A stretch of DNA of 64,000 bases from Terriglobus albidus (GTDB lineage Bacteria > Acidobacteriota > Terriglobia > Terriglobales > Acidobacteriaceae), in assembly GCF_025685425.1 (NCBI RefSeq), contig NZ_JAGTAS010000032.1, positions 62,001-126,000 of the forward strand. The letters run 5' to 3'. Position 1 is the first letter of the stretch, and every line of letters starts with the position of its first letter. The notes under the pieces are model-generated. The model was not told the origin of the DNA and made no database searches. It was given only the letters and a program-made list of their open reading frames with translations. Of this stretch, positions 1 through 64,000 are shown piece after piece. Position numbers and translations under genes: made by a program.

Positions 1-1369
1 ACATCGTGCTTCCGTAGTGCAGCCACCCGCGCATAACAGCGATGGAGTGCAACGAGGAGAGGATGGAGCCGGCGAAGAAACCGGTCATGGCGCCACGTTC
101 CGAAGTTCTGCGGGAGAAGATCCCCAGGAGAAAAACTGCCCAGAACGGCGCGGCAAAGACCGAAAAGATCAGTTGCACGTGCTCCATCAGGTTGGCAAAA
201 AGGAAGTTGAGATAGGACGCAAAAAGGCTGACGATAACCGCAAAGATCACGGCCACCCGCCCCATCGTCAGATAGTGCCGGTCAGATTTTCCGGGCCGAA
301 GCACCTGACGGTAGATATCCTCCGTCCACAGTGCGGCAAACGCCGAGACGTTCGACGCCAGCCCGGACATGAGACTGGCCGCAAGCGCCGTAATTCCCAG
401 GTCAGTCAGCCACCGGCCGTACAGCAAAGTCATCAGCGATGGCAGCGCCCGGTCATAGCGGCTGTTCAGGTTTGGCACCAGCCCGTAAGCCACCAGGCCC
501 GGAACAATCACGATCATGGAAAAGAGGTGTTTGCCAAAACCCGCCCATAGCGGAACCTGCCTCGCCTCAAGTTCTGTGCGCGCAGTGAAGGCACGCTGCA
601 TAAGCACGAAGTCAGTGCACCAGTATCCGAAGCTGAGAACGAGGCCAAGGCCGACCGTAACACCAAGCGCATCCATCGGAGCGTGCGGGGCAGCCAGCGG
701 CAGACCGCGCCAGAGATGGACACGATTGCCGAGAGCCCAGGCGGGAAGCGTTCTGAAACGGCGTGCACTGAGAATCGCCAGCGGAAGCAATCCGGCGACG
801 ATGACGGCAAGCTGAAAGATCTCGTTATAGATCGTGGCTCGAATGCCGCCCAGCAGCACATAGATGGTCAGCGCAATCGAGCAGAGCGCGATACCGTATT
901 CAAATGGAAGCGACATGGTCGCCGCCAGAACCTGGGCGACGGCGTACTGGCTGATGCCGGCCAGCAGCAGCAGCATGATCGCGGTGATACATGCGTTGAT
1001 CAGGCGCATGCGGGGGCCATAGCGGAGCAGAAGATATCCCGGCACACTGGTGATGTTGTTACGCCGGTAGATCGGCATCATCCAGAGGGCGAGAAAGATC
1101 ATGGCGGGGATGGCGCCTACCCAGTAGAAATGAAGCGCCTGTGCTCCATATTGCGCGGCCATGGCGCTAAGTCCAACAATCTCAAGAGCGCCGCAGTTAG
1201 TCGCGATGTAGGCGGTAACCACCGCCCACAGAGGCATGACATGGGTTGCATTCAGATACTCGCCGACCGAGATATTCCGGCGCTTCGAGAACCATCCGAT
1301 GACCATCGTGATGATGAGATAGGCAGCAAAAAAAGCGAGATCGGCTCCCAGTGGCCTTCCGGATTGCAT
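1..1369 (-). CDS. Sodium:solute symporter (SSS family), 3' end off window
   Basis: The reverse strand is open from the ATG at 1369 to the window edge, about 456 codons, so the last part of a usual 500-580 residue transporter is missing. The translation is a run of hydrophobic helices typical of the SSS family: an N-terminal helix ending GWFSKRRNIS, a loop with YRRNNITSVPGYLLLRYG, and further on VYVLLGGIRATIYNEIFQ-type segments and GLASNVSAFAALWTEDIYR, the conserved SSS region before a late helix. The family imports sugars, sialic acid, amino acids or vitamins with Na+; the substrate cannot be read here. The start lies 2 nt after the stop of the LacI-type gene, so the two are probably co-transcribed and translationally coupled, which favours a carbohydrate or related substrate. 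Confidence 0.9.
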   Translation of the reverse strand, partial: MQSGRPLGADLAFFAAYLIITMVIGWFSKRRNISVGEYLNATHVMPLWAVVTAYIATNCGALEIVGLSAMAAQYGAQALHFYWVGAIPAMIFLALWMMPIYRRNNITSVPGYLLLRYGPRMRLINACITAIMLLLLAGISQYAVAQVLAATMSLPFEYGIALCSIALTIYVLLGGIRATIYNEIFQLAVIVAGLLPLAILSARRFRTLPAWALGNRVHLWRGLPLAAPHAPMDALGVTVGLGLVLSFGYWCTDFVLMQRAFTARTELEARQVPLWAGFGKHLFSMIVIVPGLVAYGLVPNLNSRYDRALPSLMTLLYGRWLTDLGITALAASLMSGLASNVSAFAALWTEDIYRQVLRPGKSDRHYLTMGRVAVIFAVIVSLFASYLNFLFANLMEHVQLIFSVFAAPFWAVFLLGIFSRRTSERGAMTGFFAGSILSSLHSIAVMRGWLHYGSTM

Positions 1370-1371
1370 GC

Positions 1372-2448
1372 TCAATTCATGCTCTTCTTCTTCGGCGCAC
1401 TCTTCGGTCTTGCGGTACTTTCGCGGACGACCAGTTGTGTGGGAACGGAGAACTCGGCACCCATGCGCTCAAGATTCTGTTTCGTATAGTTCATTGCCTG
1501 CAGACAGGCGGTCGCAAGCCGTTTGCGCGGAATGCGGATCGTGGTAAGCGGCGGCTGCACGACCTCGCTCAGAAAAAGGTCGTCAACGCCCACAATCGAA
1601 AGGTCGCGCGGAACACCAAGGCCAAGACGATGAATGCCAAGCGCCGCACCCAGGGCCGTAAGATCGTTCGCGGTAATGATCGCGGTGGGAGGAGCAGGCG
1701 TCTTCATCAGTGACGTCACGGCAGCCTCACCGCCTGTCACCTCATAGTTCCCACGCCGCGTCAGCCCCGGATAGAAAACCAGGCCCGCGCCGCGTACAGC
1801 CTGTTCAAATGCATTCGCTCGCACTTCCGAGGTATGAGGGCCCTTTGTGCCACCAATGTACCCGATCCGTTTATGTCCAAGTGTCTTCAGATGCTGCACG
1901 GCCTCGATGAACCCGCGCTCGTAGTCAATCGAGACATCACTGCAACCGACCTGTACTGACCGGCGGTCCACGGTGACCAGCGGGATCTGACGTAACAGCA
2001 ACGGTTCTACCGCGCCGGTATCAAACTCAGACGACACCAGGACAGCGCCATCGACCTGCCGCATCAACATGCGGCGGACAGATTTCACCAGTTTGTCGGA
2101 GGTCTGTACGCTGATAGGCAGCACTTCATGATCGATGTCGATCAGCAGATCTTCGAAGGCGCCGACGAACTCCCCAAAAAACGGGTTCCGAAGGTCCGGG
2201 ATGACCAACCCATATGTTCGACTGCGGCCATACTTCAGCATTGCCGCACTCGGGTTGGGAATGAATCCGGCTTCGCTGACGACGTGTCTGACTTTCTTAG
2301 CGGTGTCCTCGCGGACCAGGGCAGAACCGCTCAGGACACGCGAAACCGTGGCACACGACACGCCTGCACGCCGAGCGATCTCGCGCATGTTTACAGATTC
2401 CACGACACCTACCATCGCCCGCTTTGACCGGGCTCCATTTCTCCGCAT
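1372..2448 (-). CDS. LacI-family transcriptional regulator
   Basis: A 358-residue protein with an N-terminal LacI helix-turn-helix at residues about 20-40 (NMREIARRAGVSCATVSRVL) followed by the hinge and a periplasmic-binding-protein-like effector domain (RTYGLVIPDLRNPFFGEF, later TAIITANDLTALGAALGIHRLG and SIVGVDDLFLSEVVQPPLTT). All family landmarks are present, so a DNA-binding dimer responding to a sugar-like ligand is expected. Residues 12 and 21 are also methionines close to the HTH, so the true start may be internal. The gene is followed directly by the symporter gene and diverges from the phosphatase-like gene at 2565. It probably controls transport and perhaps more distant genes; LacI-like palindromes also occur upstream of the receptor at 16341. 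Confidence 0.95.
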   Translation of the reverse strand: MRRNGARSKRAMVGVVESVNMREIARRAGVSCATVSRVLSGSALVREDTAKKVRHVVSEAGFIPNPSAAMLKYGRSRTYGLVIPDLRNPFFGEFVGAFEDLLIDIDHEVLPISVQTSDKLVKSVRRMLMRQVDGAVLVSSEFDTGAVEPLLLRQIPLVTVDRRSVQVGCSDVSIDYERGFIEAVQHLKTLGHKRIGYIGGTKGPHTSEVRANAFEQAVRGAGLVFYPGLTRRGNYEVTGGEAAVTSLMKTPAPPTAIITANDLTALGAALGIHRLGLGVPRDLSIVGVDDLFLSEVVQPPLTTIRIPRKRLATACLQAMNYTKQNLERMGAEFSVPTQLVVRESTARPKSAPKKKSMN

Positions 2449-2503
2449 CCGAATGGTCGCACAATCATTTCTTGCGAGAAATCAGAACTTGAAAGGGCTG
2501 GTT

Positions 2504-2519
2504 TTTATACGTTATCATC
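2504..2519. promoter_or_regulatory. Possible LacI-type operator in divergent promoter
   Basis: The 116-bp gap between the LacI gene and the gene at 2565 holds TTTATACGTTATCATC. It shares the octamer ACGTTATC with a candidate at 16432-16439. Symmetry is weak, so this is only a suggestion of autoregulation. Confidence 0.25.
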
Positions 2520-2564
2520 GGGCACAAAGTTTCATTTCACAGTGGAAATATCTGTATCAGTTCA

Positions 2565-3722
2565 ATGAAGTTTAACGCTTCATTCCAGGCGGTTTCGGCT
2601 TCACGACGTGCTTTCCTACGAGGCGCTGTCGGAATGGTTTCGGCAACTTCGTTCAGCAGCGGCCTGGCACTGACCGGTTCCGCGATACGTCCCGCTGACA
2701 AGACGATCGTCGTAACTTTCGGTGGCGGCGCCCGCGATGAAGAGACCTTTGCCGAAGAGGGCCAGGCGAATATTCCCAACCTGCTGCATACTCTGCTGCC
2801 TCAGGGCACCTTCTTCACGCAGGTTCGGAATGCCGGCATTCTCGGCCACTATGTGGCAACAGCAAGCATCGTCACCGGTGTTTACGAGCGGTTCAACAAT
2901 TTCATTGCCCAGCCGCCACCGAACCCCACGCTCTTTGAGTACTTCCGCCGGGAACTGCGCCGGCCGGAGACAGATGCATGGGTCATTGCCCCCAGCAACG
3001 GCTTCCAGAAGATCGGCAGCAGCAGCGCCCGAGGCTTTGGTCCCCAGTTCGGTGCGGGCGTTATTCTTCCCAAACGTCTGCTAAGCGCCGCTTCACGGAA
3101 CACCAATCTGTTCGATAACGACCAGTTACAGCATTTCCTGCAGGACAACTACGAGATGCCCTCGTATGACATCTCAGCGACGGCCCAGGACAACGAGATG
3201 CATCTGGACACGCTGGAATCAACGTTGCGGCTCTCAGTGCAGGATTTCGTGAAGCATGCCAAAACCCTGGACAGCGCCGACGAGCTCTCCATCTTTATTG
3301 CCAAACGGCTGATGGATCGACAGGCGCCTTCGCTCATGATGTTGACGCTGCACGATATGGACGTTGCCCACTCCGGAGCTTTCTCGCTGTATATTGACGC
3401 GATCCAGCGCGCTGACCGACTCTGCGCTGAGCTTTGGAAGGCTGTGCAGTCTCATCCGGAATATAAGGACCGTACGACGGTCTACATCATGCCCGACTTT
3501 GGCCGCGACGCCGATGATGACCCGGCCGGCAACGGATTCCAGCATCACCGCACCGGCAGCGCGATGGCCCGCACTACCTGGCTGCTTGCCCTGGGACCGC
3601 ACGTTCGTCAGAACACCGTTGTCGATCGCGCAATCGAGTCCATTGACCTGGTGCCGACGATCGGCTGTCACTTGGGCTTCAGCACCAACTCGCCGGGCCG
3701 TTGCATTGAGGAGCTGCGATGA
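2565..3722 (+). CDS. Tat-exported alkaline-phosphatase-superfamily-like protein
   Basis: 385 residues. The N-terminus has a twin-arginine motif (SRRAFLRG, residues about 13-20) and a hydrophobic stretch, so export by Tat is likely. The mature part resembles the alkaline phosphatase/sulfatase fold: TIVVTFGGGARDEETF near the start, IVTGVYERFNNF (compare the LVTGVYP block of phosphodiesterases), a C-terminal YIMPDFGRDADDD metal-site-like block, then HHRTGSAMARTTWLLALGP and a final IDLVPTIG segment. The usual Thr/Ser/Cys nucleophile block is not obvious, so catalytic activity is uncertain; a DUF1501-like protein is an alternative. It overlaps the next gene by 4 nt (ATGA). No clear ribosome binding site precedes the ATG at 2565. 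Confidence 0.6.
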   Translation: MKFNASFQAVSASRRAFLRGAVGMVSATSFSSGLALTGSAIRPADKTIVVTFGGGARDEETFAEEGQANIPNLLHTLLPQGTFFTQVRNAGILGHYVATASIVTGVYERFNNFIAQPPPNPTLFEYFRRELRRPETDAWVIAPSNGFQKIGSSSARGFGPQFGAGVILPKRLLSAASRNTNLFDNDQLQHFLQDNYEMPSYDISATAQDNEMHLDTLESTLRLSVQDFVKHAKTLDSADELSIFIAKRLMDRQAPSLMMLTLHDMDVAHSGAFSLYIDAIQRADRLCAELWKAVQSHPEYKDRTTVYIMPDFGRDADDDPAGNGFQHHRTGSAMARTTWLLALGPHVRQNTVVDRAIESIDLVPTIGCHLGFSTNSPGRCIEELR

Positions 3723-4930
3723 CACCGGATCAACTGCAGCCGTCATCGTTCGACAGCTATCCACCGCTGGCGCGCAGCTTTGCGGTAGAACACCTGGGCC
3801 TGCTGCGGCAACTGCCGCTTACCGTCTGCCCGTCATTCCTGGCGCAGATCTCCGATCTCGATACCCGGTTTCCCATCGAGCGGAAGACGCTGGCATGGCA
3901 GTGTGATTCACTGGCTGCTCTTCCCCAGGAAAAGCGCGATGCGCTGCTTGCTCCCCTACGTGCCATTGCGATGACGCCGGAGTTGGAGAAGCTGGATTGG
4001 GTTAACTCGCCCGCGGTTTTCGTAGAGCGCCTGAGCGCACATCTGTGGTCCACCGGACAGATCAACAGCTTCCACGAGGGGTCGCGTGAACTCTTCGCCG
4101 CTATTCCGGATCAGCCGAATGAGGCTACACGGCTCGCACTCATCGTTGTGGGTCAGGGCGCGGACACCTCCCGAGCATCCATCCTCAGCAAGCTTGCACG
4201 GAAGGGTGTTCGTCTGAACGGAGTGAATCCGGCAATCGCGCAACAGCAACTGCTGGAAGCGTTCGCGAGACACGCCGCTAAGGAAAAAGAGGCCTACGCG
4301 CATTGGTATGTCGACGGCGGCCAGCCGTGGATCTTACCTGAGAGTGTGCGCGCTTCCGCCATCCAGGTCAGTTATCCCCAACTCTCTCCCTTGCGGAAGC
4401 GTGTCCTCCAACGAATGCAGGGGATCCTTAACACGAATCAGGCAAATGCCGAGAAGATGCGCAGTGATCTTGCAGTGATTGCGCCGAATGAACTGCGCAG
4501 CGAACAGGTCGTATCCGATCCAATTCTGCAGCGCTTCTATACCGAGCTGTTCACCTCGGGCTCCGGCACACAGATCTTCAGCACTTCGTTCGTCCAGTGG
4601 GCAGGTCGCGAGCTTGCCCGCCGTGCACAGCCGCATACCGTGCTGCTGCGGTATACCCCGCGCCAACGTCATCGCGGATTCAACGAGATGGTGAGTGATC
4701 CGGAATCGAAGGTGCTGGATCCGGAAGGCTCACTGGTCGATGCCGAGATGAACGCGTACTACAACTGGATCGAGATGGGCCGTATTGCCGCGCCAGGCAA
4801 GTTGACCGTGCTGGCCTGGATCGAAGGCAGTTCCAAGGCAGTGATGGTCAGCCCGAAGACGCGTCCGAATACGGTCTCCAATCAGGCCGTCACGATTGAA
4901 CAGGCAATGGCGTCGTTCGCTGTGGCGTAG
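3719..4930 (+). CDS. Conserved hypothetical protein coupled to phosphatase-like gene
   Basis: 403 residues, unrecognised. There is no signal peptide or membrane segment; composition is that of a soluble, mostly helical protein. The C-terminal third contains a patterned block (VLLRYTPRQRHRGFNEM, later MNAYYNWIEMGRIAAPGKL and KTRPNTVSNQAVTIEQAMASF). The ATG overlaps the preceding stop in ATGA and is preceded by GAGGAG at good spacing, so translation is coupled and the product probably works with the exported phosphatase-like protein. If that partner leaves by Tat after folding, a cytoplasmic accessory role is possible, but this is inference only. Confidence 0.75.
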   Translation: MTPDQLQPSSFDSYPPLARSFAVEHLGLLRQLPLTVCPSFLAQISDLDTRFPIERKTLAWQCDSLAALPQEKRDALLAPLRAIAMTPELEKLDWVNSPAVFVERLSAHLWSTGQINSFHEGSRELFAAIPDQPNEATRLALIVVGQGADTSRASILSKLARKGVRLNGVNPAIAQQQLLEAFARHAAKEKEAYAHWYVDGGQPWILPESVRASAIQVSYPQLSPLRKRVLQRMQGILNTNQANAEKMRSDLAVIAPNELRSEQVVSDPILQRFYTELFTSGSGTQIFSTSFVQWAGRELARRAQPHTVLLRYTPRQRHRGFNEMVSDPESKVLDPEGSLVDAEMNAYYNWIEMGRIAAPGKLTVLAWIEGSSKAVMVSPKTRPNTVSNQAVTIEQAMASFAVA

Positions 4931-4967
4931 ATTCACAGCGCCCGAAGAGAGTTGATCTCGAATAGTA

Positions 4968-5427
4968 TTGGGTGGGAGCAGCTGGCTTCAACCCGCTGAC
5001 ACGGTGCGCCCGATCATCCTCGGGCCGGCCACAGATCGGCCCTACGGAGAATCAAGCGCTGAAGGCGCGTTCTATACCAGCCTGGGGCAACGCCCCAGGG
5101 ACGGAGATAGGGAGACGGGAAGAGGGCTGAAGGCCCGATCTATAATCCCAATCGTCACAAACGAAACGATTCGTGAAAACGTTGTATACCTATCGAAACG
5201 ATACGTTCGGATTGAAGGCTCCTATATAGGGCGGGCCTTCAGCCCTTTAACATCTTGTGGGTACCAAAACCCTGGGGCGTTGCCCCAGGCTGGTATAGGT
5301 CGCGCCTTCAGCGCTCAACACATCTTTCTTCCTCAATAAAGAATGGGCTTTAAAGCCCACGCCTTACCCCAGCCAGCAAGGCTGGCTGAAGCCCATGGCT
5401 CCCACCCATTCGAGCTACGCTCGAATA
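4968..5427. repeat. Family A nested-palindrome repeat, copy A1
   Basis: A gene-free interval between convergent genes, built as nested inverted repeats. Outer arms are GTGGGAGC at 4972 and GCTCCCAC near 5397. The next arms, 45 nt each at 5056-5100 and 5271-5315, differ at two positions. Inside these, a GGGCTGAAGGCCCG arm near 5127 pairs with CGGGCCTTCAGCCC near 5233. The dyad centre (about 5185) falls on a GTATAC. The right end closes with a hairpin-like CATTCGAGCTACGCTCGAA. Open frames inside it are products of the repeat. Confidence 0.85.
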
Positions 5428-5438
5428 TTCCGACCATC

Positions 5439-6830
5439 CTACTGCCCGCTATAAACGCCCCACTCAAAGATCGCCAGCTCTGCCGCAGGTGTACCTGCGG
5501 TGAAGTTCAACCGTAGATAACGCACGCGCGGCAGGCGCGAAAACTCTGTTGGTGAACCGCTGGTGCCTTCTCCCGTCTGGTCGACAATCGGGAACCATTT
5601 CGTTCCATCCAGCGAACCTTCCAGGTGATAGCGGTAGCGCTTCCATGCATACTCAAAGGTCACACGAGCCGTTGTTCCTGCAATCGGCTTACCGAGGTCA
5701 ACGACAAGCCAGGGAGCTTTATCCTCCGCACTTGGCTGCCAACGCGTTGCGTAGTTGTCGTCCAGAACCGCGATTGCAGCAAAATCCTTGCTTGCGGTGC
5801 TGGAGGCTGTAACCGTTACTGGGAGGTGACCGGCGTCACGCACGCTGGTATGCAGTAATGCTGGTCCGGTATGCGTCGGCATCACCTTACGCAAGGTATG
5901 AGTGGCATCATCGACAACCAACTCATCCATGCTGAGCTGACGCAGAACCGAGGCGGTCTGGAATGGCAGGCTATGGCGGTGATAGACGATGTAGGTCTTG
6001 CCACCTCGTTCAAAGACAGCATGGTGTCCTGGTCCCAGGATGTCATGTTCCTTATCGCTGACCAGAACCGGGCTGGTGGCGCCTTCCTTGAATGGACCGA
6101 ATGGGTTGTCGGCAATGCTGTAGCGCACGTTATAGGTATCGTCCGTCGTCTTACCTTCGGAGTACATCAGGTAGTACGCACTGCCGTGCTTGAACATAAA
6201 TGGTCCTTCGAAGTAATGCCCAGGCGTGACATCTTTCGGTTCGCCATCGAAGGTGACCATATCGGGCTTCAGACGGACGACGAAGCAGTGTCCGTTGACC
6301 CAGTTCAATCCTGATCCCCAATACAAATAGGCCTGGCCGTCGGTATCGACAAAGGCCTCTGCATCGATCATGTGATATCTGCGATCGAAGTCCGCACGGA
6401 TGAGAGGACGGTCGCCCAAGGCGTTGCTCCACGGCCCGAGCGGCCGGTCTGCGACACCGACCCACACTTCACTGCCGACCGAAACATACATGTAGTAGCG
6501 GCCATTGGGGGCATGAACCACTGACGGCGCCCACACCATACTGCTTTTAGAACTGGGACTTGTCGCTGCTTCTTTCGTCGGCCAGTTCAGAGAACACGAG
6601 GACCAATGCACGACATCGGCCGACATCCAGCAGCTCAGGGTGCGGCCTCCCCACGGATCTTCCGTCGCGAAGACATACGTAATGCCGTTATCCTGCAAGA
6701 CCGTTGCGTCAGCATTGTATCCCGGAATAAATGGATTTCCATTATGTGGAGCGTTCCATTTCGGCTGCTGGGCAGCGGCGATTCCGGCAAGAGTAAGGCA
6801 TAACAAGAGGAGATTCCGGCGTATGCTCAA
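5439..6830 (-). CDS. Secreted glycoside hydrolase family 43 with CBM32/F5-8C domain
   Basis: 463 residues with a signal peptide (RRNLLLLCLTLAGIAAAQ). Residues about 30-320 form a GH43 five-bladed propeller: candidate catalytic base D41 (YNADATV), pKa-modulating D156 (MIDAEAF) and acid E208 (HYFEGPF). Residues about 335-460 resemble a galactose-binding/F5-8C (CBM32) domain (LDDNYATRWQPSAEDKAPW, VDLGKPI, RVRYLRLNFTAG). GH43 enzymes mostly cut arabinofuranosides, xylosides or galactans; the exact linkage cannot be told. The start is TTG, sharing bases with the TGA stop of the upstream cytochrome gene, so it is the last gene of a coupled operon. Cleaved sugars would be released outside or in the periplasm. 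Confidence 0.9.
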   Translation of the reverse strand: MSIRRNLLLLCLTLAGIAAAQQPKWNAPHNGNPFIPGYNADATVLQDNGITYVFATEDPWGGRTLSCWMSADVVHWSSCSLNWPTKEAATSPSSKSSMVWAPSVVHAPNGRYYMYVSVGSEVWVGVADRPLGPWSNALGDRPLIRADFDRRYHMIDAEAFVDTDGQAYLYWGSGLNWVNGHCFVVRLKPDMVTFDGEPKDVTPGHYFEGPFMFKHGSAYYLMYSEGKTTDDTYNVRYSIADNPFGPFKEGATSPVLVSDKEHDILGPGHHAVFERGGKTYIVYHRHSLPFQTASVLRQLSMDELVVDDATHTLRKVMPTHTGPALLHTSVRDAGHLPVTVTASSTASKDFAAIAVLDDNYATRWQPSAEDKAPWLVVDLGKPIAGTTARVTFEYAWKRYRYHLEGSLDGTKWFPIVDQTGEGTSGSPTEFSRLPRVRYLRLNFTAGTPAAELAIFEWGVYSGQ

Positions 6831-7219
6831 TGCTTCTTCCCTGGACGCTGTTTGGCGTCTGTATTTGTCTTCGCCGGTGCTTCCTTCATCTGAGAAAGAT
6901 ACTGCACCAGTGTCTGGATCTCGTCGTTCGTCAAAGCCTCGCCAAAGGGCGGCATCGATTGGCCGCCGTTACGGATCTGGCCTTCAATAAAGGTTTTATC
7001 GCGCCGCAGACCAACGCCTCGAAGAGAGGGTGCCTTCCCCTCTGTTCCTTCCAGGTGTTCACCATGGCAGTAGACACAGCCCTTCTGTTTCGTTAACGCC
7101 GCTCCATCAAGAGGCTGAGCGGGTTGCTGTTGCTCCTGTGCCCAAAGGCTGCTTGCAGCCGTAAGTCCGAAGAAGAGCACCACGCAACGAAGACCTGTGA
7201 GCGAAAGACGTCTGTACAC
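6827..7219 (-). CDS. Secreted monoheme cytochrome c
   Basis: 130 residues: signal peptide (residues 1-27, ending LWAQ), one heme motif CVYCH at residues 48-52, and a distal Met candidate in GGQSMPPFGEAL, the layout of a class I cytochrome c domain. The C-terminus is a charged tail (KTNTDAKQRPGKKH). GTG start with GAGGA five bases upstream. It lies 9 nt after the pentaheme cytochrome gene and overlaps the GH43 start by 4 nt. It probably carries electrons in the periplasm with its upstream neighbour, which is unusual inside a polysaccharide locus. Confidence 0.9.
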   Translation of the reverse strand: MYRRLSLTGLRCVVLFFGLTAASSLWAQEQQQPAQPLDGAALTKQKGCVYCHGEHLEGTEGKAPSLRGVGLRRDKTFIEGQIRNGGQSMPPFGEALTNDEIQTLVQYLSQMKEAPAKTNTDAKQRPGKKH

Positions 7220-7228
7220 GCGTGTCCT

Positions 7229-9502
7229 CTAGTTCTGCGTCGCCGAAAAGTTCGTTGGAAGTGGGCCCTGAATATGATCCTGATCCGAATCGAGCTCATG
7301 CGCATGCCAAAAGACGCTTTCATTTGCGATCTCAGGGTGCTGGTTAAGGAAGTTCAGAGCGAAGCTGTTGGCGGAGGGATCATCTTTCTGATCAGCAAAG
7401 ATCGCGGCCTCCTTCGCCGCCATCTCTTTATCCCCAAGCCTGCGGTAAAGGATCGAAAGGATATAGTGTGCCGCCAGATCATCGGGATCGATGCCCTGCA
7501 CCTTCAGATACTCTTCCTTCGCCTCAGCATAGCGATGCAGTTGATAGAGCGAGAAGCCCAGCTCGCGATGCGCATCCCGCGAGCGCGGGAAGGTGACGAT
7601 CACCTGCCGAAGAAGAGCGATCGCCTCTTCTAAATCTCCAGTATTCCGCTGAACCAGCGCGAGGTAGTACTGCGCCCGCGCATTTCCAGGAGAGAGTTTC
7701 AGCGCCTCATGCAGGTGGTTGGCGGCATCACTGTAGCGCTGCCAGAAGAACTCCGCGATGGCCTGATTCGTATAGGCATCGGCGTAAGTAGGCCGCAGCG
7801 CCGCAACATGCTTGAAAGCGTCGAGAGAGGCCGCATACTGCTGCGCATCCAGCAGAGCGATACCGTAGTTATTCCAACGCATCCATTCGGGGTTCTCATT
7901 CGGAACCGGCTCCGTGCGTCCATTCTTTCCGACCTGGATGATGCGCGAGGTAGATACGACCTCGACCACCGGCTGCGGATAGTGATCATTGCCGGTCTTC
8001 TTCATACCGAAGTCCATGAAGTGTTGATTGAACCGGCGATACCGCACGGTCGCTGTGAGCGTTACCGGTCCAGTGCTTGCAGCCGGCATATGGAAGGCAT
8101 AACGCACCAGTTGCGACCGGCCTGACTGGATGGTGTTGTTGTATGCAACGATCCTGGTGTTCCAGACTTGATGTTCACGGTTCTGGACTGTATCCGGATT
8201 GATGAGGCGATTGGTGAACGAGTGCGCCCGAGGATCGAGATCACCATTCGGTTGCAGGAAGCCGCTCTCGAACAGCACCTTACCGGCTTTGTCCTTGACC
8301 GTAAAGTCGACCCACGACTCATAGAAATCGCGCTGCTCCGGCACGAGAGCGTGCGCGATACCCTTGTTCTGCAGCACTAAATCCGCCGTAATCAGCTCTC
8401 CCGGCTTCACTTCGAAGCTCTGCACTCCCAACGGCGCAGAGACATCCTTTCCATCACTGCCGTGCTCCAGGGCAAAGAGGTCCACGTTGAGATAGTTGCT
8501 GCGCAGGAACTCGACAATCTTCTTCGCCTGCTCATCGTAGCCGTAGTACTGCGGAATTATGGTATTGGCTCCCAGCCAGCGGTGTGAGGCCAGTTCCCCA
8601 TTCTTCGCTCCGGGATCGGGAAGCGTGATCTTCTCGCGCACCATGTGGCAGGTTACGCAGGTAGAGACAGAATCCTTTACATAAAACGGCAGCGGAGACT
8701 GCTTGGCAAACGAGGAGTTCTGCCATTCGTCGTAGAGCGAGATCGCACGCTGCCACTTATAGTCATTCAGATCTCGCGGAAGAGCCGCCTTATGGCATGC
8801 AGCGCAGAACTCCGGCGTTTTATAGAGAGGCTGCATGACCGCGGCCTTGTGACGATCAAGGTGCGTAAGGATCTCAAGATCGGAGACCTGGCGCGTAATG
8901 CGTGCTCCATTCTCATCCACGAGCACTGCCGGAACTGCAAGCACATACGATCCAGTGCCGCGCGTGTCAGTCTTCTGGATGGAATGGCAGACAGAACAAG
9001 TGATGCCATCGGCATCAAAGGGACGGCGTTTGTCAGCGCCCTGCGTGAGCGTGCCGGCAACCATGGCCACCGGATCGTGGCAGCCTTCGCAGTGACGTGT
9101 GTATTCCACGCCCTTTGTGTCTTTCAGAATGTCCACGTTACGCAGGTACCATGGCGCTCGATTGGAGTTGGAATGCGCGGACTCCCGCCACTGATGCTGG
9201 GCCTCTTTGTGGCAACGCCCACAGTACTGGGCGGTTGGGAAATCCTTCGGGTCGATGAACTGGCCCGTGTCTGTCGTCATCAGCGAAGGCAGGAAATGCT
9301 TTTCAGCGCTGAAGCGGTCGTTGTAGTTCGCGTTCACCTTCTCGTTGTACGCTGCCCGCTTTGCAGCAGCGGTCTCTGCCTCGGTCGCAGCTGAAACCTT
9401 GCCGCTACTGCCGCGTAACGCAACCGCAATTCCCAACGGGAGAACGGCTGCAGCGGTCAGCAGCAGGCCAATACCTTGCGAGGAGAAAAGGCGCTGCTTC
9501 AT
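7229..9502 (-). CDS. Pentaheme cytochrome c with C-terminal TPR domain
   Basis: Read from the ATG at 9502, which has AAGGTGG at normal spacing; a GTG 12 nt upstream is possible. An N-terminal signal/anchor (GIGLLLTAAAVLPLGIAVAL) precedes five CxxCH motifs in the first 300 residues: CGRCH, CEGCH, CSVCH, CAACH and CVTCH. The spacing resembles cytochrome c554-like multiheme proteins. A beta-rich middle (about 360-520) follows. The C-terminal 200 residues are tetratricopeptide repeats (ALLDAQQYAASLDAFKHVAALRPTYADAY and several successors). Likely a periplasmic electron-transfer protein that also docks partners. No enzyme activity can be assigned. It sits between GH35-like and monoheme cytochrome genes. 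Confidence 0.85.
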   Translation of the reverse strand: MKQRLFSSQGIGLLLTAAAVLPLGIAVALRGSSGKVSAATEAETAAAKRAAYNEKVNANYNDRFSAEKHFLPSLMTTDTGQFIDPKDFPTAQYCGRCHKEAQHQWRESAHSNSNRAPWYLRNVDILKDTKGVEYTRHCEGCHDPVAMVAGTLTQGADKRRPFDADGITCSVCHSIQKTDTRGTGSYVLAVPAVLVDENGARITRQVSDLEILTHLDRHKAAVMQPLYKTPEFCAACHKAALPRDLNDYKWQRAISLYDEWQNSSFAKQSPLPFYVKDSVSTCVTCHMVREKITLPDPGAKNGELASHRWLGANTIIPQYYGYDEQAKKIVEFLRSNYLNVDLFALEHGSDGKDVSAPLGVQSFEVKPGELITADLVLQNKGIAHALVPEQRDFYESWVDFTVKDKAGKVLFESGFLQPNGDLDPRAHSFTNRLINPDTVQNREHQVWNTRIVAYNNTIQSGRSQLVRYAFHMPAASTGPVTLTATVRYRRFNQHFMDFGMKKTGNDHYPQPVVEVVSTSRIIQVGKNGRTEPVPNENPEWMRWNNYGIALLDAQQYAASLDAFKHVAALRPTYADAYTNQAIAEFFWQRYSDAANHLHEALKLSPGNARAQYYLALVQRNTGDLEEAIALLRQVIVTFPRSRDAHRELGFSLYQLHRYAEAKEEYLKVQGIDPDDLAAHYILSILYRRLGDKEMAAKEAAIFADQKDDPSANSFALNFLNQHPEIANESVFWHAHELDSDQDHIQGPLPTNFSATQN

Positions 9503-9621
9503 GCTAGCCACCACCTTTCAGAGACGGTCATACGCGTACTTGTGCAGTGTGTTATCAAAACCGATATACCTGTGTCGAGATCAATTACAAACGCTCCGAA
9601 GTGGCTGTTTCTATTGAGCCT

Positions 9622-11241
9622 TCAAAATGTCCCCAGCCGAATCCGGACGACTGCGTTCTGGCTGCGGTGGAAGTTCAGGCCGCGATCGGTCTGGTCGCCG
9701 TTCCACAAGCGCTTCGCCTTCCATACTCCATTGACGTACTCACCTTCTTCGGCGCTGAGGATCTGCATCCGGAGCCCAGGAAGGCGATCGGGAACGTGAA
9801 ACGCAACGCTGGACTCGACGCCCGTTACCAGGAACTCATTGGGGCCAAGTTGCGCGACGAGCGCCCGACCGGAATGGTCCGGCGTGCCGGGTGCATGACG
9901 GCCGTCCTGCTGCGGGAACCCGAAGCGTACGGATGCCTTCCACGGACCGAAATCCAGTTCCTGCTCGGCCTGACCGGGGAGTTCCACCGAGGTCTTCAGT
10001 TTGCCTTCAAAGTTGAGCTTCGCCAGCTCGTCCGCCATCGGTCCCAGCAGAGCGTAGTTCCGGGTATGAGCCTTTGGCCCGTCATCCTTACCAAAGGTCC
10101 ACCCGGTCTCGTCCACACCAAACGGCGAGAAACCGATAGCTCCATGGCCTAAAGCCAGGAACAGATAGGGCGCGTAGCTGTCGCCGTTACCGGTCTCAGG
10201 AATCCACAATGCGTTGTCCGGACGAGCATAGGCATCGAGCACCTGTTTGTAAAAGCCAGGGTCGTCGGAGTAGATATCCGGACCGATGACGTCGATCGAC
10301 GGTGCAAGCACCTTCCAGAGCGGAAGCATCGCTACCGTTGGGCCGCCGGAGGGATAGCCAATACCAGGGTTGCGCACCTGGCGCTCCGGAAGCTCCCCAA
10401 TGGGATAGGCGAGCCAGACATTGCAGTACATGGGAATGTTGAACTCGTGCTTGCCGGCCGCTGCGATTTCGTTGACGTAGCGAGCCTGATAGTAGGTCTG
10501 GAAGGCTTCGTCCGCATCGCCGCCAAATACCTCGAACCAGGTTCCCGGCTGTTTGTGCAGCGCGTTGACGAGATCCGTAGGAACGGCGCCGGCGAACTCG
10601 CGGTTCGACGCTTCGGAGAAGTCGCGAGGTGTGCCGATGTTGCCGGACTCGTTTTCGACCTGCACAAAGATCACGGTGTGATCCTTGCTGTCGATCTCAG
10701 CCAGATGATGCATCATCGCCGCAAAGGCGCGCTTGTCGGCCTCGAGGTTCGTACGCGACTGCGCGGAGAGTACGTCCAGAGGTTCGCCCGAGCGGTTAAT
10801 CACCCGCGGATACGTCTTCGGATCTTCCTTCACCCATTGCGGCACATAGTGCATGTTGCCGTTCTTCCAGGTCCCGAACCAGAGGATGACGAGATGCATG
10901 TTGTGCTCACGGCTTTGACGGACCAGCATGTCCACGGAGGAGAAATCGAACTTGCCCGGGCTTGGCTCCAGCTGCTCCCAATAGATGGGGGCTTCAATGG
11001 TGTTGGTGTGCATGCGCTCCAGAGCAGGCCAGACCTGCGGCATGGTGTCAGGCCATGTGCTGGAGTTATTGATCTGCGCTCCCAGTACCAGGAACGGTTT
11101 GCCGTTCACCAGAAGGGCGTGGCGTCCGTCCTGCTCAACAACCTTCGGCGCTGGAACTGTCTGTGCCTGCGGTGCAGCCTGCGGCACAAAGGCCAGTGTG
11201 GCTGCAAGCGCGAGGGTCAGACGAGTGGCAGAGATGGGCAT
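9622..11241 (-). CDS. Secreted GH35-like beta-galactosidase (DUF5597 type)
   Basis: 539 residues with a signal peptide (ALAATLAFVPQAAPQAQ). The TIM-barrel region begins NGKPFLVLGAQINNSS and runs through NTIEAPIYWEQLEPSPGKFDFS, typical of clan GH-A. The acid/base glutamate is probably E198 in FVQVENESG; the nucleophile is probably the Glu in LWIPETGNG near residue 347. The C-terminal part (ELDFGPWKASVRFGFPQ through LNFHRSQNAVVRIRLGTF) matches the extra domain of DUF5597-containing beta-galactosidases. The start has AGGAG seven bases upstream. The gene follows the TPR gene by 29 nt. With GH43-CBM32 downstream, a galactan- or arabinogalactan-type substrate is plausible but not shown. Confidence 0.85.
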   Translation of the reverse strand: MPISATRLTLALAATLAFVPQAAPQAQTVPAPKVVEQDGRHALLVNGKPFLVLGAQINNSSTWPDTMPQVWPALERMHTNTIEAPIYWEQLEPSPGKFDFSSVDMLVRQSREHNMHLVILWFGTWKNGNMHYVPQWVKEDPKTYPRVINRSGEPLDVLSAQSRTNLEADKRAFAAMMHHLAEIDSKDHTVIFVQVENESGNIGTPRDFSEASNREFAGAVPTDLVNALHKQPGTWFEVFGGDADEAFQTYYQARYVNEIAAAGKHEFNIPMYCNVWLAYPIGELPERQVRNPGIGYPSGGPTVAMLPLWKVLAPSIDVIGPDIYSDDPGFYKQVLDAYARPDNALWIPETGNGDSYAPYLFLALGHGAIGFSPFGVDETGWTFGKDDGPKAHTRNYALLGPMADELAKLNFEGKLKTSVELPGQAEQELDFGPWKASVRFGFPQQDGRHAPGTPDHSGRALVAQLGPNEFLVTGVESSVAFHVPDRLPGLRMQILSAEEGEYVNGVWKAKRLWNGDQTDRGLNFHRSQNAVVRIRLGTF

Positions 11242-11270
11242 GCGATAACTCCTGTCAGAGAAAGATGGGT

Positions 11271-12704
11271 TTAGTTCTTTGCAGTCAGGAAGATAATCAC
11301 TTCCTGCATGCGCCGGTTGTTTTCGTCTTTGGATTGCTGGGCGTACTTCTGCTGTAACGCGATCTCGGCTTGTGCTTTGTCCGCTTTTCCGAGACGTGCG
11401 TAGGCGCGTGAGAGGCGGTAGTGCGCTTCAGGAAATGCGGGACGCTCTTCGACAGCACGCTCCAGGGATGCCGCACTCTCACTCCACTGATTTCTGTTCT
11501 GTTGCAAGATACCCAGCTCATACCAGGCATCGGCAAGCCTTGGGTCCGCCTTCAGAGAGTGCTGCAGCAGCAACTCCGCGCGTGCAGTATCGCGCGTATC
11601 GGTGGCCTGGTGAAGAATGCTGCTCGCGGCATACAGCGACGCCATTGCATTTTCAGGATGCGCGTCGGCAAACGCCTGCAGGGTATCGCAGCCGGCGACA
11701 GAGGTACTGGTTGCAGCCTCGCAGCTTCGGCCAAGCAACTCCGCGGCGGTGGCGTTCTGCGGAGAGCGCTGAAGCACCGCCTGAAAGGGAGGAGCAGCCA
11801 GATCGTAACTGTGATTGCCAAAGTAGGCGATACCCAGCCCCATCTGCAGCAAATCACTGGCCGGATACTTTGAAACACCATACTTGAAGATTTCAATCGC
11901 CGAATCGAAGGCGAAGTGCTGCAACATCTCGTTGCCGAAGCCGAAGATCATGGACTCGGAGGGATCAAGCTGCGCGGCAAGCCGAAAGTGTTTGACCGCC
12001 TCGGCGTAGTTCCCTGCCTTCTCCTCTGACGCAGCAAGAATTTCCTGTGCGGGGGCGGATTTGAGAGCTTCATGGGCTGATGCGAGCAGATCCTTTGCTT
12101 TGGCCGGCTGGCCGCTCTTCAGCAGCGCCGTCGCCCAGTCGATCCGCATGTCTAAACTTGCCGGAACATTGCTCGTTCGCAATGCTGCATTTGCCTTTTC
12201 GAAGGATGCGGCAGCGGCGGCGAACTCTTCCCGCTGCATCTGCACGGCGGCAAGGGCGAGGTGATAGTCAGACTTTCCGGGAGCGCGCTTTATCAGGTCG
12301 CTAAAAATTTCTTCCGCACGTTTCGTGTTGCCGGACTTCATCTCAGCGACACCGAGATTGAACGCAATGGCAGCATCACTTCTATTCCGGGTATAGGCGC
12401 GATCCAGAAAAGGCAATGCGGCCGCGTTGTCGCCAGAGTCTGCCAGCGCCATACCAGCGGCAGCCTGCAGTTCTGTTTGGCACGGATAGGTCTGTGCAAG
12501 TTTTATAAGCTGGGGTTTTGCCTGTTCGAGGTCGCCCTGGTTATAGCTCTCAAGCGCGTTACGGGCGAGGGCTACGTCTGCCGGGGAGAGCGCGTTCCCG
12601 GAACAGGCCGCGGGATGCGCCGCGTGTTTTGCTGTCGCCTGTCCATGCAGCGTCACAGGGACACAGCACAGCAGAAGCACGGCGGCATTTGAAACAGATC
12701 TCAC
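11271..12704 (-). CDS. Exported tetratricopeptide-repeat protein
   Basis: 477 residues, GTG start directly before a signal peptide (VSNAAVLLLCCVPVTLHGQA). Nearly all of the rest is TPR helix pairs, for example YNQGDLEQAKPQLIKLAQTYP, AIAFNLGVAEMKSGNTKRAEEIF, ADAWYELGILQQNRNQWSESAASL and FPEAHYRLSRAYARLGKADKA. TPR proteins are scaffolds, so a periplasmic assembly role for the neighbouring receptor, glycosidases or cytochromes is likely. It lies between the receptor gene, from which a strong hairpin separates it, and the GH35-like gene. Confidence 0.85.
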   Translation of the reverse strand: MRSVSNAAVLLLCCVPVTLHGQATAKHAAHPAACSGNALSPADVALARNALESYNQGDLEQAKPQLIKLAQTYPCQTELQAAAGMALADSGDNAAALPFLDRAYTRNRSDAAIAFNLGVAEMKSGNTKRAEEIFSDLIKRAPGKSDYHLALAAVQMQREEFAAAAASFEKANAALRTSNVPASLDMRIDWATALLKSGQPAKAKDLLASAHEALKSAPAQEILAASEEKAGNYAEAVKHFRLAAQLDPSESMIFGFGNEMLQHFAFDSAIEIFKYGVSKYPASDLLQMGLGIAYFGNHSYDLAAPPFQAVLQRSPQNATAAELLGRSCEAATSTSVAGCDTLQAFADAHPENAMASLYAASSILHQATDTRDTARAELLLQHSLKADPRLADAWYELGILQQNRNQWSESAASLERAVEERPAFPEAHYRLSRAYARLGKADKAQAEIALQQKYAQQSKDENNRRMQEVIIFLTAKN

Positions 12705-12738
12705 AGGGTCCGGGGAAAATTTGATGACTTAAGACTGC

Positions 12739-12774
12739 GATGTGCAGCCGGACTGACAAGTCCGGCTGCACATC
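12739..12774 (-). terminator. Strong 16-bp hairpin after receptor gene
   Basis: Arms GATGTGCAGCCGGACT (12739-12754) and its perfect complement (12759-12774) enclose a 4-nt loop, 18 nt after the receptor stop. No T-run follows in the direction of transcription. It may attenuate transcription or protect the receptor mRNA end rather than terminate fully, leaving lower expression of the downstream operon genes. Confidence 0.6.
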
Positions 12775-12792
12775 ATTGTATGAAACCGCAGG

Positions 12793-15700
12793 TTAGAAGT
12801 TGATCTTGCCCGCGAACTGCCAGAACCGCGAGTCCGGAGTGAACTGACCCAGACTGCGGGCGGAGGTGATTTGACCGCCGCCGGATCCGATATTCCGATC
12901 GGGGTTGCCGTAGGCGGGTGTGTTCAACAGGTTGAAGTAGTCAGCACGAAGCTGGAGGGTCGTCCCCTCGCGCCAGATGTTGAAGGTCTTGAAGAGTGAA
13001 CCGTTGATGCGCTGGTATCCCGGGCCGTAGACCGAGTTACGTGGCGAACCAAGATAGGGCAGCGCCGCCGATCCGGTGATGACAGAACCAGAAGCAACTG
13101 CAGGAGGATTGATGAAGGAGCAGGGGTTATACCAGTGCGTGGGCGTCCGTACCTGAGCCGCACAACTTACGGTATCGGTACGGCGCGAATCCGCCGAGCC
13201 ACCGGCAGAGAACGGATCGCGAACAGCGATCGGATGCGCTGTTGCACCGGACTGGGTGCTCACATTGGTGTTCATGCTCATTGGATTGCCCGTCTGCGCG
13301 ATGAACGTCAAACTGTTCGTCCATCCCCCAAGGACAACGTCCATCACACCATGATGATTGCCAAACTTCTTGCCGACACCGTACGGAAAGGCATACGAGC
13401 CGTTGAGCGCAATGCGTTGGCGCACGTCGAAGGGTGAGTTGCTCCAATCCGCGCCCAGGCCGATCAGATTCGGGTTCCGGAAGCCGGAATCATCGCGACT
13501 ACCCAGTGGGGTTGGGGCATTATCAAGAGCATGCGCCCAGGTATAGCTCGCCAGGAAGCTAAGCCCGTTATGCATGTGCTGATCGAGTTTTGCCTGCAGC
13601 GAGTTGTAGCTGGAAGCTCCAGCGTACGAACTGTAGGCCGTACCGTTGATTCCCGGGAAGGGCTTGTAGTTAGTTGTATTTCCGCCCGAGGCGAGAAGCG
13701 CTGTCGATCCGTTCTTATCCGGAAAAACAATCAGGTGACGTGAGTTGGAGCCCACATACGCCAGTCCGGCAGAGAGTGTGGAAGAAATCGCGTACTCGGT
13801 CGAAAGGTTGAACTGCTGGCTGTATGGCGTCTTCACCTTAGCATCGGATCCGCGAAGGCTTGGGTTGGTTACCGAATTCTGCAAGCCGGCGGCGATAGCG
13901 GCGGAGAAGCCATTCTCCAACGTAATACCGTTGTTACGGCAGCTCGTCGTGGTGCAGGATCCATACAGCGTAGTGGAGTTATATCCAGACTCGAACATGA
14001 ACGGATAGTTCAGGCCGAGGTTGGGATAGTATCCCGAGCTTTCGAGACCGCCATAGAAGAGACCATAGCCTGCCCGCAATACCAGCTTCTCCGTCGCCTT
14101 GTAGGCGATGCCGAAGCGGGGTGCGAAGTTGGTCTTCTGCGGTTCGATCAGGAAACGGTTGTCTGAGTAAGCAATGTTGATACGGTTGGCCGCCATCGTG
14201 TTCGTAAAGCTGGTTGCCAACGGCGTATTCCGCTGAGAGCTCGGAATATAGTAGGTACCCGTTCCCGTGTTGGGTCCGATTGTGTTCACGACAAAGGCTG
14301 CCTGGTTGTCGTGGCGCTCCATGTATGGCTGTGCATACTCATAGCGCAGACCGAGGTTGAGAGTAAGCCGCTGCGAGACCTTCCAGTCATCCTGGAAGTA
14401 CGCCGCACGAATCCACCGAACATCATCCGTGGTGGCGATGTTGGTGATTGCTGCCGTGTCCATGTTGTTGGTAAGGAAGTCCGCAACGCCGGCGCCCGTG
14501 TATGCGATTCCGCCGGTCGTAGGCGAACCCGCTGCCGCGGTGAACTTACCGCTGTAGTTATAGGTGCCACGTGGTTCGATGGGCTGAAGGGTGGCGAAGC
14601 GAATGCGTTGGAAGTTAATGCCAGTACGGAAGCTGTGGTTACCGACAATCTTAGTGACGTTGTCCAGGATCTGGTAGACGTTCTGGTGCTCGTCGGTTGG
14701 CGTCCAGGTCGGTGTGCCAAATCCGTTCAAATCAGTTATGGAAACGTTAGGCAAACCACCGTTCGTGGAGCCTCCCGGAATACCGCCAAGTCCAATGCTG
14801 GCCGCGAGATTCGCGTTCGACGCGTTCGGCTGGGTGAACCCGAAGTGACCGTAGTTGTAGCCGAAGCGCGCTTCGTTGACGAGACTCGAATTGAAGGAGT
14901 GCGTCCAGCTCGCTGCCAGAGCTTCTGAGAAGTTGACAATGTTGCCGGTGTCGCCAAAGCCGCCGCCATCCAGAACTGGCCCGAGAATCGGAGCACGGGT
15001 GCCCGGAGTATCGGAGTAGCTGACGCGAACGAACGCCTGATCACTCTTGGTGGCGTTGTAATCAGCGCGGATATCGAACTGGGTGGTGTTATCGATCGCG
15101 TTCCGGTTGCTGAAGTAGTTATTCGTGATCCTACCGCCGATGCTCTGGTTCGCGACCGGATACATGTTCAGGATCTTCAGCGCAGTCGCATTGATCTGGC
15201 TTGCGCAGAGGACATTGTTTTGACCATTGCAGCTCATCGGCGTAGCGATGTTGCCTGAGTTTGGCTGCACCAATTGTACGGGGTTACTTTTTCCGGTCTT
15301 GGTAGTGTCCAGAAGCTCTGAGAAGTTGCCCTGGCGCATCAACGTCGTCGGCACAGAGATGTTGCTGCTCTCGCCGAAGATGATGCGATTCGCTTCCACA
15401 TCGCCAAAGAGGAAGAGCTTGTCCTTGATGATCGGGAAGCCGAGCGTGCCGCCGAACTGATTCTGACGGTACTTGGGAACAACACGATTGCCGAACGACG
15501 CCCATTCATGAATATCGAAGGCATCGTTGCGGATATACTCCCATGCCGAACCGTGAATCTTGTTGGTACCTGATTTCACGGACACGTTGACGACCGCGCC
15601 GGCCGAGTGGCCGTATTCCGCGCTGTAGGCGCCGGTCTGCACCTTGAACTCAGCCAGTGCCTCCGGTGGGGGCTTCACGCTGTATGAAGCTCCGTTGAAG

Positions 15701-16341
15701 AAGTCCACAACGTTGACGTTGTTGTCGACACCGTCCAGAAGGAAGTTGTTCTGCTCGGAACGCATACCGTTGGCCGAGAAGTCACCTTTACCCGAACCGC
15801 GCGAACCATTACCGGGAGCAATGCCAGCTGCGAGCTGCGCGATGAAGACGTAGTTGCGACCGTTCAACGGCGTGTCGACGATGGTCTGCGCTTCAATAAC
15901 CTGTCCCGTCGAACCGTCACCGGTCTGCAGCAGAGGCGCTTCTGTCGTTACGACGACCGTCTCTTCCGCACCGACCTGAAGTGACATGTCCACAGTCGCG
16001 CGTTCAGCGACGTGGAGCTGGATGTTTTCCTGTTGTTTGGTAGAGAAACCGGCGGCCGTAACCTTCACGGTGTATTTGCCGATCTTGATTGGGGAGAAGG
16101 TGTAGGTTCCTCTGGAGTCCGTTCTGTCCGTCAGGACGAATCCCGTATCCACGTTCGTTACAGTCACCGTCGCATTCGGGACTGCAGCGCCTGAAGGATC
16201 CGAGACGGTGCCTGTGATAGCACCCTGGTCGACCTGAGCGTACAGCGGATGAGTTGCCAGAGAAACAATTGCGAGAAGCATGGATAGTACCCATGCCATA
16301 CCTCGCCGCGTGCAGAGTTGGTTAACTGCGCGTGCGTTCAT
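12793..16341 (-). CDS. TonB-dependent receptor, Oar-like, with carboxypeptidase-regulatory-like domain
   Basis: 1,182 residues. Signal peptide (MAWVLSMLLAIVSLATHPLYAQ), then a carboxypeptidase-regulatory-like beta-sandwich (GAITGTVSDPSGAAVPNATV, DSRGTYTFSPIKIGKYTVKV, residues about 38-115), a plug domain (QTIVDTPLNGRNYVFIAQL, NNFLLDGVDNNVNVV) and a long beta-barrel ending in Phe (FWQFAGKINF), as expected for BAM insertion. Such receptors bind large oligosaccharides or other nutrients at the outer membrane and are energised by TonB. No SusD-type lipoprotein is next to it. It heads the TPR-GH35-cytochrome-GH43 group, so a glycan substrate is likely. Two 14-bp palindromes and LacI-like sites lie upstream. 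Confidence 0.93.
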   Translation of the reverse strand: MNARAVNQLCTRRGMAWVLSMLLAIVSLATHPLYAQVDQGAITGTVSDPSGAAVPNATVTVTNVDTGFVLTDRTDSRGTYTFSPIKIGKYTVKVTAAGFSTKQQENIQLHVAERATVDMSLQVGAEETVVVTTEAPLLQTGDGSTGQVIEAQTIVDTPLNGRNYVFIAQLAAGIAPGNGSRGSGKGDFSANGMRSEQNNFLLDGVDNNVNVVDFFNGASYSVKPPPEALAEFKVQTGAYSAEYGHSAGAVVNVSVKSGTNKIHGSAWEYIRNDAFDIHEWASFGNRVVPKYRQNQFGGTLGFPIIKDKLFLFGDVEANRIIFGESSNISVPTTLMRQGNFSELLDTTKTGKSNPVQLVQPNSGNIATPMSCNGQNNVLCASQINATALKILNMYPVANQSIGGRITNNYFSNRNAIDNTTQFDIRADYNATKSDQAFVRVSYSDTPGTRAPILGPVLDGGGFGDTGNIVNFSEALAASWTHSFNSSLVNEARFGYNYGHFGFTQPNASNANLAASIGLGGIPGGSTNGGLPNVSITDLNGFGTPTWTPTDEHQNVYQILDNVTKIVGNHSFRTGINFQRIRFATLQPIEPRGTYNYSGKFTAAAGSPTTGGIAYTGAGVADFLTNNMDTAAITNIATTDDVRWIRAAYFQDDWKVSQRLTLNLGLRYEYAQPYMERHDNQAAFVVNTIGPNTGTGTYYIPSSQRNTPLATSFTNTMAANRINIAYSDNRFLIEPQKTNFAPRFGIAYKATEKLVLRAGYGLFYGGLESSGYYPNLGLNYPFMFESGYNSTTLYGSCTTTSCRNNGITLENGFSAAIAAGLQNSVTNPSLRGSDAKVKTPYSQQFNLSTEYAISSTLSAGLAYVGSNSRHLIVFPDKNGSTALLASGGNTTNYKPFPGINGTAYSSYAGASSYNSLQAKLDQHMHNGLSFLASYTWAHALDNAPTPLGSRDDSGFRNPNLIGLGADWSNSPFDVRQRIALNGSYAFPYGVGKKFGNHHGVMDVVLGGWTNSLTFIAQTGNPMSMNTNVSTQSGATAHPIAVRDPFSAGGSADSRRTDTVSCAAQVRTPTHWYNPCSFINPPAVASGSVITGSAALPYLGSPRNSVYGPGYQRINGSLFKTFNIWREGTTLQLRADYFNLLNTPAYGNPDRNIGSGGGQITSARSLGQFTPDSRFWQFAGKINF

Positions 16342-16379
16342 GCGTTTTGCCCCTCGAATGGAAAAGCTGCTGCTTTGTT

Positions 16380-16416
16380 TGAATCCGGATTCATAGAGTG
16401 TCTGAATCCGGATTCA
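16380..16416. promoter_or_regulatory. Two identical 14-bp palindromes upstream of receptor gene
   Basis: TGAATCCGGATTCA, a perfect palindrome, occurs at 16380-16393 and again at 16403-16416, 23 bp apart (about two helical turns), 39-75 bp upstream of the receptor ATG. This arrangement suits cooperative binding of a dimeric regulator at or near the promoter. The regulator is unknown. Confidence 0.65.
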
Positions 16417-16426
16417 TCTAATAGCG

Positions 16427-16532
16427 AGAAAACGTTATCCGCGTCGCTAAACCTATGTCAAGAAATCTTTTATGAGACGTTTCAATCCCTCGAATTAGTT
16501 CACGAATCGAAGTTAAAAGAAGACGTCTCAGG
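16427..16532. promoter_or_regulatory. Three LacI/cre-like palindromes upstream of receptor gene
   Basis: Three CG-centred sites resemble LacI-family operators: AGAAAACGTTATCC (16427-16440), ATGAGACGTTTCAA (16472-16485, half-sites 4 of 6 to 5 of 6 symmetric) and GAAGACGTCTCAGG (16519-16532). The LacI gene at 1372 is the only family member seen, but control by it is inference. Confidence 0.4.
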
Positions 16533-16570
16533 GAAAGATAGTGCGGATAACGACATAAACGAAAGAGAGC

Positions 16571-16683
16571 CAGAGCATCTTCCCTGTAGGGGCAGGAAAT
16601 CCCGCATCAATCAGCGTTTTCCGAAAAGGAAAACGCCGCGGCACGTGCCTTTTTGGGATACCCAGCAACAGGGAAATGCTCTA
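16571..16683 (-). mobile_element. Family B MITE-like element, copy B1
   Basis: About 113 bp bounded by degenerate terminal inverted repeats (CAGAGCATCTTCCCTGT on the left; ACAGGGAAATGCTCTA on the right), with an internal hairpin around GGCGTTTTCC/GGAAAACGC. The end at 16681-16683 supplies the TAG stop codon of the ASPIC gene. No coding capacity. Confidence 0.75.
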
Positions 16684-18411
16684 TTTCGCGGGTTCTTCGA
16701 TGCGAAGCATCTGATCCACGCCCACATGTTGCAGGTGTTGCCGGATGCCGCTGGGCCACTGGATCTCTATGTCCGCTTCCGTACTTTCGCCCAGTCCGAA
16801 ATGCACCCGCTTGTCGCTGCTGGAGAGATACGAGCCCGCCGTAGAGACCGTCGCATATTGCGATTGGCCGTGAGATATCACGTGTACATTGGCTCCGATC
16901 GCATCACGATTGGAGGTATGTCCAACCAGCAGTAGCGTCAGCCAGTGATTGCTTGACTCCGTCCGATTCAAGATAAGATGCGCCGGTCCATCGTTGGTAG
17001 AGACCACTGCATCGAGACGGCCGTCATTGTCGAAGTCGCCGAGCGCCAGTCCTCGTCCCACCCACGGCTCGCGAAAGACGGCTCCAGCTTCAGACGAAAC
17101 ATCAACGAATTTCCCTTCGCCAACATTGCGGGCAAGCAGCATCGGCTCACGGTAGTGGAGCTGCGGGAAGTTCAGTTCCACATTGTCCAGGTCATGCCCC
17201 TGGGCCACAATCAGATCCTTACGGCCATCATTGTCGTAATCAAAGAAGCGAATACCCCAGCCGGAGCGCAGCAACGTCATCTTCGCGATGCCGGAGCTGT
17301 AGGTGTCATAGTTGAAAGAGCCATCGCCGTTGTTGCGATAGAGCGCATACTTCTGCATGGCGAGGTTGGTGATGACCAGGTCCGGAAGGCCGTCATTGTC
17401 ATAGTCTTCGAAGTCGATCCCCATGCCGGCATACGTCTTTCCTTCACTGTCTACGGCGATCTCTGCGGTGAGACCGATCTCGCTGAACTTGTCTCCGTCA
17501 TTTCTGTAGAGGAACTCGAACATGGAGTCGTTCGCGATTGCGAGATCAACCTTGCCGTCGCGGTTGAAGTCCGCAAGAGCAATCCCGAGGCCCTTCGCAG
17601 GCTTGTCGAGGCCGAAGGCGACAGCCTTCTCTGTAAACGTCCCATCCCCGTTATTGCGATACACCATGGGGCGAATCGCCGGGAAGATATCAGGATGGCA
17701 GTAGGCGCGGTATCCCTCGCGATGCTCCCCACACCATACGTCCTCAAAATCCCAATGCACGTAGCGCAGTACGACGAGGTCAAGCTTGCCGTCGTTGTCG
17801 AGGTCCACCCACGCCGCTGCGGTGTACCAGTTATCCCCTTGAGCAGCCGCGCCACCGGTACCGGATTTCGCCGTCACGTCCGTAAAGGTGCCGTCACCAT
17901 CGTTGCGGTAAAGGCGATTGCCTCCATACGCCGTCACATAGAGATCTTCAAAGCCATCATTGTCGAAGTCTCCGACGGCAACGCCCATGCCATAGCCAAC
18001 ACCTTTCAAGCCGGCGCGCTCGGTTACGTCTTCAAAGCTGCCATCGATTTTCTGGTGATACAGACGATTCCAGTCTTCCGGGCCCTTCTTTTGCGGCATG
18101 GTCCCCTTCGGTGCCGGGTTCGGCACGGACGCACCGTTCGCGAAAAAGATATCGAGACGGCCATCGTTGTCGTAGTCAAAGGCTGCGACACCGGAGCCTA
18201 TCGTCTCCAGAAGGTACTTGTGAGAAGTGTGGTAAGCGCGAGCCTGGAAGCCGGGCTTGAGACGGCCTGAGGCATCGATAAAGTTCGCATGTTCTGCCGG
18301 CGTCTTCGCTTTGGAGGCGGCTCCCGAAGTTTGTCCTGCAAGATTCTTCGTTCCAAAGCTCAGAGAGAGGAGCAGTCCCAAAACAGCGAAATTCGGCGCA
18401 AGCACCCGCAT
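16681..18411 (-). CDS. Secreted FG-GAP/VCBS and ASPIC-UnbV (CRTAC1-family) protein
   Basis: From the start at 18411 (AAGGG about 10 bases upstream; 18444 is an alternative) the protein has a signal peptide (APNFAVLGLLLSLSFGTKNLAGQ) and seven calcium-binding FG-GAP blades, each with a D-x-D-x-D-G-x-x-D loop such as DYDNDGRLDIFF, DFDNDGFEDLYV, DLDNDGKLDLVV, DFNRDGKVDLAI and DFDNDGRLDAVV. The C-terminus is an ASPIC/UnbV domain (GANVHVISHGQSQYATVSTAGSYLSSSDKRVHFGLG and IEIQWPSG). An integrin-like propeller at the cell surface or in the periplasm is expected; the function is not established. Its TAG stop is the first three bases of a MITE-like repeat. It lies upstream of the receptor on the same strand, but the receptor has its own promoter region. 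Confidence 0.9.
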   Translation of the reverse strand: MRVLAPNFAVLGLLLSLSFGTKNLAGQTSGAASKAKTPAEHANFIDASGRLKPGFQARAYHTSHKYLLETIGSGVAAFDYDNDGRLDIFFANGASVPNPAPKGTMPQKKGPEDWNRLYHQKIDGSFEDVTERAGLKGVGYGMGVAVGDFDNDGFEDLYVTAYGGNRLYRNDGDGTFTDVTAKSGTGGAAAQGDNWYTAAAWVDLDNDGKLDLVVLRYVHWDFEDVWCGEHREGYRAYCHPDIFPAIRPMVYRNNGDGTFTEKAVAFGLDKPAKGLGIALADFNRDGKVDLAIANDSMFEFLYRNDGDKFSEIGLTAEIAVDSEGKTYAGMGIDFEDYDNDGLPDLVITNLAMQKYALYRNNGDGSFNYDTYSSGIAKMTLLRSGWGIRFFDYDNDGRKDLIVAQGHDLDNVELNFPQLHYREPMLLARNVGEGKFVDVSSEAGAVFREPWVGRGLALGDFDNDGRLDAVVSTNDGPAHLILNRTESSNHWLTLLLVGHTSNRDAIGANVHVISHGQSQYATVSTAGSYLSSSDKRVHFGLGESTEADIEIQWPSGIRQHLQHVGVDQMLRIEEPAK

Positions 18412-18575
18412 AGACGATCGGCCCTTATCGATAGAGATTTTCATTGAGGCGGGGAACTTTCCGCACCTCAAGCAGAGTCGTTGCTCTGAAGGTGAATCTG
18501 CGCAGCTATCGTAGCAGGGTGCGGTCGGAGGGAAATAGTGATGTGTATTTTCGAAAGTCACGGCGTATCAAAAAC

Positions 18576-18753
18576 GGGTGGGAGCAGCGGCTTCAGCCCG
18601 CTGAATTTACGCTTATTGAATGATGGGCTTCAGCCCTGGGCTTTGTCGTTTATTGAACCAACGGCCCAGGGCTAAAAGCCCTCTCTTTCTAAACTCCGTA
18701 TTTATAGCGTGGGCTGAAGCCCACGGCTCCCACCGTATTCGAGCTTCGCTCAA
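18576..18753. repeat. Family A palindromic repeat, copy A2
   Basis: Gene-free. GTGGGAGC (18577 region) and GCTCCCAC (near 18727) form outer arms around CGGCTTCAGCCCG, GGGCTTCAGCCCTGGGC, GCCCAGGGCTAAAAGCCC and GTGGGCTGAAGCCCAC, ending in ATTCGAGCTTCGCTCAAG. It ends 1-2 nt from the stop codon of the regulator gene at 18755. Confidence 0.8.
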
Positions 18754-18754
18754 G

Positions 18755-20077
18755 CTAACGAACATCCAGGGCTACGATACGAGCCGGCCCCGCAATGCCG
18801 TTGTCAACGTCGGTCGTAAGCACTGCTTCAAAGTCATGATCGCTATTGTCTGCGCCGATGCGCCGCTCGAGCTCGGCAACCTGGTTCGGGTTCGAGAGAA
18901 ACTCACCTGCCGCGGCTGTTCCACTCATGCCGATACCCGCGGCAATCACGATCACCTGCCCGAGTACCTGGCTATGAATGCGGGCGATGATGGCGTAGTC
19001 GCGATTGACCGTGGCCATCTTGTCCTGCAGATGCAGGCTCCATTGGCGATTTCCCGGATCTTTGCTATCGCGGATATAAAAGGAGTCCACATCGCTTCCG
19101 CCGAACTGGTATCGCAGCGGTTCGATCAGCTTGAGGGTCCACTGATTGTCGAGTCCACCGAGAAAGACCGTCGGCCCCTCACGGAGTTCGTTGAGGTTGG
19201 TTCCGAGATTCAGGCGAACGCGGACCGGCCGGTTCTGATGCCCCACGACGGATTCCAGCCTCATCATGGCAAGGACATCTGAGTAGACGACATTCTCTCC
19301 CAACGTTTCATGATCAAAGAAGGTTCCGGAAGAGAGCAGCTTTTTGTCTTCCAGATCCAACGCGTGCGCGATGGCCTCGGGTGTCGTAGCAGCATTCCCC
19401 GGCCAGTGTTTTTTTGCCGAGATCGGTAGACAGAAAGTAATAGGTCCAGGCGTGGCAAAGAATGGAGACCATAGCCGATCCATCGGTGTGGGTGTGAAGC
19501 TGCGCCAGAGAAATCCACCAGTGACACCAACCACAAGAAGAAGCGCTGCGGCGGCAGTCCAGGCCAGACGGCGGGAGAAGCGAGACATCTTCGCCGGAGG
19601 GGCTACGTGTGCGCTGTTATCTGCAATATCAGTCGTGGTAGCAGCAACAAGAAGCGGCCCATGGGCGGTAGCTCGATCGTGCACTAAGACCGGCTCGGCA
19701 TCCCGTCCTGGAAAGAACTCGGGAACATAGGACCCGATGTTGAGCTCGATGCGGAGCTCTGAGGCATGAGACGATTCATGATAGTACTGCGCGATACGCT
19801 TACGAATCTCCGCGACGGTCACACGAACGACAGGATCGGAGGCAGTATCGTAGTCTGCCGGCCGGCCAAAGACCTCGATCCCAAGGGTTCGTTCCTTCAA
19901 GTGCGCCCCTCGTCCTTCGAGCGTTTCTTCCACCATGTAGCGCAACAGCGTAGGGTATCGCTTGCTGTTTCTGAAGTGAGTGGAGTGGAGCAGGCGCTCC
20001 ATCTGTGCCCGGATCTTTTCTTTATCTTCCGATGAGAACGGTACGAGCGTTTGCGACTCAGGAGTGCTCGGTAACAT
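18755..20077 (-). CDS. Membrane-anchored winged-helix-type transcriptional regulator
   Basis: Start chosen at ATG 20077 (GGAAGG just upstream); the frame is open to 20131. Residues about 20-125 (SSEDKEKIRAQMERLLHSTHF, RYPTLLRYMVEETLEGRG, LGIEVFGRPADYDTASDPVVRVTVAEIRKRIAQYY, LNIGSYVPEF) match the N-terminal domain of the paralogue at 49778 block for block. It looks like a CadC/OmpR-type winged helix, though I cannot confirm the fold. One membrane helix follows (RRLAWTAAAALLLVVGVTGGFLW), then an external domain of about 240 residues. A one-component membrane regulator is inferred. It diverges from the receptor at 20341 with a 263-bp gap and probably controls it. Confidence 0.75.
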   Translation of the reverse strand: MLPSTPESQTLVPFSSEDKEKIRAQMERLLHSTHFRNSKRYPTLLRYMVEETLEGRGAHLKERTLGIEVFGRPADYDTASDPVVRVTVAEIRKRIAQYYHESSHASELRIELNIGSYVPEFFPGRDAEPVLVHDRATAHGPLLVAATTTDIADNSAHVAPPAKMSRFSRRLAWTAAAALLLVVGVTGGFLWRSFTPTPMDRLWSPFFATPGPITFCLPISAKKHWPGNAATTPEAIAHALDLEDKKLLSSGTFFDHETLGENVVYSDVLAMMRLESVVGHQNRPVRVRLNLGTNLNELREGPTVFLGGLDNQWTLKLIEPLRYQFGGSDVDSFYIRDSKDPGNRQWSLHLQDKMATVNRDYAIIARIHSQVLGQVIVIAAGIGMSGTAAAGEFLSNPNQVAELERRIGADNSDHDFEAVLTTDVDNGIAGPARIVALDVR

Positions 20078-20142
20078 TTGGCCTTCCCCAATGGTTACAG
20101 AAGAATAGGCCGTTATAACCAGCTTCCGCAACCTGCCTCTTT

Positions 20143-20201
20143 ACCCGTCTTTACCTCCTCCTTACCTCTTCGCATCTGCAAGCAAAATCATGGCTTACCC
20201 C
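20143..20201. promoter_or_regulatory. Helically phased TTACC direct repeats in divergent promoter
   Basis: TTACC occurs at 20143, 20153, 20164 and 20197, spaced 10, 11 and 33 bp, so all lie on about the same DNA face. Tandem direct repeats with a one-turn period are typical targets of winged-helix regulators such as OmpR/PhoB. They lie between the regulator and receptor starts and are a candidate binding site for that regulator. Confidence 0.45.
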
Positions 20202-20340
20202 GTGTATACCCGTTAGACCTGAAATGTGATGACATGCGGCACCTAGACTCCGCTGGTCGTAGAAGTACACCTGTGCCGCGCGCGCGAAGTTTCGCTGGGC
20301 ACGAATCCTCCAAAAAACACAAACAACAGAGGGAACGACC

Positions 20341-23300
20341 ATGAAGCAGAGAGTGCATTTTCTTGAGGTAGGCCATCGATGGGTACTGCGAACCCTGAAG
20401 CTCGCAGCAGTTGTGATCCTGTTCCTGTGCGGCGCCGGGTCGATACACGCTCAATTAACCACGGCGGATATTCTGGGAACGGTCACGGAACCGACCGGCG
20501 CCGTGGTGGCAAACGCAAGGGTGGAGCTGAGAAATATTGCCACCAATGTCACGCGCGTTGTCACCACAGATGACAGCGGCAACTATACCTTCCCCCTGCT
20601 GCAGCCGGGACATTACAGCATCAAGGTTACCGTTCAGGGCTTCAAGGCTTTCAACACTCCAGACCTCGCCGTCGAGGCCGGAGATCGCGCCCGCAATGAC
20701 GTCCATCTACAACTCGGCGACGTCAACGAGACGGTAAGTATCGAAGCCCAGACACCGCTCCTGCAGAGCGAGAGCGCCACCGTCAGTTCCACGGTGACAG
20801 CGCAGAGCGTCCAGGATCTGCCGTTGAATGGCCGCAACTATGTCCAGCTTATCCAGATTGTTCCTGGCGCAAATGAGGGACCAGGTAACGGTCTGACCAG
20901 CGGAGGGCGTCCGGACGATCGCCGGCAGTCGAGCTCCTTCTCGGTCAACGGACAGGACGATACCCTTAACAACTTCATCATTGACGGTTTCGATAACAAC
21001 GAACGCATTATCGGCACCAGCGGCGTTCGTCCCAATGTCGAAGGCATTCAGGAGATCAGCGTCCAGACGAACAGCTACGCCCCTGAGGCTGGACGCACCG
21101 CCGGCGGTGTCGTGAATATCGTGACCCGCAGCGGATCGAACCAGTTCCATGGAACCGCATACGAGTACTTCCGCAACGATATCTTCGACGCGCGGCAGGT
21201 GCTGCAGACCTCCGGCAAGAAGCCCGAGCTGCGGCAGAATCAGTTCGGCGGATCCATCGGCGGGCCAATCTGGAGAGACCGCACCTTCTTCTTCGGCGAC
21301 TACGAGGGCTTCCGGCAGGTAACCGGTGTCACCTATCAGAGCACCGTACCGACGATTGACGAATACAACAACATCAACAGCATCGGCGGAGGTTCGCCGC
21401 AGGCCATGGTGGCGGCCGGAAATGGCACCGCAGGCCTGCCTATTAATCCCATTGCGCTGAACTACCTTAAGCTCTTCCCCGCCCCGACCAACTCCAGCCT
21501 GACGAATAACTATGTCATCAGCCCGAGCAAAACGCAGTACAGCCATGTCTTCGACGTTCGTATCGACCACCGCTTTAACGCGAGCAACCTGTTCTATGGC
21601 CGCTACACCTACAACCATGTGGACTCGACCGTTCCACCGGCCCTCGGCGTCGTAAATGGTCTTGAGATCTCAGGAGGCCGCTACATCTTTGCAGGGCCGG
21701 CGAAGAACGGAGCGCAGCAGTACGCCTTCGACTACACGCACATCTTCACGCAGAATCTGCTGATCGATCTGAAGGCCGGCTTCACCCGCATCAATAACCT
21801 GTCACTGCCGCTGAACTACGGCAAGAATGCGGATACGACGGTTGGCTTCGGCTCAAATATGAACTTCACACAGAACGCCAATGTATTGACACCGATCAGC
21901 TTTGGCCCGTTCAGTGACATCGGCGACGGCGCCTATGTGCCGCTGCAGGACATCGACAACACCTTCCAGTATGCGGCAAACGTAAACTGGAACAAGGGAA
22001 ACCACAACATCAAGTTCGGTGCGAGTTTTATCCGCCGACAGGCACGTAACCTGCAAAGCGCCTTTCCTGCCGGCCAGTATGGCTTTGGCCTGAACACAGA
22101 CAACTGCGTCCCCGGCACTGGATATAACGCGGCAACCGGGTCATGCAACGCGACAGCCTCCGCAAAACAGCGCCAGGATAACAACCTGGCGAGCTCACTC
22201 GTAGGTGCATTTAGCTCATCAAGCCGCAATTACAACCTCAACACGCCGGACTATCGGACCTACGAACCGAACTTCTTCGTGCAGGACTCGTGGAAGCTGA
22301 CACCGAGGTTCACCTTGCTCTATGGCGTGCGTTACGACGTGTTCACGCCCTTCACGGAGGCCCATGGCCACATCTCGAACTTTGATTTCAACCAGGCGCT
22401 CACGCTGAACACCAGCAACATTGGACAGGCATTGAAGGTGGCAAACCAGAATGGTGTGGACGGGCATGCCAGCATCAGCACCGACTATAGCAATGTGGCT
22501 CCGCGCGTTGGCTTTTCCTGGTCACTGCAGCCCCAGACAGTACTACGTGGCGGTTATGGTTTGAGCTTCTTCCCGGGCAACTACACCTCCAACGCCGATC
22601 TGAAGAATGCTCCCTTCGTCTCCGTATATTCTCCAAACTGCATCTCGAGTGTGGCCTTCCAGATTCAGACCACCAGGAACGGGGCTCCGGCAAGCGCCAG
22701 CAACCCGGACTGCGCCACGATCTCTGGCGCCTACACCAGCTTCAGCCAGGGCCTTCCTCTACCGCAGCCGCAGACGATCAACAGTACCGGTTTGAGCTTC
22801 GTCGCCGAATCTCCGAACTTCCGGTCGGCGATGATTCAGCAGTTCAACCTGCAGGTGCAGCAGCAGTTCGGCGCCAATGTATTGACCGTCGGCTATGTGG
22901 GAAACGTCGCTCAGCATCTGCCACAGACCATCAACGACATCAATGTGCCGCGACCGGGAAACAGCGTCAGCGGCGGAGTCTCCAGCGCGCGCCCTCTCAG
23001 CGGCGTCCTGCCAAACCTCGCAGGAGTCAACTGGCTGGTAAGCGAAGGTATCTCCAACTACAACGCATTGCAGACCAGCTTCCAGCGGCGCTTTGTGAAA
23101 GGGCTGGCCTTCGATGCAAACTACACCTGGGCAAAGGGCCTGAGCGACGTAACCGGATTCAGCCAGGAAGGCGCACAGGGAGCTTACAACGCAGATCCGA
23201 CACGCATCCGGCAGATCGACTACGGCATTGCGGAGAATAACATTCAGAACCGCTTTGCCCTCTCGTTGAACTACCAGTTCGCGGCGGGCCACACCTTCAG

Positions 23301-23805
23301 CAACTCGCTTGAGCGGTTTACATTTGGCGGCTGGCAGATGAATACCATTACGATCTGGCAGACGGGCAAACCGTTCTCCATTCTGAACGACAGTGCCGCC
23401 GGCGGCTACGGCAACCGTGCGACGCCCATCAACAATGGTGGAGGAGATCGTCCTAACCAGGTTGGTGATCCGCATGCCGTTGACCGGACCTTCCAGCACT
23501 GGTTCAACACGGCAGCATTTGCTCCCCAGCCGCTTGGCACTATCGGTACGGCACAGCGGAACTCGCTCTCCGGGCCGAACTTCCGGCACGTCGATCTGTC
23601 ACTGTTCAAGGACTTCTTCCTGACAGAACGGGCGAAGGTGCAGTTCCGCGCTGAGGCTTTCAACATCTCCAACACACCGAGCTGGATCGTCGGCCAGGGC
23701 AGCGGCAATGTGAAGATGGGCAACTCCGCCTTCGGCACCGTAACTGCAACCGATCCGAACTACACGCCGAGGCTGTACCAGTTCGCTCTCAAACTCAACT
23801 TCTAA
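20341..23805 (+). CDS. TonB-dependent receptor, Oar-like
   Basis: 1,154 residues with a signal segment (TLKLAAVVILFLCGAGSIHAQ), a carboxypeptidase-regulatory-like domain (ADILGTVTEPTGAVVANARV, DDSGNYTFPLLQPGHYSIKVTVQGF), a plug (QSVQDLPLNGRNYVQLIQIVPG, NNFIIDGFDNNERII) and an outer-membrane barrel ending LYQFALKLNF. AGAGGGA lies six bases before the ATG. A good terminator follows the stop. It is a single gene, divergent from a membrane-anchored regulator, so its control is probably private to that pair. No glycosidase is adjacent, so the substrate is unknown. Confidence 0.93.
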   Translation: MKQRVHFLEVGHRWVLRTLKLAAVVILFLCGAGSIHAQLTTADILGTVTEPTGAVVANARVELRNIATNVTRVVTTDDSGNYTFPLLQPGHYSIKVTVQGFKAFNTPDLAVEAGDRARNDVHLQLGDVNETVSIEAQTPLLQSESATVSSTVTAQSVQDLPLNGRNYVQLIQIVPGANEGPGNGLTSGGRPDDRRQSSSFSVNGQDDTLNNFIIDGFDNNERIIGTSGVRPNVEGIQEISVQTNSYAPEAGRTAGGVVNIVTRSGSNQFHGTAYEYFRNDIFDARQVLQTSGKKPELRQNQFGGSIGGPIWRDRTFFFGDYEGFRQVTGVTYQSTVPTIDEYNNINSIGGGSPQAMVAAGNGTAGLPINPIALNYLKLFPAPTNSSLTNNYVISPSKTQYSHVFDVRIDHRFNASNLFYGRYTYNHVDSTVPPALGVVNGLEISGGRYIFAGPAKNGAQQYAFDYTHIFTQNLLIDLKAGFTRINNLSLPLNYGKNADTTVGFGSNMNFTQNANVLTPISFGPFSDIGDGAYVPLQDIDNTFQYAANVNWNKGNHNIKFGASFIRRQARNLQSAFPAGQYGFGLNTDNCVPGTGYNAATGSCNATASAKQRQDNNLASSLVGAFSSSSRNYNLNTPDYRTYEPNFFVQDSWKLTPRFTLLYGVRYDVFTPFTEAHGHISNFDFNQALTLNTSNIGQALKVANQNGVDGHASISTDYSNVAPRVGFSWSLQPQTVLRGGYGLSFFPGNYTSNADLKNAPFVSVYSPNCISSVAFQIQTTRNGAPASASNPDCATISGAYTSFSQGLPLPQPQTINSTGLSFVAESPNFRSAMIQQFNLQVQQQFGANVLTVGYVGNVAQHLPQTINDINVPRPGNSVSGGVSSARPLSGVLPNLAGVNWLVSEGISNYNALQTSFQRRFVKGLAFDANYTWAKGLSDVTGFSQEGAQGAYNADPTRIRQIDYGIAENNIQNRFALSLNYQFAAGHTFSNSLERFTFGGWQMNTITIWQTGKPFSILNDSAAGGYGNRATPINNGGGDRPNQVGDPHAVDRTFQHWFNTAAFAPQPLGTIGTAQRNSLSGPNFRHVDLSLFKDFFLTERAKVQFRAEAFNISNTPSWIVGQGSGNVKMGNSAFGTVTATDPNYTPRLYQFALKLNF

Positions 23806-23832
23806 CCTTGAAGCGCCTCATGCTGCCTCCAG

Positions 23833-23863
23833 CCGGGCTGCTCTTATGCAGCCCGGTTTTTCT
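23833..23863 (+). terminator. Rho-independent terminator after receptor gene
   Basis: CCGGGCTGC (23833-23841), loop TCTTAT, GCAGCCCGG (23848-23856), then TTTTTCTTT: a perfect 9-bp GC-rich stem with a T-run, 28 nt after the receptor stop. Confidence 0.9.
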
Positions 23864-23996
23864 TTGCGGGCAATCGGGAGCAACTGAAAGGCGGTCGAAA
23901 CCTCGAGCGACTCGCGGCGCTTTTTCCTTGCTTTAGCTATCCTGCACCACCACAATGGATGGGACTTCCGACACCTGTACGATGTAGGAGCCAACC

Positions 23997-24728
23997 GTGA
24001 CAACCGCAGTACTCTCTTCTCCCAAAACACGGCCCGGCGTTGTATACCCACATGCGCAGTGGTATTTTCTGCTGGCCATCATCCTTACATGGATCGGATT
24101 CTCCCGAAGCTATTTCGCAGTCATCCGGACGCAGCCGCTGCTGCACCACATTCACGGCGCGCTGATGGGCGGATGGATCGCCCTGCTCATTGTGCAGCCT
24201 GTTTTGTATCAGCGTGGCCGACTGAAACTCCATCGCACGCTGGGCCGCTGGGGTGCATTCCTACTGGTCCCGGCAATTGTCGTCGCCGGCTTGCTGATGA
24301 TTCGTGGCATGTTCCGCAGTACGGAGCTACCGCCATTCATCGTGGATCACCTCGCGTTTCTCGACGTGAACTCGTTGATCGATATCCCGCTCTTTGTCGG
24401 CATGGCGATCTATAGCAGTCGCGATGTTCATCGGCATGCGCGGTGGATCAGCAGTACCGTGTTAACGATGATGCCGCCGGCACTGGTCCGGGCCATGCCT
24501 ATCCTGCCTATCTTCCGGCACAGCTTTCGTGCGAACGTAAACATCGGCATGGGTCTGATGTGCTTCATCTTCGTGCTGCTGATTTTGGACGACTGGCGCA
24601 AAGCCAAAAGAGTATACCCGCCTTATCCCATCGCTCTGGTGTGCACAGCTTTCGCGGCTGTGGGTGCTAACTATGCGTCGCAATGGGGCTGGTGGCAGGC
24701 ACTCACACTCTTGCTGGGCCGGCGGTAA
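23997..24728 (+). CDS. Hypothetical polytopic membrane protein
   Basis: 243 residues, GTG start with TAGGAG seven bases upstream. About six hydrophobic helices are visible: WYFLLAIILTWIGFSRSYF, IHGALMGGWIALLIVQPVLY, WGAFLLVPAIVVAGLLMI, IDIPLFVGMAIYSS, GMGLMCFIFVLLIL and IALVCTAFAAVGANYASQ. Several histidines sit at helix ends (LLHHIHGALMGGW, LHRTLGRWG, DVHRHARW), which could bind heme or metal, as in some small cytochrome-like or DUF2306-like membrane proteins. No family can be named with certainty. It is flanked by a terminator and a convergent methyltransferase, so it is probably monocistronic. Confidence 0.75.
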   Translation: MTTAVLSSPKTRPGVVYPHAQWYFLLAIILTWIGFSRSYFAVIRTQPLLHHIHGALMGGWIALLIVQPVLYQRGRLKLHRTLGRWGAFLLVPAIVVAGLLMIRGMFRSTELPPFIVDHLAFLDVNSLIDIPLFVGMAIYSSRDVHRHARWISSTVLTMMPPALVRAMPILPIFRHSFRANVNIGMGLMCFIFVLLILDDWRKAKRVYPPYPIALVCTAFAAVGANYASQWGWWQALTLLLGRR

Positions 24729-24797
24729 TGTTTGCTCACTCGGTAAACCGCAATTAGCTAGTCCATGATGGGCAAGCGCACCGGGAGACTCACCACA

Positions 24798-25469
24798 CTA
24801 GCACCTTCGCCCTGGCATGCCCGAGCTGACAAACATCCGACCCGTCCTTCCCGACCGCGCCTTCTTCTTCACCACCCACGTCGTCATGCATCGCTGCCCC
24901 TGCACCACGGTCGTCTTCAGTGGGTCCACCAGCTCCCCATCGAGACCACGCGTTAGTTCCATCAACAGCGGTTCATCCACCAGCAGCCATTCCACCCCAT
25001 GCGACATCTTGAACCGCCGCCCTCCCAACGCCTCAAACGCTATCCCTTGCACCGCTCCAATCGTCGACGCCAACCTGCAGAACAACATCCCACCCGGCCG
25101 CAGCACACGCCACAGCCCTCGCACCATCGCCTCCAGTTGCGCCTCATCCTGCGCAAAGTGCAGCACCGAGTTGCACACCACCACGTCCGCAAACTCATCC
25201 GCGAACGGCATCTCCTCGACGCCCGCCACCTGGAAGTTCTCAACCGGCAGTCCCGGCGCCAGCTCACTTACCATCTGCCGCACCTCCGCTACTGCTTCGG
25301 CGCTTATATCCACGCCAAACACTTCATACCCCTCGCGCAGCAGATAGCGAATATTCCGCCCGCCGCCGCACCCCGCGTCCACCACCCGCATCCCGGGAGA
25401 AATATTCCCTCGTAGGATCTGATCGAACAGGTAGATATCGATCTGCCCAAACTGCTCCTGTAGCGTCAT
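24798..25469 (-). CDS. Class I SAM-dependent methyltransferase
   Basis: 223 residues with the Rossmann SAM-binding motifs: motif I VVDAGCGGGRNIRYLL, acidic end of strand 2 VFGVDISAEAV, motif II/III VVCNSVLHFAQDEAQLEAMV and post-motif LWRVLRPGGMLFCRLAS. The layout resembles TehB-like or small-molecule methyltransferases. The C-terminus (LVDPLKTTVVQGQRCMTTWVVKKK) completes the last strands, then a basic tail. GAGGAG lies four bases before the ATG. Substrate unknown. It is convergent with the membrane protein gene. Confidence 0.85.
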   Translation of the reverse strand: MTLQEQFGQIDIYLFDQILRGNISPGMRVVDAGCGGGRNIRYLLREGYEVFGVDISAEAVAEVRQMVSELAPGLPVENFQVAGVEEMPFADEFADVVVCNSVLHFAQDEAQLEAMVRGLWRVLRPGGMLFCRLASTIGAVQGIAFEALGGRRFKMSHGVEWLLVDEPLLMELTRGLDGELVDPLKTTVVQGQRCMTTWVVKKKARSGRTGRMFVSSGMPGRRC

Positions 25470-25757
25470 CCGGCTCCTCTCTTCACTCAGCTACTTTCAT
25501 CGTAGTCGGGCTCCGTCCTGAGATGGACGGTCCGCCATCGCTTCGCGCGCGCGGCATCAATTGCGGCAATATCGATCTCCGCATTGTCATCATTGCGCTC
25601 ATTGCGCGCTTCGCTGCGGCGCGATCCGGTCCGTTGTCTTCGCAGGAAAACGGCGCAAACAGCCAAAGCATCCCAGTGTATGGGCCAGACTGATTCTCGG
25701 TCTCATCGAAAGTACCGTCGCATTCTTTCCTAGCTGTGACGACGCCAATATCGGCCC
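25470..25757. other. Intergenic region without a supported gene
   Basis: A short frame exists here on the minus strand but has neither family resemblance nor a ribosome binding site. A piece near 25650-25667 (AAAACGGCGCAAAC) matches the inverse of the interior of the element at 57452-57605, so this may be a decayed repeat. Confidence 0.4.
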
Positions 25758-26618
25758 TCACTCGCAAATAGAAAGCACTGCGCATCGAGCAGCCATAATC
25801 ATGCGGAATCCTGTTCGCGGAGACATGTGAGTCGTCATTCCCCGGCCCTTATGAACGCCGATCAGCAGGAGATCTGCGTGAACCAGCTTAAGATGCTGCT
25901 CTACCGCCCGAGCAGGATCATCGCCTTCCAGAGTCTTGAAGTCCACTCGGCTCTCCAGGACGTCGACAGGAAGAACACCCGCCAGGCTATTACGAACGGA
26001 GACCTCCCAGCCCGCTGAGGCCGGCGCGTGCGCCTGATCTTCCCTGACATGAACGACTGAGAGCCTGGTATCCCCGGCCATCAGCAGCGGCAGGATCCGG
26101 AGAACGCCTAATGAGCGTGCGCTCAGATCGGTGGCGTAGACCAGGGTTTGGATCTTACGGCGGCTATAGTCCTTGACGTGTGGGCCGACTACGATCACCG
26201 GCAGGACGGCGTGGCGCAGCGCTTCCTCCGCTGTAGACCCTACGAGGAACCGCTCCACTCCGTCTCGTGAATGGGTGCCCATCACTATGAGTGACGCACC
26301 TTCGGAAACGGCGGTGTTGATGATCTGCCCAGGGATATCTCCAACACTATCGAGCATCGAACAGCGGATGCGGGTGCCGGTTGTAAGCACCTTTGCCTTT
26401 GCTGTCATGAGCCTGCGTCGGCTTCGAGAACGCAGGTCCGAAATCATCCAGTCGACCGGAGCTGCGTAACGATGGTGGACCATATAAGGAAAGATGTGGA
26501 TCAGGCTTAGATCAAAGCCGTATTGCTGGGCCAGGCTATGCGCAAATCCGAGGGCCAACTTCGAAGCCTTCGAAAAATCCGTGGGGATGGCGATCGTTCC
26601 GAGCTGCACCGTACGCAT
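25758..26618 (-). CDS. Tandem universal stress protein (two USP domains)
   Basis: 286 residues. The first Usp domain (about 1-150) begins LGTIAIPTDFSKASKLALGFA and has the nucleotide-loop region VMGTHSRDGVERFLVGSTAEEALRHAVLPVIVVGP; one glycine of the G-x2-G-x9-GS motif is serine. The second domain (about 155-286) is more degenerate (LIGVHKGRGMTTHMS) and lacks the GS motif, so it may not bind ATP. GGAGGA lies seven bases before the ATG. A CRP-type palindrome lies 53 bp upstream in the gap shared with the histidine kinase gene. Tandem-domain Usps are often induced by hypoxia or stationary phase; that role is inferred. Confidence 0.92.
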   Translation of the reverse strand: MRTVQLGTIAIPTDFSKASKLALGFAHSLAQQYGFDLSLIHIFPYMVHHRYAAPVDWMISDLRSRSRRRLMTAKAKVLTTGTRIRCSMLDSVGDIPGQIINTAVSEGASLIVMGTHSRDGVERFLVGSTAEEALRHAVLPVIVVGPHVKDYSRRKIQTLVYATDLSARSLGVLRILPLLMAGDTRLSVVHVREDQAHAPASAGWEVSVRNSLAGVLPVDVLESRVDFKTLEGDDPARAVEQHLKLVHADLLLIGVHKGRGMTTHMSPRTGFRMIMAARCAVLSICE

Positions 26619-26670
26619 CGCGGAATCCTCCCTGCATACAGGAGCGTAGCGACTTTTGCTGCCATGGTTC

Positions 26671-26686
26671 AGTGATAGCTGTCACA
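26671..26686. promoter_or_regulatory. CRP/Fnr-type operator between usp and histidine kinase genes
   Basis: AGTGATAGCTGTCACA matches TGTGA-N6-TCACA at 9 of 10 defined positions. It lies 53 bp before the USP start and 59 bp before the kinase start, so it could serve either or both. Confidence 0.65.
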
Positions 26687-26744
26687 GCAGCGAGTCACGC
26701 TGTTGTCGCCGCGTCACCCCAAAAACCCGGAGTTACACTAGGGC

Positions 26745-28325
26745 GTGGAAAAGACTCCCAAAGGTGGCGATTCCCCCGCGCCCGCGAACTGGACGAACCC
26801 TGAGCGGTGGCTTGCCGCAATTGTCGACTCGTCCGATGCAGCGATTATGGGTGAATCTCTGGACGGCACCCTTACAAGCTGGAATCGTGCCGCAACAGAG
26901 ATGTTTGGATATTCGGCGGACGAGGCGATCGGTAAGCCGATCCTCTTTCTTGCATGGCCCGACAAAGAAGACAGGATGCATGAACTGCTCGGCATCGTCC
27001 GGAACGGTGAGCGTATCGATGGATTCGAGACAGCGCGGAAACATAAGGACGGTTCACAGGTCTTTGTCTCTCTGAGTATGTTTCCCGTTGAAGATGCTGA
27101 CGGGAAGATTGTAGGCATTGCCGAGATTGCCAGGAACATTACCGAGCGCAGATTGGCCGAGGAGCAGATTGCGCGCTCCCAGGCTGAGGTGCTCGCCGAA
27201 CGCAAGTTCAGGGAAATGATCGAGGAGGCGCCTGACGCGATCCTCGAAGTGAATCAAGCTGGCCACATCGTTATTGCCAATAAGACATCAGAGACTCTTT
27301 TTGGGTACACACGCGAGGAATTGCTCGGACAGCCGGTCGACATTCTTGTGCCGATGTCGTATCGGAGCAATCACCCCGACAATATCGCAAGGTTTGTACG
27401 GAGCGGCAGAACCCGCCCAATGGGACAAGGACTGGACCTGAACGCACGGCGCAAGGATGGGTCCGAGTTTCCCGTCGAGATCAGCCTGAGCCCAATCCGC
27501 AGCACGCAGGAGGTCCTGATTGTTGTTGTCATCCGCGATGTGTCGGAACGGCGCAAGTCAGAACAACAACTGCGGGCCCTGCAAGAGGGCTACTTTAATG
27601 AGTTAGTGGCACGGCAGCATGAGGCAGAGCGCCTGAATCGCCTGAAGAGCGAGTTCATGGCAAGCGTAAGCCACGAGCTGCGGACTCCGCTGCATACAAT
27701 CATCGGGTTTACCGACCTTCTGAAAGAAGAGAGCAACGGAGCCCTGAATACGAAACAGCTCCGGTTCGTAGAGCATATCCAGAGGGATTCGGAGCATCTG
27801 CTGGCGCTGATCAACGATGTGCTGGATCTGAGCCGGATCGAATCCGGTGGACTCTCCCTTCATACTGCAGAGATCGACATTCCCAACCTGCTGCAGCAGA
27901 CGGTGGAATCTGTACGCGGACAGGCAACGGAGAAAGGCATCGTTCTTCGTATCGAGAGCGAGGACGACTTATACGCCTCTGCCGACCTGACGCGGGTACG
28001 CCAGGTTCTCCTCAACCTTTTGAGCAACGCCATTAAGTTCACTCCATCCGGCGGCTCGGTGACGGTCAAAGCGACCATCGAAGAGGATTGGATCAGTGTC
28101 GCAGTCCAGGATACCGGAATCGGCATCGCGCCTGAGGAGCAGGAGCTGATCTTCGACAAGTTCTATCAGGCGGGCGTTACCACGGGCGGCATGAAAGAGG
28201 GCACTGGGCTGGGACTGACCATCAGCCGTCAGATCGTCATGATGCACGGTGGGCGCCTGGAGGTGACAAGCGCCAAAGGTGCGGGAAGCGAGTTTACCTT
28301 CACCTTACCGCGTTCGGCTCTGTGA
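26745..28325 (+). CDS. PAS-PAS sensor histidine kinase
   Basis: 526 residues, GTG start. Two PAS domains (about residues 18-140 and 150-270; VDSSDAAIMGESLDGTLTSWN and IEEAPDAILEVNQAGHIVIAN) with their PAC ends (IAEIARNITERR, VVVIRDVSERR), a coiled linker, a HisKA domain with H-box VSHELRTPLHTIIGF, and an HATPase with N-box VLLNLLSNAIKFTPSG, G1 DTGIGI and G2 GTGLGLTISR. There are no membrane segments, so it is cytoplasmic and senses an internal signal, possibly redox or a small ligand in PAS. The receiver gene follows after 82 nt. Its promoter region contains a CRP-type palindrome shared with the divergent USP gene. Confidence 0.95.
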   Translation: MEKTPKGGDSPAPANWTNPERWLAAIVDSSDAAIMGESLDGTLTSWNRAATEMFGYSADEAIGKPILFLAWPDKEDRMHELLGIVRNGERIDGFETARKHKDGSQVFVSLSMFPVEDADGKIVGIAEIARNITERRLAEEQIARSQAEVLAERKFREMIEEAPDAILEVNQAGHIVIANKTSETLFGYTREELLGQPVDILVPMSYRSNHPDNIARFVRSGRTRPMGQGLDLNARRKDGSEFPVEISLSPIRSTQEVLIVVVIRDVSERRKSEQQLRALQEGYFNELVARQHEAERLNRLKSEFMASVSHELRTPLHTIIGFTDLLKEESNGALNTKQLRFVEHIQRDSEHLLALINDVLDLSRIESGGLSLHTAEIDIPNLLQQTVESVRGQATEKGIVLRIESEDDLYASADLTRVRQVLLNLLSNAIKFTPSGGSVTVKATIEEDWISVAVQDTGIGIAPEEQELIFDKFYQAGVTTGGMKEGTGLGLTISRQIVMMHGGRLEVTSAKGAGSEFTFTLPRSAL

Positions 28326-28407
28326 TTCGGGTCACGGCTGCCGTTTCCCAGGCATCCTATTCTTATCGTTGATCCGGGCCTGCCAGGGTTCGATTGGGGT
28401 GAACCGG

Positions 28408-28764
28408 TTGAAATGTCTGATCGCTGACGATGCTGACGGAGCAAGAGAGCTTCTTCGATGTATCCTCGAAGGCCGAGGAGTAGAAGTCATCGAAGCCCGT
28501 GACGGGCAGGAGGCGATTGATCTGGCTCTTGAGCATATTCCAAGCTTCGTGATTCTCGACATCGGCATGCCGAAGATCGATGGCTACGGTGTGGTTTCGG
28601 CGTTGCGACGAATACAGCACTTTGACAGAACGCCCATTCTTGCACTCACCGCCGGGATTGGAGACTTGGCTCCCGACGATCTCGCAAAAGCCGGCTTTAC
28701 CGGATGGCTTTCCAAACCGATCCGCCCGGCTGTTTTGCGGGAAGCACTGGAGCAATTCTCCTAG
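28408..28764 (+). CDS. Single-domain response regulator (CheY-like receiver)
   Basis: About 118 residues if translation starts at TTG 28408, preceded by GGGGTG at six bases; GTG 28399 is the alternative. It is one receiver domain: acidic pair in CLIADDADGAREL, phospho-acceptor Asp in FVILDIGMPKIDGYG, Thr in ILALTAGIG and Lys in GWLSKPIRP. No output domain is present, so it probably relays phosphate from the adjacent kinase or acts by protein contact. Its TAG stop is formed by the first bases of MITE-like element B2, and its last codons resemble another repeat end (see findings). Confidence 0.88.
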   Translation: MKCLIADDADGARELLRCILEGRGVEVIEARDGQEAIDLALEHIPSFVILDIGMPKIDGYGVVSALRRIQHFDRTPILALTAGIGDLAPDDLAKAGFTGWLSKPIRPAVLREALEQFS

Positions 28765-28972
28765 AGCATTTATCTGTTGCCAGGGCGCATCGACAAATTC
28801 GGTTGATTTGACACAGCATGACCGAAACTGGTGGGAGCAGCGGGGTCCCCATCCATTCGAGCTTCGCTCGAAGATCCACCCAGAGTTTGGGCTATCTGGG
28901 AATTTGTCGATACACCCTGGATATCCCGGAAGAGGAGTGCAGCGGCGTTTTCATTGCGGAAAACGCGATCTA
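28762..28972 (+). mobile_element. Family B element B2, interrupted by a second palindromic element
   Basis: Family B starts at 28762 (TAGAGCATTTATCTGTTGC) and resumes after 28920 (ATATCCCGGAAGAGGAG, GGCGTTTTCATTGCGGAAAACGC), but its right end is lost at about 28972. The interruption at 28780-28920 has its own inverted ends (CCAGGGCGCATCGACAAATT against its near complement at 28901-28920) and contains a family A fragment (GTGGGAGC and CATTCGAGCTTCGCTCGAA, 28830-28881). The whole interval exactly fills the gap between two convergent stop codons. Confidence 0.75.
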
Positions 28973-30361
28973 TGTCTTCAGGAGACTGGCTCTGAGCCCA
29001 TGTTTTTTCATCTTGTATCGGAGAGCGTCTCGCCCGATACCCAATTTGCGGGCCGCCTCTGACTGGTTCCAATTGCTCTCGCGCAACACGCGCTCCATGA
29101 CAATGCGTTCCTGATTCTCAAGCACGGATGCACTCGATTCGGAGGCGCCGGCCAAGACCTCACTGCAGGCGTCGATGATGTTTGCAGGCAGATCGTTCAC
29201 GTCGATCGTTGTATTGTCGGCAAGCATGCATGCGCGCCCGATCACATGTTCCAACTCACGGACATTTCCCGGCCAGGCGTACCGCTCCAGGACGCGAAGC
29301 GCCCGCTGCGAGATACCTTCCATGGGCTTCCCGAAGTCCTTGGCAAACTTCCGAAGAAAGACGATAGCCAACAGAGCAATATCTTCTTTGCGCGCGGCAA
29401 GAGGCGGGAGCGTAAGCTCAACCATCGACAAGCGGTAATAAAGGTCCTCTCTGAATCTTCCTTCCTGTACCGCCTGCCGCAGATTGCGATGGGTTGCGGC
29501 GACGATACGGACATTGACACGCTTCGGCGTCAGCGATCCGACCGGCATGACCTCCTGGTTCTGGATCGCGCGTAGCAGTTTGGCCTGTGTGTTGAGCGGC
29601 ATGTCGCCGACCTCATCCAGAAAGAGCGTGCCGCCGTCAGCCAATTGAAAGAGACCTACCTTATCGCGATCGGCGCCGGTAAAGGCTCCGCGGACGTGGC
29701 CGAACAGCTCGCTTTCGAACAGAGTCTCGACGACCGCCGAGCAGTTGAGCACAACAAACTTGCCCTTCACACCACTCCGCTGATGCAGCGCCTGTGCAAC
29801 CAGATCTTTTCCTGAGCCGGTCGGGCCCTGGAGAAGCAGCGACCGGAAATGAGGGGCAATCTTCTCCACCGTGGCGAAGAGGTTCCACATGGCTTCACTC
29901 TTCGCGAGCAGTCCCTCAAAGCGAAGATCGCTCTCATTGTCGCCGGCGGTTCCGGCGAGACGACGCTTTTCCGCAGCCTCCAGAAGGCGGCGGACCCGCT
30001 CTCGCAGATCGGCGATCTTGACCGGCTTTTGCAGATAGTCAGCCGCGCCGTTGCGGATGGCCTCCACCGCCGTCTCTGTCGTATAGTGCGCTGTCATCAG
30101 CAACACGTCGATGGTGGGATCGATGTGCATCGCCTGACGCAGGACGTCCAACCCGGTCATCCCTGGCATGACCAAATCCGTAATGACCATACGAGGGCGA
30201 AGCGAGCGTATGAGCTCCAACCCCTCTCTGGGATCATTCGCCGTGTGGATCGACAGACCTTCCCGTTCCAGAGCGGTACTGAGCAGCTCGAGGCTGCTCA
30301 TGTTGTCGTCGATGATGACTATCCGGATAACACCACTCATGGCCCTGTGATCGTACTCCAT
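28970..30361 (-). CDS. NtrC-family sigma54-dependent response regulator
   Basis: 463 residues; the true start may be the second Met (30340). Receiver domain at about 8-125 (IRIVIIDDNMSSLELL, MVITDLVMPGMTG, MTAHYTTETAVEAIRNGAADYLQKP). The AAA+ domain at about 150-390 has Walker A GPTGSGKD, the sigma54-contact loop RGAFTGAD, Walker B GGTLFLDEVGD and arginine-finger region ATHRNLRQAVQEGRFREDLYYRL. A C-terminal Fis-type HTH follows (NWNQSEAARKLGIGRDALRYKMKKHGL). It should activate sigma54 promoters when phosphorylated. No dedicated kinase is adjacent except the one at 26745. A 22-bp palindrome lies just upstream of its start. Confidence 0.95.
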   Translation of the reverse strand: MEYDHRAMSGVIRIVIIDDNMSSLELLSTALEREGLSIHTANDPREGLELIRSLRPRMVITDLVMPGMTGLDVLRQAMHIDPTIDVLLMTAHYTTETAVEAIRNGAADYLQKPVKIADLRERVRRLLEAAEKRRLAGTAGDNESDLRFEGLLAKSEAMWNLFATVEKIAPHFRSLLLQGPTGSGKDLVAQALHQRSGVKGKFVVLNCSAVVETLFESELFGHVRGAFTGADRDKVGLFQLADGGTLFLDEVGDMPLNTQAKLLRAIQNQEVMPVGSLTPKRVNVRIVAATHRNLRQAVQEGRFREDLYYRLSMVELTLPPLAARKEDIALLAIVFLRKFAKDFGKPMEGISQRALRVLERYAWPGNVRELEHVIGRACMLADNTTIDVNDLPANIIDACSEVLAGASESSASVLENQERIVMERVLRESNWNQSEAARKLGIGRDALRYKMKKHGLRASLLKT

Positions 30362-30378
30362 TCAATGGCGGCCGGGGC

Positions 30379-30400
30379 GCCTGCGTCAAATGACGCAGGC
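30379..30400. promoter_or_regulatory. 22-bp near-continuous palindrome before sigma54 regulator gene
   Basis: GCCTGCGTCA and its exact complement TGACGCAGGC are separated by AA, 18 bp upstream of the 30361 start. It could be an enhancer-type site for the NtrC-like protein itself or a leader hairpin. Arm length and symmetry argue against chance. Confidence 0.55.
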
Positions 30401-30464
30401 TAGGTGGGAAGACTCAGTCCAAAACAGCTGCGGGAGCAGCTAAGTGTTTGAGATCACCAGGGGC

Positions 30465-30480
30465 TGTGTTTGGCATCACA
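30465..30480. promoter_or_regulatory. CRP/Fnr-type operator before crp/fnr-like gene
   Basis: TGTGTTTGGCATCACA matches TGTGA-N6-TCACA at 9 of 10 positions, 43 bp before the regulator ATG. It suggests autoregulation. Confidence 0.6.
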
Positions 30481-30523
30481 GTTGCTAGAAGGAAGGTGGA
30501 ATCAAGACACGAAGGAGCACGAT

Positions 30524-31210
30524 ATGTCGAAGTGCCAGAACTGCCCTCATGCCGGAAAACATCCATTTTGTGAGCTAGGCTCCCAGGCGCGCTCCTTCCT
30601 GGAGGCGAATTCGACGACCGTTGAGTATCCCCGGGGGGCTGTGCTTTTTCGCGAAGGAACATCCAGCGATTCTGTGTACATCCTTTGCTCCGGCCGCGTG
30701 AAGATCGCGGCTAGCTCCGCCGAAGGTAAGACGGCTATCCTCCGGATTGCCGCCGCCGGTGACGTTGTTGGGCTCAGCGCAGCGCTCAATGGCACCGTTT
30801 ATGAAGCGAGTGCAGAGGCAGTTGAGCCCTGCAAGATCAGAATCCTGCAGACTCGGCTGCTGATGCAACTGCTTACACAGTTCAGCGATGCATCGATGGC
30901 CGCCAGCAGCATGCTTGCCCAGCACTATCTCGCCGCTTTCCAGGAGATCAGGCGGATCGCCCTGCCTGACAGCCCCGCAGGTCGCGTTGCGCGGCTCATC
31001 CTTGACTGGGCTGAAAACGGGCAGGCACTGCCTGCTTCCACCATCACCATGCCTCTGACGCATGAGGAGGTGGCTTCCATGACCGCTACTACGCGGGAGA
31101 CGGTCACCCGGACTCTCAGCCGTTTCCGCAAGGAGAAGCTCATTGCGATCAAAGGAATTTCGCTCACGATTCTGCAGCCTGCCCAGCTTCGCCAACTCTG
31201 TGCATGCTGA
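30524..31210 (+). CDS. Crp/Fnr-family regulator with Fnr-like cysteines
   Basis: 228 residues from ATG 30524, chosen because AAGGAG stands seven bases upstream. N-terminal cysteines C4, C7 and C16 (SKCQNCPHAGKHPFCELG), plus later ones (YILCSGR, VEPCKIR), resemble the iron-sulfur ligand set of Fnr proteins. A cyclic-nucleotide-binding-fold barrel (about 25-135) follows, then a long dimer helix and an HTH (LTHEEVASMTATTRETVTRTLSRFRKEKL). The recognition helix reads RETVTR, like the RETVGR of E. coli CRP that reads TGTGA, not the VETISR of E. coli Fnr. An oxygen- or redox-sensing regulator with CRP-type DNA specificity is inferred. Matching sites lie before this gene and both USP genes. Confidence 0.9.
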   Translation: MSKCQNCPHAGKHPFCELGSQARSFLEANSTTVEYPRGAVLFREGTSSDSVYILCSGRVKIAASSAEGKTAILRIAAAGDVVGLSAALNGTVYEASAEAVEPCKIRILQTRLLMQLLTQFSDASMAASSMLAQHYLAAFQEIRRIALPDSPAGRVARLILDWAENGQALPASTITMPLTHEEVASMTATTRETVTRTLSRFRKEKLIAIKGISLTILQPAQLRQLCAC

Positions 31211-31264
31211 TGGAAGGGACAAGCAAACCATCCCGCTTGCCGCTATGCGACGAGCGGGACGGTT

Positions 31265-31378
31265 TAGAGCATTTCCCTGTTGCTGGGTATCCCGGAAGAA
31301 GCGTGCAGCGGCGTTTTCATTGCGGAAAACGCCCATTGATGCGGATCCTCTGGGTACACCTGCAGGGAAAATGATCTA
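31265..31378 (+). mobile_element. Family B MITE-like element, copy B3
   Basis: 114 bp with ends TAGAGCATTTCCCTGT (31265) and GCAGGGAAAATGATCTA (to 31378), internal hairpin GGCGTTTTC/GAAAACGCC. It fills the gap between the convergent crp/fnr-like and zinc-ribbon genes, ending 4 nt from the latter's stop. Confidence 0.85.
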
Positions 31379-31382
31379 AATC

Positions 31383-31805
31383 TCAATGGCCTTTGTGGTG
31401 GGCATTAGCGGCGGTTTTTTCAAGATGTAACCGATCACCGCTTGGCCGGCAGTTCCAGACTCTCCGCGCTATTTCCAAAGCATTCGTTGTACTGTCCCGT
31501 GAGTGACGGTTTTCAACCGCCGGGTGGCTATGCCTGTCGCGTGCTGGAACCGGCTGCCTGTACCAGGGAACCCGCTGTGATGGCATCTCTTCGGGTAACA
31601 TGAATTCCGATATCTCTCTACGAGGCTGTACCTGTTCTCCAGTAGGACGCCAGGACTGAACAACGTACTTCGGCGTGCATGCACTGCAGAACCAGATCAT
31701 CTTTTTTGTCATCCGCTCTTCTTGGGCCGTATCGACAATTTGTAACGTGCCAGACTGCAGGACCTTCTCCTCAGCCTCACACCCGGGAATCGCGCATTTC
31801 AGCAT
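31383..31805 (-). CDS. Small zinc-ribbon-like protein, function unknown
   Basis: About 140 residues from ATG 31805, which has GGAGGAG five bases upstream; a longer frame exists but lacks support. The N-terminus has two cysteine pairs with zinc-ribbon spacing: CAIPGC (residues 4-9) and CSAC (near 49-52), then KYVVQSWRPTGEQVQPRRE. The C-terminal half (from about residue 75) is rich in Arg, His, Ser and Pro and looks disordered or poorly constrained, so the original gene may have been shorter. Upstream, between this gene and the USP gene, lies an array of eight 19-bp palindromic units that could control it. It belongs by position to the stress/redox island. Confidence 0.6.
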   Translation of the reverse strand: MLKCAIPGCEAEEKVLQSGTLQIVDTAQEERMTKKMIWFCSACTPKYVVQSWRPTGEQVQPRREISEFMLPEEMPSQRVPWYRQPVPARDRHSHPAVENRHSRDSTTNALEIARRVWNCRPSGDRLHLEKTAANAHHKGH

Positions 31806-31866
31806 TGTCTCCTCCTCTCTCTCCCTGAGAATGAGAGCCTTACACCACATGCGGGCAGCGGCAGTG

Positions 31867-32012
31867 ATGGAGATCACAGATCTCGATGGAGATCACAGAC
31901 CTCGATGGAGGTCACAGACCTCGATGGAGGTCACAGACCTCGATGGAGATCACAGATCTCAATGGAGATCACAGATCTCGATGGAGGTCACAGATCTCGA
32001 TGGAGGTCACCG
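31867..32012. repeat. Tandem array of eight 19-bp palindromic units
   Basis: Unit ATGGAGATCACAGATCTCG, with starts at 31867, 31886, 31905, 31924, 31943, 31962, 31981 and 32000, exactly 19 bp apart; the last unit is partial. Each unit carries an inverted repeat with an ACA centre: GAGATC-ACA-GATCTC or GAGGTC-ACA-GACCTC. Units 1, 3, 4, 5 and 6 are fully paired and units 2 and 7 have one mismatch. The array begins 62 bp before the zinc-ribbon start and stops 5 nt after the end of the USP gene. There are no unique spacers, so it is not CRISPR. Confidence 0.95.
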
Positions 32013-32016
32013 TCCT

Positions 32017-32925
32017 TTACGCCGGGGTCCTTTCTCCCAGACGTCCATTGACGACAAGGACCGGACACTCCGCGTCGTGAATCAGCTTGCTCAGTGTGCG
32101 CCAGGCTGCGTGATCTCCGAAGGCGCCATTATGCCGACATCCAGTTACGATGAGCTCCATGCCGCCAAGGTTTGCCGCCCGAAGAAGGCGGGGCGCGACC
32201 TGGCCATGATCCACTTGAATGTGTGCTTTGAAGTACATAGCGGCATCGCGCGGCATAAGATGCATCAACCTCTCCTCTAAATCCTTGCGAAGCTCACGCT
32301 GCGGCGGCCCGACACGATTAACAACATGCATCACGGTAAGTGGTGCCTGCATTGTCTTTGCCAGGGCGGCGGCATACTGTGCGGCTCGCAGCGACCCAAG
32401 CTCGAGATCCGCAGCGAACATGATCGATTGCAGTGAATCGATTCGCCTGGCGTTGGGACCAACAATCAACACAGGGCATGGCGCCCGGCGGATGAGAGAT
32501 TCCGCTGAGGAGCCGAACAGCAGCTTATCCAGCCCCTGCGCTCCCCGCGAGCCTGCAACAACCAGATCGATATGATGCGACCGCACCACCTGTTCGACCT
32601 GCAGATCGAGCGGCCCTTCTTCGACGCGCGTCATACATGGAACACGAGCGAGATCGGGAATCGACTCAGCTTCGCGCGCCATAGCCGTCTGGGCCGCTGC
32701 CATAGACGCCTGCCGTGCTTCCATTCCGAGAACATCGCCATACCGCACATCCATCGGGGGTAACGCATGAAGCACAAAAATCTCCCCGGCGAACAGCATG
32801 GCCAAACGTACAGCATCCACCAGTGCAAGATGTGCCTGTGCCGAAAAGTCGGTTACAACCAGTATTCGGCGGAATGAGACGGGTGTTGTCTCCAGGTGGG
32901 CCGGATCGACGATCGTGGTTGCCAT
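32017..32925 (-). CDS. Tandem universal stress protein (two USP domains)
   Basis: 302 residues. The first Usp domain (about 15-150) begins FRRILVVTDFSAQAHLALVDAV and has a full nucleotide loop, VAGSRGAQGLDKLLFGSSAESL, fitting G-x2-G-x9-GS, so ATP binding is likely. The second domain (about 160-300; LQSIMFAADLELGSLRAAQYAA, VTGCRHNGAFGDHAAWRTL) lacks the GS motif. GGAGG lies upstream of the ATG. Two overlapping palindromes of CRP/Fnr type lie 50-75 bp before the start. It shares design and likely control with the USP gene at 25758. Confidence 0.92.
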   Translation of the reverse strand: MATTIVDPAHLETTPVSFRRILVVTDFSAQAHLALVDAVRLAMLFAGEIFVLHALPPMDVRYGDVLGMEARQASMAAAQTAMAREAESIPDLARVPCMTRVEEGPLDLQVEQVVRSHHIDLVVAGSRGAQGLDKLLFGSSAESLIRRAPCPVLIVGPNARRIDSLQSIMFAADLELGSLRAAQYAAALAKTMQAPLTVMHVVNRVGPPQRELRKDLEERLMHLMPRDAAMYFKAHIQVDHGQVAPRLLRAANLGGMELIVTGCRHNGAFGDHAAWRTLSKLIHDAECPVLVVNGRLGERTPA

Positions 32926-32975
32926 GGCGGAGAACCCCTCCTTCCCTTATGGTCTGGAATGAGGATAGATTTTGC

Positions 32976-32999
32976 GGTGACGCTGGTCACTCATGACCA
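32976..32999. promoter_or_regulatory. Overlapping CRP-type and GGTCA palindromes before usp gene
   Basis: GGTGACGCTGGTCACT (32976-32991) fits TGTGA-N6-TCACA at 8 of 10 positions. A second palindrome, TGGTCA-CTCA-TGACCA (32984-32999), has perfect 6-bp arms and the 4-bp gap of Fnr sites. The two overlap by 8 bp, so binding would be exclusive. Confidence 0.6.
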
Positions 33000-33065
33000 C
33001 AGATCAGAGCGAATCGACAATTGACCTCAAACCGTATGACCATTCACCCAGAGCGTGAGTTAGAC

Positions 33066-33503
33066 ATTCGAGAGAAGCTCGAACCGGTGGGAGCCGTGGG
33101 CTTTTAGCCTGGCACGATAAGCGCTGAAGGCGCGTTCTATGCCAGCCTGGGGCAACGCCCCAGGTTCGGATAGTTAAGAGGTATGAGGGCTGAAGGCGCG
33201 CTCCATAACTCTCATGGCAAGTAGTTGAAGAATTCCATCTGGAAAGAGAAGGCCCAAGCTCTTTGATACCGTAAACCGTGGACCAAAATCCAGGCTCCCC
33301 CGTTCTCGCTTTAGTGCGAATCCACCCTGGCTGCAGAATTATAGAGTGGACCTTCAGTCCTTTTATCCTTCAATGGCCAGGAGGGGCGTTGCCCCAGGCT
33401 GGTATAGAGCGCGCCTTCAGCGCTTTTATCAGCGGGTTCAAGCCCGCTGACAACCCCAACCAGCAAGCTGGCTGGGGATCACGCTCCTCCCACCCGGTTT
33501 AGT
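33066..33503. repeat. Family A nested-palindrome repeat, copy A3
   Basis: Gene-free interval of about 440 bp with the same plan as A1. An ATTCGAGAGAAGCTCGAA hairpin and GTGGGAGC stand at the left. The inner arm GCGCTGAAGGCGCG...CCAGCCTGGGGC at 33121-33164 pairs with 33383-33423. The right end has AGCGGGTTCAAGCCCGCT, CCAGCAAGCTGGCTGG and CTCCCACCC. It lies between the USP promoter and the 3' end of the formamidase-family gene. Confidence 0.85.
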
Positions 33504-33595
33504 TATTTTCGGGTTACCTCACATGTACGTCGTGATCAGACAAAGCGAACGGGACCGGCATTGGCGGATCCCGTTTGCCTTTCGACCTCAAGAAG

Positions 33596-34621
33596 CTACT
33601 TCGTTCCGGAGTCGGTAAAGATATTTTTCGGGCACATCGCATGGACTCCCACGTTTCCGTCGACCAGTTCGGTGATGTCGAGATCGACGGCGACACTGGA
33701 GAGCATGTAGGCATCGTCACGCTTCATGTGTTTCTCCTCGACCAGAAAGTCGATCATGTCGCGCAGGGCGTGCTCCGTGGCTTCTTTCAGATCGGGGCTG
33801 AAGCCCATTGTGATGTAGTGGGTTGGCGTCTCCGCGCGCGGCCAGTTCATCGGCTTCTTCTTGTGAACGACGAACTTGAAGGTGCCGGTCAGGAAGGTCT
33901 CCATCGCGGTGATGTCAACTTCACCGTTTCCCTGGCCTGCGTGGCCGTCCCCTGCTTCGAACATGGCGCCCTTGGCCGCAACCGGAATGTAAAGGGTGGT
34001 TCCGGCTACGAGCTCCTTGTTATCCATATTGCCCGCGTGGGCAAACGGCTCTGTGCTGCCGATCTTTCCGGCTGTTCCGGCGACGCCCATGCTTCCAAAG
34101 AACGGATGCAGCGGGATGTCGATGCCGGGGGCGAAGTGACCGATCATCTTCTCACGATCCAGCGGAATAATCCGGTTGCGGCTGTAGGGAAACTCCATCG
34201 GTAGAAAGCCGCGATGCAAACCGAAGCCATTGCAGGCGAAGTTCGCGTCGATATCCACCTTGAGGATCTGCACTTCCAGAACATCGCCCGGCTCCGCTTC
34301 AACAATCTCTACCGGTCCGGTAAGAATATGGCCACCCGGCCCCTTCTCGGCCGCCGGGTAGTTCTGATAGACCTCATCGTTGTATGCAGGAATATCTTCG
34401 CGCTTGACGCCGCGGGCAATCAGCCTGTCGGCCGGACCGCAGGTAGAAAGAGTCTGCATCACAACTGTGTCTCCGCTATGGACGGTTGCGGCCGGATGCA
34501 TGCTGCCGTAGTAACCCCAGGAAACGGTCTTTGAGGTTGCCTTGACTGTCACGGTCTGCTGACCGAACGCCGGAAGAAAAGCCAAAGGAACGATTGCCGC
34601 CAACAACGTACACCTGCGCAT
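33596..34621 (-). CDS. Secreted acetamidase/formamidase-family protein
   Basis: 341 residues with a signal peptide (RRCTLLAAIVPLAFLPAFGQ), unusual because the FmdA/AmdA family is mostly cytoplasmic. Family features: HSGDTVVMQTL, GPGGHILTGPVEIVEAEPGDVLEVQI, a PLHPFFGSMGVAG block, GGxxD-like NMDNKELVAGTTLYIPV, and a conserved EAGDGHAGQGNGEVDITAMET region. The enzymes split formamide or short amides into acid and ammonia; substrate choice cannot be read. AGGAG lies five bases before the ATG. The gene lies 54 nt downstream of the receptor, possibly in one transcript, so a periplasmic amide-using step linked to that receptor is conceivable. Confidence 0.9.
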   Translation of the reverse strand: MRRCTLLAAIVPLAFLPAFGQQTVTVKATSKTVSWGYYGSMHPAATVHSGDTVVMQTLSTCGPADRLIARGVKREDIPAYNDEVYQNYPAAEKGPGGHILTGPVEIVEAEPGDVLEVQILKVDIDANFACNGFGLHRGFLPMEFPYSRNRIIPLDREKMIGHFAPGIDIPLHPFFGSMGVAGTAGKIGSTEPFAHAGNMDNKELVAGTTLYIPVAAKGAMFEAGDGHAGQGNGEVDITAMETFLTGTFKFVVHKKKPMNWPRAETPTHYITMGFSPDLKEATEHALRDMIDFLVEEKHMKRDDAYMLSSVAVDLDITELVDGNVGVHAMCPKNIFTDSGTK

Positions 34622-34675
34622 TGCATCTCCTGATCTGCGTTAGAAACACCCCTTCCCTTCCAGGAAGGGTGTTGA

Positions 34676-37600
34676 TTAGAACTGATACTTCAATGCGAAC
34701 TGGATCAGACGCGGCGCCACTGCCGAGGCCGTGATCTGAGAGTAGCTCGCCGCGCCGACCGTAGTGGATGGATTCGCGTACTGCGGATGGTTCCAGACAT
34801 TGAAGAACTCTGTCCGGAAGACCAGCGTGCCATCCTCGTGCAGACCGCCGACCCTCGTCTCTTTCGAGAGCGTCATATCCCAGTTGTCATTTCCCGGACC
34901 CCGAACGATGCCGATTCCACTGTTACCGTACTCGGTGGCATCCACGCCGCCAACCTTCACGCTATACGGAACTGCAGGAGCAACGGTCCACGGTTGCGCC
35001 GCGCTGCCATTCAGGCCCGTGTTCAGGTAGGTGTTGTTCTTCACCCGGTTCAGCATGGTGCCACCATTGCTATTGAGGACATCATTATTTCCTTTTCCTG
35101 CGATGAACTGAGCGCGGCTTGCTGTGCGATACGCAGTTCCATTGCGAGTATCGGTAAAGGTGAGCGGCTTGCCGGACTGGAAGGTGGAGACGCCGGAGAA
35201 CTTCCAGCCGCTGGTCGCCACACGTGCGAAGCTACCGCCATTCTTCCATCCCGGGATCAGCCAGGAGTAAGTCACCACCAGACGATGCGTGCGATCATAA
35301 CCCGCTAAACCATAACGTACGTGACGATTGTTGGGATCGTTGCTGTTGCCGCTGCCGCCCGAAAAGACTCCGTTATCGCCGTCACCGCCGGTCACGGTGG
35401 TCATGACTTTGCTCCAGGTGTAGGCTGCCTGAACATATATACCCTTGCTAACCTGGCGCCGGAGCGTGGTCTGCAGGCTGTGATACATCGAGGTGCCGTA
35501 GGTCTCAATCCGGTTCAGGCCGCCGGGCGCAACACCCTGATACGGAACGCGGGCAGCGATGTTCGCCGAATCGAGTGAGTTGGTCGTGACTCCGTTAATG
35601 GGGTTGCTGGGGCTGGCCAGATAGGCACGATTGATTGCGCGTGATTCAGCCAGGCGGGTGCCGCGCGTACCGACATATCCGACCTCGGCCACCAGTTTTT
35701 TGGGGAGCTCCTTCTGCACGTCAAGGTTGTACTGCTGCACGAATGGTGAGTCGATGTTCTGGGCAACGGCCGTTACCGGCATGCCACTGGTGTTCGTGGA
35801 CGAGTACGGCATGAGGGGACGCCAGACTCCAGGAGTCAGCGTTGTCGTAAACGGTGTCTGGAAGGTGGCGGTCGCATTCGCGGTACCGCTGATGGTTCCC
35901 GAAGAACTGACGAAGGGCTGATTGCCCAGTGTCTGCAGGACCGAATTCGCGTTCGGCAAGGTGTAGAAGACTCCGTAGCCACCGCGAACTACAGTCGAAG
36001 AGCTGGCACCGAGGGGCTGCCAGGCGAAGCCGACACGCGGGCCGAAGTTGTGCAGCGGCAGATCATTCTCTCCCAGGCTCATACTTCCAAGACGCTTTAC
36101 TCCTGCGGGTGGATTGGCGGAAGAATTTGCCGGAACGACAAACCCCTGGTAGGTTCCACCCGCGGGAACCAGCTGGAAGGGTGTCACCAGTGACGGCCAG
36201 AAGCTGGTCAGCACACCTTTATTGGTGCTGACACCGCTGTTGATCTCCCAGCGAAGACCGGCATTGACGGTCAGGTTCGATGCCAGCTTGATGTCGTCCT
36301 GCAGAAACATCGCCATACTGGTGCCGCGGTAGCCCTTGTAGTAGCTTCCACGCTGGCTGCTGCTGGAGTTCACGTTGCTGTAAGAGCTGTGATTCTGTGC
36401 CGCGCTGAGGCCGAGCACGAAGTCCTGGAAGGTCTGAAAGCTTAGTGAGCCGCGCTTGTTGTTCGGATCGTCGAAGTTGAACTGGTTCTTCTCTCCCAGA
36501 AAGCCGGCGCGGATACTCTGTTTCCCATGCGTCCAGTTGATCTGGTCGCTGATCTCAAAGGTGTTGACCGCAGACATGGAGACGTCGTTGTTCACGCCAC
36601 CCAGGCTGAAGTAGCCGGTGACCGACATGATCGGCGTGAGCGGATATGCCGGATCGCTGGGAGCCGTCATGCCGATTTGGTCATAGTGGAGATTTGCCTG
36701 CGTCTGCAGATTGCCGGTATTGCGGACATAACCGATCAACCCCTCGTTGAGCAGATGCGAGTTCAATGCTGACGTCAGTTTCAGAACCGCCACCTGGCTG
36801 TTGAACTTTGGCGTTACACCGTTGCCGGGTGTGTTCGAGGTGCTGCTGAAGGGCTTGTCCTGGGGCTGGTTCGAATAGAAGTAGCGCTCCGCAAGGGTGT
36901 GCTTCTCTGATAGGACATAGTCGGTATTGACCATGAACTGATCTTCACTGTAGTGCGAGGGAAGGCTGAAGGTGGAAAAACCTACAGGGTTTCCGTTGGC
37001 GTCCGTCGACATGCGCTGCGGCGTCGGAATCAGGTAGGTGCCGTTCGCGATCCTCTGGTTCAGAAGATTCAACGCCACAGGATTGATGTTGCTGCCGTCG
37101 CAGGCAACTTCCACTTGAGAGCCCGTGTTGCTGTAGTTGCCACCGTTGAAGGGGTGCCAGCGTGCATTTCCATTGGGACATGCAGCACGGCCGATGGCGC
37201 CGGCACTGCGATCGTTGGTCAGAGGAAAGAGTGTGTTCGTGACCAGCGAGCCGGCGCTGAGGCCGTTCACCTGCCGTGTTCCCTGATAAGAACCGAAGAT
37301 AAAGAGCTTGTCCTTCAGAAGGGGACCGCCCAGCGTACCACCGAACTGGTTCTGCTTCATGACCGCGCGCTTCTGGCCGTTCATCTTCAGGAAGGTGTCA
37401 TTCGCGTTCAGCACATCGTTGCGAAGAAACTCCCATGCTGATCCATGGAGAGTGTTGCTGCCCGACTTGGTGATGACATCGACGTTCGCGCCGGCATCGC
37501 GGCCAAAGCCCGCATCGTAGTTCGTCGTCTGTATCTTGAACTCCTGCAGCGAGTCAGGATTCGGAATAGCGATGCCTGCCTGCTGAACAAAGTCACCGGC

Positions 37601-38230
37601 GCGGCCGGAGCCGAAGTTGTTGATATCGGCGCCATCCATGTGGAAGTTGTTGCTGATGCTGCTGGCGCCGTTTACGTAGACATCCTGCGTGCCCTTGCCC
37701 AGCGTCGCGGCGTTGTTGACATCTCCGGCTACTCCGGCGGACATCGTCAGTACCTGCGTGTAATTCCGGTTAGTAAGAGGGACCTCGCGGACCGTGGTGC
37801 CGTCAACGACGGTTCCCAGGGTGGCATTTTCCACCTGCAGCGGAGCGGGAGTTGTGCTGACCTCTACCGTCTCTCCCTGGCTGCCGGCGACCATCTGAGC
37901 ATCGGCACGGGCAGTCTCAGTCACGACCACCGTGATGGGCGGAACGACCTGTGTCTTGAAGCCGGGCGCGGTGATGCTGACCTTATAAGTCTCAGGCGGC
38001 AGCAGCCCGACGGCAAACTGGCCATCGCCATCGGTCTTTACAGCACGAATCTGTGAGGTCGCATTCGACGTTACGGTCACAACAGCATTCGGAATCACTG
38101 CTCCGGTCGGATCAGTGACCGTCCCGCGGATCGCTCCCGTGGTTGCCGTTTGCGACACACAAGCCTGGGTAAGCAATAGTCCTGCAGCGACACGAAGGAG
38201 AGCACCCCTGAGGGAGTTTTTCCAGTTCAT
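34676..38230 (-). CDS. TonB-dependent receptor, Oar-like
   Basis: 1,184 residues. Signal peptide (LLRVAAGLLLTQACVSQ), carboxypeptidase-regulatory-like domain (GAIRGTVTDPTGAVIPNAVV, GDGQFAVGLLPPETYKVSI), plug (GTTVREVPLTNRNYTQVLTMSAGV, NNFHMDGADINNFGS) and barrel ending RLIQFALKYQF. AGAGG precedes the ATG by six bases. It is followed on the same strand by the secreted formamidase-family gene, and a NarL-type two-component pair lies upstream on the same strand. Substrate unknown. Confidence 0.93.
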   Translation of the reverse strand: MNWKNSLRGALLRVAAGLLLTQACVSQTATTGAIRGTVTDPTGAVIPNAVVTVTSNATSQIRAVKTDGDGQFAVGLLPPETYKVSITAPGFKTQVVPPITVVVTETARADAQMVAGSQGETVEVSTTPAPLQVENATLGTVVDGTTVREVPLTNRNYTQVLTMSAGVAGDVNNAATLGKGTQDVYVNGASSISNNFHMDGADINNFGSGRAGDFVQQAGIAIPNPDSLQEFKIQTTNYDAGFGRDAGANVDVITKSGSNTLHGSAWEFLRNDVLNANDTFLKMNGQKRAVMKQNQFGGTLGGPLLKDKLFIFGSYQGTRQVNGLSAGSLVTNTLFPLTNDRSAGAIGRAACPNGNARWHPFNGGNYSNTGSQVEVACDGSNINPVALNLLNQRIANGTYLIPTPQRMSTDANGNPVGFSTFSLPSHYSEDQFMVNTDYVLSEKHTLAERYFYSNQPQDKPFSSTSNTPGNGVTPKFNSQVAVLKLTSALNSHLLNEGLIGYVRNTGNLQTQANLHYDQIGMTAPSDPAYPLTPIMSVTGYFSLGGVNNDVSMSAVNTFEISDQINWTHGKQSIRAGFLGEKNQFNFDDPNNKRGSLSFQTFQDFVLGLSAAQNHSSYSNVNSSSSQRGSYYKGYRGTSMAMFLQDDIKLASNLTVNAGLRWEINSGVSTNKGVLTSFWPSLVTPFQLVPAGGTYQGFVVPANSSANPPAGVKRLGSMSLGENDLPLHNFGPRVGFAWQPLGASSSTVVRGGYGVFYTLPNANSVLQTLGNQPFVSSSGTISGTANATATFQTPFTTTLTPGVWRPLMPYSSTNTSGMPVTAVAQNIDSPFVQQYNLDVQKELPKKLVAEVGYVGTRGTRLAESRAINRAYLASPSNPINGVTTNSLDSANIAARVPYQGVAPGGLNRIETYGTSMYHSLQTTLRRQVSKGIYVQAAYTWSKVMTTVTGGDGDNGVFSGGSGNSNDPNNRHVRYGLAGYDRTHRLVVTYSWLIPGWKNGGSFARVATSGWKFSGVSTFQSGKPLTFTDTRNGTAYRTASRAQFIAGKGNNDVLNSNGGTMLNRVKNNTYLNTGLNGSAAQPWTVAPAVPYSVKVGGVDATEYGNSGIGIVRGPGNDNWDMTLSKETRVGGLHEDGTLVFRTEFFNVWNHPQYANPSTTVGAASYSQITASAVAPRLIQFALKYQF

Positions 38231-38538
38231 CGAAGAACCTCTTTTTTGTTGGGTCCTTTGATTGTGCGGAAAGACGTGCCATTTTGAAATTCGGTTAATT
38301 ACTGAAAAATGAGCCGTGAAAACTCCGTAGTTCTACCTAACACCAGAATTTAACGCATCCCCGCCCGCCCTAGCGTTGCGAACGTTCACCCCAACGAACA
38401 AAGTTCGTTGGGACCCCGAGGGTGGAGCACCCAGACAGGGGAAGAGGCTTCGTTGCGACGGTAGAGCACCCTGGCAGAAAAACCGCGGATAGAAGCGGTT
38501 CTCTACGAAATGACAAACAAAGAGGACAAGATGCTGCT
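38231..38538. repeat. Receptor promoter region with palindromic repeats
   Basis: Gene-free. CCCAACGAAC (38390-38399) and GTTCGTTGGG (38403-38412) form a perfect 10-bp stem, followed by GTGGAGCACCC and a family D fragment (GAAGCGGTTCTCTACGAAATGACAAAC, about 38492-38518, shown as two shorter matches: GAAGCGGTTCTCTACG and AAATGACAAAC). Similar pieces occur at 57494-57514, 40708-40746 and 60594-60646. Confidence 0.6.
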
Positions 38539-39198
38539 TCAATGCGAAGAGGCGTAGCCATTGCGGATCGCATAACGCACCAGGTCAGCGATGGAGTCTA
38601 GACCCAGCTTCCGGTTGATGCGGATGCGGTGCGATTCCACCGTACGCACGCTGATGCCGAGCCTCGCGGCGGCCTCTTTGCTTGTCGTACCTTCGGCCAG
38701 CAGACATAGCACCTGTTCTTCGCGCGCAGAGAGAGAGGGTTCCGTTTTCGCGGATGCTTTTTCCGTTCCGTTCTTGTTCAGAATGCCCCGCATCAGCAGA
38801 TTGGTAGCCGTCTTGGTGAAGAAGTGCTCGCTTCTTGATACGGCGTTCACGGCTTCGATCAGGTTGTGGTCTGCATCGGATTTCAGAACAAAGCCCTTCG
38901 CGCCCGACTGCAGCACCTGATACGCGATGCGTTCGGAGTCGTGCATCGTCAGCACGATGACGGATGTCTTCGGAGAAGACTGCACCGATCGTGAAGCCAC
39001 TGCAGAACCGTCGAGCAGCGGCATGGAAAAATCCACAATCGCAATGTCGGGTTGCAGTTGCTCGATCTTCTCTGCAGCCTCAAGCCCATTGGAGGCTTCA
39101 GCGATCACGCTCCATCCTTCCCGTGCCGCCAGAAGATTCCGGACGCCGCGACGAATGAGTTCATGATCATCCGCAATCAGGATCCGCAGGTTATCCAT
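38539..39198 (-). CDS. NarL/FixJ-family response regulator
   Basis: About 219 residues from ATG 39198, which overlaps the last codons of the kinase gene by 8 nt (ATGGATAA). Receiver domain: LRILIADDHELIRRGVRNLL, phospho-acceptor in IAIVDFSMPLLDGS, ending SGAKGFVLKSDAD. LuxR-type HTH: LSAREEQVLCLLAEGTTSKEAAARLGISVRTVESHRIRINRKLG. Phosphorylation by the coupled kinase should drive dimerisation and promoter binding. The targets are unknown; the receptor gene directly downstream on the same strand is a natural candidate. Confidence 0.95.
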   Translation of the reverse strand: MDNLRILIADDHELIRRGVRNLLAAREGWSVIAEASNGLEAAEKIEQLQPDIAIVDFSMPLLDGSAVASRSVQSSPKTSVIVLTMHDSERIAYQVLQSGAKGFVLKSDADHNLIEAVNAVSRSEHFFTKTATNLLMRGILNKNGTEKASAKTEPSLSAREEQVLCLLAEGTTSKEAAARLGISVRTVESHRIRINRKLGLDSIADLVRYAIRNGYASSH

Positions 39199-40276
39199 TG
39201 GTGCGTGCCTCCGCAGGTAATGATGCAATCAGGGTCGTGCCGTTCGTGCTGCGCTCCAGACGTAGCGAGCCGCCCAGCTGCTCCAGCCGCTCACTCATGC
39301 TGGTCAAACCGACGCCGGCGGGAAGTGTTTCATTGACTTCACAGTGGTACCGTTTGCCTTCGTCGAAGATAGTGAGGATGAGAGATTCGCCGATTCTTGC
39401 CAGAGTGATATGCACGATAGGGCTGCCGGAGTGGCGAAGGACGTTCGCCAGTGCCTCCTGCACCACTCGGAAGACAGTGATCTCTACCGCATCGGAGAAG
39501 CGGCCAAGATCAAGCTGAAGGTTGAGGTCGACCGCGATTCCACTTCGCACCTCAAACTCCTTCGAGAGACGTTCGATCACCGGATAGAGTCCCTCTTCGC
39601 CAAGGAGCGGAGGATGCAACAGATAGGATGCCGTGCGGATGCGCGACGAACATTGCAACGCAATCTCCTTCGTCTGCGCGACTATGTCGCGGAGAACAGG
39701 ATCGGCGTTTTCTGTCATCCCCTTGAGCAGCGTCAGATTCCAGTTCAGAACCGCCAGCTCCTGAGACATGGAGTCATGGAGGTCGCGCGCGATTCTACGG
39801 CGCTCTTCCAACTGAAGTGTATCGATAGTGTTTGCCATCCGCCGCACCGCATTCTCAGCGCGGTTACGTTCGGTGATGTCCTGATACAGGCCATAGACAC
39901 CTTCGAGCGCCCCGTCAACGATGAGGGGAATGCCATAGATCTCGACGTCGACCATCATGCCGTCTTTGCGGCGCCGTTGCGCAACCGTGTGGACCTTTTC
40001 CCCGCGCAGCACGGCCATGCTCAGGGCCTGCGCATCCTCGGTCGTGTCAGGCCCAGTGATGAGCTCATCCAGGCTGGTTGCGTGCAGTTCCTCGGTCGAG
40101 AACTGAAAGAGCGTGTGGAACGCACGGTTGCACATGACAAAGTCATGCCGTGCATCGAGAGCAACGATCGCTACGGGGCTGTCTTCAAACAAGACTCTCA
40201 GGTGTGTGTTCGTCGTCGTTGCCCCAAAAATTGGAGATACATGTTCCGCGAAGTACAGCCAATCACACTCACTCAT
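39191..40276 (-). CDS. PAS sensor histidine kinase (HisKA_3, NarX/DegS type)
   Basis: 361 residues, no membrane helix. A PAS domain at about 25-135 (VLFEDSPVAIVALDARHDFVMCNRAFHTLF through GVYGLYQDITERNRAE) is followed by a HisKA_3 dimerisation domain with phosphorylatable His in EERRRIARDLHDSMSQELAVL, and an HATPase domain with N-box VVQEALANVLRHSG and a late GVGLTSMSERLEQLGGSL glycine box. The DxGxG box is reduced to DEGK. GGGAGGG lies before the ATG. The partner response regulator overlaps the 3' end. A cytoplasmic signal bound by PAS is likely. Confidence 0.94.
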   Translation of the reverse strand: MSECDWLYFAEHVSPIFGATTTNTHLRVLFEDSPVAIVALDARHDFVMCNRAFHTLFQFSTEELHATSLDELITGPDTTEDAQALSMAVLRGEKVHTVAQRRRKDGMMVDVEIYGIPLIVDGALEGVYGLYQDITERNRAENAVRRMANTIDTLQLEERRRIARDLHDSMSQELAVLNWNLTLLKGMTENADPVLRDIVAQTKEIALQCSSRIRTASYLLHPPLLGEEGLYPVIERLSKEFEVRSGIAVDLNLQLDLGRFSDAVEITVFRVVQEALANVLRHSGSPIVHITLARIGESLILTIFDEGKRYHCEVNETLPAGVGLTSMSERLEQLGGSLRLERSTNGTTLIASLPAEARTNG

Positions 40277-40779
40277 GTTGCCCTCCCAGAAGTCAGGATC
40301 AGGGTGATGCGTGTTTTCAATCTGCTGGAGGGCTCCAGTGAGTCCTCTTACGGTAGATTTACGAGGGCGATTTGCTCCTCTGGCTCAGTGATTATCTCTG
40401 AGTCTCGCTGCCGGCAGAGCGGCCCGAGAGGATACAGGGATCCAAGTTCTTTAGCATCTCGAAATAAAGTGCGGCATGGATGTAGCTATCCCCTGGACAT
40501 CGAGGATGTCTACCCGGATCGTCCCAGCCGCAGTGAGCGCCTAAAAATTGTTCGAAATAGAAAGCGAAGACTGCCGATACAACTGCTTAGGTAGCGTGAC
40601 GCTCAACGGGCCTATTCCTGGAAAATTGACCGGCTAACAACTGATATATCACATTCCTGTAATTCGTACACAACTCTTCTTTCCTGCTCAGAAGGTATCG
40701 GTAGAGAAGCAGATTTCTCCGCTTCGCTACGAAATGACAAAAAGTCAGACAATGGAGCCTGAATAGATTGCCTCGCCTC
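40277..40779. other. 500-bp intergenic region with one family D repeat
   Basis: No supported gene. The left part is the kinase promoter region. At 40708-40746 GAAGCAGATTTCTCCGCTT and CGCTACGAAATGACAAA form a family D repeat, 33 nt after the cytochrome gene stop. Nothing else is recognised. Confidence 0.5.
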
Positions 40780-43167
40780 TCAATGTTGGCCCGAGAGCAG
40801 GCGGTAGGCCATCTGCCGGGCTGACGGATCGTCGCCCTTCAGTGCCAGTTCGAGCTGCTGCTTGGCTTCCCCCGGCGAACCTCTGCGAAGGGCAAGATCT
40901 GCGAGCGCGAGATGAACTTCTCCGTTCTGCGGGCTGGCTGCAGCCGCAGCTCGATACTCGTCCTCCGCCGCGGCAAGTTTGTTCTGTGCCATGAGGATGG
41001 ACGCAAGACCGAGATGCGCCTTCAATTGGCTGGAGTCAAGCACAACTGCCTGACGATACTGTGGGATCGCGGAGTCTATATGCCCGGCAGCGACAGAGAT
41101 GTCTCCAAGGTCTGTATAGAGGATCGCGGACCGCGGCTCGATGTGGATGGCCTGCTGCATCTGCTCCGCCGCCTTCGCCCACTGCTTGCTCGATGCCAGC
41201 ACCAGGGCATAACGATGATGCAGGTCCGCCGACCCGGGGTTCGTGCGCAGGAGCGATTGCATGGCGGCTTCCGCTTTTTCCATATCGCCCTGATCTGCAA
41301 GGAGCACCGCGAGATTGATCCTTGCCTCGGTCAGGCCGGGATCGATCTGCAACGCCTTACGGAAACTGCGTGCGGCATCCTCCGGTTTGGAAAGCCGTGT
41401 GAAGCATAGGCCCATCAGGTTCTGTGCATCGGCCATCTCGGAGTCTAACGACAAGGCATGCTCGAGCGCCTGTTGCGCCTGCTGCACATTCCCCAACTGA
41501 AGCTGAACATTCCCCAACGCGGTGTAGGCGAGAGCATCGTTCGGAGCTGCATCGACGGCCTCTCCGGCAACCTGTAATGCCTGCGGTAGCTGGTGCAGGC
41601 GGGCAAGTGCCGCCGCCTTCTCGCGTAGCATTGCCGGCGTGTGATCGGGCCGTTTGAGCGCCTCGTCATACCAGTGGATGGCTTCAGCGTCGTTCCCCGC
41701 CTTTGCCTGAGCAGCCGCCAGGGCAAAGTAGAAGCCGGCGTGTTGCGGCTTTTGCTCTTCCAGGGCGCGCTGCAGCATGGGGAGTCCCTGTTTGAGGTTG
41801 GAACCTGCCGCGACCTGGGCGACGGCGTAGTACAGGTTGCCTTCAGGCATCTCAGAGAGCAGACGCGGATCATACGCGGCGACTTCGCCCTGGTAGGCAG
41901 GAATGATCTCCTGGATCGGCGCCAGCAGATCGCTTTTGGGCGCAAACCTCTGGATAAAGTGGTCGGTCATCACAACATGAACAGCATCCTCGGTCCTGCG
42001 CTTCCCCATATGGCACCCTAGGCAATCGGAGTCGCGAGTCACTGTTGTTGCGGCGAGCCGGGGATGTTCGGACTGGTGGCATCCCTGACAGACGGCGCGA
42101 TATTGCGCGGCGCCAACCTCTCCGCGCTGGGGCCGATGAGGATTGTGACAGGTGATGCAGGTCATGTCGCTCTTCAGATAGCACTTCGACTTCTGCAGCC
42201 GGTATGCCTGATGAGCGACTTCGAACCGGTCTTTTAACTCAGAGCCCGGCGCGTGATCGAAGGTGATCTCAAAGTTCTGAAGCGGCTCCCCGGGCTTGTA
42301 GGAGTACGCGGTGCGGTCATAGCGGCGGACCGAATTCGGGAGCGGAAGACTCGTTGTCTCCAGATGGCACTGACGGCAGACGTCCATCTGGCGCTCACGC
42401 GGCAGATGTGCCGGATTCACAACAGTGGCGCGGACTCTTTCTTTGTCAGGGAACCAGGCGTTGGCTGCCTTGACGTGTGCTGCTCCGGGGCCATGACAGC
42501 GCTGGCAGTCGATCCCCTCGGGAAGGTTCTCGGCAAAGATGGCTCCATCGGAAAGGCTTGCAGCGCCGGGGTCTGACGATGGATAACCATTGTGGCAGAA
42601 CATGCAGTCTTTACCGATGGCTCGATGGACATCCATCTGCGAGGCCTGATCATAACCGGGACTCATCGCCCAGTATCCGCCCATTTCCGTATACCAACTC
42701 ACTGGCAACTCAATGAGCTTGCCATCGTTCGTCCGATGGAGATAGGTGCGGGCATGGTTTCCGGAGCCGATCGCGTAATCCATGCTTTGCGCATAGCTCT
42801 CGATCTCCTGACCTGGATCCTGATTCAGCACGCTTCTTCGCAGATAGAAAGCGCCATCCTGCTGCACCATCTCGTAGCGCTTTCCGGAAGGCTGGTGTGT
42901 GACGGTATTGCGGTCCTTGAAGTCGGCGGTTTCAGTCTGCGGAGAGACCCGATGGAATGACCGTCCCATGCCGGTCTGCTTGTATGTCTCGGCAATCTTT
43001 GCGTGGCAGCGGTTGCAGCTTTGTGGAGGTGCATAGCCGTTGGCATACTGCTGCGTGTCACGGCCGCGGTAGAGCAGGATTCCGGCAGCTCCCGCCAGGC
43101 AGGCGAGCATGGCAGCGGCCATTCGCCAACGTAACCGCTCAAACCGGAACAAGGACCGCGGATTCAC
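40780..43167 (-). CDS. Heptaheme cytochrome c with TPR domain
   Basis: The frame is open to 43239; GTG 43167, with GGTGA five bases upstream, is preferred, placing a short basic segment before the anchor helix ([18 protein letters not shown]). Seven CxxCH motifs follow in the first half: CNRCH, CMFCH, CQRCH, CRQCH, CITCH, CQGCH and CLGCH. The second half, from about residue 450, is about nine TPR units ([28 protein letters not shown] and similar). The heme part resembles octaheme/c554-like domains. A periplasmic electron carrier or oxidoreductase joined to a docking domain is likely. It diverges from mmsA and is a second member, with the protein at 7229, of a cytochrome-TPR class. Confidence 0.85.
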
Positions 43168-43282
43168 CAGATTCACCGTATTGCGTATTATGCATTGTCG
43201 TTTGACTATTCTGCATGGAAATTTGTATGGTGGCTGCACACGTCAAAGGGGTATGCTTTCCCCGACGAATCGAGGTTCAGCA

Positions 43283-44824
<1,542 letters not shown>

Positions 44825-44857
44825 AGAATGGTGGGAGGCTGCAGGCTTTTATTAATA

Positions 44858-44968
44858 GCCGCTGAGGTCGATCTTATCCCTGCCGATGCATGTGATAGAT
44901 CCCCCTCAGCGGCAAAAAAGGCGGTCGTGCGTAGCGCGATATCCCACCACTTTCGCCCTCGGCGAAAG
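44858..44968. other. Inverted repeats between convergent genes
   Basis: GCCGCTGAGG (44858-44867) pairs with CCTCAGCGGC (44904-44913). A second hairpin, CTTTCGCC-CTC-GGCGAAAG, lies at 44950-44968. Neither is followed by a T-run, but both lie between convergent stops, so a role in transcript ends is plausible. Confidence 0.4.
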
Positions 44969-45001
44969 AATGTGGTAACGGGTGTTTTTGCCTTGTCCCA
45001 G

Positions 45002-45790
45002 CTACGAACACACCAGTAACCGCTGCGGTTCGAAGCGGAACATATCGGGGAAGCTACAAAACTCTGGGATACCCAGCTCCAGTACCGGCACAGCTTCGGC
45101 AATACGCTTGACATAGACCTTCATCAGGTCGCGGTAAGCATTCCGCTCCTCCGCAGTAAATGGAGCGATCTGGTACGACATGGTCATATGGAACTGATAT
45201 TGCGCGTGATCGTTCAATCGAAAGCCAAAAGTCTCGGCGAGTTGATCGCGCAACGACCGCAGCTTCCTGTCCTCCTCTGCATCCGCTCCCACCAGGCGAA
45301 GGCTGCATGCCATGGGGTAATTGACGGTGTACTCCTGATCAACTCGAACACGCAGCGGTAGCTGGCATGCGAAGTGTTTCTTCGCGATGCGCTCGCCGAC
45401 CATACGGGTGCAGACTTCAATCGGAGCATCGGAAGGGACATACGACGGCCACCCGTAGGCAGAACGGTCCAGATCGTTCGCTCCGGGAAAGACGGTCATG
45501 TGGTAGCTGTCGGTCGAAGTAAGTCCCAGCTTGGTGTGATAACTCGAGCGCTTCAGCTCCTGATGGAGCATCACCATGGCATCGCGCATTGCAGACTGCA
45601 CCGGGAGATGGCAGATCACCGTATTGCCTGCAAACGGACGCGGCGTACCGTCTGGATTGAACTTGAGCGTGGTGTCGCGGTTGGGAATCCTGGGTGCCTC
45701 TGCTGCGGCGAACAATGAAGACGGAAGCAGCGATGCGGCTAGGGCAACAGAGGACTCGATAAGAAACTGACGACGGGTGTGAGTGGTCAA
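45002..45790 (-). CDS. Tat-exported 2H-phosphoesterase-like protein (DUF1868 type)
   Basis: Start assigned to TTG 45790 because AAAGGA lies seven bases upstream and a twin-arginine signal follows at once (THTRRQFLIESSVALAASLLPSSLFAAAEA); the longer open frame runs into repeat DNA. About 262 residues. Two HxT motifs, DSYHMTVFPG and YQFHMTMSY, are the catalytic pair of the 2H phosphoesterase superfamily (2'-5' RNA ligase, cyclic phosphodiesterase). The domain matches what I know as DUF1868. The substrate is unknown; a periplasmic cyclic nucleotide or RNA-end hydrolase is possible. It is convergent with mmsA. Confidence 0.75.
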   Translation of the reverse strand: MTTHTRRQFLIESSVALAASLLPSSLFAAAEAPRIPNRDTTLKFNPDGTPRPFAGNTVICHLPVQSAMRDAMVMLHQELKRSSYHTKLGLTSTDSYHMTVFPGANDLDRSAYGWPSYVPSDAPIEVCTRMVGERIAKKHFACQLPLRVRVDQEYTVNYPMACSLRLVGADAEEDRKLRSLRDQLAETFGFRLNDHAQYQFHMTMSYQIAPFTAEERNAYRDLMKVYVKRIAEAVPVLELGIPEFCSFPDMFRFEPQRLLVCS

Positions 45791-45874
45791 TGAAAGATCC
45801 TTTCCTGAGAGCGTTTTGAAAAAAGAAAGGCCGGCAGAACCGAGCTCTGCCGGCCTGGGATGCTGAGGTTCAGT

Positions 45875-45990
45875 TAGAGCATTTTCCCTGTAGGTATAGC
45901 GCAGGGCGTCTGCATCTATCGGCGTTTTCCGCAATGAAAACGCCGCTGTACTCCTCTTCCGGGATACCCAGTAACAGGGAAAATGCTCTA
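45875..45990 (-). mobile_element. Family B MITE-like element, copy B4 (complete)
   Basis: 116 bp with perfect 17-bp terminal inverted repeats, TAGAGCATTTTCCCTGT at 45875 and its exact complement ending at 45990, and an internal 9-bp hairpin. It is non-coding. The end at 45988-45990 forms the TAG stop of the receptor gene on the minus strand. Confidence 0.9.
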
Positions 45991-48900
45991 GAAAGAAATA
46001 CGCAGTACAAGCTGCACCTGGCGAGACGGATAGACGCTGGTGCTGCCGGTGAAGCTGCCGAAGCTGCTGCTATAGGTCGGTGCTCCTGAGGTAGCATTCA
46101 CCGAGCCAACGCTGGCAGAGGGGCTGATGTAGTTGGTTGCATTGAAGACGTTGAAGGCCTCAATCCGGAACTCGGCGTTGTACCGTTCGTTAGGCAGCGT
46201 AAACCGCTTATGCGCCGAAAGATCGAACTGTCCGAATGCCGGGCCGCGCAGGATATTGCGGCCTGCATTGCCGAAGAGCTGGGTGCCGGCAGGAATCGAT
46301 ACACCCGGAGGCGGTGTCGTTCCTGAGCCTGCGATCAGGTAGCCGCTCAGCGAACTCGCCGTCTTGACCAGCGTCTTGCCATAGACGGCCGACGGAGATC
46401 CGGTCAGGTTGGGCCGGATGGCATATGACTGACTTGTGGTTGAGACCACCTGGTTGCTGCTCGGCGAGTAGGTCAGGTTGATAGGCACGCCGCTGGTCAC
46501 CACGTTGATGCCGGTCAACTGCCAGCCGCCCAGGATCTGCTGCTGCCATGCGGGAGCCGACGAGCCGAAGCGGCGTCCCTTGCCGAAGGGAAGATCGACA
46601 ATCGCCGAGGTGGTGTTGTTCAGCGGCTGGTTGTAGCCCGAAGGTCCACGATCACCCGCGGGGTTCGCCTTGTTGATGAGAGCACTGTCGCCGTTCTGCG
46701 TCTCCAGATCAGCCGAGTTCAGATCGATGCCGCGCGACCAGGTGAACGAGTTGATGAGGAAGACACCGCCGCGGAATCGCCGCTGCAGCTTGGTTTGCAG
46801 CGAGTGATAGATCAGAGATCCCGCGTTGCTCTCCGTCAGAATGTCGGAGAAGTTGGCGATCGGTCTGCGGTTAAGTACAGAGGTCGTGCACTGGCCCTGC
46901 GCTGCCGCCGGAACTTCACTCGGCAGACACAGGCGCGCCTGGTTGAAGTCCAGAAGCGATGGAATATGCACCGTGTGATTGCCGACGTATGCCACCTCAA
47001 GTGTGGTGTCATACGGCAGCTCCTGCTGGACTGACAGATGGAAGGCCTGCACATATGCCGGCTTGAAGTCCTTCGGCGTATATCGCGTCTGCGCCTTGGT
47101 GGTGGAGAAGTTCACCGGTCCGGCAAAGTTGGTCTGATAGCCGTCCTGCGTTCTGCGGAAACAGGTCGTCGGATCCTGGGTCAGCGAGGTGCACAGTCCC
47201 TGGCTCGGTGTCTGATTCGAAGGCAGCGTCGCCGCGTAGTTGTTCGGACCGTTGTAGGCAAGCAGGCCCTCTCCGCCGAAGCGGAAGAGATAGGCATAGC
47301 TGATGCCATAGCCGCCGCGGATGACCGTCTTCGGCATCGTCTGGTAGGCAAAGCCAACACGTGGACCGAAGTTCTTATAGTTGGGATCGACCAGGCCACG
47401 ATCGGCCAGCGAGTTTCCGCCGACATAGTGAAGGTTATAGACGTGTCCCGGCACAGTACTGTTCACATCGGTTCCACTGCCGGCAGCCAGCAGACGGTTA
47501 TTCACCGGGTCGAAGTTGTAGAGCTTATTGTTCTCTTCATAGTTCGGCGTCATGAACTCGTAGCGGAGACCGAGATTCACCGTAAGCGATGGCAGCGGCT
47601 TCCAATCATCCTGTAGATAGCCCATATGCCAGTAGCGCAGATAGTTCACCTCATTGGGAGCGTTCAACTGGTAGTTGCTGCGCGCGCCGAAAAGAAAGTC
47701 CGTAAGGTTCGCTGCCTGCGCCGTGGTTGTGCTGCCGGCAGAGCTGAACGAGCCGGCATAGGTATCCGAACCGAACTTCGGATGAAAGTCGGAGATCGCC
47801 TGCGACATCCAGCCGAACTCATAGCCGACCTTCAGACTGTGACGTCCACGAATCCAGGTGTAGTTGACCTTGGGATTCGCTTGCGTCGGATTATTGAACT
47901 GCGGATTGGTTCCCTGCTCACCGAACTGCGTGAAGCCGGAGACGGACTGAGGGCTCAGGCCGCCCGTATAAGCGGGATCCTGCGGGACGTTAGGGACGCC
48001 TGCTAGAAGGTTAGGAGCACCGAGGAAGATGGGGAACTTGCCGCTCTCGGTCCAGGTCTCGCCAAAGCGCATCTCCAGGATCGAGGTCGGCGTCAGTGTC
48101 CAGTTATACCCGGCAGCGAGCTGCCGCGTTCTGGCATAGAGGGTTCCGTTGCTGTTACCGCCCGCCGCGCCAGGGAACGGTGGCGGCTGGAAGTAGGTGA
48201 CGGCGCGCTGGCTGTAGCGGAAGAAGCCATTCTGGCGATCGTTGCGGACGAAATCGATACGGCCGTCGCCCTTGTCGTCGACCGTGGGCGCGGCGGGGAG
48301 ATATTGATAGTTCGCCGCAGTCAGCGCGGCGCCGGGGATATTGGGCCGCGGCAGCAGACTGAAGACCTTCAGCGCGACAGGATTGATATTCGGATCGCCC
48401 AGCGGAACCCGGCCATTGCTGTAAACCACGCCGGTATAAGGATTCTTGATCGGGATCGGCGTGCCCGTGGCTGTACCGTCTGTTGTAAAGATGCCGTTCA
48501 GCTCGGCATCGGTGGGCAGAGTTGCGGTGGTGAGAGAGTGCGAGACGGCGCGCAGACCTTCATAGTCCACGAAGAAGAAGAGCTTGTCACGCAGGACGGG
48601 ACCACCGAAGGTGCCGCCAAACTGGTTCTGCACCAGCGTGGGCTTGATGCCGGTTCCGTAGAAGGGTCCGAAGGCATTCAGTAATGTGTTGCGGAAGTAC
48701 TCATACGCTCCGCCATGGAAGGCATTGGTTCCGCTGCGGGTGGTGGCGTTGACGATCGCGCCGCCGGCGCGGCCATACTCTGCCGAATAGTTATCGGTCT
48801 GTACCTTGAACTCCTGCAGCGAGTCCGGCGATGGAATCACGGCCTGGTTCGAATATCCCTGGTTGGCTTCCTGGTAGGCGTTGTTGTCGATGCCGTCGAG

Positions 48901-49515
48901 GACGAAGTTGTTGTCCATCGAGGTAAGACCGTTGACGTTGTAGGAAGCATCGCGAGGCGGGTTGGAAGCCACGGTGGCAATCAACGAGCGGCGAACGCCC
49001 GGCACCAGTTGCGCCAGGTCAGCATACGAGCGGCCATTCAATGGCAGGGTCACCGCTTCGGTTCCTTGGATCGTCTGTCCGCGATCGCTGGTCTCTGTCT
49101 CCAACTGCTCTGCGACGCCCGTCACCGTCACGCTGTCGCCGGTCTGGCCGACGCTGAGGGTGAGGTCGACACGCTGACGTGCTCCGACGTTTACGCGAAA
49201 GGTATCCGTCTTCAGATTCTGGAAGCCGGATGAGGTCACCGTCACCACATAGTCGCCGGGCTGCACGCTGTCGAACTCATAGCTCCCGCTCGCGTCTGTC
49301 TGCCGGGTGCTCTTGACGCCCTTGGCGACATTGGTCAGCTCGACCGATGCGCCGTTGATCGTCGCTCCCGAAGGATCCTTGATCGTGCCCAGCACCGCGC
49401 CCGAATCGAACTGGGCATAGACCTTGTCTCCGGCCGCCAGCATTACGAGCAGGGCCAGGCGAAGGGCAACCCAAGACCATCGGGCAGATTGTTTCTTCTT
49501 GATGTTCGGCGTCAT
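45988..49515 (-). CDS. TonB-dependent receptor, Oar-like
   Basis: 1,175 residues from ATG 49515 (GGAG nine bases upstream; the frame is open to 49746 without a signal sequence there). Signal peptide (VALRLALLVMLAAGDKVYAQ), carboxypeptidase-regulatory-like domain (GAVLGTIKDPSGATINGASV, DASGSYEFDSVQPGDYVVTVTSSGF), plug (TEAVTLPLNGRSYADLAQLVPGV, NNFVLDGIDNNAYQE) and barrel ending RQVQLVLRISF. The stop codon TAG comes from MITE-like element B4. It diverges from the winged-helix-type regulator at 49778 with a 262-bp gap, mirroring the 18755/20341 pair. Confidence 0.93.
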   Translation of the reverse strand: MTPNIKKKQSARWSWVALRLALLVMLAAGDKVYAQFDSGAVLGTIKDPSGATINGASVELTNVAKGVKSTRQTDASGSYEFDSVQPGDYVVTVTSSGFQNLKTDTFRVNVGARQRVDLTLSVGQTGDSVTVTGVAEQLETETSDRGQTIQGTEAVTLPLNGRSYADLAQLVPGVRRSLIATVASNPPRDASYNVNGLTSMDNNFVLDGIDNNAYQEANQGYSNQAVIPSPDSLQEFKVQTDNYSAEYGRAGGAIVNATTRSGTNAFHGGAYEYFRNTLLNAFGPFYGTGIKPTLVQNQFGGTFGGPVLRDKLFFFVDYEGLRAVSHSLTTATLPTDAELNGIFTTDGTATGTPIPIKNPYTGVVYSNGRVPLGDPNINPVALKVFSLLPRPNIPGAALTAANYQYLPAAPTVDDKGDGRIDFVRNDRQNGFFRYSQRAVTYFQPPPFPGAAGGNSNGTLYARTRQLAAGYNWTLTPTSILEMRFGETWTESGKFPIFLGAPNLLAGVPNVPQDPAYTGGLSPQSVSGFTQFGEQGTNPQFNNPTQANPKVNYTWIRGRHSLKVGYEFGWMSQAISDFHPKFGSDTYAGSFSSAGSTTTAQAANLTDFLFGARSNYQLNAPNEVNYLRYWHMGYLQDDWKPLPSLTVNLGLRYEFMTPNYEENNKLYNFDPVNNRLLAAGSGTDVNSTVPGHVYNLHYVGGNSLADRGLVDPNYKNFGPRVGFAYQTMPKTVIRGGYGISYAYLFRFGGEGLLAYNGPNNYAATLPSNQTPSQGLCTSLTQDPTTCFRRTQDGYQTNFAGPVNFSTTKAQTRYTPKDFKPAYVQAFHLSVQQELPYDTTLEVAYVGNHTVHIPSLLDFNQARLCLPSEVPAAAQGQCTTSVLNRRPIANFSDILTESNAGSLIYHSLQTKLQRRFRGGVFLINSFTWSRGIDLNSADLETQNGDSALINKANPAGDRGPSGYNQPLNNTTSAIVDLPFGKGRRFGSSAPAWQQQILGGWQLTGINVVTSGVPINLTYSPSSNQVVSTTSQSYAIRPNLTGSPSAVYGKTLVKTASSLSGYLIAGSGTTPPPGVSIPAGTQLFGNAGRNILRGPAFGQFDLSAHKRFTLPNERYNAEFRIEAFNVFNATNYISPSASVGSVNATSGAPTYSSSFGSFTGSTSVYPSRQVQLVLRISF

Positions 49516-49715
49516 TGCATTCGCTCCATAAGTAAGTGGTTCCAACGGAAAGCCCGCGCATGTTTGTCTCTGGTCAGCGTCAGGAAAGGGGGCCGTTGGG
49601 GAGAGGAATAGCAGCGAGGCCTTCAGCGAAGAAGCGAATTCACGGCGACAACTTCGATACACGCGTGAACTGCTGTGGAATAAATGATTTACCGAACCGT
49701 CATGTATCCGATACA

Positions 49716-49751
49716 GTGAATGCCGTGTGAATGGTTCATGGCGCATTCACA
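49716..49751. promoter_or_regulatory. GTGAATG repeats in divergent receptor/regulator promoter
   Basis: GTGAATG at 49716 and 49727 are direct repeats 11 bp apart. The second is also the left arm of a perfect 8-bp inverted repeat, TGTGAATG (49726-49733) with CATTCACA (49744-49751). It lies just upstream of the regulator start and may be its binding site. Confidence 0.5.
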
Positions 49752-49777
49752 CGATCTGCGTAGACTGGCGGCACCTG

Positions 49778-51121
49778 ATGCTAACGGCGAAGCAAGATCG
49801 CTCCCTAGACTCCCCTGGATCTGCACGCATAGCGGCGACAGACTGGTCTGAGAGCCCCGATCGCGAGTTGATACGCCGTATCCTCGCCTCTCCGACCTTT
49901 GCCCGAAGCGAGCGGCTCTGTTCTCTGCTGACCTATGTCTGCGACGTAACCTTTCAGGGGCGTGAAGCGGAGCTGAACGAACAGAAGATCGGACAGGCTG
50001 TCTTCGGCAGATCGCCGGATTATGACTCGTCTGTCGACGGCATCGTCCGCACCCAGGCAAGCCGCCTGCGCCAGCGGCTGGAGATGTACTTCGAGCAGGA
50101 AGGCGCTGAAGAAGTTTTGCGCGTCATCATTCCGAAGGGCAGCTATATACCTGTCTTCACTCCGCGTCACACTGCAGAGCCGGCCGCACCCGTATCCCCA
50201 GTCCGTGACATACCAGTTCTTGCTGCGGAAGTAGCATCACCACCGAGCAGGCGCGCTTTGGTCCCGTGGCTGCTGTGTGCCGTGCTGGCAGTCGCCCTGG
50301 CGGCGGTGTTGATCCGGAATCATGTGGCAGCAACAGCAGCTCCTTCTGCTCCTCCGCCACATCCGCTGTGGAGCCAGATCTTCCTGCCACAACAGTCAAC
50401 GCTGGAGGTTCCGGGAGATTCAGGCCTGGTGCTCTCGCACACCTTCGATCAGCGCAACATCTCGCTGAACGAATATCTGCTCGGTGACTACCGGACTTCG
50501 ACCTTCAATGCGGCGACGAATCCCCTGCCCTCGGATATGCGTTCACTGCGTGTTGAGATGGCGAACCGGCGCTATACCTCGATCGTCGATCTCGATGCCG
50601 CGGTCCGGCTGGCGCAGATCGCGCAGTCGCTGCATAGCAATCTGCAGGTGCGCTACTCCCGCGACCTGCGGCCTAACGATCTGAAGACGGGTAACGTCAT
50701 CCTGGTCGGAGCCTTCGAGGCCAACCCCTGGGTTGAGCTTCTGGAACGCAACATGAACTTCCTGTTGCAGAACAACTACAAGGCGAAGGTCTTCTCCGTC
50801 ATCAATAAGACTCCGCGTGAGGGAGAACCGGCACACTGGGACTCCCGGCTCGATGATCCGCAACGTCGTGTTTATGGCGTAGTCGCCTTTGCTCCGAATC
50901 TTTCGGGGAATGGCAATGCGCTTCTGATCGAAGGAACTTCGATGGCGGGCACAGAATCCGCATGGGACTTTGTCTCGGATGATTCGGAGCTGCTGCCTTT
51001 CCTCAAACGCATACAGCGGCCCGATGGAAGGATTCCCTATTTCGAGCTGCTGCTCGAAACGCAGAATATGAGCTCCAGCGCGGTGCACAGCAACATCCTC
51101 GCGTGGCGGGTTACGAATTAA
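49778..51121 (+). CDS. Membrane-anchored winged-helix-type transcriptional regulator
   Basis: 447 residues from ATG 49778 (the frame is open to 49727). The N-terminal domain (about 25-125: DRELIRRILASPTFARSERLC, LLTYVCDVTFQGREAEL, IGQAVFGRSPDYDSSVDGIVRTQASRLRQRLEMYFE, IPKGSYIPVF) is a paralogue of that at 18755. One membrane helix follows (RRALVPWLLCAVLAVALAAVLI), then an external domain of about 250 residues (LVLSHTFDQRNISLNEYLL, VILVGAFEANPWVELL, NALLIEGTSMAGTESAWDF). It is probably a one-component membrane regulator controlling the divergent receptor gene. The ligand is unknown. Confidence 0.77.
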   Translation: MLTAKQDRSLDSPGSARIAATDWSESPDRELIRRILASPTFARSERLCSLLTYVCDVTFQGREAELNEQKIGQAVFGRSPDYDSSVDGIVRTQASRLRQRLEMYFEQEGAEEVLRVIIPKGSYIPVFTPRHTAEPAAPVSPVRDIPVLAAEVASPPSRRALVPWLLCAVLAVALAAVLIRNHVAATAAPSAPPPHPLWSQIFLPQQSTLEVPGDSGLVLSHTFDQRNISLNEYLLGDYRTSTFNAATNPLPSDMRSLRVEMANRRYTSIVDLDAAVRLAQIAQSLHSNLQVRYSRDLRPNDLKTGNVILVGAFEANPWVELLERNMNFLLQNNYKAKVFSVINKTPREGEPAHWDSRLDDPQRRVYGVVAFAPNLSGNGNALLIEGTSMAGTESAWDFVSDDSELLPFLKRIQRPDGRIPYFELLLETQNMSSSAVHSNILAWRVTN

Positions 51122-51169
51122 GAGAGCTTATACATTGGGTGTCCCATGTCCCCTCTTTGGGACGTGGGT

Positions 51170-51352
51170 ATTCGAGCGAAGCTCGAACCGGGTGGGAGCC
51201 GTGGGCTTCAGCCCACGGTCTATCGGTTCAATATAGAAATGGGCTTTTAAGCCCTGGGCCTTTTCTGTGCGTCAGGGAAAAAGCCCAGGGCTAAAGCCCA
51301 TTTTCCTTTATGCCTTTTACCAGCGGGCTGAAGCCCGCTGCTCCCACCCATT
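51170..51352. repeat. Family A palindromic repeat, copy A4
   Basis: Begins with the hairpin TTCGAGCGAAGCTCGAA, then GTGGGAGC, GTGGGCTTCAGCCCAC, GGGCTTTTAAGCCC, AGCCCAGGGCTAAAGCCC, AGCGGGCTGAAGCCCGCT and CTCCCACCC. It lies 50 nt after the regulator stop and fills most of the gap to the next gene. Confidence 0.85.
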
Positions 51353-51509
51353 ACACCCAAAACTCTCTTGCATGGGGCATTTCGAATTCGTCGATGCGTC
51401 CGAAAAGAACCCACAACTTCAGCCTGCCTTAATGGACACGACGCAGACTGGTGAAGCTGTGCGGAGCTTCCGCGCGTAGCAATATCCAATTCAAAACGAG
51501 GAGGGTCCC

Positions 51510-52532
51510 ATGCCACGAGTGACGCGCATTGGAGCCATCGCACTTACTCTTCTGCTTGCATGCTCTCTGCCGTCGCTGGCGCAGAACAAATGGGCGGAGA
51601 AGCAAACCTTTCCGATCGGAGGACAAGGTGGGTGGGATTACCTGACAGTCGATCCTGCGACTCACCGGCTGTTTGTTCCACGCGGCACGCATACGCTGGT
51701 GATCGATGCCGATTCCGGTAAAACACTGGGTGACATTCCCGGCCAGAAGATCGCGCATGGTGTGGCGATCGCTCCGGAAGCCGGACGAGGGTTCATCAGC
51801 GATGGAGGCGGAGAGGGCGCCATTGTGATCTTCGACCTCAAGACTTTCGCCGTTTTGGGAAAAATCACCGCGCAGCCTGATGCGGACGGAATCATCTACG
51901 ATCCTTCTCTCAAGCGGGTGCTGGTCGTCTCAGGAGACAAAGGGGTTCTGATGACGTTCAACCCGAACATCGATCCCGCGACAGGCAAGATCGACGCGCC
52001 TATCGATCTGGGAGGGTCGCCTGAGTTTCTCGCATCGGATGGCGCCGGAAAGATCTATGTCAACTTGATGGACAAGAACGAAGTTGCCGTCGTGGAGATG
52101 AAGACCCGTAAGGTGGTTGCTCGCTGGCCTGTCGCTCCGGGAGGTGCTCCGGTCGGCATGTCGATCGATACGAAGAAGAAGCAGCTCTACATCGGCTGCC
52201 GCAAACCTCAGAAGCTGATCGTCATGAGCCTGACCGATGGCAAGGTGCTGTCGGCGTTGCCCATCGGCGACGGAGTCGATGCAACCAAAGCAGATGGTGG
52301 AGAGATCTTCGCAAGCTGCCGTGACGGTTCCCTCGCAGTCGCGCAGGAGACCTCGCCGGGTAAGTTCGAAATCGTCCAGATGGTAAAGACGCGAACAGGC
52401 GCAAGGACGATGGGGATTGATACGGCGACACATCGCATCTATCTGCCGACAGCGGAGTATGAGACCGGCTCAACCGGTAAACCAGTGACAAAGCCAAACA
52501 GCTTCATGATTATTGTTGTCGCGCGGGAGTAG
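51510..52532 (+). CDS. Secreted YncE-like beta-propeller protein
   Basis: 340 residues with a signal peptide (RIGAIALTLLLACSLPSLAQ). Repeated blades of about 40 residues follow: GGWDYLTVDPATHRLFVPRGTHTLVIDADSGKTLGDI, GIIYDPSLKRVLVVSGDKGVL, EFLASDGAGKIYVNLMDKNEVAVVEMKTRKVVARWPV and GMSIDTKKKQLYIGCRKPQKLIVMSL. This is the YVTN/YncE seven-bladed fold. No catalytic residues can be assigned; such proteins bind ligands, DNA or partner proteins in the periplasm. GAGGAGGG lies four bases before the ATG. The gene stands alone between family A repeats. Confidence 0.85.
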   Translation: MPRVTRIGAIALTLLLACSLPSLAQNKWAEKQTFPIGGQGGWDYLTVDPATHRLFVPRGTHTLVIDADSGKTLGDIPGQKIAHGVAIAPEAGRGFISDGGGEGAIVIFDLKTFAVLGKITAQPDADGIIYDPSLKRVLVVSGDKGVLMTFNPNIDPATGKIDAPIDLGGSPEFLASDGAGKIYVNLMDKNEVAVVEMKTRKVVARWPVAPGGAPVGMSIDTKKKQLYIGCRKPQKLIVMSLTDGKVLSALPIGDGVDATKADGGEIFASCRDGSLAVAQETSPGKFEIVQMVKTRTGARTMGIDTATHRIYLPTAEYETGSTGKPVTKPNSFMIIVVARE

Positions 52533-52543
52533 CGTTGTGAGTC

Positions 52544-52583
52544 GGGCGGGAGCCGCGGGCTGAAGCCCGCTGCTCCCACCCAA
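52544..52583. repeat. Family A hairpin between convergent genes, copy A5
   Basis: GGGCGGGAGCCGCGGGCTGA and AGCCCGCTGCTCCCACCC form a compact stem-loop 12 nt after one stop and 12 nt before the other. It may work as a two-way RNA end. Confidence 0.7.
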
Positions 52584-52594
52584 TTGCAGACCAC

Positions 52595-55500
52595 CTACTG
52601 CACATCCACCGTCAGGTCCAGCTTATGGCTGGAATCAACACTGATCGTGATCGTCGATGCTCCAATTGGCGTTGCAGTCTGGGGCGGTGCACTGCTTCCG
52701 CAGCCGGACAGTCCCAGGGCAAGGAACATCAGCGTAAAGACGGTGATTCTCAACCTCTTCTTATCCCCCGGAACCACAAGCACCAAAGGAACGCAGAGGG
52801 CCATCGCGGTTAGAAGCTTCAGGAATGGCGTGCGCTTTTCCGCCAACGGTACGGTCGACGCAGCGGTGGTTGTCATCGTTCTTGGAGCCGTGGTCGTGAT
52901 CGAGAGTTGCATCGTCAGCGGTGTATTGCTGCCATCCGCCGTAACGCTCGCGGGCGAGAAGGAACAGGCCACGCCCACCGGCAGATTCGTGCACGACAGC
53001 GTGATCGTTCCCTTATAGCCGTTCGTTGGCGTAACGGTAACGGTGGCCGTCCCGCTCTGCCCCTGCTTGATATTCACCGTCGATGGATTCGCGGTCAGTG
53101 TGTAGTCGCCTGCAACGACCCGTATCAGGCTCGAGGTCGACCCGTTGAAGTTCGTGTCTCCGGCATAGACGGCCGTAAGCGGATGCACACCACCGTTCAG
53201 GGTATTCAGCGTCAGCGTCGCCACGCCCGAAGACAGCGTGGACGAACCCAGTTGTGTCTGGCCATCCAGGAAGGTGACGGTTCCTGTCGGCATTCCCGTG
53301 GTGACCGGTGATACGGTCGCCGTGAGCGTCACACCGGAGCCTGCATTGACCTGCGAGGTTGAGCTGGTAAGCGCTGTTGCCGTGTCCGCCTTCGTGACAG
53401 CGAGCACGCCTGGAGTGATCTGCAGTGTGTAGTTGGCGGCGGCAGCGCCACCCACCGTGGCGGTGATGGGATACGTTCCTATGGGCGAGGACGGTGTCGC
53501 AGTGGTGGTGTAGGTGACAGTGACCTGATCGCCGTTGCGAAGGCCGCTGACCTCTCCTGTAAAGGTTGGATTGGCCGCTCCATACGGACGCTGCGCACCT
53601 GTGACCCGCACCGACAAGGTCGCCGATGTGATGGTCAGAGATCCATTCACAAAGGTGAAGACATAATTCGAGGCAGCGAGTGTTCCCTGTGCAGGGATGA
53701 TGGGATACGTGCCCGGTCCGCTTGAAGTTATAGCGGTTGTACTGATGGCGGGCGTACCGGACACCACGGTTGCGGTGTCGCTATAGACATATCCGCTAAT
53801 CGTTGCGGTGAAGCTGGGGAGGGCTTGTCCGTAACTGCTGCTTGCGTTTTGCGCTGTGACCGTCAACGTTGCCGGAGCAACATTGAACGATTGGGAGACG
53901 GGAGAAGCGGCGCTGTAACTACCATTACCGGCCTGCGTGGCCTGGACGACAACCGTTCCCACACCTGTCAGCGAGACCGTGTTTCCATTGAGCGTCGCGG
54001 GACCCGAGAGGATTGAGAAGCTTACCGGCAGATTGGAGCTCGCAGTCGCACTCAACGCGAACGATGCATCGCCGTAGGTCCGATCGGGCAGGGGTTGGAA
54101 GTTGATAGTCTGACGCGCTTGGCCGATGACGTACGAGCCATTTACGAAATTGAAGCTGTAGTTCGTCGCCACCAGCGTGCCTGCCAAGATGGTGATGGGA
54201 TAGGTGCCCGACGGCGACGAAGATGTCGCTGTCGTAGAGATCGCTGCTGATCCTGAAACAACACTCTGCGTATCGCTATAGACAAAGCCGGAGATGGAAT
54301 ACGTGAGCGGGACAATCGCCTGTCCGGCATTGCCCGACTGATTGTCCGCCTTCACCGTGAGCGTTGCCGGAGCGATGGTAAAGCTTTGCGTTACCTGCGA
54401 AGCAGCCGGCCATGTCGAGTCGCCTGCCTGGTTCGCTGCAATCGTGACCGGTCCAACGCCTGTAATCGTCACCATCGATCCGTTGACGATCGCATTGCCT
54501 GATACAACACTGAAGGTTACCGGAAGCCCCGACGTAGCTGTAGCCGTCAAGCCGAAGGTTGCATCACCGTAGGTGTGGTTAGCGATCGGCGAGAAGGTGA
54601 TGGTCTGCGACGTCGGAGCGGTTCCGGTACCGGAGAGCGCCACATACTGCGGCGCGGTTACGCCGTCATTGAAGAAACCGAAGATGCCGGTACGAGGACC
54701 GGACGCAGTCGGCGTAAACGTGAGATTGACGGAGCAGCTCGCACCGACGGCCAGCGGGGCGCTGAAGTTGCAGTTGCCACCCGTGGTGACAGCGAAATCA
54801 CCGGTAATGCCCGTGGGAAACTGGCTATCGAAGTTCAAGGGCATATTCCCGACGTTCTGCATCGTCACGGTTCTGGCGGTGCTGGTGGTGTTGACCTGCA
54901 CTCCACCAAAGTCGAGCATGCCGTTCGGTGTAAGCTCGCGCACGACCTGATTGCTTTGGTCATTGATAAAGAGATACCCGGACGGGCTGACCGCGACGCC
55001 AGCCGGGAATGCAAGAGCAGTTGCTGTCGCTGGGAGATCGTCACCGTTGTATCCGTCGTAGATGAAGTTGTTGCCAGCGACGGTAGTGATGATGCCCGAC
55101 GGATCGATCTTGCGGATAACCATGTTGTAGTAGTCGGCGACGAAGACATTCCCGGCCGCATCCACCGCAATGCCTTCCGGGTAGTTGAGCTTGGCGCTTG
55201 TGGCCAGTCCGCCATCTCCACCATAACCGGTAATACCAGGCTGTCCCGCAACCGTCGTAATAATGTTTGTGGTGTGGTCGATCTTGCGAATGACGTGATT
55301 ATTGTGATCGGAGATAAAGATATCGCCGGCCGTATTGACCGCCACGCCCATGGGCGTATTGAAGTGGGCAGAGAGCGCAGGGCCGCCGTCGCCACTGTAG
55401 CTGCCCCCTCCCTGAACACCGGCAATGGTAGTAATGATGCCGGCGGTATCGATCTTGCGGATGACGTTATTGCCGCCGTCCGCGAAGTACATGTTGCCCA

Positions 55501-57430
55501 ACGTGTCGAAAGCAATGCCGGAGGGCCCACAGATCGCGGCCTGCGTCGCCGGATGGCCATCACCGCTGTAACCGCACGAGGTATTCGCTCCGAGAGAGAT
55601 CCCGACGCCGGCGACCGTGTTGATCGTGCCATCGGTCAATGAGATCTTGCGAATGCGGGAGTCAAAGCCATCGGAGATATAGAGATTGTTATGTGCATCG
55701 ATGGCCATCGGCCCTGGACTCTGCAGAATTGCGCTCGTCGCCGGCCCCCCGTCACCGGAGATGCCGTAGTTGTCGCACTGTGCGGGGTTTGCGCCCGCAA
55801 TGGTTGTAATGATGCCGGTGTTGCCATCCACCTTGCGAACCTGGCAGTAGGGATACTCCGCGAGATAGAGGTTCCCGGAGCTGTCTACGGCGATTCCGTT
55901 TACGCCGTTAAGCGATGCCTGCAATGCCGGCCCATTGTCTCCGCGATTCCCCGGGGTTCCGCCATGTTTGCCGGCGACGATGAACATCTGGCCCGACGAG
56001 AGCGCCAGCGCAGAACCAAGACCTGTACTGGTCAGCGTCTTTGAGATCGTCGAGGGCGTATCGCTGGTGTGAAGCGTCACGTCGAAGCTGCGGATACCCT
56101 CTGCCGTCGGCGTAAAGACAATATCCATCGTGCAGAAGCCGTTGAAGCCGCTATACACCGGCATCGTGGTGCGGCATGGGTATGCCTGCGCGCTGTAGGT
56201 CGGCGCCAGCGCAAAGTCGCCGGTGAAGCTGATCGAGGTGAGATTGATGTCGGTGTTGCCGTAGTTCTCCAGGATCAGGCGCTGGGGTTGTGATGTATTC
56301 CCCACACGGGTCATTGGGAATTTCTCGGGATGCAGCACCACCTGGTAGGCGAAGTTCCATGAGGAGACCGTGAAGTAGAGATAGTTGCCGGCCGGGTCGA
56401 CCGCGAGACCACGGGGGGAGTCGATCATTGCTGCATCGGCCGGCAAGCCATCCAGTGGGTAGGGCGAGGCCACGCCAGTACCCACAACCGTAGAGATAAT
56501 TCCGCTGGAGTTCACCATGCGGATCCTTCGTCCGCCGGCGTCTGCAATGTAGACATTTCCGGCGTTATCCGCAGCCAGACCTGCGGGAGAGATCAGTTGT
56601 GCCGATGTTGCCGGCCCGTTATCGCCCGAGCTGCCATAGACTCCTGTCCCCGCAAACGAGGAGATGGTGCCCTGCGGCGTGACCATGCGAACGTTATGGG
56701 CGGTTGAGTCGGAGATGTAGAGGTTCCCCAGCTTGTCCAGGGCAATGGCGGTGGGCGTGAACTTCGCTGAGGTGGCGGGGCCTCCATCGCCGTTGCCGCT
56801 GGCCGGGTTTCCGCCACCGGCATAGAGACTAATGATGTTGGTCGTCGTGTTCACCACGCGCACCGTGTTGGAGGAGGTGTCGGCGATGTAGACGTTGCCG
56901 GAGTTATCGACGGCAACATAGGCCGGAATCATCTTCGCCGCTGTCGCCGCTCCTCCGTTGCCGCTGGAGCCTGTACCATTGCCGCCGGCAAAGGTTGATA
57001 TATTACCCGACGTGTCCACCTTGCGGACCACGAAGTTCGAGGTGTCGGCGATGTAAACATTCCCCGCCAGATCCACGGCAACGGCGTTCGGCGAGGTCAT
57101 CTTCGCCGCGATCGCCGCACCGCCGTCACCGGTATTTCCCGATTGTCCGCTGGTTCCGGCAAAGATCGTCGCAGTCTCTGTCGGATCTACCTTACGAACG
57201 ATACGATTGCCGCTATCCGCGATATAGAGATTGCCGGCGAAATCGACAGCAATTCCCTGCGGATTGGATAGAACCGTGTTCGCAACCGCATTTGTATTCA
57301 CGGCTCCTACCCCGTACATCGGGGCGGCGAATCGAAGGTTCTGTCCATCCATCGGGGTGATTCCACCCAGAGAGAACAGCGTAAGCATGAGAACAACAAG
57401 GCGAGTAAGGACAAAACGCAAATACGACAT
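52595..57430 (-). CDS. Giant secreted NHL-repeat / MBG / Ig-like protein
   Basis: 1,611 residues. Signal peptide (LTRLVVLMLTLFSLGGITP). NHL repeats fill about 35-350 and again 480-870 (GIAVDFAGNLYIADSGNRIVRKV and many copies), each block ending in a choice-of-anchor-D-like beta-sandwich (LILENYGNTDINLTSISFTGDFALAP; MQNVGNMPLNFDSQFPTGITGDFAV). Four to five MBG-type repeats follow (about 970-1330; PATLTVKADNQSGNAGQAIVPLTY, YPIT.AGTLVATNYSFNFVNGSYVI), then an Ig-like repeat with PTGTVTFLDGQTQLGSSTLSSGVATL. The C-terminus has two membrane helices (LLTAMALCVPLVLVVPG and ITVFTLMFLALGLSGCG) and a short beta tail. A surface-exposed adhesin or scaffold is inferred. It is convergent with the YncE-like gene. 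Confidence 0.88.
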   Translation of the reverse strand: MSYLRFVLTRLVVLMLTLFSLGGITPMDGQNLRFAAPMYGVGAVNTNAVANTVLSNPQGIAVDFAGNLYIADSGNRIVRKVDPTETATIFAGTSGQSGNTGDGGAAIAAKMTSPNAVAVDLAGNVYIADTSNFVVRKVDTSGNISTFAGGNGTGSSGNGGAATAAKMIPAYVAVDNSGNVYIADTSSNTVRVVNTTTNIISLYAGGGNPASGNGDGGPATSAKFTPTAIALDKLGNLYISDSTAHNVRMVTPQGTISSFAGTGVYGSSGDNGPATSAQLISPAGLAADNAGNVYIADAGGRRIRMVNSSGIISTVVGTGVASPYPLDGLPADAAMIDSPRGLAVDPAGNYLYFTVSSWNFAYQVVLHPEKFPMTRVGNTSQPQRLILENYGNTDINLTSISFTGDFALAPTYSAQAYPCRTTMPVYSGFNGFCTMDIVFTPTAEGIRSFDVTLHTSDTPSTISKTLTSTGLGSALALSSGQMFIVAGKHGGTPGNRGDNGPALQASLNGVNGIAVDSSGNLYLAEYPYCQVRKVDGNTGIITTIAGANPAQCDNYGISGDGGPATSAILQSPGPMAIDAHNNLYISDGFDSRIRKISLTDGTINTVAGVGISLGANTSCGYSGDGHPATQAAICGPSGIAFDTLGNMYFADGGNNVIRKIDTAGIITTIAGVQGGGSYSGDGGPALSAHFNTPMGVAVNTAGDIFISDHNNHVIRKIDHTTNIITTVAGQPGITGYGGDGGLATSAKLNYPEGIAVDAAGNVFVADYYNMVIRKIDPSGIITTVAGNNFIYDGYNGDDLPATATALAFPAGVAVSPSGYLFINDQSNQVVRELTPNGMLDFGGVQVNTTSTARTVTMQNVGNMPLNFDSQFPTGITGDFAVTTGGNCNFSAPLAVGASCSVNLTFTPTASGPRTGIFGFFNDGVTAPQYVALSGTGTAPTSQTITFSPIANHTYGDATFGLTATATSGLPVTFSVVSGNAIVNGSMVTITGVGPVTIAANQAGDSTWPAASQVTQSFTIAPATLTVKADNQSGNAGQAIVPLTYSISGFVYSDTQSVVSGSAAISTTATSSSPSGTYPITILAGTLVATNYSFNFVNGSYVIGQARQTINFQPLPDRTYGDASFALSATASSNLPVSFSILSGPATLNGNTVSLTGVGTVVVQATQAGNGSYSAASPVSQSFNVAPATLTVTAQNASSSYGQALPSFTATISGYVYSDTATVVSGTPAISTTAITSSGPGTYPIIPAQGTLAASNYVFTFVNGSLTITSATLSVRVTGAQRPYGAANPTFTGEVSGLRNGDQVTVTYTTTATPSSPIGTYPITATVGGAAAANYTLQITPGVLAVTKADTATALTSSTSQVNAGSGVTLTATVSPVTTGMPTGTVTFLDGQTQLGSSTLSSGVATLTLNTLNGGVHPLTAVYAGDTNFNGSTSSLIRVVAGDYTLTANPSTVNIKQGQSGTATVTVTPTNGYKGTITLSCTNLPVGVACSFSPASVTADGSNTPLTMQLSITTTAPRTMTTTAASTVPLAEKRTPFLKLLTAMALCVPLVLVVPGDKKRLRITVFTLMFLALGLSGCGSSAPPQTATPIGASTITISVDSSHKLDLTVDVQ

Positions 57431-57451
57431 GGCTGCTCCGGGGGAGGGCGA

Positions 57452-57605
57452 TGGAGCATTCTCCTAAAGGAGTAGAGCGGAGTGTCGCGGTCCCGGGCGA
57501 ACGAAGTTCGCTGGGGTGCCGTTCTGGCAGTTTGCGCCGTTTTCCTTCGAAGAAAACGGCATTCACAGATTTATCCAACGCTACAGTATTAGGAGAATTG
57601 CTCTA
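57452..57605. mobile_element. Family C palindromic element, MITE-like
   Basis: 154 bp with terminal inverted repeats: TGGAGCATTCTCCTAA on the left and TTAGGAGAATTGCTCTA on the right. Inside are CGAACGAAGTTCG and CCGTTTTCCTTCGAAGAAAACGG hairpins. It is non-coding, next to the start of the giant protein gene. Its outer end shares TAGAGCA with family B. Confidence 0.65.
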
Positions 57606-57713
57606 ATGCCTCAATTGAGTGGAACTATCTTGCTCGTGGGCAGCCGAACGCAGATTATTACCACCCGTCACAAAAATTTCTTCACCTCCGGACAGCGGGC
57701 ACTTGCCGATTGA

Positions 57714-57830
57714 CAAAGCCTTTTTCCTGTAAGTGTCGCGTAGGGTTTCCGCATGGATGGGCGTTTTCCGCAATGAAAACGCCGCGGCACTCCTCTTCCG
57801 GGATACCCAGCAACAGGAAAAATGCTCTAG
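57714..57830 (-). mobile_element. Family B MITE-like element, copy B5
   Basis: About 117 bp. The right end ACAGGAAAAATGCTCTAG is well kept; the left end (CAAAGCCTTTTTCCTGT) is degenerate. Internal hairpin GGCGTTTTCCGC/GAAAACGCC. It lies 40 bp upstream of the CHAT-protein start, the only copy located before a gene start. Confidence 0.8.
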
Positions 57831-57870
57831 GATGGAACCGTTCCATACTTAGTCGAAACCGGGCGGGCCA

Positions 57871-60570
57871 ATGCACAGCAGACTTCTGCGAACGATGTGT
57901 GTACTCGGATGTATGTTTCCGTGCGCTGAAGCAATGTATGCCCAGGGCGTCGTTCCTTCAGTCGAAGAGAAGTCGCTTGCCGAAGCCCTTGCAGCTCTGC
58001 CGCTGGATCAGGCGCTTCGTCAGATCCATGAGGCTCCGGTGTCGCAGATGACTCCAGGGGCGGCCATCGCTCTTCGAGATCTTGGCAACACCTATATCGA
58101 TACGAAGCCGCCTCTTTCCCTGCCTCTCTATGTGGAAGCGCAGGCCATCGCAGTGCGCTCGGGAGACGATGCTGTCCGCGCGCCGATCGACTACAACGTG
58201 GGCACCGCGAATCGGCTTGCCGGAAACCTCGATGCAGCCAGAGCAGCCTTCGACGAGGCGCTGGAACTCTATACCAAGCTGCATCCGAAGCTTCCGGATG
58301 TCGCCAAGATCCACAGCGCCCGCTCGGTGGTACGCATGTATCTGGGCGATACCGAGGGAGCCATCGCCGACGGCGAGACCGCTTACAAGGAGAATCAGCA
58401 GGCAGGCGACGAGGTCGGCATGGCGCGCGCCCTGAACAGCCTGGGCAACACCGAGATGGTGTTGGGACGCTTCGGGCGGGCCCGCCAGCGCTTTGAAGAA
58501 GGCCTCATTCTTGCGCGCAAACACAATCAACGCCAAGGCGAAGCGTATCTGCTGAACAACATCGCCGACAGCTATCTGCAGGAAGATAACGCCGAGCTTG
58601 CGCTTCCCTATGCTCTGCAGGCGATCAAGATCAAAGAAGAGCTCGGCAATCGCGAGGACCTCTACAGCTCTTTGGTCAACCTCGCCCGCGTCTATGATTC
58701 CAGCGGCCGCAACAAGGAAGCGATTGAGACCATCACCCGCGCCTACGCTGTCGCCAAAGAGGTAAACAAGCCGGACGCCATGGCCCGATCGCTCGCTGAG
58801 TGGGGCGCGATCGAGGAGCACAACGGCCATTATGATGCTGCGCTGAAGTTATTGCAGGAGGGCATAGCATTCACGCTCCCGATCAGCGATCACCTTCATG
58901 AAAACGAGATGCTGGTGCAGATCGCGGAGGCGGAGTTCGATCTCGGCCGGTACGATGACGCTGCTCGCGATGGGCAGCAGGTTCTCGATTTTGCACGGCG
59001 CGCCAGCCTTCCGAAGATGATCGAGGCAGCGGCGCTGGTCATCGCCCGTGCACAGATGAATGCCGGCAACTACGACGGCGCCCACACCTCTCTGCAAACC
59101 GCGATCGCCGCCGTCGAACAGATGCGCGACGACACCGCCGGCGGCACATTGGCTGCATCAGAGTTCTTCTCTCATCACGCCGAGGACTACCAGGCGATGG
59201 TCGAAGTCGATGTCAAACAACAGCGCTGGCAGGAGGCTTTTCTTACCTCGGAACAGGAAAAAGGCCGTGCCCTGCTCGACCTGCTCTCTCAGGGACGTAT
59301 CTCCTTCGGCAGCGTTCTTACTGCGGAGGAGCGCAAGGAAGAGGCTGCACTTCGCAGAAAACTGACGCAGCTTGGGGGCCAACGTACCAGCGCCGCCCTC
59401 GCCGCCAAACCGGACGCCCACAGGATTGCGGAGCTGGACACACAGCTGCAGGCGACGCGCACTGCCATGACAAGCTTCCGTGAACGCATGTTTGCCGCGC
59501 ATCCTCAACTGGAGCGCAGGCAGGGCCGCGCCTCTCTTATCTCCATGGAACAGGCTGCGGAGCTGATGCCATCCGCTTCGACCGCGGTGATCGAGTTTGA
59601 GATGACGCCGCATGCGACGTATCTCTTCACGCTGACTCGCGGCAAATCGGGAGCGGAGCTGCACACCTACGTCATCGACATCACGTTGTCGGCACTGACC
59701 GCGCGCATCCGTCGGTTCGCAACCTCGCTGCAGACACGCGATCCTGGCTTTGCTGCCTCTTCCCGTTCGCTGTATCAGTTGCTGCTGGCTCCTGCGGCAC
59801 ATGATCTCGCTGGCAAGAGCAGCCTTGTCATTGTTCCCAGCGGCGATCTCTGGCGACTTCCCTTCCAGGCATTGCAGCGGAACGATGGAAAGTTTCTGGT
59901 CGAGACAGCATCCGTCTCCTACGCGCCTTCGCTCTCGGTCCTGCGCGCTTACGGAAAAACAAGCCGACGGCTCTCGTCGCTGGTTGCCTTCGGTGATCCT
60001 GCGGAAGATCTTCCCGAAGCCGCCCAGGAAGTGAAGGCGGTAAGCCGCATCTATGGCAAGACACATGCTTCATCCTTCCTGCGCAAAGAGGCTTCGCTGG
60101 AGAACTTCCGTACCGCGGCTTTGACTGAAGACGATCACGAGGTGTTGCTCGCCACCCACGGCGTCTACGACGATCGCACTCCGATGAGTTCGTACCTGCT
60201 GCTCGCCTCTGGAGATACGTCTGCACGAACTGTTCCACTTGAAGCCTCGCAGATTGCGGACATGCAGTTGAAGTCGCCGCTGGTGGTGCTCTCAGCGTGT
60301 GAGACAGCGAAGGGAAAATATCAGGCAGGTGAGGGATTGATCGGTCTGGGGTGGTCATTCCTCGCCGCCGGCAGTCAGTCAGCGGTCGCAAGTCTGTGGC
60401 GGGTTGATTCTGCCAGCACTACGGAGCTGATGATTGCGTTTCACCGCGCACTCAGGCAGGGCTCGTCTCCTGCAGTTGCGTTGCAGCATGCGGGGCGCAT
60501 GTTGGTACGGGACCCGAAGTATCACCATCCGTTTTACTGGGCGGGGTTTGTGGTGCTGGGGAATAACTGA
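57871..60570 (+). CDS. Secreted TPR-CHAT domain protein
   Basis: 899 residues with a signal peptide (LLRTMCVLGCMFPCAEAMYAQG). TPR repeats fill about 70-400 (AIDYNVGTANRLAGNLDAARAAFDEALELYTKL, VGMARALNSLGNTEMVLGRFGRARQRFEEGL), then a helical linker (about 400-520) and a CHAT domain (about 600-899) with both caspase-type catalytic residues: His763 in LLATHGVYDD and Cys810 in VVLSACETAKG, followed by GLGWSFLAAGSQSAVASLWRVD. CHAT peptidases cleave target proteins; in defence systems they are cytoplasmic, whereas this one is exported, as is common for TPR-CHAT proteins of this phylum. Partner and target are unknown. Five upstream gene-free segments are repeats, so its promoter must lie in or near element B5. 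Confidence 0.9.
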   Translation: MHSRLLRTMCVLGCMFPCAEAMYAQGVVPSVEEKSLAEALAALPLDQALRQIHEAPVSQMTPGAAIALRDLGNTYIDTKPPLSLPLYVEAQAIAVRSGDDAVRAPIDYNVGTANRLAGNLDAARAAFDEALELYTKLHPKLPDVAKIHSARSVVRMYLGDTEGAIADGETAYKENQQAGDEVGMARALNSLGNTEMVLGRFGRARQRFEEGLILARKHNQRQGEAYLLNNIADSYLQEDNAELALPYALQAIKIKEELGNREDLYSSLVNLARVYDSSGRNKEAIETITRAYAVAKEVNKPDAMARSLAEWGAIEEHNGHYDAALKLLQEGIAFTLPISDHLHENEMLVQIAEAEFDLGRYDDAARDGQQVLDFARRASLPKMIEAAALVIARAQMNAGNYDGAHTSLQTAIAAVEQMRDDTAGGTLAASEFFSHHAEDYQAMVEVDVKQQRWQEAFLTSEQEKGRALLDLLSQGRISFGSVLTAEERKEEAALRRKLTQLGGQRTSAALAAKPDAHRIAELDTQLQATRTAMTSFRERMFAAHPQLERRQGRASLISMEQAAELMPSASTAVIEFEMTPHATYLFTLTRGKSGAELHTYVIDITLSALTARIRRFATSLQTRDPGFAASSRSLYQLLLAPAAHDLAGKSSLVIVPSGDLWRLPFQALQRNDGKFLVETASVSYAPSLSVLRAYGKTSRRLSSLVAFGDPAEDLPEAAQEVKAVSRIYGKTHASSFLRKEASLENFRTAALTEDDHEVLLATHGVYDDRTPMSSYLLLASGDTSARTVPLEASQIADMQLKSPLVVLSACETAKGKYQAGEGLIGLGWSFLAAGSQSAVASLWRVDSASTTELMIAFHRALRQGSSPAVALQHAGRMLVRDPKYHHPFYWAGFVVLGNN

Positions 60571-60593
60571 GACGAGTGCCCGGTAGGAATTTC

Positions 60594-60646
60594 CTTTGTT
60601 TGTCATTTCGTAGCGAATGAAAAGCGGCGAAGAATCTGCTCTAACC
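60594..60646. repeat. Family D palindromic repeat, copy D3
   Basis: On the minus strand it starts TAGAGCAGATTCTTCGCCGC and ends GCTACGAAATGACAAAC. It lies between the convergent CHAT and VOC genes. Its first TAG lies in the frame of the undisturbed VOC gene, and a TGA inside it stops the shifted frame. Confidence 0.7.
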
Positions 60647-61043
60647 CTGCCTGTTCTGCAACTCCCAGGAGAAGTCGTAGAACACGCGCAGTTGAATTGC
60701 CATCGAGATCCGCAACTCTGAACTCGCGTAGATTCCACGGCTTGTCTTCCGGTTCGGCCAGGATCTTCGCTTCGGCATCCCTCCAGCGATGATAGAGCTC
60801 GTCGACCTCCTGCCGGCTTTCCAGGTTCAGCCAGACAACGACCTTCTCTCCATTGCCATAATGTTCTCGGAATGGCGCGTTCGTCAGGAACATGCGGCAG
60901 GCCCCCTGAGAAATGCCGCCGATGCCACCGTGATCGTTTCCCCAATCAAACTGGAACCCCAGCACGTTGACGTAGTACGCAGCAGCCGCGTCGACATTAC
61001 TGACCGGGATCTCAGGAACCGCCATCGGAAAGTGCGTGAGCAT
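60603..61043 (-). CDS. VOC (glyoxalase/bleomycin-resistance) protein with C-terminal frameshift
   Basis: 146 residues as read. The VOC fold is clear: MAVPEIPVSNVDAAAAYYVNVLGFQFDWGNDHGGIGGISQGACRMFLTN, then GEKVVVWLNLESRQEVDELYHRWRDAEAKILAEPEDKPWNLREFRVADLDGN. The last strand is then lost: the frame continues as STARVLRLLLGVAEQAG, but shifting by one base at 60695-60696 gives QLRVFYDFSWELQNRQG and a TAG at 60641-60643, exactly the ending expected for this family. So one extra T has been inserted, or it is a sequence error. The present ending is encoded by a family D repeat. VOC proteins bind metals or small toxins. Function unassigned. Confidence 0.8.
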   Translation of the reverse strand: MLTHFPMAVPEIPVSNVDAAAAYYVNVLGFQFDWGNDHGGIGGISQGACRMFLTNAPFREHYGNGEKVVVWLNLESRQEVDELYHRWRDAEAKILAEPEDKPWNLREFRVADLDGNSTARVLRLLLGVAEQAGLEQILRRFSFATK

Positions 61044-61062
61044 AGTGCCAACCAGCTTACGC

Positions 61063-63246
61063 CTACTCGCCTCCGGTTAGGACATAGCTTGCGCCGGCGC
61101 GCGGAACGAAGGTGATGGCATGACCATCCGTTCGCGTCGCGACAGCAGTGCCGGAGTTCGTCACCTTCACCGTCGCGATCGAGCGGATTGCGGGCACCTT
61201 AACCGTGATGACCTGCGCGCTCTCGGGTAACGTGAGCTGTACCGTCGAAGCTTTCCCGATAGGGTAGACACAGATGCGCGTCTCGCCGTTGACCTTTTCC
61301 AGGGTGACTCCCGATCCTCCGATAAAGACCGGCGTCTTGCTTACCGGCATGGCAAAGTCCTTAAGAATCTGCTTCCCTTCATAGATTTTTCCGGTGTCGT
61401 AGTCCATCCAGCGGCCTTCCGGCAGATAGACGTCGCGGGTTGTAGCCGAGAGATAGTCATCGCCATAGAGAGGGACGGCCAGCATCGCGTCACCGATCAG
61501 CCACTCATACCCTCTCGTTGTGGAGTTCTCACGACCATGCACATTGGCGTCATCCGGGAAGGCGATGGGCAGCGGTGTCATTGTCCATGGGTAGCCATCC
61601 GCATTTGCCTTACGGGCGTTGCTGTAGAGATAAGGCGCGATTCTGGCGTGGAACTGTGCCGAGGCCAGCATCACATCCGACACTTCCTTGCGGAAGCTCC
61701 ATGGCGGCTCGCCCATCCCCATGGAGGCGTGCAGCGAGGCCCAGCGCGCATTGCGCATCATGTAGGTCTCCATCTTCGGTGTGCGATTGGTACTGAAGTG
61801 GTTTTCGCCAAAGGTGCCGCCAACGATATCGGGATAGACATACGGGAAGCCGCTATACGCGAAGGCCAGCGCGTTGACAGGTCCACGGTCCTGTTGCTGG
61901 TTATAGTTGAAGTCGTTGATGCGGTGCAGGTCGCCATTGGATGAGAGATACCCATTGCGCTCGATGATTAACTGCTTCTGCGCGAACAGACGGTCATTGG
62001 TCGGATCGACCTTGTCGTCGCGTAGCTCGTAACCACCGTAACCGTAGAAATCCTCTTTCCATCCGTTGATACCGTAGTCCTGCCACTTCTTCACCAGGCT
62101 GATGTACCAATCCAGCGCTGCCGGGTTATGCGCGTCGAGCAGATAGTACGGCAGCTTCGGCCAGCCGCCCTTGTAGACCTTTGCTTGTCCATTCTCGGTA
62201 AGGAAGTAGCCATGCTTGACTCCTTCGTCGGAGTAAGGTCCACCAACGATGAAGGTGATACGCAGACCGAGCATGACGGCCAGCCCCTCATCACGAAAGT
62301 GCTGGATCAGCGACTTCGGATCGGGATACTTTGTCTTGTCCCAGTAGCCGAAGCTCGTGGTCTCGTGCATGGTATCTGGCTCAGCAGGCCAGAAGCCTGA
62401 ACCGATCACCATCCAGGTCAGCGGGTAGCCGTCCTTCAGATAACGATCTACGCTGTCGCGGACAGTGTTCGTGTTGGTCTCCCAACCCAGAGCGCCAAAG
62501 GCTTCCCAGCCTACGCCGAAGGCCTGGTACTTCGGCATTTCTACCTTGTATCCGGCTGCTCTGCGGATGCGCAGGTACTCCGCATAGATGGCATGGGGAT
62601 CGCCGAAGAAGTAGTAGAGGTGCACCTTCGCCGGTGCGTGCTTTACCCCCTGAACGATCTGCTGTGCCGAGGTATGGACAATCTTTGTCGTTGGATCGAT
62701 CAGCAGCTCGGCGAATTGCTGCTTCGGATAGATCACAAAATTACTGACCAGCCGCGAGATTCCCTGTCCGGAGAGAAATGCGTCGTCCGAGAATCCAGTC
62801 ACGTCTGTGGTGAACGACTGGCCACCGGCGTTCTCATACTTCGCTCGATACACGGCATGGTCCGCCAATCCATAGGCTGGACTGGCGCCGGCGGTTTGGA
62901 AGCGCAGCTCGGCGCCCGGCTCTGCCACATTGGCTTCAAGATCTGCACAGTGAGTGGAGAGCGTCACCTTCAGGGACATGCGCATCCCTGATGCAGTGCT
63001 TCCCTCGAGCGATACGGCGCTGGACGTAGCGCTGACCCGCTTGAACCGAACGGGCTCTCCGCCAAGCAGGACACCGGCGCTGGTGTCCGGAGTTACGATA
63101 TCGCCGGCGCCCGAGGCAAAGCCGTAGCGGCCTGACGCCTCGTCGAGATGAAAGGTCAGGCCCTGATGCTGCAGACGGGTCTCCGCATAAAGGCACGACG
63201 CACACGAGATCGCGGAGACACAAAGAAGACCGGCCAGGCGTTGCAT
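61063..63246 (-). CDS. Secreted glycoside hydrolase family 31
   Basis: 727 residues from ATG 63246 (AGGGAGAG immediately upstream; longer frame unsupported). Signal peptide (RLAGLLCVSAISCASCLYAE). An N-terminal beta-sandwich (about 20-230) is followed by a GH31 barrel: YKVEMPKYQAFGVGWEAFG, LTWMVIGSGFWP, LAVMLGLRITF, and the probable nucleophile Asp in YGINGWKEDFYGYGG, then ARWASLHASMGMGEPPWSF and the C-terminal LIGDAMLAVPLYGDDY, DVYLPEGRWMDYDTGK and FAMPVSKTPVFI. The family covers alpha-glucosidases, alpha-xylosidases and alpha-galactosidases; the short sequence and unusual active-site blocks point to a less common subgroup. It follows a receptor gene on the same strand (58 bp), so a receptor-glycosidase unit is likely. 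Confidence 0.9.
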   Translation of the reverse strand: MQRLAGLLCVSAISCASCLYAETRLQHQGLTFHLDEASGRYGFASGAGDIVTPDTSAGVLLGGEPVRFKRVSATSSAVSLEGSTASGMRMSLKVTLSTHCADLEANVAEPGAELRFQTAGASPAYGLADHAVYRAKYENAGGQSFTTDVTGFSDDAFLSGQGISRLVSNFVIYPKQQFAELLIDPTTKIVHTSAQQIVQGVKHAPAKVHLYYFFGDPHAIYAEYLRIRRAAGYKVEMPKYQAFGVGWEAFGALGWETNTNTVRDSVDRYLKDGYPLTWMVIGSGFWPAEPDTMHETTSFGYWDKTKYPDPKSLIQHFRDEGLAVMLGLRITFIVGGPYSDEGVKHGYFLTENGQAKVYKGGWPKLPYYLLDAHNPAALDWYISLVKKWQDYGINGWKEDFYGYGGYELRDDKVDPTNDRLFAQKQLIIERNGYLSSNGDLHRINDFNYNQQQDRGPVNALAFAYSGFPYVYPDIVGGTFGENHFSTNRTPKMETYMMRNARWASLHASMGMGEPPWSFRKEVSDVMLASAQFHARIAPYLYSNARKANADGYPWTMTPLPIAFPDDANVHGRENSTTRGYEWLIGDAMLAVPLYGDDYLSATTRDVYLPEGRWMDYDTGKIYEGKQILKDFAMPVSKTPVFIGGSGVTLEKVNGETRICVYPIGKASTVQLTLPESAQVITVKVPAIRSIATVKVTNSGTAVATRTDGHAITFVPRAGASYVLTGGE

Positions 63247-63304
63247 AACTCTCCCTGAAGCAAGACATTGCAGAGGCCCGGTCGAGCGGCCGGGTCTCTG
63301 CGGA

Positions 63305-64000
63305 TTAGAAGTGGAACTTCGCACCCAACTGTAGCGTACGGGCCGCCAGCGATGTGGTGATGACACCCATATTGTTATTCGTGTTTACGCTGGTACCGGA
63401 GTAGGAGGTGTTCGGCGCGCCGAGGTTGACATGATTGAGGGCGTTATAAGCCTCAAGACGCAGCTCCAGCGAGGTTCCCTCGGTGATGCGGGTCGTCTTG
63501 AAGACCGACATATCGAAGTTCACGACGCCAGGCGCACGTAACTTCGAGTAGAAACGAGGCGCGTTGCCGTAGGTGTAGGCCGCCGGATTGGTGAAGGCAA
63601 GATAGTTGAAGCGACGATATTTGCCCAGCGTATAGCCGGTGGGATTCTGCATCAGCAGCGACTCATTCAGGTCCGGGCGCGTCGCCGCGGAGTTATTTGC
63701 GCCGCTGAAGTTCAACGGACGTCCTGATTCCAGCGTCATGGTCGTATTGAATTGCAGACCGCCTACCAGGCGATCCATCCATCCGCCTTTATTCAGATAA
63801 CGGCGGTTGCGGCCAAAGGGAAGATCGTAGAGCACGGCCACGATACCGCGGTGGGTGACGTCGATGGCATCGACGCTGTAGTCGCCGTCCAGGTTCCGTG
63901 GATTCTGAATACCGTTACCGGTCTGGGTGATACCGGAGGTGGTTGCGATGTCCGTATAGATTGGCAAGCTCATCAGCTTGCCATATGTGTATGATCCCTG
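63305..64000 (-). CDS. TonB-dependent receptor, C-terminal part (5' end off window)
   Basis: The frame is open to the right edge without a start. The visible 231 residues are the end of an Oar-type barrel: VDAIDVTHRGIVAVLYDLPFGRNRRYLNKGGWMDRLVGGLQFNTTMTLESGRPLNFSG, FDMSVFKTTRITEGTSLELRLEAYNALNHVNLGAPN, and a final RTLQLGAKFHF with terminal Phe. These blocks match the ends of the four other receptors here. The GH31 gene follows after 58 bp. Confidence 0.9.
   Translation of the reverse strand, partial: QGSYTYGKLMSLPIYTDIATTSGITQTGNGIQNPRNLDGDYSVDAIDVTHRGIVAVLYDLPFGRNRRYLNKGGWMDRLVGGLQFNTTMTLESGRPLNFSGANNSAATRPDLNESLLMQNPTGYTLGKYRRFNYLAFTNPAAYTYGNAPRFYSKLRAPGVVNFDMSVFKTTRITEGTSLELRLEAYNALNHVNLGAPNTSYSGTSVNTNNNMGVITTSLAARTLQLGAKFHF

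Follow-up and report, generated by a model that had tools for sequence, protein, structure and literature searches.

Elements of the type described here, their duplication of a TA target and their tolerance on the 3' side of genes are already known for bacterial MITEs, as far as the portions of the reports cited below extend. MITEPlu5 of Photorhabdus luminescens is present in 467 complete copies of 123 bp and, like the family analysed here, combines inverted ends and a TA target duplication with high copy number (PMC6267812). MITEPlu5 resembles the ends of resident IS630-type transposons, whereas the IS630-type genes of the genome studied here have other ends, and the portion of its account used here does not mention overlap with the stop codons of neighbouring genes (PMC6267812). 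RUP of Streptococcus pneumoniae (107 bp, ~110 copies) inserts at TA and is thought to be moved by IS630-Spn1 (PMC2229807, PMC3049150), and the location of pneumococcal repeats downstream of genes has been read as tolerance (PMC3049150). In contrast to RUP, which is over-represented between convergent genes and has another sequence, the present family shows no such excess, with 23 copies between convergent genes vs 27.7 expected (PMC2229807, PMC3049150). ERIC/RU-1 of enterobacteria is 127 bp long, has terminal TA, a TA duplication and a stem-loop, and is sometimes located at gene 3' ends; an RU-1 insertion has been described in which the normal stop was apparently removed and the protein lengthened, whereas the stop is rebuilt in the present family (PMC2759123). 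REP elements, palindromes tagged with GTAG or CGTC, share with it the character of abundant palindromic repeats, but they measure 20-40 bp, carry the tag at one end and lack the paired ends and target duplication that this family has (PMC3733652). A search of the open-access full-text literature did not find stops rebuilt by TA insertion described, and the term 'stop codon' is absent from the main text of a 2024 MITE review. The elements reported here are a new family with a quantified stop-site habit of simple explanation.

The window, that is the whole 64-kb stretch of DNA that was analysed, lies in a genome of 6.10 Mb and 58 contigs (G000). A sequence-only reading of it had listed five copies of a short non-coding element, and all five are present; matches to the element's end with up to 3 mismatches numbered 5 in the window vs 0.08 expected. 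B4 (45875-45990, plus strand) is a full-length copy of subfamily A with TA on both sides and the element proper at 45877-45988. B1 (16571-16683, plus strand), B2 (28762-28972, minus strand), B3 (31265-31378, minus strand, between called genes) and B5 (57714-57829, plus strand, left end decayed) also belong to subfamily A. The TAGs at 16681-16683, 28762-28764 and 45988-45990 each terminate an open reading frame, as had been proposed. The right-end TAG of B1, read on the minus strand, is the stop of an adjoining gene (16681-18561, minus strand) with FG-GAP repeats and an ASPIC/UnbV domain, whose best named protein match comes from an Acidobacteriaceae metagenome bin (94% identity), which makes the genome probably that of an Acidobacteriaceae. 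B2 has its right end at 28762 and a damaged left end, and its TAG closes a gene with a response-regulator receiver domain (28279-28764, plus strand). The gene ending in B4 (45988-49746, minus strand) encodes a TonB-dependent outer-membrane beta-barrel protein with a carboxypeptidase regulatory-like domain. B2 is composite, its A copy containing a second, nested repeat (approximately 28782-28919); the ends of this second repeat, GG(T/C)G(T/C)ATCGACAAATTC, resemble those (TAGGGTGTATCGACA) of an IS5-like element on contig C561 of the sister genome G012 (locus L203). The window also holds a subfamily-B element (57452-57605, plus strand, outer limits approximate) with GAGCA..TTCTCCTAAAGG ends and a subfamily-B fragment (25631-25674, minus strand).

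Subfamily A is ~112 bp long and ends in 15-bp terminal inverted repeats, with the layout 5'-GAGCATTTTCCCTGT ... ACAGGGAAAATGCTC-3' and the base G at the beginning of the element at both ends. The 17-bp end described in the sequence-only reading consists of these 15 bp plus a 2-bp duplicated target (TA). In B4 the left end TAGAGCATTTTCCCTGT begins at 45875, the right end, which closes at 45990, is its exact reverse complement, and the terminal arms 45875-45891 and 45974-45990 pair at 17/17 positions, in agreement with that reading. The interior is asymmetric: between the left part and the right part (GGGATACCCAGCAACAGGG) stands the middle hairpin (GGCGTTTTC-loop-GAAAACGCC); at ~112 bp the coding capacity does not exceed 37 codons, too short for a transposase. 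B4 is predicted to fold very stably (-55.5 and -56.9 kcal/mol for the two strands, z ~ -7.4), and an Rfam scan of the elements returned no family at the gathering score. Subfamily B has ends near GAGCA(A/G)TTCTCCTAAAGG and a middle hairpin formed by GCCGTTTTC and GAAAACGGC. The middle stem is conserved across subfamily A and also kept in a genome of another genus (G309), and by eye the hairpin of subfamily B is restored via paired changes. The terminal arms of 104 copies covary, with 33 paired changes vs 8.9 in shuffled sequence; 22 of the 33 fall at two positions, which may be inherited subfamily marks. The conserved hairpin structure may be of use in transposition or in RNA. Inspection by eye found no T-run after the hairpins in the consensus, and since both orientations are moreover used equally at stops, a plain one-way terminator role is unlikely.

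With up to 2 mismatches the 17-base end was found 291 times in forward and 293 times in reverse orientation in G000 (584 matches), and a reversed control pattern gave 0 matches at the same threshold. A sample of 1.65 Mb, comprising contigs C28 and C18 as a whole, 100 kb of C19 and the window, was read closely. Profile searches of this sample yielded 137 copies including fragments (120 A and 17 B), 119 of them near full length, and only 1 of the 137 lay inside a called gene, genes having been called by a simple hexamer-scoring script and not by a standard gene finder. Mean pairwise identity among 104 near full-length A copies was 0.81, and nearest-neighbour identity had a median of 0.905 and a maximum of 0.974. 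The family was thus active in the past, and this 104-copy sample gives no sign of a current burst. Sister genomes G002, G012 and G015 contain the family, and G017, which is 78-83% identical in the best aligned pieces, gave 0 end matches at up to 1 mismatch. Within the taxonomic family, 46 of 398 genomes, belonging to 15 of 79 genera, carried the end at that threshold; it was also found in 11 of 396 genomes sampled over the phylum, and a search of a plasmid collection gave no match. Twenty regions from other genomes comprised 14 with one short end pair (83-143 bp), five with an unpaired end and one IS5-like locus of G012. Among 30 three-kb loci of end matches in G000, 25 had a short pair and 5 had no long pair. 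Three head-to-tail A pairs, L047 (C28:325597-325601), L054 (C28:471583-471588) and L046 (C28:302010-302014), were joined by an ATGC-GA(Y or none)-TAGAGC-like junction and not by ATGC-TC-TA-GAGC; this odd junction is perhaps a footprint, a joined-ends intermediate or an escape from a perfect palindrome.

We measured the distance from each complete end to the stop of the gene reading into the element. In 45 of the 137 copies (~33%) the terminal TAG is itself the in-frame stop, so that the excess of stop overlap extends beyond the window. By element end, these cases at offset 0 amount to 23 of 129 for the left and 22 of 128 for the right (257 ends in all), and the other offsets listed between -30 and +30 held 0-3 each per end type, which bears out the earlier judgement that chance is an unlikely cause. 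When only genes of at least 600 bp with a high coding score were considered, 17 left and 17 right ends remained at offset 0. The sequence-only reading had further held that the same element end is always involved; this describes the three cases in the window, but does not hold in the genome sample, with its near-equal use of left and right ends. In 400 kb of G002, 8 of 15 copies overlapped a stop. One copy (L037, C28:133289-133403) is common to G000 and G002 (205390-205505, joined L121-L140); in G000 nine bases (TAGTTGCGA) are doubled, and the stop lies 9 bp before the element and not within it as in G002.

Comparison with stretches of the genomes of relatives provided an element-free site for 23 of the 137 copies and a filled site only for 1. 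Judged by eye, a single TA took the place of the TA-element-TA of G000 at 14 of these 23 sites, TA was missing from the relative's junction at 4 (elements 22, 23, 28 and 42), and 5 (17, 21, 35, 43 and 44) were not clean; the flank of element 77 is itself a repeat and its orthology is doubtful. For B3 the empty site showed a single TA in G012 and G015 and TG in G002. TA was present on both sides of 60 of 113 copies, and an identical non-TA pair on both sides of 5 copies vs 1.3 expected (29 of 5000 shuffles reached 5). The flanking two bases are accordingly recognised as duplicated target and not as element sequence. At C28:570988 a B copy lies in the terminal TA of an A copy. Element 23 is flanked by CA on both sides, and CA is also found at its empty site. 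A three-base duplication was rejected, since the TA on the left is preceded by a variable base and the TA on the right by a C that belongs to the element. TA was missing on one or both sides in 53 of 113 copies, mostly as TG/TA and CA/TA, which we read as decay, a reading that is unproven. Absence in sister species could partly represent loss there rather than gain in G000. Altogether, short non-coding elements with hundreds of copies (584 end matches in 6.1 Mb), terminal inverted repeats (17/17 in B4), a duplicated TA with matching empty sites (14 of 23 with a single TA, as well as B3 and B4) and presence/absence differences between sister species show that the assignment to a MITE-like mobile family was correct.

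At stop-site copies the relatives revealed what the element had replaced. In 13 of 14 readable cases the empty relative has TAA or TAG at that codon; on C28 alone all 8 stop-site copies with an empty relative have a TA stop there (6 TAA and 2 TAG), element 30 vs G017 being excluded for poor alignment (19 of 36 bases). The gene ending in B4 reads ...TTC TA|GAGC in the window and ...TTC TAA CTG in G002, G012 and G015, and the gene ending in B1 reads ...CCC GCG AAA TA|GAGC in the window and ...CCC GCG AAA TAG CGC in L206. Conversely, for the G002 stop-site copies 6, 10 and 12 the corresponding codon of G000 is TAG. Only these 3 of the 8 stop copies of G002 were counted: copies 3 and 11 were poorly aligned, the G000 site is filled for copy 7 and holds a remnant for copy 8, and for copy 2 the matching G000 codon is TAG but the flanks were not matched on both sides. 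B2 is the exception, in that three relatives have TGC followed by TGA, with the stop one codon later; its stop came from the insertion or from another change. The sequence-only reading had counted an older stop sharing no bases with the insertion as evidence against itself: the older stop was there in 13 of 14 cases, but two bases (TA) are shared. Its suggestion that insertions replace a stop is right only insofar as TAA becomes TAG, while the old TA is retained.

These observations very probably reflect non-autonomous MITEs that insert at and duplicate TA, for which stop codons are safe landing sites, and whose placement is explained by insertion plus survival. A codon that starts with TA is a stop if its third base is G or A and encodes tyrosine if it is C or T. 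On this reading, a transposase-dependent element of ~112 bp enters a TA, which is thereby duplicated; where this is the TA of an old TAA or TAG stop, the element's own first base G rebuilds TAG. Because G stands at both ends and TA plus G gives TAG, it follows from the genetic code that the protein remains unchanged in either orientation, and because insertion there leaves TAG, stops would be safe landing sites. We infer that insertion plus survival, and not a stop-seeking mechanism, places a third of the surviving copies at stops. Against this reading stand the relatives of B2, which lack a TA stop at the insertion codon, the 4 empty sites without TA at the junction and the 5 that were not clean, and the copies without TA on one or both sides.

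Whether stops are also actively favoured was judged from placement, with the counts representing surviving copies and not insertions. The target preference is approximately CG-N-TA-R, the CG-N-TA preference of the left flank not being mirrored on the right flank in the 1.65-Mb sample, where 12 copies had TG on the left and TA on the right and 6 the reverse. A strict CTAG target was rejected, with CTAG at 15 of 69 intact sites, and TAG as a strict target is likewise unsupported, so that of the CTAG/TAG target proposed earlier only the TA-containing part stood. Stop TAs make up 9.9% of available TAs, or 13.4% when weighted by preference (13.8% with a larger matrix), and 33% of copies were located there: 45 of 137 vs a weighted expectation of 18.9 (P = 1e-8), the weights being rough, with 56 ends on the left and 60 on the right, all at non-stop sites, as their basis. 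That excess would be expected if stop codons attracted the element, or if a 3'-end hairpin useful in mRNA protection, termination or operon spacing retained copies, an explanation that we consider unlikely. It is favoured by the excess at stops between co-directional genes (37 vs 12.0 expected; 37 and 38 in two analyses whose classes differ slightly), by the entry of elements into operon interiors (the next gene lay within 20 bp at 11 of 38 occupied co-directional stops vs 141 of 547 unoccupied TA stops), and by the very stable fold of B4 with a middle hairpin that is conserved in A and rebuilt in B. The co-directional enrichment, noticed post hoc, occurs without enrichment at convergent stops (8 vs 6.9), which is at odds with plain tolerance, but the same lack of convergent enrichment also speaks against attraction or a useful hairpin. 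TAs within 30 bp after a stop were enriched as well (26 vs 15.4), and the difference between stop and near-3' enrichment was not significant (P = 0.10), so that no stop-specific targeting was demonstrated; neither end is preferred at stops (23 vs 22), unlike what a strand-specific role would entail, and no T-run seen by eye follows the consensus hairpins. Farther away, 21 copies lay 31-100 bp after a stop (23.3 expected), 29 lay beyond 100 bp (49.0 expected), and 16 lay between divergent genes (30.4 expected, P = 0.001), whereas 71 of 137 were at or within 30 bp of a stop vs 34.3 expected (P = 2e-11), a significant gradient. Target preference alone is insufficient for the stop overlap, and a general 3'-end enrichment must be added to it. 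We read this 3'-end gradient as tolerance, with insertions purged from promoters and genes and kept at gene ends.

Two further explanations concern the nature of the stop and of the element. That the element provides new stops, which shorten or lengthen the adjoining proteins, agrees with B2, whose gene is one codon shorter than in three relatives, where it ends in TGA, but the TAA or TAG at the same codon of the empty relative in 13 of 14 cases contradicts it as a general rule; it is possible for single copies and very improbable as the overall account. Mobilisation of a REP/BIME-type repeat by a RAYT (TnpA-REP) transposase would suit a palindromic sequence that lies mostly outside genes in hundreds of copies, but is extremely unlikely here: the element measures ~112 bp, has inverted ends of 15 bp on both sides and duplicates 2 bp of target, whereas REP repeats are palindromes of 20-40 bp tagged at one end, and other repeats of the window look more REP-like. 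Among these, a palindromic repeat around GGTGGGAGC-AGCGGGCTGAAGCCCGC, found at 4965-4998, 5381-5408, 18703-18751, 51174-51222, 51321-51354 and 52553-52584, looks like a better REP/RAYT candidate than the ~112-bp element. The Rfam family Acido-Lenti-1 (RF01687), listed as an sRNA, matched at 5055-5099, 5271-5315 and 33120-33164; because all three belong to a dispersed palindromic repeat whose copies form inverted pairs, this 'sRNA' family may be a mobile repeat. A tandem array with a 19-bp unit (GATGGAGATCACAGATCTC) occupies 31847-32016.

A TA duplication and 15-bp inverted ends point to an IS630/Tc1-like or IS5-like DDE enzyme. The mobiliser of the family is most likely a DDE transposase of the TA-targeting kind, IS630/Tc1-mariner-like or IS5-like, that acts in trans. 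The sequence-only reading had proposed a search for a transposase using these ends, and none turned up in the 1.65-Mb sample of G000, in 0.8 Mb from relatives, in the 20 regions from other genomes or in four Pfam searches of G000, G002, G012 and G015. Ends paired at a distance of 500-5000 bp were sought in the 1.65 Mb of G000 and in 0.8 Mb of G002 and G017. Three frames between such ends, read by eye, were not transposase-like, and of eleven analysed with Pfam ten belong to ordinary housekeeping or regulatory families and one, without a family, reads as a membrane protein; the frames at C18:119644-120102 and C28:901886-903610 lay outside the Pfam scan. The TA duplication is as expected of an IS630/Tc1-mariner-derived MITE. 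DDE_3 gave 5 matches (2 in G000, one of them partial, 2 in G002 and 1 in G015), and the ends differ at all 5 loci, a G000 locus being flanked by other inverted repeats (TTTATTGATTCCTGC); none of the resident IS630-type elements at these loci shares the ends of the family. DDE_Tnp_1 (PF01609) gave 19 matches, with loci in G002 and G012 and 0 in G000. Three of the 19 have an end match within 1.5 kb, namely two whole MITEs and one lone end that is not common to the other copies of that gene. DUF4096 (PF13340) gave 1 match, in G012, and 0 in G000, and the G012 element ends in GGTTGCTAGGGTGTATCGACA. Among resident IS5-like (IS427-like) elements likewise none at these loci shares the ends of the family, and neither PF01609 nor PF13340 has a match in G000. 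A Pfam search for ISAzo13 gave 0 matches, but its control was also without a match anywhere. The helper transposase may have been lost from G000.

The stop-compatible ends, in which TA is followed by G or A, might even be an adaptation that makes the stops of a gene-dense genome a safe harbour for TA-targeting elements, though we hold this to be rather doubtful. If so, such elements would rewrite TAA to TAG genome-wide, and many genes, also within operons, would have a strong hairpin right after their stop, which would affect mRNA 3' ends or the terminating ribosome. A simple, checkable rule is suggested for TA-duplicating transposons, namely that the first base of the end sets the outcome of insertion into a stop codon: under this rule G or A would make the insertion silent, and C or T would open the reading frame. 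With hundreds of copies and empty sites in sister species, the family offers a large natural data set on how insertion preference and selection jointly place mobile DNA. Annotators should moreover expect many of the TAG stops in such genomes to consist in part of transposon sequence.
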